This document shows, piece after piece, positions 1 to 41,847 of a stretch of DNA of 41,847 nt. The position numbers and the translations under genes were made by a program. The stretch's first letter is position 1. Each line of letters starts with the position of its first letter. The DNA is taken from positions 1 to 41,847 of the forward strand of contig JAUSHZ010000011.1 of assembly GCA_030648255.1 (NCBI GenBank), written 5' to 3'. The notes under the pieces were generated by a model. The model was not told where the DNA came from and searched no databases. It saw only the letters and a program-made list of their open reading frames with translations. Origin of the DNA: a bacterium. Lineage in GTDB: Bacteria > Patescibacteriota > Minisyncoccia > Minisyncoccales > CG1-02-41-26.

Positions 1-123
1 AGGATTTAAGAAACCTTTAGAGGTTATGTTGGAGAACAACCAATTCAAAAATCCAGATGTTTTTGTTATGATAGATTCAATCGTCAAACCAAACAATAAT
101 TTAATCCCAAGTGTTCGGTTTCA
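1..123 (+). mobile_element. IS30-like insertion sequence, right end (truncated by window edge)
   Basis: The 3' end of a transposase gene runs to a 17-bp terminal inverted repeat at 107-123. The reverse complement of that repeat occurs at 41724-41740 in front of the 5' end of the same kind of transposase gene. The body of the element lies outside the window. The family assignment rests on the transposase ends only. Confidence 0.75.
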
Positions 124-130
124 GGGCTGA
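2..130 (+). CDS. IS30-like transposase, C-terminal fragment
   Basis: A 42-residue open C-terminus enters from the left edge. Its first residues, GFKKPLEVMLENN, match the usual IS30-family ending, where a '...RPRK.LG(F/Y)KTPxEV' segment closes the DDE domain. The reading frame passes through the inverted repeat (107-123) and stops at TGA 128-130, so the stop codon appears to be supplied by host DNA beyond the element's end. The N-terminal start of a matching protein is at 41760. The catalytic core is not visible, so activity cannot be judged. Confidence 0.7.
   Translation, partial: GFKKPLEVMLENNQFKNPDVFVMIDSIVKPNNNLIPSVRFQG
107..123. repeat. Terminal inverted repeat (right) of IS30-like element
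   Basis: CCAAGTGTTCGGTTTCA is the exact reverse complement of TGAAACCGAACACTTGG at 41724-41740. The match ends at different flanking bases on the two sides, which is what two element ends at different insertion sites would show. Confidence 0.8.
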
Positions 131-204
131 ATCCACACTAGGGGCTTTTTACTTATTATTTTATATTTTTCTCTTATTGTCAAATAATACCACGAAATAG
201 GGGG

Positions 205-238
205 AAAATAAACAAAAGCCACCGCTTTTGGCGGTGGC
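205..238 (-). terminator. Intrinsic terminator of the htrA unit
   Basis: On the minus strand a perfect 8-bp GC-rich stem (GCCACCGC / GCGGTGGC, loop CAAAA) is followed by a T-rich tract, TTTTGTTTATTTT. It begins 22 bases after the htrA stop codon. Between this and the transposase stop at 130 I see nothing else of note. Confidence 0.85.
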
Positions 239-260
239 GCTTGTGGCCCTGATTGGCTTA

Positions 261-1496
261 CTAATCACTGGATTTTTCGCCTAAGGTTACGGTGATGTCC
301 ATTTCTTTTGCTTTTCGCAATACTTTTAAAACCACTTTGTCACCGGGGATGTGCTGGTTTTGGATAATGTTGGCTAAGGGTGTTTTTTTGGTAATTTTAA
401 CGCCATCTGCCTCTAAAATAATATCGTTTTCTTTTAAGCCAGCTTTTTGGGCCGAAGAACCCTTTTCAATAGCTGGCTCACTGGCAGTGTCCCCTTTTGT
501 AATCCAAGCGCCATAGCCAACCGACAATTTTTCTGTTTCTTGAATATCAGTATCAATTAAAATATACCTAACTCCCAAAAATGAATAGGATATTTTTCCC
601 TGTTCTTTGAACTGCCTTATGTCTCTTTTAGCTTTATTGGCTGGCACAGCAAAACCAATACCTTGTGCGCCCTCAGCCATGGCCACATTAACGCCAATGA
701 CTTCACCTTTTAAATTTAATAAAGGCCCGCCAGAGTTTCCTTTGTTAATGGCCGCGTCAGTTTGAAATATGTCCTCCAAATCCTCGGATATTCCCCCGCC
801 CTCAGCGGTAATGCTTCGGCCAAGCCCGGAAATAACTCCAACTGAAACAGAATTGCTAAATTCTCCCAAAGCATTGCCAATGGCAATGGCTGTTTGCCCC
901 ACCACGACCGAATCAGAATTGCCAAAACGAATTGAAGGAAGAGCTTCTTGAGCCGAAGTAGCGCTTTTTGTTATTTTTATAATAGCCAAGTCTTGCAAAG
1001 GGTCTTTGGCTAAAACTTCAGCTGGATATTTTTTGCCATCAAAAGTTACAACCGTATATTGGGCATCTTTTTCTGAAACAACATGCTTGTTGGTTAATAT
1101 CATGCCCTCAGATGAAACAATAAACCCGCTTCCGCTGCCAATTACTTGCTTTTCTGTGCCTTTTTGGCGGGTTTTAGGAACTTGTATTTGAATCTGACCG
1201 CCAAGAAAATCAATAGGAGGTTGCGTTTCCGTATATTGTTCGTAAACTGGCACTTCCTTGCTAATTAAAATGCTCACAACTGAAGGGGAGGCATCTTTCA
1301 CCACATTCATTACAGCCTCCTCTTGCGTGGTTTGCGGGTTATACGGCGCATTTTGCAAAGGCAAAAAAGTAACAGACTGGGTTGGCTGAAACTGCCTTAA
1401 AAAAATTACAAAAACAAAAATCGCAAAAATTGAAATAGGCAAAACTAAAAAAACAGAACTTATTTTTGTTTTTAATATTTTTCGTATTCTTTGCAT
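261..1496 (-). CDS. htrA: HtrA/DegP-type serine protease with one PDZ domain
   Basis: Membrane-anchored trypsin-like protease of the S1C family that degrades or refolds damaged exported proteins. The order is an N-terminal membrane segment (about residues 10-33), the protease domain, and one PDZ domain at the C-terminus. The catalytic triad is visible: His in TNKHVV (residue 138), Asp in QDLAII (169) and Ser in GNSGGP (255). I start at the ATG at 1496 (MQRIRKI). An in-frame upstream start would overlap the kinase gene, whose stop codon is only 4 bases before 1496, so the two are probably one transcript. About 411 aa, normal for a single-PDZ HtrA. Confidence 0.93.
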   Translation of the reverse strand: MQRIRKILKTKISSVFLVLPISIFAIFVFVIFLRQFQPTQSVTFLPLQNAPYNPQTTQEEAVMNVVKDASPSVVSILISKEVPVYEQYTETQPPIDFLGGQIQIQVPKTRQKGTEKQVIGSGSGFIVSSEGMILTNKHVVSEKDAQYTVVTFDGKKYPAEVLAKDPLQDLAIIKITKSATSAQEALPSIRFGNSDSVVVGQTAIAIGNALGEFSNSVSVGVISGLGRSITAEGGGISEDLEDIFQTDAAINKGNSGGPLLNLKGEVIGVNVAMAEGAQGIGFAVPANKAKRDIRQFKEQGKISYSFLGVRYILIDTDIQETEKLSVGYGAWITKGDTASEPAIEKGSSAQKAGLKENDIILEADGVKITKKTPLANIIQNQHIPGDKVVLKVLRKAKEMDITVTLGEKSSD

Positions 1497-1500
1497 TTTA

Positions 1501-1872
1501 TTAAGTGAGATATGGAATAAAAATAAATAAACCAACGATTAGCGCCCCGACAGCGGCAATTAAAACAGCGCTTGTGGAAAGGTCCTTAATATCTTTAATT
1601 TTAGGGTTGTGGTCAAACTCTGCTAAATCCAGAGCCCGTTCAATTTGCGAATTTAAAAGCTCCAAGCCCAAAACAAACATAATAGCCAAAACTAAAATCG
1701 CTCTTTCTATATAGTGCAAAGGAAAAGAAAACATTAAAATCACAACCACCAAAGCCATTATGGTCTGAATTTTGAAACTTTGCTCTTCAAAAAAAGCGAC
1801 TTTTAAGCCATGGAAGGAATTCTTAAAGCTATTCGTCTGCTTTCTCACACTAATAACATTTTTTATTTGCAT
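1501..1872 (-). CDS. dgkA: Undecaprenol / diacylglycerol kinase (DgkA family)
   Basis: Small integral membrane lipid kinase. In Gram-positive-like cells, members of this family phosphorylate undecaprenol and so help recycle the lipid carrier for cell-wall synthesis; choosing that substrate here is inference. About 123 aa with three hydrophobic helices. Family motifs are ELLNSQIERALD and the later KDLSTSAVLIAA. The ATG at 1872 is preferred over an in-frame ATG 21 bases upstream because GAGAGG lies 3-8 bases before it, one of the few Shine-Dalgarno-like sites in the window. A TATAGT hexamer sits just upstream. Followed closely by htrA. Confidence 0.88.
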   Translation of the reverse strand: MQIKNVISVRKQTNSFKNSFHGLKVAFFEEQSFKIQTIMALVVVILMFSFPLHYIERAILVLAIMFVLGLELLNSQIERALDLAEFDHNPKIKDIKDLSTSAVLIAAVGALIVGLFIFIPYLT

Positions 1873-1907
1873 ATGCCTCTCACTATACCACAAATTTAGC
1901 TAAAACT

Positions 1908-1936
1908 AAACCCCCTACTCCGCAAGAAGGTGTAGG
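1908..1936 (-). terminator. Weak possible terminator after the HExxH peptidase gene
   Basis: On the minus strand CCTAC and GTAGG can pair around a 13-base loop, followed by GGGTTTAGTTTTAG. The stem is only 5 bp and the T-tract is interrupted, so this is tentative. The rest of the 113-base gap up to 1985 holds nothing I recognise. Confidence 0.35.
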
Positions 1937-1985
1937 ATAAATACGGGACAAAGCTTTATTTCCTGACGAGAACTACTAATATTTT

Positions 1986-4127
1986 TTACTTAGAGACGTT
2001 CGACAGATTATTTGTTACACTAGACCAGTATTGTGTAAACTGATTGACGATATCAGATGCAAGCTGAATGGAACTAGATGATCCGCTGTCATTCGCTGGG
2101 ACAAGCACAATATATCCAATCTTAAAGTCCCTCTGTGTATTTGGATATGCCGGCACCCTGTCTTTCCCAGCCAAGGTAAGTATATCATTAATGGTATATG
2201 TTTTTATTGTATCTAAAAAATTTGTAGCTTGAGTACAATTTGGTTCTCCCATAGGATACTCTACTGAAGTTTGAATCACTGGAATCGGCAGAACAGATGT
2301 CTTGGGAATAAGTCCCATAAGATACAAGGATAAATTCGAAAATTTTGGAATAGAATCTTTTCCGTTATGATCAATGCATACCTTCCCTGAAGTTGTGCTG
2401 ACCCAATGGTCATATTGCATAGGATCTGAATATAACAAACTCCCGCTAAACAAATCGGGCATATTTGCATAATGTCCACTTTTCATTCCTTCCCATGGAA
2501 TATATGCAAGCCAATGATGACTTAGTTCATGAGCTAATGCACTCAAATAAGTACCCATATTCCACTGCTCAAAATCAACCACATTAGCGCCCGACTGAAT
2601 AAGACCTGAAATGCCTATACTTACAAAAGATTTCAGCTTTTTTGAAGGTGAATCATAGGATCCAAAATCAGTGCCAATAGTTTCACCTGATTTATTTATC
2701 ATTAGAGATGAGGTGTGTGAGGGCTTTAGCAAAAAAACGACAAGAAAATCATAATTATCCTCGTGATTAGAGTAAAAGTTATTCTGTATGTTATTGACTT
2801 CAAGGTTGTACGTACCGCCTCCTTCTGGCGCGTAGAAATCTCCAGGCACGCCTTCTTTCATAATATCGATACCATTCACAATCTGTGATGTTCCAATAAT
2901 ATTTTCTACTACTTTAACGGTGCTTGATGTGTTAGTTGACTTATTTTTATCGTCAGTGATAGTAATGGTTATTGTGTAAGTTCCCGCTTTACTATAAGAG
3001 TGTTGGAGGGTGTTGGTTTGAATGCTCTGCCCACTCGCAGATCCAGTATCGCCCCAATTTACTGAATAGTTTAAATAACCATTCTCTGGGTCGTGGGCTC
3101 TAATCACCCAAGTGCCTTGCTCGTTCACTTTTAATTGGGTAGGTGCAGTCACGCCATCAATCACTGGTGGTAGATTCCCGGCTGAAGAAGCAATGCAAGC
3201 GCCATTACTACAGCCATTCGGGCAAACATAGGAATCAGCAACAGCATCTATAGAATTTGATGTTGAGTCAACATTTGTTTTACAAGTGAAATCATAAACT
3301 GTATTAGTGCTGACACAATAATCTTCCCACCATTTAGTTTCCCCCATAAGCCGTCCAAAAGCTTTGCCCTTCGTGCTAAAATTTTTATAACCGTCAGAAT
3401 CAGTACAAGTTGCTGGTGTTATTGTTGTATTACAATCGCTTGGACAGTTGCACCTGTTTTCGCCAGGCCCACAAACTCCGTTACCACAAGCAGTGCAAGT
3501 ATATGTTATTTTATTTAACATCGGCTCTTTTGTACAATTAGAATTAAAATTGGTCATCTCCTCAATCAAAGATAAGCCGGAACAACATTTCCTAATACTT
3601 GCAACAGCAGTATTAGCTGTCTGTTCTCCTTCTTTGACACAGCTAACGGGCTGGGGCGTGATTACTGGTTGGCCACAGCCATATATTTTATTTAATTTTG
3701 CTCGGGTGGAATTGCCTAGGTAGCCAGTGCCGTACTTTAAACCAAGAGGTGTTAAAATTTCACTGGCGTATTTTTGTTGAAAAGCCACTACGGCTGAAGC
3801 AGTATATTCTCCGAATTTCGAAGATTGCCCCATACCTGCGCTATCGTAAGATAAACTCTCACCACTTGCTCCATCTTTCATTAAAGCTGTTTGCAATGCG
3901 TCAAATTCTGTTCCGCTTGAACCTATTCCTAAATTAGTATTAAAAGTATGGCACCACTTGACTGGCTGTTGACCTTGAGTTTGCTGTAATTGAGCTTGCA
4001 AGGCCTGGATTTGAGCCTGCAATTGCGCAATAAGCGCCCTTAGATCGTCAACTGACACGGCTTTAGTAAAAACAGGTATTGCCAAAGCACACACTAACAA
4101 CAACGATAAGATTATTTTGTTTTTCAT
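1986..4127 (-). CDS. Secreted peptidoglycan-binding, PKD-containing HExxH metallopeptidase-like protein
   Basis: 713-aa exported protein. Order: signal peptide (1-22), short LQAQ-type coiled coil (25-55), peptidoglycan-binding domain (about 58-150), cysteine-rich segments (157-312) including a 'CTDSDG ... CPNGCSNGAC' module, a PKD domain (318-410, with NWGDTGSASG and HSYSKAGTYTITI), then about 300 residues holding HELSHHW (His533, Glu534, His537). Histidine 574 in MQYDHW is a possible third zinc ligand. The later LSLYLMGLIP and FKIGYIVLV stretches recall uncharacterised HExxH proteins with a 'LYLMGL' motif, from memory of the family. The first 150 residues are almost the same as those of the surface protein at 12098-15340. 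Likely tethered to the wall and acting outside the cell; substrate unknown. Confidence 0.75.
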   Translation of the reverse strand: MKNKIILSLLLVCALAIPVFTKAVSVDDLRALIAQLQAQIQALQAQLQQTQGQQPVKWCHTFNTNLGIGSSGTEFDALQTALMKDGASGESLSYDSAGMGQSSKFGEYTASAVVAFQQKYASEILTPLGLKYGTGYLGNSTRAKLNKIYGCGQPVITPQPVSCVKEGEQTANTAVASIRKCCSGLSLIEEMTNFNSNCTKEPMLNKITYTCTACGNGVCGPGENRCNCPSDCNTTITPATCTDSDGYKNFSTKGKAFGRLMGETKWWEDYCVSTNTVYDFTCKTNVDSTSNSIDAVADSYVCPNGCSNGACIASSAGNLPPVIDGVTAPTQLKVNEQGTWVIRAHDPENGYLNYSVNWGDTGSASGQSIQTNTLQHSYSKAGTYTITITITDDKNKSTNTSSTVKVVENIIGTSQIVNGIDIMKEGVPGDFYAPEGGGTYNLEVNNIQNNFYSNHEDNYDFLVVFLLKPSHTSSLMINKSGETIGTDFGSYDSPSKKLKSFVSIGISGLIQSGANVVDFEQWNMGTYLSALAHELSHHWLAYIPWEGMKSGHYANMPDLFSGSLLYSDPMQYDHWVSTTSGKVCIDHNGKDSIPKFSNLSLYLMGLIPKTSVLPIPVIQTSVEYPMGEPNCTQATNFLDTIKTYTINDILTLAGKDRVPAYPNTQRDFKIGYIVLVPANDSGSSSSIQLASDIVNQFTQYWSSVTNNLSNVSK

Positions 4128-4145
4128 ATTTTTGAAATTAATTAA

Positions 4146-4172
4146 ATTATACCACTTAAATTAAAATCTCAA
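4146..4172 (-). promoter_or_regulatory. Promoter of the HExxH peptidase gene
   Basis: TATAAT at 4151-4146 has an upstream TG (TGGTATAAT, an extended -10). TTGAGA lies 15 bases upstream at 4172-4167, a short spacer. The -10 is 18 bases before the ATG at 4127, and the promoter overlaps the 3' end of the comEC-like gene. Confidence 0.6.
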
Positions 4173-5090
4173 AATAGCAAATGGGATTTTGGAGAAGATG
4201 TCTATAAGCCAGACCATTAAAGAAAGTAAGATGGAGACAGGCCAAGCTAAGATAGCTGCCAATACTCCATTAAATAACCCGAAAATTAAAAACACAATGC
4301 CCAAAATCATCACCGCTGGAATAAGTGGCACGACTAACAAATTAACAGGCAGGCCAACCAAAGAAACATAGCCAAAACTATAAATTAATAAAGGTATGGT
4401 AAAAATTTGAGCTGATAAAGTTGTAGATATTATTTCATAATGAACTTTGCGTTTAATAGCAGGGCCCAAATGGATTAAGCCTAAAGTAGCTAGAACCGAG
4501 AGTTGAAAACTTAAACTGTATCGCAACAAGGTTGGGTCTATGGCCAGCATTAAAGAAACGGCCAAAACCAATGCCCGAAAGCTTGCGTTTTGACGGCCCA
4601 ATAGCTGGCAAACAATTAAAATAGAGCCCATAATGCCAGCCCTCACAGCTGACACTTGAAAGCCAATTAAAGCAATAAAAAGCCAAATTAAAATTAGAGA
4701 AAACCACAATGCCTGGCCCCGATAAAGCCCTAAAGTCACGCCCAAAACCACTAAAATTTGAGCCAACATCACAATGTTCATGCCAGAAACAGCCACAATA
4801 TGGCTTGTACCAGTATTTGCCATTTTTTGTTTCCATTCTTGGCTAATATTTAATTTATCGCCAAGCAAAATGCCTGATAAAATAGAGGCCTCGGGCTGTT
4901 TTAAATTGCTGTTTATAACTTCTCTGAATTTTTCTTTTAAAGAACGGGGGACAGACCCCCCTAGAACTTGAGCTCCAGTTTTTTTGGGGGTCTGTCCCCC
5001 GTTCTCTGGGCTCAGCCAAAAACTCGATATAATAAAAATACTGCCAATGAAACAAAGGCAGGAAATAAAAAGGATTTTAGAGTAAGGCAT
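4161..5090 (-). CDS. comEC: ComEC/Rec2 competence-domain protein (core only)
   Basis: Integral membrane protein of the ComEC/Rec2 family, the inner-membrane channel for DNA uptake in natural transformation. It carries the family signatures SGILLGDK and SHIVAVSGMNI followed by about eight hydrophobic helices. At 309 aa it is far shorter than typical full-length ComEC (roughly 700 aa): the N-terminal OB-like DUF4131 region and the C-terminal metallo-beta-lactamase domain are absent. Residues about 29-50 are encoded by a 65-bp palindromic insert (4941-5005). It starts 2 bases after the nrdG stop and is probably cotranscribed. Whether it still transports DNA is open; small ComEC cores are common in this lineage. 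Confidence 0.85.
   Translation of the reverse strand: MPYSKILFISCLCFIGSIFIISSFWLSPENGGQTPKKTGAQVLGGSVPRSLKEKFREVINSNLKQPEASILSGILLGDKLNISQEWKQKMANTGTSHIVAVSGMNIVMLAQILVVLGVTLGLYRGQALWFSLILIWLFIALIGFQVSAVRAGIMGSILIVCQLLGRQNASFRALVLAVSLMLAIDPTLLRYSLSFQLSVLATLGLIHLGPAIKRKVHYEIISTTLSAQIFTIPLLIYSFGYVSLVGLPVNLLVVPLIPAVMILGIVFLIFGLFNGVLAAILAWPVSILLSLMVWLIDIFSKIPFAILRF
4941..5005. repeat. 65-bp palindromic element inside comEC
   Basis: Two perfect 20-bp arms, at 4941-4960 and 4986-5005, flank a 25-base loop. The arm core is GGGGGACAGACCCCC. The frame of comEC is kept open through the element, which encodes a Gly/Pro/Thr-rich stretch just after the first membrane helix. Confidence 0.85.
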
Positions 5091-5092
5091 TT

Positions 5093-5803
5093 TTACCTAA
5101 GAAAAATTGTATCAAAAAGCGGAGCAATACATTCTCTTATTTGAAACATTTCTTCTTCATCAAAAGGTTTTGTTTCTTCAAATTCAGGGTCTATTGTTTT
5201 TTCTGGCCTAAATTTTTGCAAAAAATATTTTTCCGCTGGCCTAATCCAGTGGGCTATTTTAACAATATCCTCTTTAGTGTGCACCCCTGGCACAACAGTC
5301 GTTCTAAACTCATAGGCAACAGCGCCATTTTTTAACAAAGCGATTGACTTTTCAATTTTATCAATCAAGTAATAGCCTGACGATCCTTCAAAGCCAACCG
5401 TATCTATATATTTTTCTTTTGGCGCTTTTATGTCCATAGCCACATAGTCTACTAGTTTTAGCTTAAAAAGATTTTCCAACATTTCAGGAGAGGACCCGTT
5501 TGTGTCTAATTTTATTTTATATCCTGCGTTCTTTATTTTTGAACAAAAAAGAGGCAACTCTGTATGAATAGTTGGCTCGCCTCCGCAAATAACCACACCG
5601 TCTAATAATCCCTTTTTTGATTTTAAAAAGTCAAAAAATTCGCTTTCTTTTATTTCTGGCTGTTGGGCAATAAATTTAGGCAAAACCAACTCTGGCGAAT
5701 AACACCAAGGACAGCGAAAATTGCATCCGCTTAGAAAAACTGTGCAAGCTAAAGTGTTAGGATAATCAATCAATGTTAACTTCTGCAACCCCCCTATTTT
5801 CAT
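5093..5803 (-). CDS. nrdG: Anaerobic ribonucleotide reductase activating protein (radical SAM)
   Basis: Radical-SAM enzyme that uses a [4Fe-4S] cluster and S-adenosylmethionine to install the glycyl radical on NrdD. The cluster motif is CNFRCPWC (Cys27, Cys31, Cys34). The GGEPTIH segment near residue 78 is the usual SAM-binding GGE motif. 236 aa, typical of the NrdG subfamily whose N-terminus reads 'GGLQKLTLIDYP'. Its first 38 bases overlap the 3' end of nrdD, giving translational coupling of enzyme and activator. Confidence 0.92.
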   Translation of the reverse strand: MKIGGLQKLTLIDYPNTLACTVFLSGCNFRCPWCYSPELVLPKFIAQQPEIKESEFFDFLKSKKGLLDGVVICGGEPTIHTELPLFCSKIKNAGYKIKLDTNGSSPEMLENLFKLKLVDYVAMDIKAPKEKYIDTVGFEGSSGYYLIDKIEKSIALLKNGAVAYEFRTTVVPGVHTKEDIVKIAHWIRPAEKYFLQKFRPEKTIDPEFEETKPFDEEEMFQIRECIAPLFDTIFLR

Positions 5804-7928
5804 ATACTTTTTCTAAAACACTTGGCACAACAAAAGTTTTTCTTTCTTTAAATTCTTGAGCCTTTCCTTTGTGCCACTGCTGAACAGGCCTAATATATCC
5901 AACTACTCTTGAATAAACTTCGCAGGGTTGCTCAATAGTGCAATTAGGGCAAGTCCAGTGTTCTCCCGCTATATAGCCATGCGATGGGCAAATAGAAAAT
6001 GTTGGGGTTAAGGTGATATAAGGCAAATGAAAAGTTTCAAAGACCTTCTTTATCAAGGCCTTCATATTAGAAATATCGGTTATTTGCTCCCCTAAAAATA
6101 AATGTTGAACAGTTCCCCCTGTGTATTTACATTGTAGCTCATCTTGAAGTTCCAAGGTGCGAAAAACATCATCAGTATAATCAACCGGCAACTGGGAGCT
6201 ATTTGTATAATAAGGAGCCTCGCTTGTGCCAGCTTGCATAATGCCTGGGTATTTTTCTTGGTCTTTTAAAGCCAGCTTGTGACTTGTTCCTTCAGCCGGA
6301 GTTGCTTCTAGGTTATAAAGATTATCGGTTTCTTTTTGATAACCAATAATCCTATCTCGCATAAAGTCTAAAACCTCCAAAGCAAAAGCTCGGCCATTTT
6401 TTGAGCCAATATCCTCGCCCATAAAATTGAGCAAACTTTCATTAAGCCCCAGCAAGCCAATAGTTGAAAAATGATTACCAAAATATTTGCCCCGCATTTT
6501 TTCAATGCCAGCCAAATAAACTTTTGAATATGGGTAGAGACCTTTTTTTATCAAATCCTCAAGGGCTTTTCTTTTTATTTCCAAAGAATCCCGAGCTACA
6601 TCCATCATACTAGCCAATTTTTCAAAAAATTCTTTTTTTGTCTTAGTTAAATAGCCAAGCCGAGGCAAATTGATTGTAACCACGCCGATACTACCAGTTA
6701 AGGGGTTAGCGCCAAAATATCCCCCGCCTCTTTTATACAGCTCTTTATTGTCCAACCTCAACCGACAGCACATTGAACGCACATCCTCGGGCTTCATTTC
6801 TGATTGGATAAAATTAGTAAAATAACAGATGCCGTACTTAGCAGTGGCTTGCCACATTAAATCTAGCTTAGGATCGTCCCAAGGAAAATCTTTGGTTATA
6901 TTTATGGTGGGAATAGGAAAGGTAAAAGGCCGGCCGTTTTTATCACCCTGCATCATTACTTCAAAAAAAGCGTTATTAAACATGTTCATTTCCTCTTGAA
7001 ATTCAGCGTATGTTTCTTTTTGGGGCTTGCCTCCAATAATTACTGGCTGCTTGGCAAAAGAAGGAGAAGGGTGAACATCTAAAGTAACATTAGAAAAAGG
7101 TGTTTGGAACCCCACCCTTGTGGGCACAGCGCAATTAAATAAAAACTCTTGCATGGCCTGCTTAACCTGGGCGTAATCCATGTTGTCATATCTAATAAAT
7201 GGCGCTAATAAAGTGTCAATACTTGACAAGGCTTGAGCTCCAGCTGACTCACCCTGCAAGGTGTAAAAAAAGTTTACCACTTGCCCCAAAGCCACCCTAA
7301 AATGCTTGGCCGGAGAAGTTTCTACTTTGCCAGCCACTCCGCCAAATCCCCTTATTAATAAATCATATAGATCCCAACCATTACAATATGTTGCCAAGCA
7401 ATCCAAATCATGAATATGCATATCGCCAGAGTTGTAGGCATCTCTAATATATTTTGGATAAACTTTATTGAGCCAATACCTTTTTGTTAACACAGAAACT
7501 GCGTAATGGTTTAACCCCTGCAAAGAATAAGCCATATTGGCATTTTCTTTTACCTGCCAATCCATTTCGCCAATATATTGCTCAAAAATATCCACAGCCT
7601 CATCAGAAATAACCTCTGTTTCTCTTAATACTCTTCTTTGCTCTCTATAAAGAATAAAGGATTTGGCAGGCTCAATAAGTTCTTCTAACATCAAAACCTC
7701 TTCAATAATATCTTGGACCTGCTCAACCTCGGGAACTTGGTCTTCCTTAAACCTTCTTTGCAAAAAATCCACAACCTTATTAGAAGCTTTGTCTGCTATT
7801 TCTTGACTTTCCTGCCCGCTGGCTGATAAAGCTTTGGCAATTGCGTTAGTAATTTTAGTTTGCTCAAAATCAACTAAACTATTGTCTCTTTTGCGAATTT
7901 TCTGAATTGGTTGAAAGGTTTTGGTCAT
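5766..7928 (-). CDS. nrdD: Anaerobic ribonucleoside-triphosphate reductase
   Basis: Class III ribonucleotide reductase large subunit, which makes deoxyribonucleotides without oxygen. An ATP-cone allosteric domain (about residues 5-95, KIRKRDNSLVDFEQTKI) is followed by the reductase barrel. The C-terminus holds a zinc site (CPSH ... CPNC) and the glycyl-radical segment SRVVGYIR with Gly677. I start at the ATG at 7928 (MTKTFQP); an upstream in-frame start would add 37 residues running back through the promoter. This gives 720 aa, normal for the family. Having only a class III enzyme here suggests an anaerobic lifestyle, though other RNR genes may lie outside the window. Confidence 0.95.
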   Translation of the reverse strand: MTKTFQPIQKIRKRDNSLVDFEQTKITNAIAKALSASGQESQEIADKASNKVVDFLQRRFKEDQVPEVEQVQDIIEEVLMLEELIEPAKSFILYREQRRVLRETEVISDEAVDIFEQYIGEMDWQVKENANMAYSLQGLNHYAVSVLTKRYWLNKVYPKYIRDAYNSGDMHIHDLDCLATYCNGWDLYDLLIRGFGGVAGKVETSPAKHFRVALGQVVNFFYTLQGESAGAQALSSIDTLLAPFIRYDNMDYAQVKQAMQEFLFNCAVPTRVGFQTPFSNVTLDVHPSPSFAKQPVIIGGKPQKETYAEFQEEMNMFNNAFFEVMMQGDKNGRPFTFPIPTINITKDFPWDDPKLDLMWQATAKYGICYFTNFIQSEMKPEDVRSMCCRLRLDNKELYKRGGGYFGANPLTGSIGVVTINLPRLGYLTKTKKEFFEKLASMMDVARDSLEIKRKALEDLIKKGLYPYSKVYLAGIEKMRGKYFGNHFSTIGLLGLNESLLNFMGEDIGSKNGRAFALEVLDFMRDRIIGYQKETDNLYNLEATPAEGTSHKLALKDQEKYPGIMQAGTSEAPYYTNSSQLPVDYTDDVFRTLELQDELQCKYTGGTVQHLFLGEQITDISNMKALIKKVFETFHLPYITLTPTFSICPSHGYIAGEHWTCPNCTIEQPCEVYSRVVGYIRPVQQWHKGKAQEFKERKTFVVPSVLEKVYENRGVAEVNID

Positions 7929-7952
7929 AATTTTATTTTTAGAGGTAAGATA

Positions 7953-7992
7953 ATTATATGCGTTTAAAAAAAATTGAGCAACCTGTGGATAA
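7953..7992 (-). promoter_or_regulatory. nrdD promoter with adjoining DnaA box
   Basis: TTGCTC (7981-7976), a 17-base spacer and TATAAT (7958-7953) precede nrdD by 24 bases. Only two bases upstream of the -35 lies TTATCCACA (7992-7984), a perfect consensus DnaA box. DnaA control of ribonucleotide reductase genes is known in E. coli (nrdAB); here it is inferred from position alone. Confidence 0.6.
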
Positions 7993-8029
7993 CTTCGAGC
8001 GAGAAACAGACGAGCGAGATCCAGATTTG

Positions 8030-8051
8030 TTTTTCGCACAGGTGCGAAAAA
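8030..8051. promoter_or_regulatory. Perfect palindrome between ftsZ and nrdD
   Basis: TTTTTCGCAC and GTGCGAAAAA are separated by two bases. There is no T-tract beyond the stem on either strand, so an operator or a 3' hairpin of ftsZ is more likely than a classical terminator. It lies 15 bases after the ftsZ stop. Confidence 0.45.
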
Positions 8052-8065
8052 AAATCAGGACTACC

Positions 8066-9004
8066 TTATCCTTTTGTAGTAGCAATAAGGGTTACCTTTA
8101 ACTCTCCTTTTTCTAAATTATTGTCTTCAGAAACACCAAAAATAATTTTAGCTTGAGGCAAGGCGTTTTTCTTTATAAAAGTAGCAGCCATATTAACTTC
8201 AGTAATTGATAAATCATCTCCCCCAGCAATATTTAATAATATCCCTTGGCTATCTTTTAAGGAAAAATCTAATAAAGGCGACTGCAAAGCAGAACTGGCA
8301 GCAGACAAGGCTCTTTTTTCACCCTTTGCCCTGCCAATTCCCAAAAACGCTCTCCCAGAGCCCAGAAGAACGCTTCTTAAATCCGCAAAATCAAGATTGA
8401 TAATTCCAGGCAAAGAGACTAAGTCAGATATTCCTTTAACAGCTTCTCGTAAAATGCTATCGCAAATCCAAAAAGCATCTTCTAAGGTTGCGGTTGGGCC
8501 AACCATTTTCAAAAGCCGGTCATTTTGAATTACTAAAAAGCTATCTACCTTGCTTCCTAATCGTTTCAACACCCAGTTGGCTATATTTTTTCTTTGAGCT
8601 CCTTCAAAAGAAAATGGAAAAGTAACAACAGCTACTGTTAACGCCCCAACCTGCTTGGCAATTTCTCCAATAACCGAAATGGCGCCGCTTCCAGTGCCCC
8701 CGCCCAAACCGCAAGTTAAAAAAACAAGCTCTGCCCCCTCTAATGCTTGCTTTAACTCTACATAGTTTTCTCTAGCTGCTTTCTCTCCGGCTGTAACATC
8801 CATGCCCGCCCCAAACCCGCCAGTAGTTTTTTTGCCAATTAAAATCTTTTTAGCCACTGGGCAAATTTTTAATACTTGAGCGTCGGTGTTAACTGCAATC
8901 AATTCAACGCCAGCAATTTTTTCTCTGTGCATTCGAGAAACTGCGTTAACCCCAGAACCGCCGATACCCACCACTTTAATTTTCGGAATATTATTAATTG
9001 ACAT
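8066..9004 (-). CDS. ftsZ: Cell division protein FtsZ, without C-terminal tail
   Basis: Tubulin-like GTPase that forms the division ring. The nucleotide motif GGGTGSG is at residues 101-107, the N-terminal GIGGSGVNAV loop at 13-22 and the T7 loop segment NLDFADLRSVL near 205. The protein ends at 312 residues, straight after the second tubulin-like domain. The flexible linker and the conserved C-terminal peptide, which binds FtsA and other membrane tethers in most bacteria, are missing. No continuation is visible in other frames downstream, so this is a short form rather than an obvious frameshift. Lies downstream of ftsA, separated by an AT-rich dyad. Confidence 0.94.
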   Translation of the reverse strand: MSINNIPKIKVVGIGGSGVNAVSRMHREKIAGVELIAVNTDAQVLKICPVAKKILIGKKTTGGFGAGMDVTAGEKAARENYVELKQALEGAELVFLTCGLGGGTGSGAISVIGEIAKQVGALTVAVVTFPFSFEGAQRKNIANWVLKRLGSKVDSFLVIQNDRLLKMVGPTATLEDAFWICDSILREAVKGISDLVSLPGIINLDFADLRSVLLGSGRAFLGIGRAKGEKRALSAASSALQSPLLDFSLKDSQGILLNIAGGDDLSITEVNMAATFIKKNALPQAKIIFGVSEDNNLEKGELKVTLIATTKG

Positions 9005-9092
9005 AAGTATAATGCTAATCTACAAATACGCACACTAATGCTACAAATAAATTAGTAGTATTCGTTCCTTATTCGTAGATTAGAATTAACTT
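9005..9092. repeat. AT-rich dyad between ftsA and ftsZ (family B repeat)
   Basis: On the minus strand the words CTAATCTACGAATA and TATTTGTAGATTAG form an imperfect inverted repeat around ACTACTAATTTATTTGTAG. Related words (ACGAATA, ATTTGTA, TTAGTGT) recur in front of ftsA (10299-10339) and trpS (28728-28812). A TATACT hexamer lies just before the ftsZ ATG. Confidence 0.55.
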
Positions 9093-10298
9093 TTATGGCA
9101 AGAAAGCCTTTAGTATCCGCTTTATCTTTTTGCCAAATTTTCCATTGGAAATCATTTTCCCGCTATCATTTTCCATGCTTTCAAATCCTAATGATAGAAC
9201 GCCACAACAAGTAGCAAAACAAGGATTTTCAACTCCTTTCATATTTTTTATTTCGCCAAGCCTACAGGGTAATTTAGTCTTTTGTTTAGCAAACTCCACA
9301 ATTCCTGGCAGTAAAGAGCCTCCGCCCGTTAAAACAATTCCGCAAGGAGGCTGGCTTTGCCCCATGATTTTTTTCAAGGCTTTCTGGGCTTCAGAAAATA
9401 TTTCATTGACTCGGGATTCAACCACATTTTTTAAAAATGCTTTTGAAAATTCAATGTCCCCATCGGTCACTTTTATTTTATCCCCAATCGATTTTTTAAC
9501 GACAGTTTTTAAAGTTCCAAATTCTTTTTTGATATTTTCGGCTGTTTGAATCTCTGTTCTCAAGCCAATGGCCAAATCATTGGTTATATGGGAAGAGCCT
9601 AAGGGAAAAACGGCAAAGTCCACAATATCGCCCTTATCAAAAACCGCCAACGAGGTAACAGAAAATCCAATATCCAACACACAGCAACCAAGCTCTTTTT
9701 GCTCCTGTGATAAAACCGCTTGTGAAACAGCTATGGGGGTAATAAAAGAGTCCAGGTAATTTAATCCGGACAAATTAATAGCTTTTTCTAAATTGTTAAT
9801 AATTGGCGAGAAAATACAAGCTAATAAAACTTTTACTTCCAATCTTATACCTCTTAAGCCCGATGGCTCTTTTACTCCAGCCTCTCCGTCAACTATAAAT
9901 TCTTTTGGGAAAATACTTATAACTTCTTTGTTTGATGGCAAGCTTACAGCTTCTGCTTCTTTTTTAACTCTTAAAACATCTTCTTTCGAAATCGTCTGGT
10001 CGGCTCTGGCCACAGAGATAAGGCCTTGCGAATTAACAGAAAATAAATGCGTACCCCCAATATTAACAACAACATCCTTTATTTTCATTCCCGAGGATTT
10101 ATAAAGCTCTTCTTTTACCTGCATTATACCCAAAGAAACTTGTTCTGGATTGACAACTTCGCCGTTTCTAATTCCCAAACAAGGTTTTTCAGCCAAGGCT
10201 AAAATTTCTATAATGCCTGTGTCTAAATTTTTTTCTCCAATAACTCCCTTTATGGTTCCAGAGCCAATGTCTAATGCCATTAAAATTGATGATTTCAT
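9093..10298 (-). CDS. ftsA: Cell division protein FtsA
   Basis: Actin-like ATPase that ties the FtsZ ring to the membrane. It begins with the phosphate-1 motif ALDIGSGTIKGVIG. A later segment, CVLDIGFSVTSLAVF, is phosphate-2, and VLTGGGSLLPG the adenosine motif. The C-terminus ends in a basic amphipathic helix (FGKKIKRILKAFLP), matching the FtsA membrane-targeting sequence. I chose the ATG at 10298 (MKSSILMALDIG); a longer frame upstream would run through the end of ybeY. 401 aa, normal length. FtsA keeps its membrane anchor while its neighbour FtsZ lacks the usual FtsA-binding peptide. Confidence 0.93.
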   Translation of the reverse strand: MKSSILMALDIGSGTIKGVIGEKNLDTGIIEILALAEKPCLGIRNGEVVNPEQVSLGIMQVKEELYKSSGMKIKDVVVNIGGTHLFSVNSQGLISVARADQTISKEDVLRVKKEAEAVSLPSNKEVISIFPKEFIVDGEAGVKEPSGLRGIRLEVKVLLACIFSPIINNLEKAINLSGLNYLDSFITPIAVSQAVLSQEQKELGCCVLDIGFSVTSLAVFDKGDIVDFAVFPLGSSHITNDLAIGLRTEIQTAENIKKEFGTLKTVVKKSIGDKIKVTDGDIEFSKAFLKNVVESRVNEIFSEAQKALKKIMGQSQPPCGIVLTGGGSLLPGIVEFAKQKTKLPCRLGEIKNMKGVENPCFATCCGVLSLGFESMENDSGKMISNGKFGKKIKRILKAFLP

Positions 10299-10339
10299 AG
10301 ATCTACAAATTTTATACAAATAATGAAAACACACGAATA

Positions 10340-10717
10340 CTACGAATAAACCAGTTCTTTTTGACGCATTTTTTCCATGTCTTTTTTTGAGCCTTCGTGG
10401 GTGTAGCCCAATAGGTGCAAAACAGAGTGGGCTATAGCCCAAGGCATATCATTTTTTGCAATCATTTTCGGGCAAACAAATATCTCGCCAATCTTATTCT
10501 TAGAACCTTTTGTTTCAAGATTCGCAAAACTCAAAACATCTGTAGGATTATCAATGTTCCTAAATTTTTTATTTAGTTCTCTTATTTTAGCACATCCAAC
10601 AAAAACAATGGAGATGTCCCACCCCCCTGCCCTCTCCCCAGCTAAAACTTTTTCCACAACTTTAATAACCAAATCATCGCTAATTTTCTGCCTGGTCAAA
10701 TTAGAAATCTCTATCAT
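10340..10717 (-). CDS. ybeY: Endoribonuclease YbeY (rRNA maturation)
   Basis: Metal-dependent RNase acting in 16S rRNA 3' maturation and ribosome quality control. The zinc triad is visible in HSVLHLLGYTH (His97, His101, His107), close to the family consensus HGxLHLxGYDH with Thr in place of Asp. It also has the upstream NPTDVLSFA motif. 125 aa, slightly shorter than usual because the C-terminus stops soon after the motif. Placed upstream of ftsA with a 41-base gap. Confidence 0.93.
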   Translation of the reverse strand: MIEISNLTRQKISDDLVIKVVEKVLAGERAGGWDISIVFVGCAKIRELNKKFRNIDNPTDVLSFANLETKGSKNKIGEIFVCPKMIAKNDMPWAIAHSVLHLLGYTHEGSKKDMEKMRQKELVYS

Positions 10718-10723
10718 TGTGCT

Positions 10724-10789
10724 ATTTTACCAAACCCTTATTTTTTAGCAAACCCCGTTAGAGTTTAAATGTAATTTAGCGATTACATT
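10724..10789 (-). promoter_or_regulatory. ybeY promoter (leaderless) with upstream dyad
   Basis: TTGCTA (10751-10746), a 16-base spacer and TAAAAT (10729-10724). Only six bases separate the -10 from the ATG at 10717, so transcription should start at or next to the start codon. Upstream, AATGTAAT / ATTACATT (10768-10775 and 10782-10789) form a perfect 8-bp dyad that could be an operator or the 3' hairpin of the ATPase gene. Confidence 0.6.
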
Positions 10790-10791
10790 CC

Positions 10792-11922
10792 CTATTTTAC
10801 GCCAACAAAATCTAAGTAATTTTCTTGATTAATAACTTTATACTGAGCATTTTTGTATTTACTAAGCCAATCCTTTGGTATTTTTGTTTTTGCCACAGGC
10901 GACCACTTAATTTCAAAACCAAGAATCTTGCCATTTCTTTCTTCAACCAAGTCAATTTCCTGACCGTCATAAGTCCGCCAAAAATAAACCTCGCCCGGCT
11001 TTGCTTTATAGCTATTATTTTTTAATCTTTCCATAACAACAAAATTTTCAAACAAAGCGCCAACATCATCTCGGCTGTTCAATTTATTAAATTGAACAAT
11101 AACTGCATTACGAATTCCATTATCATAGAAATAATACTTGGCCTTACCCGATATTTCTTTTCGCAAATTACGGCTAAACCCACCTACTTTTTTCAAAACA
11201 AAGGCCTTTTCTAAAATATCCAAATATCTACCAACTGTTTTAACATCCAAGTGCACTTGAGTTGCCAATTCACTTAATGAAACCTCATTGCCAATTTGAA
11301 AAGCCACTAATTTTAATAAATCAAGTAATTGTTTTGAACCCTTTATCTTTTCCAGGCTAAAAACATCTTTTAGTAAATAAGAGTTGGCTAAAGCGTTTAA
11401 TAAAATAGCTTTTTCTTTTTGACTTTTGGCAGTAATTATTTCAGGATAAGAGCCAAAAATCAAAAAATCCTCAAGTTTTTGCTTGAGCTCATATTTATTA
11501 TATTGTGCTAAAAGCTCTGTTTGAGAAAAAGGAAATAAGGTTATAGTTCTTTCTCTGCCTGTGAGTGGCTCGCCCACCTTCTGGGCCAAATCAAAAGAAG
11601 AGGAGCCAGTAGCTATAATTTTTAAACCCGGTATTTGGTCAACTAAAATTTTTAGGCCCATGCCAATGTTGGGAATTTGCTGGGCCTCATCAATGGCAAT
11701 TACCTGATAACCGCTGGCATATTCTTTAATTTGCGAAAAATCTTGAGAACCTAAAATCTGCTGCGTTTGAATATTGTCGCCAGAATCAAGCTTGTATTTT
11801 AGATTAGTTTGAGATAAAAAATTATCCAATAAAGTTGTTTTCCCAGACCTTCGTGGTCCATAAATAATCAAGACCTTTCCTGACTTTACCAATTTTACTA
11901 AATCATAGTATCGTTTAATCAT
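10792..11922 (-). CDS. AAA-family ATPase with DUF4143 domain
   Basis: 376-aa member of the AAA_14/DUF4143 group, accessory ATPases of uncertain role that are scattered through bacterial and archaeal genomes. Walker A GPRRSGKTT is at about residues 22-30 and Walker B VIAIDEAQ near 73-80. A winged-helix-like region (SLSELATQVHLDVKTVGRYL) follows. The C-terminal DUF4143 region contains EIDLVEERNGKILGFEIKW, which fits a restriction-endonuclease-like fold. It stands alone, with a 39-bp palindrome just upstream. I do not assign a biological function. Confidence 0.85.
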   Translation of the reverse strand: MIKRYYDLVKLVKSGKVLIIYGPRRSGKTTLLDNFLSQTNLKYKLDSGDNIQTQQILGSQDFSQIKEYASGYQVIAIDEAQQIPNIGMGLKILVDQIPGLKIIATGSSSFDLAQKVGEPLTGRERTITLFPFSQTELLAQYNKYELKQKLEDFLIFGSYPEIITAKSQKEKAILLNALANSYLLKDVFSLEKIKGSKQLLDLLKLVAFQIGNEVSLSELATQVHLDVKTVGRYLDILEKAFVLKKVGGFSRNLRKEISGKAKYYFYDNGIRNAVIVQFNKLNSRDDVGALFENFVVMERLKNNSYKAKPGEVYFWRTYDGQEIDLVEERNGKILGFEIKWSPVAKTKIPKDWLSKYKNAQYKVINQENYLDFVGVK

Positions 11923-11943
11923 AGGATTTTTGATGCTTATATT

Positions 11944-11982
11944 TACTTAAATATGTGGAGCGACGCTCCATATATTTAAGTA
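11944..11982. promoter_or_regulatory. 39-bp inverted repeat upstream of the ATPase gene
   Basis: Arms of 19 bp with one mismatch read TACTTAAATATGTGGAGCG on the left. The centre is a single base, and the repeat ends 21 bases before the ATPase ATG. There is no T-tract after it. A dimeric regulator's operator or a cruciform are the simplest readings; autoregulation is a guess. Confidence 0.55.
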
Positions 11983-12013
11983 TATTCCCGACAATAAACC
12001 CTGTCAAGCCACC

Positions 12014-12022
12014 TTATCCACA
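12014..12022 (+). promoter_or_regulatory. Isolated DnaA-box match
   Basis: TTATCCACA matches the DnaA consensus exactly. It is a single copy in the intergenic gap and may be chance; no cluster of boxes or AT-rich unwinding region is near. Confidence 0.3.
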
Positions 12023-12037
12023 ATCAAGATATAAAAC

Positions 12038-12080
12038 AAAACCCGTCGCTCCGCCAACTGGCGGAAGGCGACAGGGTTTT
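12038..12080. terminator. Bidirectional intrinsic terminator
   Basis: A long GC-rich hairpin (ACCCGTCGC ... CCGCC, loop, GGCGG ... GCGACAGGGT) is flanked by A-tracts on one side and T-tracts on the other. It can stop minus-strand transcription of the surface-protein gene and also plus-strand transcription. This and the dyad at 11944 are the main content of the 175-base gap. Confidence 0.85.
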
Positions 12081-12097
12081 GTGTTTTTTCTGACTAT

Positions 12098-15000
12098 TTA
12101 TTTTTTACAGGCTCCATCAAGGCAACCATTTGGGCAAGAAACCCATTTTGCGCTATAGATTGTTCCAGAAACACAATAATTTTCAAGCACTTGATTATTG
12201 CTGCAATAATCTATTCCTTCCGAGATAAAACTGCTGCTGTCTCCTTGATATATTCCAGTTGTTTTGCCTTTTAAGTATGCGTTGTCTCCATCTGTATCAA
12301 CGCAAGCGTTTACTGATTGTGGTTGAACGCACTTTCCAGACGAGCATGCGCAATATCTATCGCCAAATGTCAACTTTCCATTTAAGCAAGAGTATTCTTT
12401 TAAATGATCCCCTTCTGTTACTGCGTTGCCGGGGTCTCCTTGGTAACAATAATCTATTACTTCGCGGTAGCCAGAACCCAAAAACGATCCCCTATAATAA
12501 ATACTCGTATCTGTATTTCCTTTTACAGTACCCGCCTCATAAAGATTATATCCACCGTCTGTATCGCTGCAGGCTACAGGTGTTGTTGGTGCGACAATAC
12601 TAAAATAACTGTCGCTTTCATCATAAACACTACCCCCAGATTCACTAACTTTTATTTTATAGTGACTCCCTGCATTGGTTCCATATCCAACAGGAATAAG
12701 CCAAGAAAAAGTTTTTGAAGAAGCGCTAATGTCAGATATAGTGTTTAAAAGAATCCATTGACTTGAATTATCACTTACATTACGAATAAAAGCTTGGACA
12801 TTTGCTATATTTGCGCTACTCCATTTAATTATCAGAGAATCGCCTTCTTTAAAGGTTTCCCCGCCATTAGGAGAAACCACAGAAATTGATTTCTGGACTG
12901 GCACAACAACATTGTATGTCTTCACATTGTCATTCTCATTTATTTCGCTGATTTCATTCGTAGGGTCAACCCTAAACACTAAAGAATAAGTGGCGCCTGG
13001 AGTTGGGTTATTAAATGTTGAATACTCGTATCTAACTATGCCATAACCGCCCGGCTTGGGCATTTGATCGCTTGACATATAGCCGTAGTTACTAGTTTTA
13101 ACTCCAGCCATTTCAGCTTGAACAGAAACCGAGCTCGGAGTTTTCGTGCCAACATTCCAAACCTCCACAGTAAATCCATTCTGGTCAATCTTAATAGCGC
13201 CAGGATATAAATCAATAGAATTTTGAACTGGCTGCGCAACGCAAGCGCCATTACTGCAGCCATTTGGGCAATTTGCCACCTGCGAAGTAATATATCCATT
13301 AGAAGTACAGTATAGCTCATACACAGCACAATTACTTGTGCAACTTCCAACCTCATGTCTGTTATAAATATTAGTAGAGTTAACCTCGTTTTGCCATGGA
13401 TAAGATCCGTTAGATCCTTTTTGGACACAAAAATCATGCATCTCTCCAAATTTTCCCTGATAACCATCACCAAAATAAGCTAAATTACCATATGTATTAC
13501 CCTTCTCATAAATATTGGAACCACTATCTGAATCAGTGCAAGAAGTTGACAGCTGTTCAACAATGCTAAAATAGTTGCTATTGCTCCAAACATCATCTAA
13601 TTGATTTTTAGAAACATCTTTACCAAGCCAATCCGTGCCAATAAATATCCTGTATTGATATGGGCCAGCCATTAATATCCTAGTGAAAACATTGTTGGTC
13701 TTTCCATAACCCATTGCCCAATTTTGGCTAGAAATTACAGGAATTTTCCAAGAGTAAAAGCCTTGCGAAGCAGGAATATTGGTTGCTATATTTGAGCCAG
13801 AATTTGCCCCATCAGACCTCGTTAAAGCTAAATAAACCTTTGCGTCAGAGGGTAAGCCACTTGATTTCCATCTTATCGTAAAAGTATCTCCTTGCTTTAG
13901 CGTCTCTCCGCCGGTCGGCGAAGTTATAGAAATAGATTTTTGAGTGGATTCTGCTACATCGCAGGCAATATTGCTATTGGCGTTGCTGTTGGAACTTGTG
14001 CAACCAACTCCGCCACCAGTAGTGCATCCCTGATAAACGCCAGTGTTTTTGTTAAAACATACTTGAGCGTAATTATTCTTGCGACAAACATTAAAATATT
14101 CGGCTCCTGAAATTTTCAATGCTTCACAACTAATAACTGGGGTTGTGGCTATTGGTTTGCAAGCTCCATCAATGCAACCATTTGGGCAAATATAAGATTC
14201 AGTGGCAAATTTTGATTGAGCATCGCAGTAGCGCTCTTTTAGGATGGTAAAATCGCAGACATCATCTCCGATGGTAATGCCATCATTTGTTGTACCCTTG
14301 GTGTAATAAGATTTTCCACCGTCAGTATCAGTGCAAGTGTTTTGTGTTTGGGAAACAATACTGAAAGAATTGCTTCTGCCAAAGGCATTTGTTTGTGTGT
14401 CAACTATTTTGATATTGTATGTACCAGGACTGACTAATCTCTGCGAATAAAAACAGTGATTGGGATATTTGGAGGCATTGTCATTATTCCATAAACAATT
14501 TGTATCTGAGACTATACCTACTATCCACATAATAGAACCGTATGCTTGGGGAATAATTCGGCCGATTGTATTATATTGCCCGCTGACATTTTGCTCTAAA
14601 TAAGCCGCAACGCGAGCCGGACTTACACTGCCATAAACATCTTGAAAAGAATCGGGTGCTCCGGTCCATTTAATCTCAAAAATTTGTTTTTGCGAGTCAA
14701 CAGAACTCAAAGAATCAACTACTTTACTGTTTTCTGTTAAAACCTCCCCGCCATTGGGTGAAAGCACGGTGATTGATTTATTAATAGTCGGGCATTGAGC
14801 AAATTCGCAATTAGGGCCTTTTCGGCTAACATAAGAGCCGTCGGGGCATTGTTTGACATCCATTGTGCAAACATTTAGGTTGCCACAACCATACAATTTA
14901 TTTAATTTCGCTCTGGTTGATTTGCCTAAATAACCCGTGCCATGTTTCAATCCAAGAGGTGTTAAAATTTCACTAGCGTATTTTTGTTGAAACCCAACAA

Positions 15001-15340
15001 CCGCTGAAGCAGTATATTCTCCGAATTTCGAAGATTGCCCCATACCCGCCGCGCTATCGTAAGACAGATCCGCGCCGCTTGCTCCATCTTTCATTAAGGC
15101 TGTTTGCAATGCATCAAACTCTGCTCCGCTAGATCCAATTCCTAAATTAGTATTAAAAGTATGGCACCACTGAACTGGCTGTTGACCTTGAGTTTGCTGC
15201 AATTGAACTTGCAACGCTTGGATTTGGGCCTGCAACTGCGCAATAAGCGCTCGAAGATCGTCAACACTCACGGCTTTAGCAAAAACAGGTATTGCTAAAG
15301 CGCACACTAACAACAACGATAAGATTATTTTGTTACTCAT
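12098..15340 (-). CDS. Large secreted peptidoglycan-binding surface protein
   Basis: 1080-aa exported protein, probably an adhesin or wall-associated surface protein. Order: signal peptide (1-22), LQAQ coiled coil, peptidoglycan-binding domain (about 58-151), and a cysteine knot-like segment (MDVKQCPDGSYV). Then come three Ig-like modules that each begin with a SPNGGE or SPTGGE motif (near 190, 475 and 835), a CARDB-like domain (about 720-830), and at least four interspersed cysteine modules of the form 'CTDTDGG ... CPNGCxxGAC'. It ends in such a module. The N-terminal 150 residues are nearly identical to those of the peptidase at 1986-4127. No LPXTG or sortase signal is visible, so attachment probably relies on the peptidoglycan-binding domain. 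Confidence 0.8.
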   Translation of the reverse strand: MSNKIILSLLLVCALAIPVFAKAVSVDDLRALIAQLQAQIQALQVQLQQTQGQQPVQWCHTFNTNLGIGSSGAEFDALQTALMKDGASGADLSYDSAAGMGQSSKFGEYTASAVVGFQQKYASEILTPLGLKHGTGYLGKSTRAKLNKLYGCGNLNVCTMDVKQCPDGSYVSRKGPNCEFAQCPTINKSITVLSPNGGEVLTENSKVVDSLSSVDSQKQIFEIKWTGAPDSFQDVYGSVSPARVAAYLEQNVSGQYNTIGRIIPQAYGSIMWIVGIVSDTNCLWNNDNASKYPNHCFYSQRLVSPGTYNIKIVDTQTNAFGRSNSFSIVSQTQNTCTDTDGGKSYYTKGTTNDGITIGDDVCDFTILKERYCDAQSKFATESYICPNGCIDGACKPIATTPVISCEALKISGAEYFNVCRKNNYAQVCFNKNTGVYQGCTTGGGVGCTSSNSNANSNIACDVAESTQKSISITSPTGGETLKQGDTFTIRWKSSGLPSDAKVYLALTRSDGANSGSNIATNIPASQGFYSWKIPVISSQNWAMGYGKTNNVFTRILMAGPYQYRIFIGTDWLGKDVSKNQLDDVWSNSNYFSIVEQLSTSCTDSDSGSNIYEKGNTYGNLAYFGDGYQGKFGEMHDFCVQKGSNGSYPWQNEVNSTNIYNRHEVGSCTSNCAVYELYCTSNGYITSQVANCPNGCSNGACVAQPVQNSIDLYPGAIKIDQNGFTVEVWNVGTKTPSSVSVQAEMAGVKTSNYGYMSSDQMPKPGGYGIVRYEYSTFNNPTPGATYSLVFRVDPTNEISEINENDNVKTYNVVVPVQKSISVVSPNGGETFKEGDSLIIKWSSANIANVQAFIRNVSDNSSQWILLNTISDISASSKTFSWLIPVGYGTNAGSHYKIKVSESGGSVYDESDSYFSIVAPTTPVACSDTDGGYNLYEAGTVKGNTDTSIYYRGSFLGSGYREVIDYCYQGDPGNAVTEGDHLKEYSCLNGKLTFGDRYCACSSGKCVQPQSVNACVDTDGDNAYLKGKTTGIYQGDSSSFISEGIDYCSNNQVLENYCVSGTIYSAKWVSCPNGCLDGACKK

Positions 15341-15377
15341 AAGTTTTTACTTTTTCATTTTTACTTTTAACTTTATT

Positions 15378-15407
15378 TTAATACTACCCCCCCAACTCTT
15401 TTGTCAA
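15378..15407 (-). promoter_or_regulatory. Promoter of the large surface-protein gene
   Basis: TTGACA (15407-15402), an 18-base spacer and TATTAA (15383-15378) give a leader of about 30 bases. This contrasts with the leaderless promoters elsewhere in the window. Confidence 0.65.
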
Positions 15408-15413
15408 GCTAAG

Positions 15414-15653
15414 TCACTTCTTATAAACTTGTTTTTCAAAAATTTTATTCTTTTGAATAATATAAACAGTCGCCCTTTCGTTGGGAACAGATAATAAAAT
15501 AATATCTTTATTAGAAATTTTAGGAAAAAACTTTCTGGCTATTTCAAAAGCAACCTTTGAGGAACTGCCCGAAGCAACAACCTTGCCTTTTACGATAGCA
15601 ACTTCTTTTCCTTTATATTTAGCAAAATCAATTTTAGTTGTGATTTTAGCCAT
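15414..15653 (-). CDS. DUF5678 family protein
   Basis: 79-aa small protein. The stretch YKGKEVAIVKGKVVASG followed by a serine-rich loop and FEIARKFFP fits DUF5678, a family of unknown function often found in archaea and CPR bacteria. I use the ATG at 15653 (MAKITTKIDF); the upstream in-frame start would overlap rpsU. It follows rpsU by 19 bases and is probably cotranscribed. No function is assigned. Confidence 0.65.
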   Translation of the reverse strand: MAKITTKIDFAKYKGKEVAIVKGKVVASGSSSKVAFEIARKFFPKISNKDIILLSVPNERATVYIIQKNKIFEKQVYKK

Positions 15654-15672
15654 ATAATTAAAATTTATATTT

Positions 15673-15924
15673 TTATTTAGATTTAGTATATCTACCAAAT
15701 GTCTTGGCGGGGGCTCCGGTTAGTTTTCTTTGTTTAGCAAACTCTATCCTTTTCTCAAGCCGTCTCAAGGCCGAGCGTTTCAATAATGGCTTGGATTTAG
15801 TCTTTTTCTGAAATTGTCTTTTTCTTACCTCAAGCAAAGTCCCGCTTTTTCTAAGCTTTTGAGTGAAACGCCTTACTAAACTTTGAGTTGTTTCTTTTCC
15901 TTGTTTTTGAGCTATAATTGGCAT
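15673..15924 (-). CDS. rpsU: 30S ribosomal protein S21
   Basis: Small basic ribosomal protein needed for base-pairing initiation on 30S subunits in other bacteria. The core SLVRRFTQKLRKSGTLLEVR matches S21's 'ALRRFKRxxxKxGilxExR' pattern, followed by a long Arg/Lys-rich helix. At 83 aa it is longer than the common 58-70 aa, with a basic C-terminal extension (RKLTGAPAKTFGRYTKSK). The start codon abuts a copy of the family A palindromic element with no Shine-Dalgarno sequence. Confidence 0.9.
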   Translation of the reverse strand: MPIIAQKQGKETTQSLVRRFTQKLRKSGTLLEVRKRQFQKKTKSKPLLKRSALRRLEKRIEFAKQRKLTGAPAKTFGRYTKSK

Positions 15925-16091
15925 ATTAGAAATTCTTAATTGAACGACGAACGATTAGTGAGTTGTGAAATTTAGAAGTTCTTATACCCTGTGAAGTAGA
16001 AATTTGCTCTACAAATTTCTATTTTAAATTTTTTACTAAAAATTTAAAATTACTTCACGGGGTTAAATTCCACTAACCGCTCATTCACCTA
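15925..16091 (-). repeat. Family A palindromic leader element, copy 1 (before rpsU)
   Basis: In the direction of rpsU: stem arms ACCCCGTGAAGTA and TACTTCACAGGGT (16063-15986). They enclose a hairpin ATTTTAAATTT / AAATTTAAAAT and a second hairpin AGAAATTTG / CAAATTTCT. The right arm continues as TATAAGAACTTCTAAATTTC and ends TTTCTAAT directly at the ATG. It fills the whole gap between the HIT gene and rpsU. Confidence 0.8.
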
Positions 16092-16421
16092 TCAGTGAAT
16101 TCGCGGAGTGTCATTTAATAAATGCATGTGCAAGTGGTCTACTGTTTGCCCAGCCTCACGGCCGACATTAAATAATAGCTTGCATCCACTAATGCTATCT
16201 CTCTTTATAATATCTTTGACTATTAAAATCAAGTCCTTGACAATATTTTCCGAGTTTTCTGAGTTTATTGACTTAATATGAGTTTTGGGAATTATTAAGA
16301 TATGAAGGGCAGCTTTTGGGTGAGTGTCTTTAAACGCTAAAACCTTGTCGTCATCATAAACAATATCCGCTGGCAGTTCTTTATTTACTATTTTACAGAA
16401 AATACAATTTGCATTATTCAT
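16092..16421 (-). CDS. HIT-family nucleotide hydrolase/transferase
   Basis: 109-aa histidine-triad protein. The active site HLHMHLL holds His96, His98 and His100, and the N-terminal CIFCKIVNKELPADIVYDD is typical of HINT-like members. These proteins usually cleave nucleoside phosphoramidates or aminoacyl-adenylates. It lies 12 bases after hisS, a placement that could fit handling of aminoacyl-AMP, although that link is speculative. Confidence 0.92.
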   Translation of the reverse strand: MNNANCIFCKIVNKELPADIVYDDDKVLAFKDTHPKAALHILIIPKTHIKSINSENSENIVKDLILIVKDIIKRDSISGCKLLFNVGREAGQTVDHLHMHLLNDTPRIH

Positions 16422-16433
16422 AAATCTTGAATC

Positions 16434-17711
16434 TTAAATCTTACCCTTCAGCTCCTTAATCACTTTATCTATATCCACATTTTTCTGCCTACCTGTTTTC
16501 ATTTCTTTAACAATCACTTGGTTGTCCAGCGCTTCTTTCTGGCCAATAATCAAACTAAACTTTGCCTTCATTTTATCAGCCGAACCCAATTGGGCAGATA
16601 AAGAGTCTTTGTGCAAGCCCTCTCCAGTTTTAATATTTGCCTGTCTTAATTGTTCAAAAAGTTTTAAGGCCTTTTTCTTTGCCAATTCTCCTACCTGAAT
16701 TAAATAAACATCGCAACTTGGCTCATCAATTACTTGGCTTTTTGTTCTGGCTTTTATTAAATTAACAACCCGCTCAACCCCCATTGCCCCTCCGCAAGCT
16801 GGTGTGTCTTTCCCGCCCAAAAGCTTTACCAACCCATCATATCTGCCTCCGCCTGCCAAAGAACCCTGCGCTTTTCCCTCTTCTGTGTCTTCAATAATTT
16901 CAAAAACAGTTTTTGTGTAGTAATCCAAACCTCTTACTAAATATGGATTTATGGTATAGGGAATTTCAAGCTCTTCTAAAAATTCTAGCAACCCTTTAAA
17001 ATGATTGCTGCAGTCCTTGCATAAATAATCCAAGCATTGAGGAGCGTTCTTTTTAACCATAAAACATTTTTCTTCTTTGCAATCTAAAACTCTCAAAGGG
17101 TTTTTCTTTAAACGAACCCGACAATCAGCGCATAAAGACGATGACTTTGCCCGCAAGTAATTTGTTAAAGCCTTTCTAAAAGCTCCTCGGCATTGAGAAT
17201 CTCCGATACAATTAACTTCAACCGCCAATTTCTTAAACCCAAGCGATTTCAATAAGCTATAAAATATTTGAATCGTAATGGCATCAATAATTGAATGCCC
17301 CACCCCTAAACTTTCAAACCCAAGCTGGTTGAATTGCCTGTATCGGCCGGCTTGTGGCCGTTCGTGCCTAAAACAAGGCCCCAAATACCAAAGCCGAACC
17401 GGCTTTGGCAAATTTTGCATACCGCCTTGGTTGTAAGATCTAACAATACCTGGGGTTATTTCCGGCCTTAAGGTTAAAAAGTCCCCGCCCTTTGTTTTTA
17501 ATGAATACATTTCTTTTTCAACAATATCAGTAGAGAGCCCTGTGCCTTTTTCAAAAATTTCTGAAAATTCTAAAATAGGGGTTTCTATTTTTTCAAAACC
17601 ATAAAAATCCGCTATTTTTTTAGCTAATTGCTCTATTTTAGCAAATTGCTCCAAGTCTTTTTGGAACAAATCATGCATGCCAGTTGGTGTTTGATAATTA
17701 TTTTTTGCCAT
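16434..17711 (-). CDS. hisS: Histidine-tRNA ligase
   Basis: Class II aminoacyl-tRNA synthetase charging tRNA-His. Motif 2 is in CFRHERPQAGRYRQFNQLG and the histidine-specific motif is LVRGLDYYTKTVFE. Motif 3 lies in GGAMGVERV. A cysteine-bearing insertion (SLCADCRVRLKKNPLRVLDCK) is common in the bacterial enzyme. It ends with the anticodon-binding domain (DVYLIQVGELAKKKAL). 425 aa, normal. The start codon directly follows a family A element (CTAACATG). Confidence 0.96.
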   Translation of the reverse strand: MAKNNYQTPTGMHDLFQKDLEQFAKIEQLAKKIADFYGFEKIETPILEFSEIFEKGTGLSTDIVEKEMYSLKTKGGDFLTLRPEITPGIVRSYNQGGMQNLPKPVRLWYLGPCFRHERPQAGRYRQFNQLGFESLGVGHSIIDAITIQIFYSLLKSLGFKKLAVEVNCIGDSQCRGAFRKALTNYLRAKSSSLCADCRVRLKKNPLRVLDCKEEKCFMVKKNAPQCLDYLCKDCSNHFKGLLEFLEELEIPYTINPYLVRGLDYYTKTVFEIIEDTEEGKAQGSLAGGGRYDGLVKLLGGKDTPACGGAMGVERVVNLIKARTKSQVIDEPSCDVYLIQVGELAKKKALKLFEQLRQANIKTGEGLHKDSLSAQLGSADKMKAKFSLIIGQKEALDNQVIVKEMKTGRQKNVDIDKVIKELKGKI

Positions 17712-17996
17712 GTTAGTAATCGTTAATGAATGAGTGGCGATTAGCCACGAGTGAATTTACGAGGACACTTACACCCCGTTAAGTGCGAGCCTGCCCGCAG
17801 TGCTACAGCGTTGCAGGCGGGCGATTAGCGAGCTACTTAACTGGAGTTTGTTTGTATTTCTATCCACGCCCCAGTGAAGTAAAATTTGAGTACAAATTTA
17901 CTTCACGGGGTTAACCAGCTCTAATCTCAGCCATCGCCTCATTCAGTAGAATGACCTACTGGGTACTGGCTCTGACTCGCTAAGGGCTGGTTAAAT
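17712..17996 (-). repeat. Family A palindromic leader element, copy 2 (before hisS), compound
   Basis: In the direction of hisS there are three nested or tandem dyads. The first is TTTAACCAGC / GCTGGTTAA. The second is CCCCGTGAAGTA / TACTTCACTGGGG around an AAATTTGTACTCAAATTT hairpin (17912-17868). The third is CCAGTTAAGTAG / CACTTAACGGGG, whose loop carries a separate GC-rich palindrome at 17789-17822 (GCCTGCCCGCA ... TGCAGGCGGGC). The usual right arm, with GTGGCTAATCGCCAC and TTACTAAC, ends at the ATG. The left end overlaps the last codons of lepB. Confidence 0.75.
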
Positions 17997-18549
17997 ATTG
18001 CGGGGCTGGGAAAAGAGTTACGTCCAGCGGAGGCCATGCCCTAAAAACGACCCTGCCCACAATATCTTCTTTTTTTAAAACCCCCCAACTTCGTGAGTCA
18101 AAAGAATGAGTTCTGTTGTCTCCCATAACGTAATATTCGTTCTGTCCCAACGTTAATGTGTTGTTTTCCAATACCATTTCCGAAAAAGGCGTGGTGATAT
18201 AAACTTCATTAAGTAATTTTTTATCTCCTATAGCTGTCGTAATGGTAACCCTGCCCCCCTCAATATCCACTCTTTCTCCTGGCAAGCCAATAATTCTTTT
18301 AATAAATCTCTGGGATTTGTCAAGCGGGTATTTAAAAACTAAAACTTCGCCTCTTGCAGGAATTTTAAACCTATAGCTAATTTCATCAACTATTAAGTAA
18401 TCTCCCCCATGAAAGCTGGGTTCCATTGAGGCTCCCTTAACAATAAATGGCTGGAAAACAAAAAAGCGAATTGGCATAACAATTGCCAAAGCCACAATAA
18501 CTACTTGCAAAACCTCCCAAATAAACTTAAATCCAGATTTTATACTCAT
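17980..18549 (-). CDS. lepB: Signal peptidase I
   Basis: Membrane-bound serine/lysine-dyad peptidase that removes signal peptides from Sec-exported proteins. One N-terminal membrane helix (about 10-33), nucleophile Ser41 in KGASMEPS, general base Lys84 in RFIKRIIGLPGE, and the box GDNRTHSFDSR. 189 aa, standard for the Gram-positive-like type. The last codons (LTSP and stop) are contributed by the neighbouring repeat element. It is divergent from pth. Confidence 0.95.
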   Translation of the reverse strand: MSIKSGFKFIWEVLQVVIVALAIVMPIRFFVFQPFIVKGASMEPSFHGGDYLIVDEISYRFKIPARGEVLVFKYPLDKSQRFIKRIIGLPGERVDIEGGRVTITTAIGDKKLLNEVYITTPFSEMVLENNTLTLGQNEYYVMGDNRTHSFDSRSWGVLKKEDIVGRVVFRAWPPLDVTLFPAPQYLTSP

Positions 18550-18617
18550 ATTTTTTGCTTTTTAGCAAACTATTGTTGTTATTTTAGCAAACTATTTAAA
18601 AGCAAGCAAGTTAATGA

Positions 18618-18623
18618 TATAAT
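18618..18623 (+). promoter_or_regulatory. pth promoter -10 box (leaderless)
   Basis: TATAAT lies eight bases before the ATG at 18632, so transcription should start at or next to the start codon. No good -35 is seen. The 82-base lepB-pth gap also holds a direct repeat, TTTTAGCAAACTATT, twice (near 18571 and 18593 by eye). Confidence 0.55.
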
Positions 18624-18631
18624 TTAAAATT

Positions 18632-19165
18632 ATGTTATTAATAGTCGGATTAGGAAATCCGGGATTAAAATTTAAAAAAACCCGCCACAACATTGGCTTT
18701 AGGGTTTTGGATGCGCTACAAAAAGAGAATAATCTCCCTAAATTTAAGTTGAATAAAAAGGCTAAAGTTGAAATTACCAAGGGCGAAATTAACGGGCAAG
18801 TAGTTTTTTTAGCCAAGCCCCAAACGTTTATGAATAATTCTGGGCATGCAGTAAAGTTTCTTTTAAAGGAAAATGGCTTTACCGAAGACTCTTTAATTGT
18901 TATCCACGACGACTTTGACTTGCCTTTTGGCGAAGTAAAAATAGCGGAAAACTCTGGCTCTGGCGGGCATCATGGCGTTGGCTCAATAATAGAATCTCTT
19001 GGCACAAAAAATTTCAAACGCATTAAAATTGGCATCCGCCCTGTTGTTGATGGCCTGCCACCCACCAGCCCAAAAGCCGAAGACTTCGTCCTAAAAAAAT
19101 TCACCAAAAATGAAGAAAAAGAGCTTCCTGTTGTAATAAGGAAAGTATTGGCAGTTTTGGATTAA
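18632..19165 (+). CDS. pth: Peptidyl-tRNA hydrolase
   Basis: Recycles peptidyl-tRNA released from stalled ribosomes. Family motifs are GLGNPG at the N-terminus, the catalytic histidine in TRHNIGF (His19), KPQTFMNNSG, and HDDFDLPFG. GSGGHHGVGSI is the substrate-channel loop. 177 aa, slightly short but complete. It heads the plus-strand repair unit; mfd begins 5 bases after its stop. Confidence 0.95.
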   Translation: MLLIVGLGNPGLKFKKTRHNIGFRVLDALQKENNLPKFKLNKKAKVEITKGEINGQVVFLAKPQTFMNNSGHAVKFLLKENGFTEDSLIVIHDDFDLPFGEVKIAENSGSGGHHGVGSIIESLGTKNFKRIKIGIRPVVDGLPPTSPKAEDFVLKKFTKNEEKELPVVIRKVLAVLD

Positions 19166-19170
19166 ACAAA

Positions 19171-21168
19171 ATGGAAAACCGGCTATCTAATGTTTTGATT
19201 GTTAGCATCACCCCCTACTTTTTAGAAAAGGAGTTTTTTTGGTTTCAGGAAAATATTAAGACAATTTTGCAATCTGCCAAAACCCAGGCCTTTTGGCAAG
19301 ACAACATTTTATTTTTAGAAAAAGACCAAAAAATATCTATTTCTGAAGTTTTAAAAAAAATAGACGAGCTTGGCTATGAAAAAGTTTTTAAAACAACACA
19401 GCCCGGAGAATTTTCTCAAATTGGCGGAATTATAGAAATTTTTTCTATCAACTCTCAATTCGCTGTTAGGTTGGACTTCTTAGGCAATAGAATTGAATCA
19501 ATTGAAAGATTAAATATTGAGGTTGAAAACGAGAAAATCAGTAAAGAACTTTTAAAAAAGAAATTAAAATCCCAAAAAATATTCAGCGATTTAAAAGGCC
19601 TAAAATCCGGCGATTATTTGGTTCATTTAGACCACGGAGTAGCCCGTTATACGGGAAAATCCGAAACCATAAACCAGAATACCGAACAAAACCCAAATGA
19701 CCAAAACATAAAACCTAAAGAATACTATGTTTTAGAATATGCAGTTGGAGATAAGTTATATGTGCCAGTTGGCTTGGAAAGAAAGCTCAACCGATATATT
19801 GGCTTTACCGAGCCAAAACTTTCACGGCTTGGAGGAATTTTATGGCAGAAAACCAAAAAGAAAATAAAAGAAGACACGGAAAAATTAGCCAAAGATCTTT
19901 TGGAAATGTTTGCTCAAAAAGAAATTTGCCAAAGGCCTGCTTATTTAAGAGAGGAAATATTTGAAACTCTTAGCTCTGGATTTCCATATAAACTAACCCC
20001 AGACCAAGAAGAAACCTTAAGAGATATAAAAGAAAATTTAAAACTTTTAAAGCCAATGGATCGCATTGTTTGCGGGGATGTTGGCTTTGGCAAAACCGAA
20101 ATTGCCTTGCGCGTGGCTGGGCTCTCAGCTGAAAATGGCAAACAAACTGCTTTAATCTGCCCCACCACAATTTTAGCCAGCCAGCACTATCAAACATTTA
20201 AAAAACGCTTTGCCAATTTGCCAGTAAATATTGCCTTGCTTTCTCGATTGCAAACAGCAAGAGAAAAACAAACCATAAAAGAAAAATTAAAATCAGGGGA
20301 AATAGATATTGTTGTTGGCACACATAGTTTATTAGCAAAAAGTATTGAATTTAAAAATTTAGGGCTTTTAATAATTGATGACGAACAGAAATTTGGCGTC
20401 AAACAAAAAGAAATATTACGCACAAAGTATCCGCATATAGATGTTCTGTCGCTTTCAGCCACACCAATCCCCCGCACTATGTATTTGGCTTTATCATCCC
20501 TAAAAGAGATGAGCTTTATACAAACACCACCCCAGGGACGCAAAGCAATTAAAACTTATGTTTTACCTTTTAAAAAAGAGGTTATTAAAAAAGCAATTGA
20601 GGCAGAATTGGCAAGAAATGGCCAGATCTACTTTTTACACAACAGAATTGGCACTTTGCCATTTTTCAAGCAACTATTAGAAGATTTGGGCACACAAGCC
20701 AAGATTGGAATTTTGCATAGCAAATTAAAAGAGCAAGAAATCATTAAAACATTAAGCGATTTTCAAATAGGAAAAACTAACCTACTTTTAACTACTACTA
20801 TAATAGAAAATGGCATTGATATTACCAATGCCAATACTTTAATTGTGGACAACGCCACACGGCTTGGGCTTTCGCAGGCCTATCAATTGCGAGGCAGGAT
20901 TGGCCGAGGCACCCAACAAAGTTTTGCTTATTTTCTATACCCCAAAGGCCAGCTTAAGGGTTTGGCTAAACAAAGACTAACTGCCTTAAAACAAGCAGAA
21001 GAGCTAGGGAGCGGTTATAAAATAGCTACCCAAGATATGGAAATTCGGGGAGCTGGCAATATTTTAGGCAAAGAGCAATCTGGATCTGTCAACCGCATTG
21101 GCTTAAATCTATACTGCCAAATGTTAGGTGAAGCAGTAGAGAAGCTGAAAACAAATATATGCCATTAA
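19171..21168 (+). CDS. mfd: Mfd-like transcription-repair coupling helicase, minimal form
   Basis: Superfamily 2 translocase that removes RNA polymerase stalled at DNA damage. The N-terminus keeps only the end of the UvrB-like region (GEFSQIGGIIEIFS), then the CarD-like RNAP-interaction domain (SGDYLVHLDHGVARYTG and YVPVGLERKLNRYIG). The helicase core follows, with Walker A GDVGFGKTE, DDEQKFGV, LSATPIPRTM and QLRGRIGRG. It ends right after NILGKEQSG, so the C-terminal TRCF/D7 domain and most of the N-terminal UvrA-binding domain are missing: 665 aa against about 1150 in E. coli. RecG is excluded by the RNAP-interaction domain. Its last 10 bases overlap uvrC. Confidence 0.88.
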   Translation: MENRLSNVLIVSITPYFLEKEFFWFQENIKTILQSAKTQAFWQDNILFLEKDQKISISEVLKKIDELGYEKVFKTTQPGEFSQIGGIIEIFSINSQFAVRLDFLGNRIESIERLNIEVENEKISKELLKKKLKSQKIFSDLKGLKSGDYLVHLDHGVARYTGKSETINQNTEQNPNDQNIKPKEYYVLEYAVGDKLYVPVGLERKLNRYIGFTEPKLSRLGGILWQKTKKKIKEDTEKLAKDLLEMFAQKEICQRPAYLREEIFETLSSGFPYKLTPDQEETLRDIKENLKLLKPMDRIVCGDVGFGKTEIALRVAGLSAENGKQTALICPTTILASQHYQTFKKRFANLPVNIALLSRLQTAREKQTIKEKLKSGEIDIVVGTHSLLAKSIEFKNLGLLIIDDEQKFGVKQKEILRTKYPHIDVLSLSATPIPRTMYLALSSLKEMSFIQTPPQGRKAIKTYVLPFKKEVIKKAIEAELARNGQIYFLHNRIGTLPFFKQLLEDLGTQAKIGILHSKLKEQEIIKTLSDFQIGKTNLLLTTTIIENGIDITNANTLIVDNATRLGLSQAYQLRGRIGRGTQQSFAYFLYPKGQLKGLAKQRLTALKQAEELGSGYKIATQDMEIRGAGNILGKEQSGSVNRIGLNLYCQMLGEAVEKLKTNICH

Positions 21169-22481
21169 ATATAGAAAAATTCAAGTATTTAAATATAAAA
21201 GATATTGAGAGGTTGCCAAATGCAACGGGAATTTATTGTTTTAAACAAAACAAAAATTTTTTATATATTGGCAAGGCGATTGATATAAAAAATAGGGTTA
21301 AAAATCATATTCAGCAACCCACTTTTAAAGACAATGTTTTCCTACCTCAAACCGAAAAAATTGGCTTTATGGCCACTGGCTCTGAAATTGAGGCCTTAAT
21401 TTTGGAGGCAACTTTAATTAAAAAATACCAGCCAAAATACAATACAATCTGGCGAGACAACAAAAGCCATAGTTATGTCTTCATAACAAACGAAAATTTT
21501 CCAAGAGTATTCGTTGGCCACCAAAAAAAAGATGTGGTCATCCTGAGCGAAGCGAAGGATCTCGGACGGGATTCTTCGGCTTTGCCTCAGAATGACAAAC
21601 TAAACATTATTGGGCCATTTGTGGATGGTAGGGCTTTGAGACAAACTTTGCGAATTTTAAGACGAATCTTTCCCTTTAGAACATGTAATAAAATACCAAA
21701 AAAAGCTTGCCTCTATAAAGACTTGAAGTTGTGCCCCGCCCCCTGTTTGGACTATGAAAAAAAGTGTAGTCATCCGTGCCGATCGGCACGGATGGCTACA
21801 AAAAAATCTTATGCTAAAAATATAAAAAATTTAGTGGAGATTCTACAGGGCCAAAAAAACTCGGTTGTAAAAAACCTACAAAAAGAAATGCGATTAGCTA
21901 GTCAAAAACAAAATTTTGAAAAAGCTAATGAGATAAAAAACCAAATATTTGCTTTAGAAAATGTTTTTTCCCACGGCCATGTTTTAAGCAGAGAAACTCT
22001 TGGCATAAAAACAAAAATAAAACGGATAGAGGGTTATGATGTTTCCAATATCCAAGGCCAAGAAGCCACTGGCAGTATGGTGGTTTTTGAAAATGGCAAA
22101 CCAAATAAAAACGAATATAGAAAATTTAAGATAAAAATTACTGGAAAACCTAACGATACGGCAATGCTTAAAGAAGTTATAAGCAGGCGACTAAAGCACA
22201 AGGAGTGGGCTTTGCCACAGGTTATGCTAATTGATGGGGGGATCGGGCAACTCAATATTGCCCTCAAATTAAAAACTGAAAATGAAAAATTAAAAAATAC
22301 TAAAATAATAAGTTTGGCGAAGAGAAATAATGAATTATTTATAGAAGGCAAAGATAAACCAGTTTTGTTAAAAGATCTGCCACAAGAAGTTTCTAATTTA
22401 ATTTTACAAATCCGTGACGAAGCCCACCGCTTCGCCATAACCTACCACAAAACCCTCCGAAAAAAATCTTTTTTCAATTGA
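21159..22481 (+). CDS. uvrC: UvrABC system protein C (short form)
   Basis: Dual-incision nuclease of nucleotide excision repair. The GIY-YIG domain (TGIYCFKQNKNFLYIGKA) is N-terminal, then a cysteine-rich patch, a UVR helix-hairpin (QNFEKANEIKNQIFALE), and the RNase H-like half with RIEGYDVSNIQG and MLIDGGIGQLN. The C-terminal helix-hairpin-helix pair is absent, giving 440 aa instead of about 600. Two palindromic repeats sit in frame: 21537-21596 (20 codons) and 21765-21800 (12 codons). The start overlaps mfd by 10 bases, consistent with coupled translation of two repair proteins. The stop codon lies within the -35 region of the next promoter. Confidence 0.93.
   Translation: MPLNIEKFKYLNIKDIERLPNATGIYCFKQNKNFLYIGKAIDIKNRVKNHIQQPTFKDNVFLPQTEKIGFMATGSEIEALILEATLIKKYQPKYNTIWRDNKSHSYVFITNENFPRVFVGHQKKDVVILSEAKDLGRDSSALPQNDKLNIIGPFVDGRALRQTLRILRRIFPFRTCNKIPKKACLYKDLKLCPAPCLDYEKKCSHPCRSARMATKKSYAKNIKNLVEILQGQKNSVVKNLQKEMRLASQKQNFEKANEIKNQIFALENVFSHGHVLSRETLGIKTKIKRIEGYDVSNIQGQEATGSMVVFENGKPNKNEYRKFKIKITGKPNDTAMLKEVISRRLKHKEWALPQVMLIDGGIGQLNIALKLKTENEKLKNTKIISLAKRNNELFIEGKDKPVLLKDLPQEVSNLILQIRDEAHRFAITYHKTLRKKSFFN
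21537..21596. repeat. 60-bp palindromic repeat inside uvrC (GTCATCCTGAGCGAAGCGAA type)
   Basis: It begins GTCATCCTGAGCGAAG and ends GCCTCAGAATGAC, with internal inverted symmetry. I recognise this as a repeat type seen in many unrelated bacterial genomes. It is exactly 20 codons long and preserves the frame, placed between the GIY-YIG domain and the cysteine patch. Confidence 0.85.
21765..21800. repeat. 36-bp palindrome inside uvrC
   Basis: TGTAGTCATCCGTGCCGA and its near-perfect reverse complement are centred on GATC, with one mismatched pair. Length 36 bp, or 12 codons, adding a Cys/Arg-rich stretch after the cysteine patch. Confidence 0.85.
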
Positions 22482-22506
22482 CTTTCAAGTTAAAAATGGG
22501 TATATT
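22478..22506 (+). promoter_or_regulatory. Promoter of the holin-like gene (leaderless)
   Basis: TTGACT (22478-22483), a 17-base spacer and TATATT (22501-22506), then six bases to the ATG at 22513. The -35 box contains the uvrC stop codon TGA. Confidence 0.75.
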
Positions 22507-22512
22507 ATATAT

Positions 22513-22881
22513 ATGTTTGGAAAAGGCCTGTTGGCTGGCATAATTGCTTCAATATTAGGGCTTTATTTGGCAACTTTACTTGTGCCAAATGTTTACATTG
22601 ATGGCACAGGATCTGCATTCTGGAAGTCTTTAGCTTTAGCTGGTTTGATTTTAGGGTTGTTGCATGTTTTTATTAAGCCAATCCTTGATTTAATAACCCT
22701 GCCCTTGCGAATCATAACACTAGGCCTTTTTGGCATTTTAATAAATATCGCTATAGTGGAAATTGTGGATATTCTATTTCCATCTGTTCACATTAAAGGC
22801 TTTGTGGCTTTATTGCTTACAAGTTTGATTGTCTGGGGGGCAGATATAATAATTTCTTTTATTATTAAGAAGAAAAAATAA
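22513..22881 (+). CDS. Phage-holin-like (superfamily IV) four-helix membrane protein
   Basis: 122-aa protein with four hydrophobic helices and a lysine tail (IIKKKK). The pattern LLHVFIKPILDLITLPLRIITLGLFGILIN is split by short loops and fits the Phage_holin_4_2 / mycobacterial four-TMS family, a chromosomal membrane protein family of unknown role despite its name. No phage genes are nearby. It has its own promoter and is followed by the secG leader element. Confidence 0.8.
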   Translation: MFGKGLLAGIIASILGLYLATLLVPNVYIDGTGSAFWKSLALAGLILGLLHVFIKPILDLITLPLRIITLGLFGILINIAIVEIVDILFPSVHIKGFVALLLTSLIVWGADIIISFIIKKKK

Positions 22882-22884
22882 GTA

Positions 22885-23075
22885 GTCCGTTAATGAAAAC
22901 GAGGCGATAAGCCGAAGTTTGAATTTACGGAGGACTTACCCCGTGGAGTAGTTTCAAATTTTTTGCTAAAAATTTGAAACAGAAATTTGCAGAGCAAATT
23001 TCTACTCCACAGGGTGTAAGAACTCGTAAATTCACTCGGGCTAATCGCCACTCGCTCATTAACGATTTCTAACAT
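22885..23075 (+). repeat. Family A palindromic leader element, copy 3 (before secG)
   Basis: The clearest copy. The left arm begins CGTTAATGAAAACGAGGCGA, and the right arm read backwards gives CGTTAATGAGCGAGTGGCGA. The central stem is CCGTGGAGTAG / CTACTCCACAGGG, enclosing GTTTCAAATTT / AAATTTGAAAC and AGAAATTTGC / GCAAATTTCT hairpins. It ends GATTTCTAACAT at the secG ATG. Confidence 0.85.
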
Positions 23076-23300
23076 ATGGTATCTATTTTACTAATTTTAC
23101 AAATTGTTGTGCCTTGTCTCTTAGTTGTTTGCATATTACTTCAGCAAAGAGGCACTGCGCTGGGAAGCGCTTTCGGAGGAAGCGGAGGGGGGTTTTACTC
23201 AAAGAGAAGAGGGGCAGAAAAGAAAATCTTTATCGCTACTATCATTTTGAGCATTTTGTTTATAGTTGTTTCTATTTTAAGTTTAGTAAACAAATCTTAA
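23076..23300 (+). CDS. secG: Preprotein translocase subunit SecG
   Basis: 74-aa membrane subunit that aids SecYEG-driven export. Two hydrophobic helices flank the conserved loop LQQRGTALGSAFGGSGG. Normal length. Translation starts straight after the family A element without a Shine-Dalgarno sequence. The solute-binding protein gene follows after 6 bases. Confidence 0.93.
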   Translation: MVSILLILQIVVPCLLVVCILLQQRGTALGSAFGGSGGGFYSKRRGAEKKIFIATIILSILFIVVSILSLVNKS

Positions 23301-23306
23301 GGCCAA

Positions 23307-25289
23307 ATGAATAACTTATTTGAGCGGCTTTTCCAAAAGCCAACAAAACTCCCTTCAAAAAGACAGTGGAAAAGGTTTTTTTCTGTTTTAAACAAAAAAG
23401 AAAAAACAATTTTCTTTATTTTTGTTTTTTTCTTTTTATCTTCTGGCATATTTTTGTCGTTAAATTTCTATATTAAAAATACAGAAACTTCTCCGTCTGT
23501 AGGTGGCTCTTACATAGAAGGCATGGTTGGGCAACCAAGAATTATTAACCCCCTTTACCTCTCCACGCAGGACGCGGACAGAGATATTGTTGAAATTATA
23601 TTTTCTGGCTTAATGAAATATGATGAAAACGGGCAAATTATAAAAGATTTAATCCAAGATTATTCTATCAAAGATCAAGGTAAAACTTATGAAATAACCT
23701 TAAGAGACGGTTTATTGTGGCATGATGGGAAACCATTAACCGCAGATGATGTTATTTTTACTATCAACTTAATTCAAAACCCTGAATATCAAAGCCCATT
23801 AAGGGTTAAATGGGCTGGAATTTTAATAGAAAAAATCTCAAGCAAAACTGTTTCCTTTAAATTGCCTAAGCAATATGCTGGATTTTCAGAAACCTTAACA
23901 GTTAAAATTTTGCCAAAGCATATTTTTGAAAATGTTTCCCCGCAAAATCTGCCGTTAAGCTTGGTGTCCGAAGAGTACTTAATTGGCTCTGGCCCATTTA
24001 AAATTAAAAAAATAACTCACGAGCAAAATGGCTTTATTAAAAAAATAATTCTTGAAAGAAATAAAGATTATTACGGCAAAAAGCCATTTTTAAAAGAGTT
24101 TTCTTTCGCCTTTTTTAGCGACGAAAAGGATTTAAAAAAAGCCCTTCTGCTCAATGGTGTTGATGGGTTTGTTGTTAACGACCTCTCTCAATACAAAAAC
24201 GAATTAAAATCAATGAAGGTTTATGGATTGGCTGTTCCCCGGTACTTTGCTATTTTTTTCAACGCTAAAAACGAGGGAATGTTTAAAGACAACAACCTAA
24301 AAGAGGCGCTGGCATACGCAACCAATAAAGAGGCAATCATTAAAAATGTTTTTTCCCAAAAAGCCCAAGCAGTAAATTCGCCCATTTTGCCAAAATTTTT
24401 TGATTTCAAGGGGCCCGAAACCGACTATCAGTTTGACTTGGCAAAGGCCCAGCAAATAATCCAAGATTCGCTCAATAATACGCCAAAAATAGGACAGTTT
24501 ACTCAAAACTTAAAACTTGGAAGCAACGGCAAAGAAGTTGAAATGCTACAAACCTGTTTGGCAAATCCGCCAGCTGGGGGAAGCGATATTTATCCTAATG
24601 GCGAAATAAATGGAAATTTTGGAGAAAAAACCAAGGCAGCTGTTATAAAATTTCAAGAAAAGTATAGCCAAGAAATTTTAGCGCCATCTGGTATTACAAA
24701 AGGCACAGGAGATGTGAAAGCAGCCACTAGAGAAAAACTGAACGAATTATGTTTTAAAAAAGAAGTGGTAAAGTCAAAAATCGCCATCACCCTAACAACC
24801 AGTAATAATTTTCCATTACCAGAAATTGCCAAAGAGCTAAAACAACAATGGGATATGGCTGGTTTTGAAACAACCATTGAAACAGTTTCTTTGGCTGATT
24901 TGCAAAACACTGTTTTACCCAAAAACAGCTTTAGCATACTGTTGTTTGGCGAGGCATTAGGGGCAATTCCCGACCCGTTTCCTTTTTGGCACTCAAGCCA
25001 AAAAGATTACCCCGGTCTAAATATTGCTAACTATACTTCAAAGAATGCTGATACTTTGCTGGAAAAGGCCAGGGAAGCTCAAACAGCAGAGATTCGGCAA
25101 ACAAGCCTAGAACAATTTCAAGATATTTTAATTCAAGATATGCCTGCTATCTTTTTGGTCAGGCCTGATTATATCTTCGCTCTTTCTGAAAAAATAAAAA
25201 GTTTTAATGTAACAAAAATAACCGAGCCATCTAAAAGATTTTCCAATGTTGAAACTTGGTATTTAAAAACTAAAAGAACTTGGCAATAA
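23307..25289 (+). CDS. Membrane-anchored extracellular solute-binding protein (family 5) with inserted peptidoglycan-binding domain
   Basis: 660-aa OppA/DppA-type periplasmic-binding protein. One N-terminal membrane helix (about 30-55) replaces a lipoprotein signal. Family 5 features include IVEIIFSGLMKYDENG and the TLRDGLLWHDGKPLTADDVIFTI region (near 130-155). Between residues about 393 and 487 a peptidoglycan-binding domain is inserted (LGSNGKEVEMLQTCL ... AAVIKFQEKYSQEILAPSG), resembling those of the two large secreted proteins. The SBP fold then resumes (ITLTTSNNFPLPEIAKELKQQ) to the C-terminus. No ABC permease or ATPase genes are adjacent. It may bind peptides, or muropeptides held near the wall; the ligand is unknown. 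Confidence 0.88.
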   Translation: MNNLFERLFQKPTKLPSKRQWKRFFSVLNKKEKTIFFIFVFFFLSSGIFLSLNFYIKNTETSPSVGGSYIEGMVGQPRIINPLYLSTQDADRDIVEIIFSGLMKYDENGQIIKDLIQDYSIKDQGKTYEITLRDGLLWHDGKPLTADDVIFTINLIQNPEYQSPLRVKWAGILIEKISSKTVSFKLPKQYAGFSETLTVKILPKHIFENVSPQNLPLSLVSEEYLIGSGPFKIKKITHEQNGFIKKIILERNKDYYGKKPFLKEFSFAFFSDEKDLKKALLLNGVDGFVVNDLSQYKNELKSMKVYGLAVPRYFAIFFNAKNEGMFKDNNLKEALAYATNKEAIIKNVFSQKAQAVNSPILPKFFDFKGPETDYQFDLAKAQQIIQDSLNNTPKIGQFTQNLKLGSNGKEVEMLQTCLANPPAGGSDIYPNGEINGNFGEKTKAAVIKFQEKYSQEILAPSGITKGTGDVKAATREKLNELCFKKEVVKSKIAITLTTSNNFPLPEIAKELKQQWDMAGFETTIETVSLADLQNTVLPKNSFSILLFGEALGAIPDPFPFWHSSQKDYPGLNIANYTSKNADTLLEKAREAQTAEIRQTSLEQFQDILIQDMPAIFLVRPDYIFALSEKIKSFNVTKITEPSKRFSNVETWYLKTKRTWQ

Positions 25290-25290
25290 T

Positions 25291-26259
25291 ATGAAACAAA
25301 TAATATTAAACTTTCCCCAGCAGTTCGCAATTGGCGCAAAGGCTGCAGAGGATATAAAATTAGCTGGGCCTTTTGATAATATTATTATCTGCGGGGTTGG
25401 CGGGTCGGCTTTGCCAGGCACTTTGCTTTTAGATATAGCTGATGTTTCAATTCCTGTTCTTGTTCATCGCGATTACGGCTTACCGAAAATTGCCAGCGAA
25501 AAAAGCTTAATTATTTGTATTTCATTTTCTGGCAACACCGAAGAAACGCTATCTGCTTATGAAGAAGCTGTGAGTAAGGGGTATCCAGTTATCGCTTTAT
25601 CAACCGGCGGAAAACTAGAAGAATTAGCCAAGCAAAACAATTTACCAGTGGTAATTGTGCCAAATGATTGTTTACAGCCAAGATTTGGCACTGGGTATTT
25701 GGCTTCATCAGTAATAAAAATTTTGGACAATTGCAAAATAACTGATAATTTAAGCCAAGAAATTTTAGAAATAGCAGATAATTTAAAACCCGAAAATCTT
25801 GAAGCTCGGGGGAAGACTCTGGGAGAAAAATTGCTTAATAAAGTGCCTGTGGTTTATAGCTCTAATCAATACAAGTCGGTTTCTTTAATCTGGAAAATAA
25901 AATTTAACGAAAATTCTAAAATAATGGCTTTTTGGAATTTCTTCCCAGAGTTAAACCATAACGAAATGGTGGGGCTTACAAATATTAAATCTCAAATTGC
26001 AAATTGCAAATATTATTTTATTATTTTAAGAGATAACCAAGATGACCCAAGAATAATCAAAAGAATGGAGATAACGGCAAATTTAATAAAAGAATCTGGG
26101 GGGGAGGTTGAAATAATAGAAATGCAAGGCGCAACAAAAATAGAGAAAATCTTTAACGCCCTTTTACTTGGCGATTGGGCAAGTTATTATTTGGCCCTAT
26201 CTTATGGCCAAGACCCCGTACCCGTCGCAATCGTAGAAAAATTCAAAAAACAACTGTAA
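25291..26259 (+). CDS. Bifunctional phosphoglucose/phosphomannose isomerase
   Basis: SIS-domain isomerase interconverting fructose-6-P with glucose-6-P and mannose-6-P. The first SIS domain has GVGGSALPG and the sugar-phosphate loop ISFSGNTEETLS. The C-terminal domain has FPELNHNEMVGL, with the histidine typical of the bifunctional archaeal/bacterial type. 322 aa, normal. It starts 1 base after the solute-binding gene and feeds hexose phosphates to the mutases at 29787-32634. Confidence 0.88.
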   Translation: MKQIILNFPQQFAIGAKAAEDIKLAGPFDNIIICGVGGSALPGTLLLDIADVSIPVLVHRDYGLPKIASEKSLIICISFSGNTEETLSAYEEAVSKGYPVIALSTGGKLEELAKQNNLPVVIVPNDCLQPRFGTGYLASSVIKILDNCKITDNLSQEILEIADNLKPENLEARGKTLGEKLLNKVPVVYSSNQYKSVSLIWKIKFNENSKIMAFWNFFPELNHNEMVGLTNIKSQIANCKYYFIILRDNQDDPRIIKRMEITANLIKESGGEVEIIEMQGATKIEKIFNALLLGDWASYYLALSYGQDPVPVAIVEKFKKQL

Positions 26260-26268
26260 AAACCTCTT

Positions 26269-26353
26269 GCCGCGGTGGTGAAATTGGCTATACACGCAGT
26301 GTTCAGAACGCTGTGGGGGAAACTCCGTGTGGGTTCGACTCCCACCCGCGGCA
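26269..26353 (+). tRNA. tRNA-Leu (anticodon CAG)
   Basis: 85 nt with acceptor stem GCCGCGG / CCGCGGC, anticodon stem CAGTG / CGCTG around TTCAGAA, and a long variable arm (TGGGGGAAACTCC region) as expected for class II tRNA-Leu. The T-arm is GTGGGTTCGACTCCCAC. The 3' CCA is not encoded. It lies 9 bases after the isomerase stop and 16 before the next gene, so it is probably processed out of an mRNA. Confidence 0.95.
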
Positions 26354-26369
26354 CAAATACAAAATAAAA

Positions 26370-26825
26370 ATGAAAATTTATATTGACCAATCTGGAAAAA
26401 TTGAATCAACAAACCAACCAACCGTAGTCGCTTTTTCTAATGGAGAAAGAGGGGCGGTTTTAGTTGCGGCGAAAGACAAAAGGGAAATCCAAGAATATTG
26501 CAGGATTTTTAATAGAGGCCGTATTTTTATCTATAAAACTTTTGCCTGCCTAATTTTTATTTTGATTAGAGACAAATTAAAACAAATAGACCAAATAATA
26601 ATTGACCAAGAGTACAAGGGACACGAAGCAGAAATTAAGCATTACTTATTGCAAATAATTCGCAAAAACCACAAAAATTTTCCAAAAGATAATATAGTTT
26701 TTAAACAAATTGGCAAAAAATCAAATGCTCATCTTTTAGCGTATAAAGTCCACAAAGGCAAAGAAAACCCCGATTTTACGGTGCGAGGAAACCAGCTTAT
26801 ACCGTATCTTTTTAGATTAAAGTAA
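26370..26825 (+). CDS. Conserved hypothetical protein
   Basis: 151 aa. The real start is most likely the ATG at 26370 (MKIYIDQSGKIE), since a longer frame would run back through the tRNA. Visible features are an N-terminal strand-turn IYIDQSGKIE, a second IIIDQEYKGHEAEIK segment, and a C-terminal KSNAHLLAYKVHKGK. The spacing of acidic residues vaguely recalls an RNase H-like fold, but I would not assign one. I recall similar proteins from Parcubacteria. It sits between tRNA-Leu and RNase J, and its 3' end faces the terminator of an opposing small RNA. Confidence 0.6.
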   Translation: MKIYIDQSGKIESTNQPTVVAFSNGERGAVLVAAKDKREIQEYCRIFNRGRIFIYKTFACLIFILIRDKLKQIDQIIIDQEYKGHEAEIKHYLLQIIRKNHKNFPKDNIVFKQIGKKSNAHLLAYKVHKGKENPDFTVRGNQLIPYLFRLK

Positions 26826-26848
26826 AACAAAAACCCCTGTTAAGGGGG
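26824..26848 (-). terminator. Intrinsic terminator of the small RNA
   Basis: GCCCCC / GGGGTT pairing around UUAACA, followed by TTTTTGTTTT on the minus strand. There is no T-tract on the plus strand, so it acts only on the small RNA. Confidence 0.8.
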
Positions 26849-26933
26849 CTCTTGTCCGCTTGGGTATTTTTCGGATACTTAAGCAACGAATGGTTACGTT
26901 GGTGCGGCATCCTGCCCAAGTATTTACTATAGC
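26824..26933 (-). ncRNA. Unclassified small structured RNA
   Basis: A stand-alone minus-strand transcription unit: consensus promoter at 26967-26940, expected start near 26933, intrinsic terminator at 26848-26824. No reading frame of useful length. By eye: CUUGGG pairs with a later CCCAAG; UGCCGC pairs with GCGG(A)CA, which lies beyond CCCAAG and would make an H-type pseudoknot. A CAACG / CGUUG hairpin (loop UAACCAUU) lies inside. It lacks the SRP RNA tetraloop motif, tmRNA features and RNase P cores, so I leave it unnamed. The 135-base gap between the hypothetical gene and rnj is fully taken up by this unit. Confidence 0.6.
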
Positions 26934-26939
26934 AACTAC

Positions 26940-26967
26940 ATTATAACAAAATAAAAAAATATGTCAA
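26940..26967 (-). promoter_or_regulatory. Consensus sigma-70-type promoter for the small RNA
   Basis: Perfect TTGACA (26967-26962) and perfect TATAAT (26945-26940) with a 16-base spacer, the strongest match in the window. The -35 overlaps the rnj start codon on the opposite strand, so small-RNA transcription and rnj initiation may interfere. Confidence 0.75.
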
Positions 26968-28727
26968 TAGAAGAAAAAACAGAACAAAATGCGCAAAACA
27001 CACAAGTAGAAAACCCTTCGATAAATTCAGGGCAAGCCCAAAAGCCGAAAATTAATCGCGGGCCAACTTTAAGAATTATCCCTTTGGGTGGTATGGAAGA
27101 GGTTGGACGCAATATGACTGTGTTTGAATATGAAAAAGACATAGTTATTTTAGATATGGGCATCCAATTTCCAGAAGAAGATATGCCTGGTATTGATTAC
27201 ATTATTCCCAGCATCAGCTATTTAAAAGGCAAAGAAAAAAATATCAGGGCTGTTATTTTCAGCCATGGCCACCTTGACCACATTGGGGCAGCTCCTCTGC
27301 TTTTGCCAAAACTTGGCTACCCTCCTGTTGTTGGCAAAGACCTAACAATTGCCATGATAAAGAAAAGAATGGAGGACTTTGAAAAGGGCTCAGCTAAAAA
27401 ATTAGATGTTATCCGCATAAACTCAGTTAATGATATGTTTGACTTTGGAAAATTCCGGGTTGGGTTTTTTAATGTTGAACACTCGGTAGTCGACGCCATC
27501 GGCGTAATTATCAACACACCTCAAGGTACAGTTATCCATCCGGGAGATTGGACAATGGAAAAAAATCCTGTAAATGGCCAACCATTAACCTATACCCACT
27601 TGGCCAATTTGCCAAAGCCAAAAATTTTGATGCTGGAAAGCTTGGGGGCTGTAAATACCTCTTCCTCAATGGTTGGAGAAAGAGAGATGTACGCTAATTT
27701 GGAAAAATTAATTTCCGAGGCCAAGGGCAAGGTTATTATTGGCACTTTTGCCTCTCAAATTAATAGAATTGGCCATCTCCTAGAATACGCTAAACAAATT
27801 GGCAAAAAAGTTGCTTTGGATGGATACAGTATGAAAATGAATGTGGAAATTGCCAAAGAGCTTGGCTATATAAAAGTTGGCAACGAGACAATTATTCCTG
27901 CCAACGCTATTGGTAAATATCCAGATGATAAGGTGATTATTATTTGCACAGGCGCTCAAGGAGAAGGGAATGCTGTTTTATCGCGTATTGTTAGTGGCGA
28001 CCATAAGTTTATTAAGGTGCGAAAAAACGACACCATTATTTTTTCTTCTTCAGTAATTCCAGGCAATGAAAGAACTATCCAACGCTTAAAAGATAGCCTT
28101 TATAGAAAATGCGACAATGTTGTTCACAGCGACATAATGGATGTGCACGCAAGCGGGCACTGCAACGCCGACAGCATTAAAGAAATGATAAAACAAGTTC
28201 AGCCAGATTATTTTTTGCCTGTTTATGCTAATCATTATATTTTAAAAGAAGCTGCCAAATTAGCTTTGAGTATGGGCTTTCCAGAAAAAAATATTTTTGT
28301 TTTAGATAATGGCTCAATTATTGAATTTCGAAATAAAGAGGCCCGGCTCTCAAATAAAAAAGCGGAAACGGGTTATGTTTTTGTTGATGGATTGGGCATT
28401 GGAGATATTGGCGAAGTTGTTTTGCGAGACCGCCAAAACCTATCTCAAGATGGAATGTTTGTTATTATCGTGGCCATAGATAGAACAACTGGAAAAGTTA
28501 AGGGCTCACCTGATATAATATCCAGAGGATTCATTTATCTAAGAGAGTCGCAGGATCTACTAAGAGAAACAAGAAAAAGAGTTATTGGCATTGTGGAAAA
28601 GCCAAACACCAATGCAGTATCAAGATTAAATTATATTAAAGATGAAATAAGAAATAGGATTGGCGAATTCTTGTTTATGAAAACAGAACGCCGGCCAATG
28701 GTCTTGCCCGTAATTTTAGAAATCTAG
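26961..28727 (+). CDS. rnj: Ribonuclease J
   Basis: Metallo-beta-lactamase/beta-CASP nuclease with endo- and 5'-3' exonuclease activity in mRNA decay and rRNA processing. The metal motif SHGHLDHIG is at residues 101-109. Later motifs include HPGDWTM, the beta-CASP GTFASQINRI stretch, and HASGHCNADSIKEMI. 588 aa. The first 34 residues are a polar extension, and residues about 18-26 derive from a palindromic repeat (27014-27036). No Shine-Dalgarno sequence is seen before the ATG. Confidence 0.95.
   Translation: MSIEEKTEQNAQNTQVENPSINSGQAQKPKINRGPTLRIIPLGGMEEVGRNMTVFEYEKDIVILDMGIQFPEEDMPGIDYIIPSISYLKGKEKNIRAVIFSHGHLDHIGAAPLLLPKLGYPPVVGKDLTIAMIKKRMEDFEKGSAKKLDVIRINSVNDMFDFGKFRVGFFNVEHSVVDAIGVIINTPQGTVIHPGDWTMEKNPVNGQPLTYTHLANLPKPKILMLESLGAVNTSSSMVGEREMYANLEKLISEAKGKVIIGTFASQINRIGHLLEYAKQIGKKVALDGYSMKMNVEIAKELGYIKVGNETIIPANAIGKYPDDKVIIICTGAQGEGNAVLSRIVSGDHKFIKVRKNDTIIFSSSVIPGNERTIQRLKDSLYRKCDNVVHSDIMDVHASGHCNADSIKEMIKQVQPDYFLPVYANHYILKEAAKLALSMGFPEKNIFVLDNGSIIEFRNKEARLSNKKAETGYVFVDGLGIGDIGEVVLRDRQNLSQDGMFVIIVAIDRTTGKVKGSPDIISRGFIYLRESQDLLRETRKRVIGIVEKPNTNAVSRLNYIKDEIRNRIGEFLFMKTERRPMVLPVILEI
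27014..27036. repeat. CCCTTCGACAAGCTCAGGG-type palindrome inside rnj
   Basis: CCCTTCGATAAATTCAGGG followed by CAAG, a slightly decayed copy of the repeat in rpsF (33464-33486) and ftsK (39216-39238). It is read in another frame than in those genes (encoding NPSINSGQAQ). Confidence 0.75.
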
Positions 28728-28754
28728 GCACACGAATAAATACAGGTGTCTTAT

Positions 28755-28788
28755 ACGAATGTTATACAAATATTTGTATAACATTCGT
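28755..28788. repeat. 34-bp perfect palindrome in the rnj-trpS gap (family B)
   Basis: ACGAATGTTATACAAAT and its exact reverse complement with no spacer. There is no T-tract, so it is not an obvious terminator. It lies 24 bases before the trpS ATG, in an 85-base gap built from words also seen before ftsZ and ftsA (ACGAATA, ATTTGTA, TTAGTGT). No T-box features are seen. Confidence 0.75.
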
Positions 28789-28812
28789 TCTGCATTTGTA
28801 ATAAATTAGTGT

Positions 28813-29790
28813 ATGCAAAAAATTTTTTCAGGTGTTCAACCAAGTGGAAATATCCATATTGGCAATTATTTAGCCGTTATCAAGCAATGGGTGGCTTTGC
28901 AAGAAAAGTCAGATTGCATTTTTTGTATTGTTGATTGGCATGCCATTACTGTGCCTTATGAAGTAAAGGCATTACAACAAAAAATAAAAGAGGTGGCTAG
29001 TATTTATTTGGCTTCGGGCATTAACCCCGAAAAGTCGGTTATTTTTGTGCAATCGCAAGTAAAAGAACATAGCGAACTCGCTTGGCTTTTAAACACAATA
29101 ACTCCGTTTGGCGACTTGCAAAGAATGACTCAATTTAAAGACAAGTCCAAAAAATTACAGGGCAATGTAAATGCTGGGCTTTTTAACTACCCAGTTTTAA
29201 TGGCAGGGGATATTTTGCTTTACCAAACCGATTTAGTGCCAGTGGGAGAAGACCAAAAACAACACGTTGAACTAGCCAGAACAATTGCTAAAAAGTTCAA
29301 TTCTAAATTCGGTGAAACTTTCAAAGTCCCTGAAGTTTCTGTTTTAAAAATAGGAGCCAAGATTATGTCCCTAACAGAGCCATTAAAAAAAATGTCTAAA
29401 AGCGACCCTGAGCCAAGCCGCATTGGCCTTTTTGACACCCCAGAACAAATAAGAAAGAAAATTGGTTCAGCCACCACTGACTCTGATAAAGAGATAAAAT
29501 TCAACCCAAAAGAAAAGCCAGGCATTTCTAATCTTTTGACCATTTATAGCTTATTTGCTGATAAGCCAATTAAGGATATAGAAAAAGAATTTCAGGGCAA
29601 AGGATATGCCTCTTTTAAGTCCGCTCTGGCTGACTTATTAATAAAAAAATTAGAGCCGTTTAGAAATAAAAAAGCCGAGTTTGATAAAAACCCTGAATTT
29701 ATTGAAAAAATATTGACTGATGGCGCAAACCGAGCCCGCAAAATCGCCCAAGAAACAATGCAAAAAGTGAGAACAGTAATGAATCTCTAA
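28813..29790 (+). CDS. trpS: Tryptophan-tRNA ligase
   Basis: Class I synthetase charging tRNA-Trp. HIGH-type motif PSGNIHIGNY (10-19) and KMSKSDP (about 195). GDLQRMTQFKDK and the VPVGEDQKQHVELAR stretch are tryptophan-specific. 325 aa, normal. Its stop overlaps the stop of the convergent phosphomannomutase gene by a few bases, leaving no room for a separate terminator. Confidence 0.96.
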   Translation: MQKIFSGVQPSGNIHIGNYLAVIKQWVALQEKSDCIFCIVDWHAITVPYEVKALQQKIKEVASIYLASGINPEKSVIFVQSQVKEHSELAWLLNTITPFGDLQRMTQFKDKSKKLQGNVNAGLFNYPVLMAGDILLYQTDLVPVGEDQKQHVELARTIAKKFNSKFGETFKVPEVSVLKIGAKIMSLTEPLKKMSKSDPEPSRIGLFDTPEQIRKKIGSATTDSDKEIKFNPKEKPGISNLLTIYSLFADKPIKDIEKEFQGKGYASFKSALADLLIKKLEPFRNKKAEFDKNPEFIEKILTDGANRARKIAQETMQKVRTVMNL

Positions 29791-31199
29791 GATTCCAATC
29801 CTAATTCTTGATAAATCTTGTCGGTTATGGGCATGCCAACTTTTTTGAAAATTTCTAGCATTTCTTTTTCAATAGTCACTAAATCCTCTGGGGTATCACC
29901 TTCAAAACGGCATTTGAGCATTGGGGAAGTATTAGAAGCCCTCATTAAGGCCCAGCCATTGGATAAATTAATTCTAGCGCCGTCAACATCAACAAAGTTA
30001 TAGTTATTTTCTTTTAAATACTTAATTAGATTGTCTACTATGCCAAATTTTAACTCATCAGGAACGTCAATAAATATCTCCAAGCTAGTATAGTATTTAG
30101 GCAAGGTATCAACAAATTTAGCTAAATCTGGATATTGGGAAGCCGCCTCAGCTAATTTTAAAGCGGCAAAAACCGCATCGTCGCATAAATAATAGTCTAA
30201 AGGAAAAAAGAAATGCAAAGTTATTTCTCCCCCAAAAACCGCATTGTATTTTATAATATTATCAACCACGGCTTTATGGTGGCAAATAGAAAAATGGGTC
30301 TCAATTCCTTCTTTTGCCATTTCATCTAAAAAGGCTTTAGAAATCCTCATGTCATGAATAATTGGGCCTTTTTTCTTTTTCAAAACATCTCTGGCCAGCA
30401 TTAGCATACAAAAATCGCCATCAACAGTCCGCCCTAAATTATCAATTACAGCCACCCTATCTCCATCAGTGTCAAAACAAAAACCAATATCAGCTTTTTC
30501 TTTAATCACCGCCTCTTTGATATCTTTTAAATTTTCTTCTTTGTATGGATCGGGAAAATGATGGGGAAAATTACCGTCAAACTCTCCGTAAATTGTTTTA
30601 ACATCACAACCCAGTTTTTTAAAAATATTTTCGGGCACAAACCCGCACGCTCCGTTGCTTGAATCAATAATTACCTTTAAGGGCTTTTTTAATTTAATAA
30701 TTTTAAAAACATAGTCCTCATATTTTTTGGCTGTATCTAATTTAGAAACAATGCCAACTGGGTTTTGAATTAAAAATTCTCTCTCACCCATAGCTAAGTC
30801 TTTTATTGCATCTAATTCTTCATTGATAGTTTCTTCCACCATATCGCTTCCTGATTTTTTAATGCTCATCATTAGGCCATTATATTCTTTGGTATTATGA
30901 GAGCCAGAAACCATTATCCCGCCATCAAAATTTTTGTTAAAAGTAATAAAATAAAAAAGCGGGTCAGGGCCAATGCCAATGTCAATCACATCCTTGCCAC
31001 CGTCCAAAAGCCCCTGAATAACGGCTTTTGCTAGAGCAGGGGAACTAAGCCTTGTATCTCGAGCAACCACAATTTTCTTAGCTATTGGATAAAATTCAGC
31101 ATACGAGCGGGCAATTCTATAGGCCACTTCTTCGTTAAGGTCTTGGGGGTAAATTCCTCTAATATCGTATGCTCTAAAAATAGTTGGATTGATATTCAT
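29787..31199 (-). CDS. manB: Phosphomannomutase / phosphoglucomutase
   Basis: Alpha-D-phosphohexomutase moving phosphate between C1 and C6 of mannose or glucose. N-terminal IFRAYDIRGIYPQDL, phosphoserine loop MVSGSHNTKEYNG (Ser100; the usual form is TASHNP), metal loop DTDGDRVAV and sugar loop GGEITLHFFF. The C-terminal phosphate-binding RASNTSPML is present. 470 aa, full length. It starts 4 bases after its paralogue ends; together with the isomerase at 25291 they supply sugar nucleotide precursors. Symbol by family, not by tested substrate. Confidence 0.88.
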   Translation of the reverse strand: MNINPTIFRAYDIRGIYPQDLNEEVAYRIARSYAEFYPIAKKIVVARDTRLSSPALAKAVIQGLLDGGKDVIDIGIGPDPLFYFITFNKNFDGGIMVSGSHNTKEYNGLMMSIKKSGSDMVEETINEELDAIKDLAMGEREFLIQNPVGIVSKLDTAKKYEDYVFKIIKLKKPLKVIIDSSNGACGFVPENIFKKLGCDVKTIYGEFDGNFPHHFPDPYKEENLKDIKEAVIKEKADIGFCFDTDGDRVAVIDNLGRTVDGDFCMLMLARDVLKKKKGPIIHDMRISKAFLDEMAKEGIETHFSICHHKAVVDNIIKYNAVFGGEITLHFFFPLDYYLCDDAVFAALKLAEAASQYPDLAKFVDTLPKYYTSLEIFIDVPDELKFGIVDNLIKYLKENNYNFVDVDGARINLSNGWALMRASNTSPMLKCRFEGDTPEDLVTIEKEMLEIFKKVGMPITDKIYQELGLES

Positions 31200-31203
31200 T
31201 TTT

Positions 31204-32634
31204 TTAATTTAAAAATTTATTAAATGTTTTTATGCCTTCATTAAGAAGATTTTTGGCTTTTTCTTGGTTGGTGTCGCATTCTGAATAAATGCGAAAAACC
31301 CCAGGTTCGGTTTTTGACTGGCGAAACCAAATATAAGAGTTTTCGTCTAAATGGGCTTTTAACCCGCCTGTTTCATCCCCAGTTTTTTTAATAACCCAGC
31401 CCTTTTCTTTAAAATAATTTTCAATTTTTTCTCTAATTATCATAGCCTGTTCGGGAGAGCAGGCAAGTTTTGTCCTATCAGAAAAATAAGCTGGATACTC
31501 AATTAAAATTTCTGAAAGTGTTTTTTGTTGGCTAGCCATTAGCTTTAACGCCAGGCAAACCGTCATTAAACCATCTCGGCACTTCAAGGGCATAATAATT
31601 ACCCCCCCATTTGACCCCTCCCCGCCAATTGTGCTGTTATTTTTTTCCATTGCCTCAACCACATTAATTTCTCCCACCTCAACTTCAAAAACAGAGGCAT
31701 TATGTTTTTTAATAACATCTCTCACTAAATAAGAGGTAACATCATTAGTTGGCACAATCTGGCCACTTGTTCCCTGTAAAATAGCGTCGCAAGCCAAAGC
31801 CAAAACATAATTGCCAGAAACATTAGGCGTGCCCATTTTTTGAGAAAAATCAGAATTTGGAGAAAGTACGATTTCCATCCTATCAGCATCGCAGTCAAAT
31901 CCGCAAGCAAAATCAAAATTACCCTTAAGAAGTTCTAAGGCCAAGGGCCTTAAAGATTCCTCCTTTGGCTCAATAAGCCGATTGAACTTTCCTGTTTCTT
32001 TATTTATTATTTCTGCTTTTACGCCAAGCTTGTTAAATAAAATTTCTAAAATTTCAACGCTTGAACCTCCGTTTGGGTCAGCTAATAAATAAAAATTTCT
32101 TTGCTTTATTTTTTCTATCGATTCTTGCCCAATCTTTTCTAAAACATAACTTATATAATTATCAATCGCTTCTTGGTGTTTATTAATAATCTCTAAAATA
32201 ATTTCTTGATTTTCGCTTGTTCTTATTTCCTCTGAACTGTGCACTAAGTTTATTAATTTATCAGCTCCGTCTGGGTATAAAATAGCGCCATCATTTTTTA
32301 AAAATTTCCAACCATTAAATTCTGGCTCGTTGTGGCTAGCTGTAATATAAACCCCTCCATTAGACTTAAGTTTAATTATCCCATATTCAGCAACCTGCAC
32401 AGGCACCAAACCTAAATCAAAAACTTTTTTGATGCCAGCGTCCGAAAATCCTTTCAACATTGCCTGTTTTAGGCTATTAGTTGAAGGCCGGCTATCTCCA
32501 GCTATTACTAAAATATCGTTTGCTTTATAGAAAAACTTAGCAAAGCAAAAAGCGTATTTATACGCTAAATTTTCGGTAATACTTTGCCCATAGATACCCC
32601 TAACCCCTGAAAATGATTCTATTAAGTCATTCAT
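31204..32634 (-). CDS. Phosphohexomutase, possibly phosphoglucosamine mutase
   Basis: Second alpha-D-phosphohexomutase. FSGVRGIYGQSI near the N-terminus resembles the GlmM start 'FGTDGIRG' only loosely. Phosphoserine loop ITASHNEPEFNGWKFL (Ser100), metal loop DCDADRMEI, sugar loop GGEGSNGGVI. 476 aa. Whether it makes glucosamine-1-P for the cell wall or acts on glucose/mannose cannot be decided from motifs. It is the first gene of the pair, and a promoter lies in the loop of a large dyad upstream (32667-32767). Confidence 0.82.
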   Translation of the reverse strand: MNDLIESFSGVRGIYGQSITENLAYKYAFCFAKFFYKANDILVIAGDSRPSTNSLKQAMLKGFSDAGIKKVFDLGLVPVQVAEYGIIKLKSNGGVYITASHNEPEFNGWKFLKNDGAILYPDGADKLINLVHSSEEIRTSENQEIILEIINKHQEAIDNYISYVLEKIGQESIEKIKQRNFYLLADPNGGSSVEILEILFNKLGVKAEIINKETGKFNRLIEPKEESLRPLALELLKGNFDFACGFDCDADRMEIVLSPNSDFSQKMGTPNVSGNYVLALACDAILQGTSGQIVPTNDVTSYLVRDVIKKHNASVFEVEVGEINVVEAMEKNNSTIGGEGSNGGVIIMPLKCRDGLMTVCLALKLMASQQKTLSEILIEYPAYFSDRTKLACSPEQAMIIREKIENYFKEKGWVIKKTGDETGGLKAHLDENSYIWFRQSKTEPGVFRIYSECDTNQEKAKNLLNEGIKTFNKFLN

Positions 32635-32666
32635 AAATACAGATAGATAATTATACTGCCAAACGG

Positions 32667-32767
32667 GTTGACCCCGTTAGAGGCCAAAGTGTGATTATTA
32701 TTCTATCCTAATATCATACCAAATAGCTTAAAGTTAAATCAAGACACTGGCCTCTAACGGGGTTGAC
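32667..32767 (-). promoter_or_regulatory. Large inverted repeat with promoter in its loop, upstream of phosphohexomutase
   Basis: Arms GTTGACCCCGTTAGAGGCCA (32667-32686) and TGGCCTCTAACGGGGTTGAC (32748-32767) pair at 18 of 20 positions, extended by AGTGT / ACACT. The loop carries TTGATT (32742-32737), an 18-base spacer and TATGAT (32718-32713) facing the mutase gene. The CCCCGTTAGAG arm resembles the stem of the family A elements. With copy 4 of that family it fills the 420-base gap 32635-33054. Confidence 0.6.
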
Positions 32768-32796
32768 TTTTCAATAGGACTTGATAATATAAGTTA

Positions 32797-33054
32797 AATC
32801 CGTTAATGAAAACGAGGCGATAAGCCGAAGTTTGAATTTACGGAGAACTTACCCTGTGGAGTAAGATTTGAGGAATTTTTTAAAAGTGTTTAGTCTCAAT
32901 CTTTTAATTATTTTTTCTCTCTTATGTGCCACTGATAACCGTATCCTCAAATCTTAATTTTAAATTTATTAAAATTTAAAATTACTCCACGGGGTGTAAA
33001 AACTATTAAATTCACTCGTGGCTAATCGCCACTCATTCATTAAATATTTCTAAC
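32797..33054 (+). repeat. Family A palindromic leader element, copy 4 (before rpsF)
   Basis: Left arm CGTTAATGAAAACGAGGCGA as in copy 3; central stem ACCCTGTGGAGTAA / TTACTCCACGGGGT. Inside is a perfect 11-bp dyad AAGATTTGAGG / CCTCAAATCTT with a loop of about 80 bases in place of the usual short hairpin, then AATTTTAAATTT / AAATTTAAAATT. It ends ATATTTCTAAC at the rpsF ATG. Confidence 0.8.
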
Positions 33055-33597
33055 ATGAAAGCAATTATTTATGAACTCGCCTATTTAATATCTGGACAAA
33101 TCGATGAAAATCAAGCCCAGGAATTAGCGAAAAAAATAGAAAAAAAGCTGGAGGAAAACAGCGTTATTTTAGGCTCCATAGAGCCCAAAAAGATAAAGCT
33201 GGCCTACATAATCAAAAAACAGCAAGACGGTTATTTGATGAGCGTTGACTTCACATCAGATCCAAAAAACCTTATTGAAATTTCCAAAGAAATGGAAAAA
33301 GAGACAGATGTTTTAAGATTTTTAACTATTAAAAAATCTCCAGAAAAACAAAAAGAGCAGAGAGAAGAACCAATATTGAGAAAACCGGCAGAGCAAAAAA
33401 TTGTTGAAGAAAAAACAGAAACTTCAGTTGAGCCAGTTGTGAGGGAAAAAAAGAAAAAAGAAACCCTTCGACAAGCTCAGGGCAAGCCAGTTGAAAAAGA
33501 ACACAAGGAAGAAGATTTGAAAAAGATTGAAAAAGATCTTGATGAAATTTTAGGCATTCCCGACGAGGACGAGCCGAAGGCGAAGTCCAAGGAGTAG
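33055..33597 (+). CDS. rpsF: 30S ribosomal protein S6 with long charged tail
   Basis: The S6 fold occupies about residues 1-95 (YELAYLISGQIDENQ at the start, KIKLAYIIKKQQDGYLMSVDF and DVLRFLTIKK at the end). The remaining 85 residues are a Lys/Glu-rich low-complexity tail, so the protein is 180 aa instead of about 95-130. The tail includes a peptide, ETLRQAQGK, encoded by a CCCTTCGACAAGCTCAGGG palindrome. First gene of the classical rpsF-ssb-rpsR unit, but here each gene has its own family A element in front. Confidence 0.9.
   Translation: MKAIIYELAYLISGQIDENQAQELAKKIEKKLEENSVILGSIEPKKIKLAYIIKKQQDGYLMSVDFTSDPKNLIEISKEMEKETDVLRFLTIKKSPEKQKEQREEPILRKPAEQKIVEEKTETSVEPVVREKKKKETLRQAQGKPVEKEHKEEDLKKIEKDLDEILGIPDEDEPKAKSKE
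33464..33486. repeat. CCCTTCGACAAGCTCAGGG palindrome inside rpsF
   Basis: CCCTTCGACAAGCTCAGGG plus CAAG. It is the same repeat and reading frame as in ftsK (39216-39238, opposite strand of the window), giving the peptide ETLRQAQGK in both proteins. Confidence 0.85.
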
Positions 33598-33742
33598 AAT
33601 GCCTTAAACCCCGTGAAGTAATTTTAAATTTTTTGCTAAAAATTCAAAATTGAAATTTGTACCCAAATTTCTACTTCACAGGGTGTAAGAACTTGTAAAT
33701 TTCACGGCTCATAAATTCGCCATTCAATTAACAATTTCTAAC
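33598..33742 (+). repeat. Family A palindromic leader element, copy 5 (before ssb)
   Basis: Central stem CCCCGTGAAGTA / TACTTCACAGGG; inner hairpins ATTTTAAATTT / AAATTCAAAAT and GAAATTTG / CAAATTTC (loop TACC). Right arm GTGTAAGAACTTGTAAATTTC ends CAATTTCTAAC at the ssb ATG. The long left arm of copies 3 and 4 is missing. Confidence 0.82.
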
Positions 33743-34258
33743 ATGTTTTTAAATAAAGTATTTATTTTTGGAAATTTAACGCGCGACCCAGAAAGAAAAA
33801 GCTTGCCATCAGGTATGGCAGTTGTTTCTTTGGGAGTGGCCACAAACAGAGTGTATGTTTCCAATGGCCAGAAACAAGAAGAAGTTGAATTTCACAATGT
33901 TGTGGCTTTTGGAAAGCAAGCCGAGGTTATTGCCCAATATCTTAAAAAGGGCTCAAGCTTGCTAGTAGAGGGCAGAATTAAAACAAGAAACTGGCAGGAC
34001 CAGCAAGGTCAGAAACATTATAAAACAGAAATAATCGCCGATAGAGTGCAATTTGGGCCAAAGTCATCAGGCCAAAGCACAGGTGGAAATTACGGAAACG
34101 CAGGTTTTCAATCCCCAACAGGGCCTACACAAACAATTCAAGCAGAACCAGAAATACCTGTTATTGAAGAAGAGGAAGCCAAAAACCCAGGCCCAATTAG
34201 TAGCGAAGGTTTAATAGATGATGATGGAGAAATAGATATCAAGGAAATACCGTTCTAG
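33743..34258 (+). CDS. ssb: Single-stranded DNA-binding protein
   Basis: OB-fold protein that coats single-stranded DNA in replication and repair. FIFGNLTRDPERK at the start, then EVEFHNVVAFGKQAEVIAQYL and LLVEGRIKTRNWQDQQGQKHY complete the OB domain (about 1-108). A Gly/Gln/Pro-rich linker follows, and an acidic tip ending DIKEIPF, the partner-binding tail. 171 aa, normal. Confidence 0.96.
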   Translation: MFLNKVFIFGNLTRDPERKSLPSGMAVVSLGVATNRVYVSNGQKQEEVEFHNVVAFGKQAEVIAQYLKKGSSLLVEGRIKTRNWQDQQGQKHYKTEIIADRVQFGPKSSGQSTGGNYGNAGFQSPTGPTQTIQAEPEIPVIEEEEAKNPGPISSEGLIDDDGEIDIKEIPF

Positions 34259-34382
34259 GAGAACCCCAGTTCGGAGCCACCCCAGTTAAGTAGCTCGCTA
34301 ATCGCTCGCACTTAACGGGGTATAAGAACTTCTAAATTTCACGGTTCGCTAATCGCTCACCATTCAATTAAGAATTTCTAAT
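34259..34382 (+). repeat. Family A palindromic leader element, copy 6 (before rpsR), short variant
   Basis: The stem is now CCAGTTAAGT / ACTTAACGGGG, the same variant as in part of copy 2, with AGCTCGCTAATCGCTCGC in the loop instead of two hairpins. Right arm GTATAAGAACTTCTAAATTTC ends GAATTTCTAAT at the rpsR ATG. Confidence 0.78.
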
Positions 34383-34580
34383 ATGCATTGTCATTATTGC
34401 CAAAAAAATCAAAAAGAAATAGACTTCAAAGATACCTTAACTCAAAGAAGGTTTTTAGCTTTATCTGGAAAAATTAAAGCCAGAAAGAAAACTAACCTTT
34501 GCGCCAAGCACCAAAGAAAGCTAGCCCAAGCTGTCAAACGCGCCCGCTTCTTAGCTCTCCTGCCATTTGTAAGACCGTAA
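34383..34580 (+). CDS. rpsR: 30S ribosomal protein S18
   Basis: 65-aa basic protein of the 30S platform, partner of S6. The N-terminal CHYC pair and the core YCQKNQKEIDFKDTLTQRRF, ending in LCAKHQRKLAQAVKRAR and LALLPFV, fit S18 closely. Slightly shorter than usual. Start codon directly after a family A element. Confidence 0.94.
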   Translation: MHCHYCQKNQKEIDFKDTLTQRRFLALSGKIKARKKTNLCAKHQRKLAQAVKRARFLALLPFVRP

Positions 34581-34603
34581 GGTTAGCTTATAGTAAACAG
34601 TTA

Positions 34604-34672
34604 AAAACCCGATTTTTAAGGATCTCAAAATCGGGTTTTGACAGCAGAGCCTGAGAAATCGGGTCTTTTTTT
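34604..34672 (+). terminator. Double terminator after rpsR
   Basis: AAAACCCGATTTTT can pair with either of two downstream arms. The first is AAAATCGGGTTTT (34627-34639). The second is GAAATCGGGTC (34655-34665), which is followed by a run of seven T. The remaining bases up to the recA stop at 34755 hold a short GACGATCGTC palindrome and nothing else I can name. Confidence 0.85.
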
Positions 34673-34754
34673 AATTAAATTTTGATTCAAAATAACGACG
34701 ATCGTCTCAAAACGGAATTATTTTGTTTGCTACTTACTATCTACTATTAACTAC

Positions 34755-35801
34755 TTACTGGGCTATTTCTTTCACTTTCTCAAAAATGGCTTTGCGAATT
34801 TCGTCTTCTATTTTTTTGTTGGCTTTTAAAAACTCTTTAGCGCCGTCAATTCCCTGGCCAAGCTTGTGCTCATTAAACTGAAACCAAGACCCTGCTTTTT
34901 TGACAATATCAAACTTTAATCCAGTATTTACAATATCAGCTGCTCTGGAAATTCCTTCGTTAAAATAAATATCAAATTCTGCGGTTTTAAAGGGAGCTGC
35001 CACCTTATTTTTTACTATTTTGGACTTTACTCGAGAGCCAATACTTTCTTCTCCTTTTTTAATTTGGGCCATTCTGGTTAAGTTAACCCGAACCGATGCG
35101 TAAAACTTTAAGGCCATGCCCCCAGGAGTTGTTTCTGGATTGCCGAACATCACGCCAATTTTCATTCTGGTTTGATTTATAAATATAACAATAGTTTTTG
35201 TTTGGTCGATTATGCCAGCCAGCTTTCTCATGGCCTGTGACATCAATCTGGCTTGCCTACCAATGTGTTGGTCGCCTATTTCACCCTCAATCTCTGCTTT
35301 GGGCGTTAAAGCAGCCACAGAGTCCACCACAATGACATCTACGGCTTTAGAGCGAACCAATGTTTCTACAATCTGCAAGGCCTGCTCTCCAGAATCGGGC
35401 TGGGATATTAAAAGCTTATCAATATCAACCCCAATTTTTTGAGCGTAATCTGGGTCCATAGCGTGTTCTGCGTCCACAAAGGCGCAAACTCCGCCTTTTT
35501 TCTGGGCTTCTGCTACCACATGCAGCGCCAGGGTTGTCTTTCCAGAACTTTCCCCTCCATAAATTTCAATAATTCTACCCCGAGGCATACCGCCAACCCC
35601 TAAAGACAAGTCAATAGCAATAGAGCCAGTTGAAATAGAATCGACATTAACAGCCCTAACTCCGCTTAATTGCATAATAGCCCCGTCTCCAAACCTTTGT
35701 TTTATTTCTTCTAATGCGTCGTCTAACCCGCTTTGCTTATCAGCTGATGACGCTTTTATTGAAAGAACTGTTTTTTCTGCTATCTTTTTTATTTTTGTCA
35801 T
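34755..35801 (-). CDS. recA: Recombinase RecA
   Basis: ATP-dependent strand-exchange protein. Walker [10 protein letters not shown], Walker [11 protein letters not shown], loop L1 region [20 protein letters not shown], and loop L2 [22 protein letters not shown] split by normal spacing. 348 aa, normal, with a 30-residue N-terminal extension before [12 protein letters not shown]. No LexA box is seen. The start abuts family A element copy 7. Confidence 0.97.
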
Positions 35802-35996
35802 ATGTTAGAAATCGTTAATGAATGAGTGGCGATTAGCCACGAGTGAATTTACGAGTTCTTACACCCCGTGGAGTAGAAATTTGTGAAAAAAATTTCTATT
35901 CTAAATTTTTTGCTAAAAATTTAGAATTACTCCACAGGGTAAATCCTCCGTAAATTTCAAGCTTCGCCTTAACGGCTCGCTTTCAATAACGGATTA
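35802..35996 (-). repeat. Family A palindromic leader element, copy 7 (before recA)
   Basis: In the direction of recA: left arm CCGTTATTGAAAGCGAGCCG, central stem ACCCTGTGGAGTA / TACTCCACGGGGT, hairpins ATTCTAAATTT / AAATTTAGAAT and AGAAATTT / AAATTTCT. The right arm carries GTGGCTAATCGCCAC and ends GATTTCTAACAT at the ATG. The left arm overlaps the last eight or nine codons of the murE-like gene. Confidence 0.85.
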
Positions 35997-37297
35997 TTTA
36001 ATTCTTCTTTTACCACATTTCTATCGTCCCAAGGGATTTTATTTCCTTTGATTATCATTGATTGCTCCGCCCCCTTGCCAGTTATTAAAACAACATCGCC
36101 TTCTCGGGCTACTGCCAAGCATTTTTTAATGCCCTCCCGCCTATCCTCAATTACAAAAATATTTTGATTTATTATTTTCCCGGCTCTGACACAAGCCACA
36201 GCAATATCTTTTATAATTTCTGCCGGTGGATCATCGTACGGGTCAACATTACTCACCACTACCACATCAGCTAACTTACCAGCCAATTCACCCATTTTTG
36301 GCCTTTTTGTTTTGTCACGGCCTCCCCCTTCTGCTCCTAATAAAACGATTAAATTACCTCCAGATTTTACCAAGCTTCGTCCTGCCCTTAAGGCTAACTC
36401 CATACTTTTTGGCTCATGGGCGTAATCAACTAAAACTGAAAAATTTTGGCCCAAGTCAATTGGCTCCATCCTACCCGGCAAAATTTTTAAGCTAGCCAAG
36501 CCATTTCTAATTTGTTCATAGGGAACTTTCAATAAATCGCCGATCACAATGGCTGGCAAGGCGTTATAAACATTAAACTCGCCAATTAAATTTAATCTGT
36601 ACGATTTTCCTCTGACAAAAAAAGTTGTTCCGTTGTCGTCGCTTTGTAAATTAGTTGCCTGATAATCAGCTGTATTTTTTATACCAAACGAAAATTTATG
36701 TTCTGATTTAAAATTAAAAAAATATTCGCTATTTTCGTCGTCTATGTTAGCAATAATTGTTTTTTTAATGTCTATCCCGGCCAAGTGCTTTTCTGGATAA
36801 TCCATTAATCCGTTAAAAACTTTGCCTTTTGCTTCTTTATACTTTTCAAAACTGTTGCTATGGGATGGCAAATGCTCGGGAGATAAGTTGGTAAAAATCA
36901 AAAAATCAAAATCAATCCCTTTGTGCCTCCACTGCTTAATGCCCTCTGATGTTGCTTCGACAATTGCAAATGAGCAACTCTTTTTTAACATTTTTTTTAA
37001 ATAGCCCTGTATTATAAAAGGCCGGGGCATTGTCATATGATGCTTATTTAAAAAATCTTGCTGGTCAATCCGAATATTGGCTGTACTTATCATTCCTGTT
37101 TTAAACCCAGCCGTATCTAAACAGCTCCAAATGAGATTAGCGGTTGATGTTTTGCCTTTTGTGCCCACAATACCAATAGTTATTAAATTTTTGGAAGGAA
37201 AGCCAAAATACAAAGCCGCTATTTGGCTGCTTAAATAATGATAGGCTAAAACCGCTTTCCCCCCAAGCAATTTTTTAATTGTTGATTTAGCTGACAT
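35969..37297 (-). CDS. murE: MurE-like UDP-N-acetylmuramyl-tripeptide synthetase
   Basis: Mur ligase that adds the third residue of the peptidoglycan stem peptide; which amino acid is not decided here. ATP loop VGTKGKTST (residues 44-52), central motif FTNLSPEHLPSHSN (MurE usually has HLDxH), carbamate/ADP region NVYNALPAIV, and C-terminal DYAHEPKSME and GKGAEQ. 442 aa. The last residues (NPLLKASR) are encoded by the arm of the recA leader element, suggesting the original C-terminus was altered when the element arrived. Confidence 0.85.
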   Translation of the reverse strand: MSAKSTIKKLLGGKAVLAYHYLSSQIAALYFGFPSKNLITIGIVGTKGKTSTANLIWSCLDTAGFKTGMISTANIRIDQQDFLNKHHMTMPRPFIIQGYLKKMLKKSCSFAIVEATSEGIKQWRHKGIDFDFLIFTNLSPEHLPSHSNSFEKYKEAKGKVFNGLMDYPEKHLAGIDIKKTIIANIDDENSEYFFNFKSEHKFSFGIKNTADYQATNLQSDDNGTTFFVRGKSYRLNLIGEFNVYNALPAIVIGDLLKVPYEQIRNGLASLKILPGRMEPIDLGQNFSVLVDYAHEPKSMELALRAGRSLVKSGGNLIVLLGAEGGGRDKTKRPKMGELAGKLADVVVVSNVDPYDDPPAEIIKDIAVACVRAGKIINQNIFVIEDRREGIKKCLAVAREGDVVLITGKGAEQSMIIKGNKIPWDDRNVVKEELNNPLLKASR

Positions 37298-37612
37298 TTA
37301 TTTTTTATGCAAAGCCTTACTAACCCTCCTTATAATAGCCATTACTATACAAAGTAGAATATACCAAATTACTAATGGTGCTACAAACAAACATACAAAG
37401 CCTGCTAATGATGACACGTCAGCAAGTGGCCCGCAACCACAAAATGGAAAGCTAAAAATTCCTAGAAATTTTGGTTTTGCATATACCCAAAATGGATCTA
37501 CCTGCACCTTTGTGGAGGCAAAAGAAAACCAAGACAAGAAAATAAAAACCATTGTTAATATGACTTTTCCTCCGCTAGGTCTAAAAAACTCTTTTATGGA
37601 TTGTTTGGTCAT
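37298..37612 (-). CDS. Small membrane protein of unknown function
   Basis: 104 aa from the ATG at 37612 (MTKQSIKEFFRPS); an in-frame start 33 bases upstream would overlap the end of ftsK. One hydrophobic helix near residues 17-33, a short extracytoplasmic loop with FPFCGCGP, a second helix near 68-92, and a basic tail (RRVSKALHKK). I recall similar two-helix proteins in Parcubacteria genomes, with no known role. It sits between ftsK and murE with no gap to murE. Confidence 0.65.
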   Translation of the reverse strand: MTKQSIKEFFRPSGGKVILTMVFIFLSWFSFASTKVQVDPFWVYAKPKFLGIFSFPFCGCGPLADVSSLAGFVCLFVAPLVIWYILLCIVMAIIRRVSKALHKK

Positions 37613-37631
37613 ATGATTTAGGGGGGCAAGG

Positions 37632-39935
37632 TTACTTTCTCTCAAATTCTATGTCGCCAGCGTCGTGGTAGCCGTCGTTTTCAAGCAAATCTCCACTTTC
37701 CCCAATTAAAACTTCTCGGGGCTTGGCGCCATCAGCCGAGCCTACAATACCATCTTCTTCAAGCATATCTAAAATTCTAGCGGCCCTGGCATAGCCAACT
37801 TGCAACCTTCTTTGCAATAAACTTGCCGAGGCCTTTTGGTATTTAACTATTATTTCTTTAGCTTCTTCATAAAGCGGATCTTTAGCTGAAAAATTTACAA
37901 TATCGTCATGGCTATTGGCCCCTACTCCCGAAGCCATAGGCCGAGTTTGTGGCACTTCACCGTCCTCCATCAAGCTAGTCTGCTCTTCAATATTTTGCAT
38001 TTCCAAAGGAGAGTTTTCTTTGGCAATAAAATCAACCACTTTTTTAATTTCAGGCATTGAAATAAAATTTCCCTGAATTCTTTTTGGCCGAGAAAATTCA
38101 GCCGAAATATAAAGCATATCTCCTTTGCCTAATAATTTTTCCGCTCCAGCTGAATCCAAAATAGTGCGAGAGTCAATTTGGCTAGCCACCTGAAAGGCAA
38201 TCCTAGTGGTAATGTTAGCCTTAATAAGCCCGGTAATAACCTCAACCGATGGCCTCTGGGTGGCAACCACCAAGTGTATGCCAACGGCTCTAGCTAGTTG
38301 GCTTAATCGCACAATAGCTGCTTCAACCTCTTTGCCTTTTGTCATCATTAAATCAGCCAGCTCATCAATAATTAAAATAATATATGGCATTGGCTCGGTA
38401 TCGTCCCCCGAATCTGCCACGTTAGCTTTTTTACCTATTTTTAAGGCCTTTTGTTGCTGATTTTTATTGTAAGAAACAATATCTCTAACAGTAGCCTCTT
38501 GCAGTACTTCAAATCTTCTTTCCATTTCTCCCACCAACCAATTTAAAACATTAACCGCTTTTCTAGAATTTAAAATAACTGGAGTCAATAAATGAGGCAA
38601 AGCGCCATAAACTGGAAACTCAACTCGCTTTGGATCAATTAATATAAGCCGTAAATTTCTTGGTGAATTGCGAAAAATTAAGCTATTTACAATTGTGTTT
38701 AAGCAAATACTTTTTCCAGAGCCCGTGGCCCCAGCCACCAACATATGAGGCATGCCAGCTAAATCAACGCAAATTGGATTGCCCATAACATCTTTACCTA
38801 AAGCCAAATTTAAAATAGCTGATGGCTTTTGAAATTCCTGGCTTGATATAACTGTTCCCAATTTTACTTTTGCCCTCACGCTATTTGGCACCTCAATACC
38901 AACGAACGACTTTCCTGGAATTGGCGCTTCAATTCTGATTGGATGAGCAGCCAACGCCAAAGCTAAATCATTATTTAAGCCCGTGAGCTTGGAAAGCTTG
39001 ACTCCATCCGCTGGTTTTAGGGTGTATTGGGTAACAGTAGGCCCCACATTAATCTCTGACATTTCCACTTCTATGCCAAAATTTTGCAAAGTCTTTTTAA
39101 TGGCCGCAGCGTTAAATTCAATATCCCCGCTTGATGGCTTTTCGTCGCCAATTTCCAAAAGTTCAACTGGTGGAAATTTGTATTGAGTATCAAAAAATAC
39201 AGCAGACTCGACTGACTTGCCCTGAGCTTGCCGAAGGGTTTCTTTCTTGGCTTCCACAATAGGCGCTTTTTTAAGGGCTTTTTCTGAAACAGCATTTGAT
39301 GTCTTTATAACCTCAACTGGCTTTATTTCAAATTTTGGCTTTTCTTTATTTTCTAAAGCTAACTTGGCAAGCTTTGCGTCTTTTTCTTTTTGTTTCTCTT
39401 CTTTTGATTTTCCTTGAGGCAACATTTCAAAAACAATAATACCTCCAATTAGAATAAAACAGGCAAACACAATATAGGCAACTGTATTGCCAAAATAATG
39501 AAAAACTGGCCAGCCAAACAAGTAGCCAACCCATCCCCCACCCCTTTCTTCAATTGCTTTAGTAGCTAAAATACCAGAAACGCCAATAGTGCAAAGCCCT
39601 AACACAAAACTGGCTGGCAAAAATATCCGGCGCTTTCTTGGCCTTAAAATTAAAAAACCAGTTAATAAAAGCAAAAACGGCAAAACATAAACCGCTTGCC
39701 CCACTAAAAAATCAAAAACTTTAAAAATTGTTTCCCCCCCAGAACCGGATTTCTGAAAAAAAGAAAAAGCCACTATTACAGCCAAAACAAAAAGGCAAAC
39801 AGCCGCAATTGTTTTTTTAACCCTGTTGGTTAAAACTGGCAAAGTTTCTTTGTCGTTAAAATTCTTGTTGTTTTTTCCGTTTTTATTATTTTGTCCGTTC
39901 CCGTTCTTATTTTTAAATTTATTTTTCTTTCCCAT
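37632..39935 (-). CDS. ftsK: DNA translocase FtsK/SpoIIIE
   Basis: Septal DNA pump coordinating chromosome segregation with division. About four N-terminal membrane helices (40-170), a charged linker containing ETLRQAQGKSVES from a palindromic repeat, the RecA-like motor with GATGSGKS and LILIDPKRVEF and IILIIDELADLMM, and a C-terminal winged-helix gamma domain (ASLLQRRLQVGYARAARIL). I start at the ATG at 39935 (MGKKNKFKN); an upstream GTG overlaps the -10 box. 767 aa, a compact but complete FtsK. The promoter reads TTGCAG, 18 bases, TAAAAT, then 8 bases to the ATG. Confidence 0.95.
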   Translation of the reverse strand: MGKKNKFKNKNGNGQNNKNGKNNKNFNDKETLPVLTNRVKKTIAAVCLFVLAVIVAFSFFQKSGSGGETIFKVFDFLVGQAVYVLPFLLLLTGFLILRPRKRRIFLPASFVLGLCTIGVSGILATKAIEERGGGWVGYLFGWPVFHYFGNTVAYIVFACFILIGGIIVFEMLPQGKSKEEKQKEKDAKLAKLALENKEKPKFEIKPVEVIKTSNAVSEKALKKAPIVEAKKETLRQAQGKSVESAVFFDTQYKFPPVELLEIGDEKPSSGDIEFNAAAIKKTLQNFGIEVEMSEINVGPTVTQYTLKPADGVKLSKLTGLNNDLALALAAHPIRIEAPIPGKSFVGIEVPNSVRAKVKLGTVISSQEFQKPSAILNLALGKDVMGNPICVDLAGMPHMLVAGATGSGKSICLNTIVNSLIFRNSPRNLRLILIDPKRVEFPVYGALPHLLTPVILNSRKAVNVLNWLVGEMERRFEVLQEATVRDIVSYNKNQQQKALKIGKKANVADSGDDTEPMPYIILIIDELADLMMTKGKEVEAAIVRLSQLARAVGIHLVVATQRPSVEVITGLIKANITTRIAFQVASQIDSRTILDSAGAEKLLGKGDMLYISAEFSRPKRIQGNFISMPEIKKVVDFIAKENSPLEMQNIEEQTSLMEDGEVPQTRPMASGVGANSHDDIVNFSAKDPLYEEAKEIIVKYQKASASLLQRRLQVGYARAARILDMLEEDGIVGSADGAKPREVLIGESGDLLENDGYHDAGDIEFERK
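39216..39238. repeat. CCCTTCGACAAGCTCAGGG-type palindrome inside ftsK
   Basis: On the minus strand CCCTTCGGCAAGCTCAGGG plus CAAG, one base different from the rpsF copy. It lies in the linker between membrane and motor domains. Confidence 0.85.
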
Positions 39936-39984
39936 ATATATCGATTTTAGCACACTACCAACCCAGCCTGCAATTGTTAAAAAC

Positions 39985-40020
39985 CAATAAAAACCGCAAA
40001 GGTTGGCATTCCCCTCGCGG
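39985..40020 (-). terminator. Terminator of the RelE/ParE operon (repeat copy 1)
   Basis: Minus strand: CCGCGAGGGG ... CCTTTGCGG hairpin, then TTTTTATT. It is one of three near-copies (also 40573-40610 and 41041-41078) sharing the loop GGTTGRTGTTCCC on the plus strand. Confidence 0.8.
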
Positions 40021-40027
40021 AATAATT

Positions 40028-40303
40028 CTATTTTGGCGGTTTTTTATAAATTTTTGACCTATGGTTAATATAGTGAACAGTAATTTTATTGTCAAAATAA
40101 TCAATTTCGTAAACAACTCGCCAGTCGCCCACCCGTAATTTAAAAAACCCTTGCCACCCATAACCAAGTGGCAAGTGATTAACTGTTTCAAAATTATCGC
40201 ATAACCAGCCAATTTTTTCCAAAACCCTCACTCTGACTTTAATATCTAACGAACCTATATCGCTTTCAGCTTCTTTGGTAAAATTGATTAGCCATTGCGC
40301 CAT
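40028..40303 (-). CDS. RelE/ParE-family toxin
   Basis: 91 aa with the family's fold signature: LPLGYGWQGFFKLRVGDWRVVYEID leads to ITVHYINHRSKIYKK (split here by the DYFDNK turn). Members are ribosome-dependent mRNA endonucleases (RelE) or gyrase inhibitors (ParE); I cannot tell which. The antitoxin gene ends 4 bases upstream. Confidence 0.85.
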   Translation of the reverse strand: MAQWLINFTKEAESDIGSLDIKVRVRVLEKIGWLCDNFETVNHLPLGYGWQGFFKLRVGDWRVVYEIDYFDNKITVHYINHRSKIYKKPPK

Positions 40304-40307
40304 AATT

Positions 40308-40520
40308 TTACTTTTTAGAATATTTTTTCAAAATCTTATCAAAAGAAACGACTTTGCCAGCCTTTTGAGATTGAATAGATTTTTCCAATCTTTTTTCAAA
40401 ATTTCCATTTAAAGCCAAGCCGTAATCGGGGTCAGCCAAAATTTCCTGTATTATTTCCAAAACAGTTTGGCGAATTAAATTAGTTAAGCTTTTATTTTTA
40501 TTAATAGTTGCCTCATTCAT
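40308..40520 (-). CDS. Antitoxin partner of the RelE/ParE toxin
   Basis: 70-aa acidic/basic mixed protein. The middle (TVLEIIQEILADPDYGLAL) resembles small antitoxins that read 'EIL.DPD.GLEL.....RL', and the C-terminus (SFDKILKKYSKK) would thread over the toxin. Assignment depends mainly on the tight pairing with the toxin gene. The first codons follow a leaderless promoter. Confidence 0.72.
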   Translation of the reverse strand: MNEATINKNKSLTNLIRQTVLEIIQEILADPDYGLALNGNFEKRLEKSIQSQKAGKVVSFDKILKKYSKK

Positions 40521-40528
40521 ATAATTGG

Positions 40529-40558
40529 ATTATAAACCAAAAAACAACCAAAAGTCAA
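40529..40558 (-). promoter_or_regulatory. Promoter of the toxin-antitoxin operon (leaderless)
   Basis: TTGACT (40558-40553), an 18-base spacer and TATAAT (40534-40529), eight bases before the antitoxin ATG. The same TTGACT with an 18-base spacer precedes the DUF433 gene. Confidence 0.75.
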
Positions 40559-40572
40559 ATTTAATTTTAAGT

Positions 40573-40610
40573 AAATAAAAATCCGCAAAGGTTGGTGTTC
40601 CCCTCGCGAA
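40573..40610 (-). terminator. Terminator of the DUF433 unit (repeat copy 2)
   Basis: Minus strand: TTCGCGAGGGG ... CCTTTGCGGA hairpin then TTTTTATTTACTT. With the following TTGACT promoter it forms a terminator-promoter block that is repeated at 41000-41078. Confidence 0.78.
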
Positions 40611-40637
40611 ATTGCGCTGTTGCCACTCATTTATAAT

Positions 40638-40800
40638 TTACGGTTTACGGCGCACCCTAATACTTCCCTCGCTTGCTATCATTAAAGTATTTTTTAAATT
40701 TTTATCCTCTAAAATTTTACTGTCTAAAAGCCCTTTTAAATGTTTATTAACCGATTCAACTGTTTGGTTATGTAGTTTCAAAATAATTATCCATAATTCT
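40638..40800 (-). pseudogene. C-terminal remnant of a DUF5615 PIN-like toxin
   Basis: The frame reads LWIIILKLHNQTVESVNKHL and ends ASEGSIRVRRKP, matching the end of DUF5615 proteins ('..vvLLrLpnq.pe.v...l....GrirvRrlP'). The N-terminal PIN-like half with the catalytic acids is absent; upstream, the frame runs into antisense-free DUF433 coding sequence. The start of the gene has evidently been lost by deletion. Confidence 0.65.
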
Positions 40801-40989
40801 GCCTCTTTTGAGAAATTGCAATGTTGCTTTGATTTTCTCTTTTGTAAGTTCTGGATAAGCCTTGATAATTCTGTCAAAATCGTAGCCAGTCGCAATTAAA
40901 TTTAAAATTAAATACACTGGAATTCGCGTTCCTTTAATTGTTGGCTTGCCACACATTATTTTTGGATTCATTACAATTGCTTTGTTCAT
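40768..40989 (-). CDS. DUF433 antitoxin-like protein
   Basis: 73 aa. The core MCGKPTIKGTRIPVYLILNL and YPELTKEKIKATLQF is the DUF433 signature, a winged-helix-like family often paired as antitoxin with DUF5615 PIN-like toxins. The last residues after TLQFL (KRGRIMDNYFETT) come from sequence that belongs to the toxin gene in another frame, so the natural end was replaced by a deletion. Confidence 0.82.
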   Translation of the reverse strand: MNKAIVMNPKIMCGKPTIKGTRIPVYLILNLIATGYDFDRIIKAYPELTKEKIKATLQFLKRGRIMDNYFETT

Positions 40990-41000
40990 ATGTTTTTAAT

Positions 41001-41030
41001 ATTATATCTTACCAAACCCACCAAAGTCAA
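41001..41030 (-). promoter_or_regulatory. Promoter of the DUF433 gene
   Basis: TTGACT (41030-41025), an 18-base spacer and TATAAT (41006-41001). The ATG at 40989 is 11 bases downstream of the -10. Confidence 0.72.
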
Positions 41031-41040
41031 ATTTTTATTT

Positions 41041-41078
41041 AAATAAAAATCCGCAAAGGTTGATGTTCCCTTGCGGAT
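41041..41078 (-). terminator. Terminator of the hypothetical gene (repeat copy 3)
   Basis: Minus strand: ATCCGCAAGGG / CCTTTGCGGAT hairpin followed by TTTTATTT. The best-formed of the three related terminators. Confidence 0.85.
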
Positions 41079-41094
41079 ATAGTGCGACCCAATT

Positions 41095-41706
41095 TTAGTA
41101 CTTTTTGGGAAAATACTTTTTCCCAGCCTGCCATAAATATTTATCTATCTGTTTTAAATCAAATGATTCTAAGCCGTAAAATTTCCTAAAACTAAGCAAG
41201 CTATTTTTAAATAATGGGTAGACCTTCAAATCCTTGTTATTAAAATCGAAACCATCTCTTTTACAATGTATGAGCATTTTTTCTACAAATGAATCATAGA
41301 TCGGATAAATTTCTGGATTATGATGGCTACAATATTTTGTCGCAAAAGAATATAAGTATAACTCTTTACCTTTTGTTCCGTCTTTCTTTTTTTTGAATAT
41401 CCCGTGATTTTTTGCAATTTTTTCAACCAAATCAAGATTATTATTTTTCAAATCATTATCAATATTTAAACTTACAATGTGTTTAGCTAAATCAAAGATT
41501 TTACGAATTTGTGTACTATAAAATTGGTTCAAAGTACAAACTTTGACTAATACATCGTCTAAATTAGTATTGAATGGATATGTTTTTGTAAATAATTTTT
41601 TTAAACTGCTCTCTTGTAAGCGATAGTCTTCAAGAAACTCCCATTCTTCGAGATAATGTTCGACCTCTTTTTTTGACGGCCTTTTAATTTTTAAATTATT
41701 TTTCAT
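41095..41706 (-). CDS. Hypothetical protein next to the IS element
   Basis: 203 aa from the ATG at 41706 (MKNNLKIKRPSKK); a longer frame would start inside the IS inverted repeat. Lys-rich and soluble. The stretches TLNQFYSTQIRKIFDLAKHI and SFATKYCSHHNPEIYPIYDS stand out. They recall accessory proteins I have seen in diverse bacteria without known function, possibly with a helical DNA-glycosylase-like core, but that is a weak impression. The IS end lies 17 bases upstream of the ATG, so the native promoter has probably been displaced. Confidence 0.55.
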   Translation of the reverse strand: MKNNLKIKRPSKKEVEHYLEEWEFLEDYRLQESSLKKLFTKTYPFNTNLDDVLVKVCTLNQFYSTQIRKIFDLAKHIVSLNIDNDLKNNNLDLVEKIAKNHGIFKKKKDGTKGKELYLYSFATKYCSHHNPEIYPIYDSFVEKMLIHCKRDGFDFNNKDLKVYPLFKNSLLSFRKFYGLESFDLKQIDKYLWQAGKKYFPKKY

Positions 41707-41723
41707 AAACCTGAATTCCAGTT

Positions 41724-41740
41724 TGAAACCGAACACTTGG
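41724..41740. repeat. Terminal inverted repeat (left) of IS30-like element
   Basis: Exact 17-bp reverse-complement match to 107-123. Confidence 0.8.
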
Positions 41741-41757
41741 CGATATAGAATATCGCC
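41739..41757. promoter_or_regulatory. Dyad before the transposase start codon
   Basis: GGCGATAT / ATATCGCC with a 3-base loop, ending two bases before the ATG. In an RNA read in from outside it would form a hairpin against the start codon. Some IS elements use such hairpins to block translation from read-through transcripts; that role is inferred here. Confidence 0.5.
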
Positions 41758-41759
41758 AT

Positions 41760-41847
41760 ATGAACAAGCAAAAAATAGAAAATAAAGAAAACAAAAAAGG
41801 TAGCCACATCAAAGAAGCGGAGAGGTTAGAAATAGATATTTTGTTAA
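41760..41847 (+). CDS. IS30-like transposase, N-terminal fragment
   Basis: 29 visible residues: a Lys-rich start, then KGSHIKEAERLEIDILL. This fits the N-terminal helix-turn-helix of IS30-family transposases ('..LT..ER..I..LL..G.s...IA..l'). The gene continues past the window. Its C-terminal counterpart is at 2-130. Confidence 0.65.
   Translation, partial: MNKQKIENKENKKGSHIKEAERLEIDILL

Follow-up and report, generated by a model that had tools for sequence, protein, structure and literature searches.

REPs are palindromes of 20-40 bp, tagged at one end by GTAG or CGTC, and they lie predominantly downstream of coding regions (PMC3733652). Most dispersed palindromes of bacteria are found downstream of genes, and a structured leader is normally tied to a single pathway. 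MITEs and Correia-type elements show target duplications and are found in both orientations and at varied distances. The attC sites of integrons carry RYYYAAC at the 5' end and GTTRRRY at the 3' end. We know of no precedent for exclusive targeting of start codons.

Here we describe a family of palindromic elements located at start codons in the 0.85 Mb genome of a tiny uncultured bacterium, a member of the Paceibacterota near Candidatus Gribaldobacteria. The window analyzed is a stretch of 41,847 nucleotides of this genome. The original prediction placed seven copies in it. All seven are present at the predicted positions, and they share one alignment register once oriented by their genes (Table 1). 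They were thought to abut the ATG without exception. Five end directly at it, but the secG and recA copies carry two extra bases and end TTTCTAAC-AT-ATG. The proposed gene names hisS, secG, rpsF, ssb, rpsR and recA are confirmed by Pfam, whereas 'rpsU' has a weak S21 match below the cut-off (E 0.003). The secG copy has a predicted folding energy of -89.9 kcal/mol, compared with -40.5 kcal/mol for shuffled sequence (z = -12.9). The z-scores range from -6 to -8 for three other copies in the window, and the short rpsR copy reaches -2.8. The start of the secG copy lies within the TAA stop codon of the preceding gene (ORF 22513-22881), and the tip of its core hairpin consists of two side-by-side hairpins.

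Table 1. Copies of the element in the window, with the three hairpins of the secG copy listed separately
Feature	Position	Strand	Remarks
Copy at S21-like gene (83 aa, 15673-15924)	15925..16091	-	flush at ATG
hisS copy	17712..17996	-	two core hairpins; flush; left arm ends lepB frame (stop 17980)
secG copy, left hairpin AAGTAGTCCGT..ACGGAGGACTT	22880..22937	+	tandem A.G mismatches
secG copy, core hairpin ACCCCGTGGAGTA..TACTCCACAGGGT	22938..23015	+	one C.A mismatch
secG copy, right hairpin GTAAGAACTCGT..ACGATTTCTAAC	23016..23073	+	best conserved part; followed by AT and ATG at 23076
rpsF copy	32797..33054	+	flush; core tip with longer inserted palindrome AGATTTGAGG..CCTCAAATCT
ssb copy	33598..33742	+	between rpsF stop and ssb ATG; without left hairpin
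rpsR copy	34259..34382	+	short; between ssb stop and rpsR ATG
recA copy	35802..35998	-	ends TTTCTAAC-AT-ATG; left arm gives stop of upstream gene (35969)

The window also contains other repeats. Two long direct repeats (3672-4133 and 14882-15346) are 86-88% identical and located at the starts of two large minus-strand genes (ORFs 1986-4127 and 12098-15340). A 53-nt repeat around AAATCCGCAAAGGTTGGTGTTCCCCTCGCG occurs in three copies near small ORFs, at 39976-40028, 40565-40617 and 41033-41085.

The element is a chain of hairpins of 90-330 nt, composed of a left hairpin, one or two cores and a right hairpin. The right hairpin is the constant part, and the left is absent from shortened copies such as those at ssb and rpsR. 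Some copies, including that at hisS, contain a second core, linked by sequence such as GTGGATAGAAATACAAACAA. The two arms of a full copy are mutually complementary, yet each also forms its own hairpin. Four closing pairs followed by tandem purine mismatches characterize the left hairpin; one type has two A.G mismatches, the other G.A/A.G. The left end starts with T-AAGTAATCCGTTA or with TAA-ATGAC/ATGAGC. About a third of the first left-end type directly follow a TATAAT-like box, and one such box (stretch L056) has TTGACA 17 nt further upstream. The second type and the operon copies start at the upstream stop codon. This stop can come from the element itself, as the frames upstream of recA and hisS end in the left arm. 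With its left end at a promoter box or an upstream stop, the element usually fills the entire interval up to the start. Beyond the foot, the tip of the right hairpin is readily replaced by unrelated hairpins, including in distant relatives.

Several additional palindromes were observed in and around the elements. Some copies hold the longer palindrome AGATTTGAGG..CCTCAAATCT, about 100 nt in length, inside the core tip. It is found at 32864-32960 in the window, and near positions 1100, 1900 and 1930 in stretches L056, L090 and L094, respectively. A dispersed palindrome, CCTTCGACAAGCTCAGG, is located at 33454-33494 and 39208-39248 in the window. It also forms the right-hairpin tip in copies C1:71317 and C1:88765 of the congener G001, an example of palindromes nesting here. 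Palindromes consisting of the core alone, ACCCCGTTAGAG..CTCTAACGGGGT, occur as isolated units in intergenic DNA, lacking the right hairpin and not flush with a start. These are found at 32671-32763 and near 10752 (AACCCCGTTAGAG) in the window, and at L072:3793-3862.

The family comprises about 73 copies in the host genome (G000) and about 65 in G001. Covariance-model counts were about 64 in G000, 65 in G001 and 13 in G022, and the structure model identified one or two copies in each of nine other family members. A second right-arm subfamily, found in ribosomal operons, adds 9 further copies in G000. No copy was detected by the structure model in the congener G002. This genome is of the same genus and 95% complete, while its sister species have about 65 copies each.

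To locate the gene-side ends, a profile of the right-arm sequence was built without the ATG and searched over the whole host genome and 39 relatives. Distances were counted in the fetched stretches of three genomes, which hold 122 copies that keep this end. The right end and the ATG are separated by 0 nt in 104 of the 122 copies. The gap in the other 18 is 2 nt (12 copies), 3 nt (one), 6 nt (three) or 8 nt (two). At every one of the 122 right ends the start codon is ATG and opens a reading frame, and the element is in the sense orientation. The constant orientation noted in the seven copies and the suspected clustering at gene starts therefore extend to all 122, each within 8 nt of an ATG, and no copies dispersed irrespective of starts or orientation were found within the genus. 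The other seven profile matches come from left arms, matched on the opposite strand. A stem-only scan blind to the ATG recovered no genuine copy off a start codon; its ATG-less residue consists of left arms and matches at the chance level.

Could this placement arise from assembly artefacts or misread gene starts? The genome is a draft assembly in 33 contigs. However, assemblies produced independently by other projects have the same element at the starts of orthologous genes. The start codons also agree with those of element-free orthologues. An artefact is extremely improbable.

The element precedes unrelated genes. Of 70 element-bearing genes examined, 20 encode ribosomal proteins. Other carriers are rpoC, nusA, nusB, nusG, gyrB, dnaG, holA, ssb, recA, secY, secG and dnaK, as well as pheS, hisS, pyrG, rnpA, type IV pilus genes and two-component regulators. 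Many of these genes are essential. In ribosomal operons, successive genes each have their own copy.

The foot of the right stem is highly regular. In 121 copies its 12 bp read N-TA-A-GWA-Y-TSST paired with ASSA-Y-TWC-T-A-A-N'. The pair adjoining the AUG is G-C in 87 copies, A-T in 21, C-G in three and T-A in two. Position 6 alternates between A-T and T-A, position 10 between C-G and T-A, and position 11 between G-C and C-G. An A.A mismatch occupies position 3 in 120 of the 121 copies, and most copies have a pyrimidine mismatch at position 8. Among 37 diverse arms, 98.1% of cells are paired, compared with 85.8% in shuffles, although the 98.1% is inflated because the arms were selected partly for pairing (at least 9/10); the pair counts over all copies used no such filter. 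Seven pairs change on both sides, a number reached by none of 500 shuffles, and slid-register controls gave no pairing near that of the true register. As judged from these substitutions, selection maintains the right stem in paired form, either as RNA or as single-stranded DNA. On the mRNA strand, its A.C mismatches outnumber G.U (21 versus 7), and the core is mixed. This excess does not favor constraint at the RNA level. The compensatory changes would fit a DNA hairpin as well as an RNA leader helix.

Translation signals around the element were compared with those of element-free genes. No Shine-Dalgarno sequence is visible in any copy, in agreement with the original prediction, but this is not specific to the element. 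Element-free genes have one in 3 of 47 cases, compared with 4 of 47 in a control window, and its absence from the leaders is thus ordinary here. T or C is preferred at -1 in element-free genes, and G never occurs. A search of this assembly for the 16S rRNA, which would carry the anti-Shine-Dalgarno, found none. The predicted unpairedness of the AUG is the same with and without the element (0.53 and 0.52), and we rejected the idea that the element frees the AUG from structure. A leader peptide ending in TAA-N-ATG for translational coupling was likewise rejected, as only 2 of 120 leaders have one. Some -10 boxes are located only 5-9 nt from the ATG. Leaderless transcripts as a general rule are not supported, since the -10 boxes of element-free genes lie at several distances, often 22-27 nt.

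The fixed position, the fixed orientation and the compensated stem support a function as a leader. In one alternative, the element is primarily a cis-acting RNA leader for translation or mRNA processing, which is spread by gene conversion and kept by selection. A cut at the foot of the right hairpin, for example, would produce messages starting at the AUG. This would account for the perfect placement and orientation at true starts and for the compensation at the pair touching the AUG. The 20 of 70 carriers that are ribosomal proteins, together with rpoC, gyrB, dnaK, secY and recA, are consistent with it, as are the lack of Shine-Dalgarno sequences throughout and the -10 boxes very close to the ATG. 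However, most genes, and the whole of G002, manage without the element, and the same gene can be filled in one species and empty in the next. The prevalence of A.C over G.U in the right stem, the unchanged predicted accessibility of the AUG and the absence of a reading-frame or coupling design also argue against it. We regard this alternative as possible but doubtful.

Comparison with relatives revealed many empty sites. The rpsF-ssb-rpsR spacers are 0-20 nt in most relatives, compared with 124-145 nt in G000. The ssb site is empty in G002 and most relatives, the rpsR site is empty in G002 (TAAAATATG), and the recA site is empty in G001. Of 95 orthologue pairs from G000 and G001, both members carry the element in 40. 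Another 24 were scored as carrying it in a single member, and about 15 of these are clean by eye. The clean pairs include pilM, pilB, secY, rplC, rplV, rpsS, rplB, rplN and holA. Between these two genomes, recA and hisS are filled in G000 only. Only 9 of 34 pairs of orthologous leaders are mutual best matches, even though their proteins often exceed 85% identity; this fraction is approximate, because a few of the pairs, including recA and hisS, are not truly filled in both. The leaders therefore turn over faster than the genes. The unrelated carrier genes, the empty sites, the quick turnover and the patchy spread together support mobility, as far as genome comparison can indicate it.

Filled and empty pairs show no constant target-site duplication, and the old left spacer is often lost when an element is gained. 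Simple insertion does not predict such loss at polymorphic left junctions. Candidate drivers were also considered. Y1 transposase genes do not track the element: there is one in G000 and three in the element-free G002, and several element-bearing relatives have none. Reverse transcriptase does not track it either, with one RVT_1 gene in G000 and none in G001, which has an equal copy number. Both were rejected as the driver. The element was not found in viral contigs.

Relatives of the element exist beyond the genus. A pattern scan of named genomes placed the strict family in Candidatus Gribaldobacteria and Paceibacterota. Perfect stems were also found by pattern scan in Kaiserbacteria RIFCSPLOWO2_01_FULL_54_13, ARS1360 and one Planctomycetota MAG (G418). 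An ATG-blind scan of 197 kb from these three sources yielded 17 stems, compared with 0.2 in shuffled sequence, and 4 of the 17 lie away from any plausible gene start. The Kaiserbacteria genome has 12 clear copies, 10 of which end flush at an ATG; in nine of these 10 the ATG opens a frame of at least 80 aa. The stem in ARS1360 likewise stands at an ATG. Judging from the N-termini, we take the genes behind these copies to include rpoB, rplK and nusB, and presumably ssb has one too; the gene at the ARS1360 copy is presumably rpmB on the same grounds. The position-3 A.A mismatch is retained throughout. One of three hairpins in the Planctomycetota MAG lies at a gene start, and mis-binning of this MAG is possible. 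These hairpins are either family relatives without start preference or parts of mis-binned contigs. In stretches L316 and L317 of this MAG, one hairpin is located at the ATG of a TetR-like gene and one beside tRNA genes. The third is in apparently non-coding DNA.

Exact-pattern matches in Bacilli, Methylotenera and Methylophaga were rejected as chance, as their stems pair at 5-7 of 10 positions. The sampled phylum searches used strict filters, which the Kaiserbacteria form would escape, and so they do not prove absence elsewhere. In L129 (G016) and L141 (G024), rpsR is preceded by a different sequence that ends TACCACT at the ATG. This leader is palindromic in G016, and may represent a second, unrelated start-flush family.

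Another explanation is purely selfish DNA with a sequence-specific, ATG-adjoining target and no function in the transcript, the compact genome having purged copies elsewhere. Modular palindromes, nested inserts, patchy distribution and turnover would all be expected of it, and the related hairpins off start codons in the Planctomycetota MAG point the same way. By a rough estimate, however, start codons should not outnumber the intergenic ATGs that are not starts, yet no copy among the 122 uses such an intergenic ATG. Essential operons with a copy at successive genes are also difficult to reconcile with it. We consider this explanation unlikely.

The original prediction offered a mobile palindrome and a shared 5' leader as a choice. 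Each part finds support, but the two are not alternatives, and the data support both at once. The simplest account of mobility, placement and stem selection is a palindrome that is mobile and persists as a leader. On balance, we think that the elements are probably a non-autonomous mobile palindrome family that is specialized for the gene start and becomes a structured leader there. A copy would be placed with its right end abutting the start codon in the sense orientation, replacing the short spacer between the stop or -10 box and the ATG. It would then serve as the structured 5' leader or the intercistronic spacer of that gene. Its left end would bring a TAA able to close the upstream frame, and its hairpin chain would end exactly at the AUG. 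The -10 boxes flush with the left end suggest that transcripts include the element as a leader. A factor, most probably a protein, may recognize the imperfect hairpin feet (NTAAG..CTAAN' with A.A mismatches). Such binding would keep the stems paired and the mismatches fixed, and the feet would be a likely handle for both spread and transcript function. Movement itself probably depends on an enzyme.

The strict placement implies that copies are either inserted specifically at starts or survive nowhere else. Survival alone could explain the start bias, which weighs against the combined mobile and leader reading, although we lean toward start-codon targeting. A broader possibility, which we put forward tentatively, is that these elements form a new class whose insertion targets translation starts, for example via the 5' ends of processed or leaderless mRNAs. 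Such an element would be a mobile 5' UTR that rewires a genome free of Shine-Dalgarno sequences, gives dozens of essential genes interchangeable structured leaders and has deep relatives across Patescibacteria. If a mobile family does occupy the starts of ribosomal, replication, transcription and secretion genes, it would represent a new lifestyle of elements in a streamlined genome. It would also offer a rare handle on how start codons are marked in Patescibacteria, here without a visible Shine-Dalgarno sequence. The empty and filled orthologues make the questions of mobility and start marking directly testable.

The element was compared with described systems. In a search of the window against Rfam 15, only a tRNA reached its gathering threshold, and the element matched no family. 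No description of such a family was found in the literature searched, which included few subscription papers. The earlier statement that no such family is described in this lineage holds for these sources, but its restriction to the lineage is too narrow, given the divergent relatives in Kaiserbacteria and ARS1360. Like the REP/REPIN sequences associated with RAYT (TnpA-REP), the element is high-copy, imperfect, extragenic, non-autonomous and patchy in distribution (PMC3733652, PMC3116915, PMC8266576). Unlike them, it forms chains of 90-330 nt, has feet of the form NTAAG..CTAAN' in place of a GTAG or CGTC tag, and is always upstream, sense and at a start codon (122/122), with Y1 genes that do not track it. 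It therefore differs from REP/REPIN in size, tag, location and Y1 association, and this identity was rejected. MITEs and Correia-type elements (NEMIS) are also short mobile inverted repeats that can sit near starts. In contrast to these, the element has one orientation and no clear duplication, and lies 0-8 nt from the ATG.

Mitochondrial GC clusters and double-hairpin elements are described as mobile hairpins that fill intergenic regions of small AT-rich genomes (PMC4478555, PMC5910586). The element described here resides in a different type of genome. To our knowledge, mitochondrial mobile palindromes are not confined to start codons in one orientation. A group II intron or retroelement was rejected, because the presence of reverse transcriptase does not match that of the element. 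Integron attC sites share with it an imperfect hairpin with a variable tip, a location between stop and start, and boxes ending TAAC. However, the polarity is opposite, as the element has GTAAG on its 5' side and TTCTAAC on its 3' side, and attC identity was rejected. Furthermore, gene order is conserved with relatives that have empty sites, so cassettes are absent here. Structured 5' leaders, such as riboswitches and ribosomal-protein leaders, have in common with the element a structure that is kept by compensation and adjoins the start codon. The element differs from them in that it is found at about 70 unrelated genes with no one pathway, is polymorphic between species and lacks an Rfam match. 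Its parts, a palindrome and a hairpin leader, are familiar, but we regard their arrangement as new.
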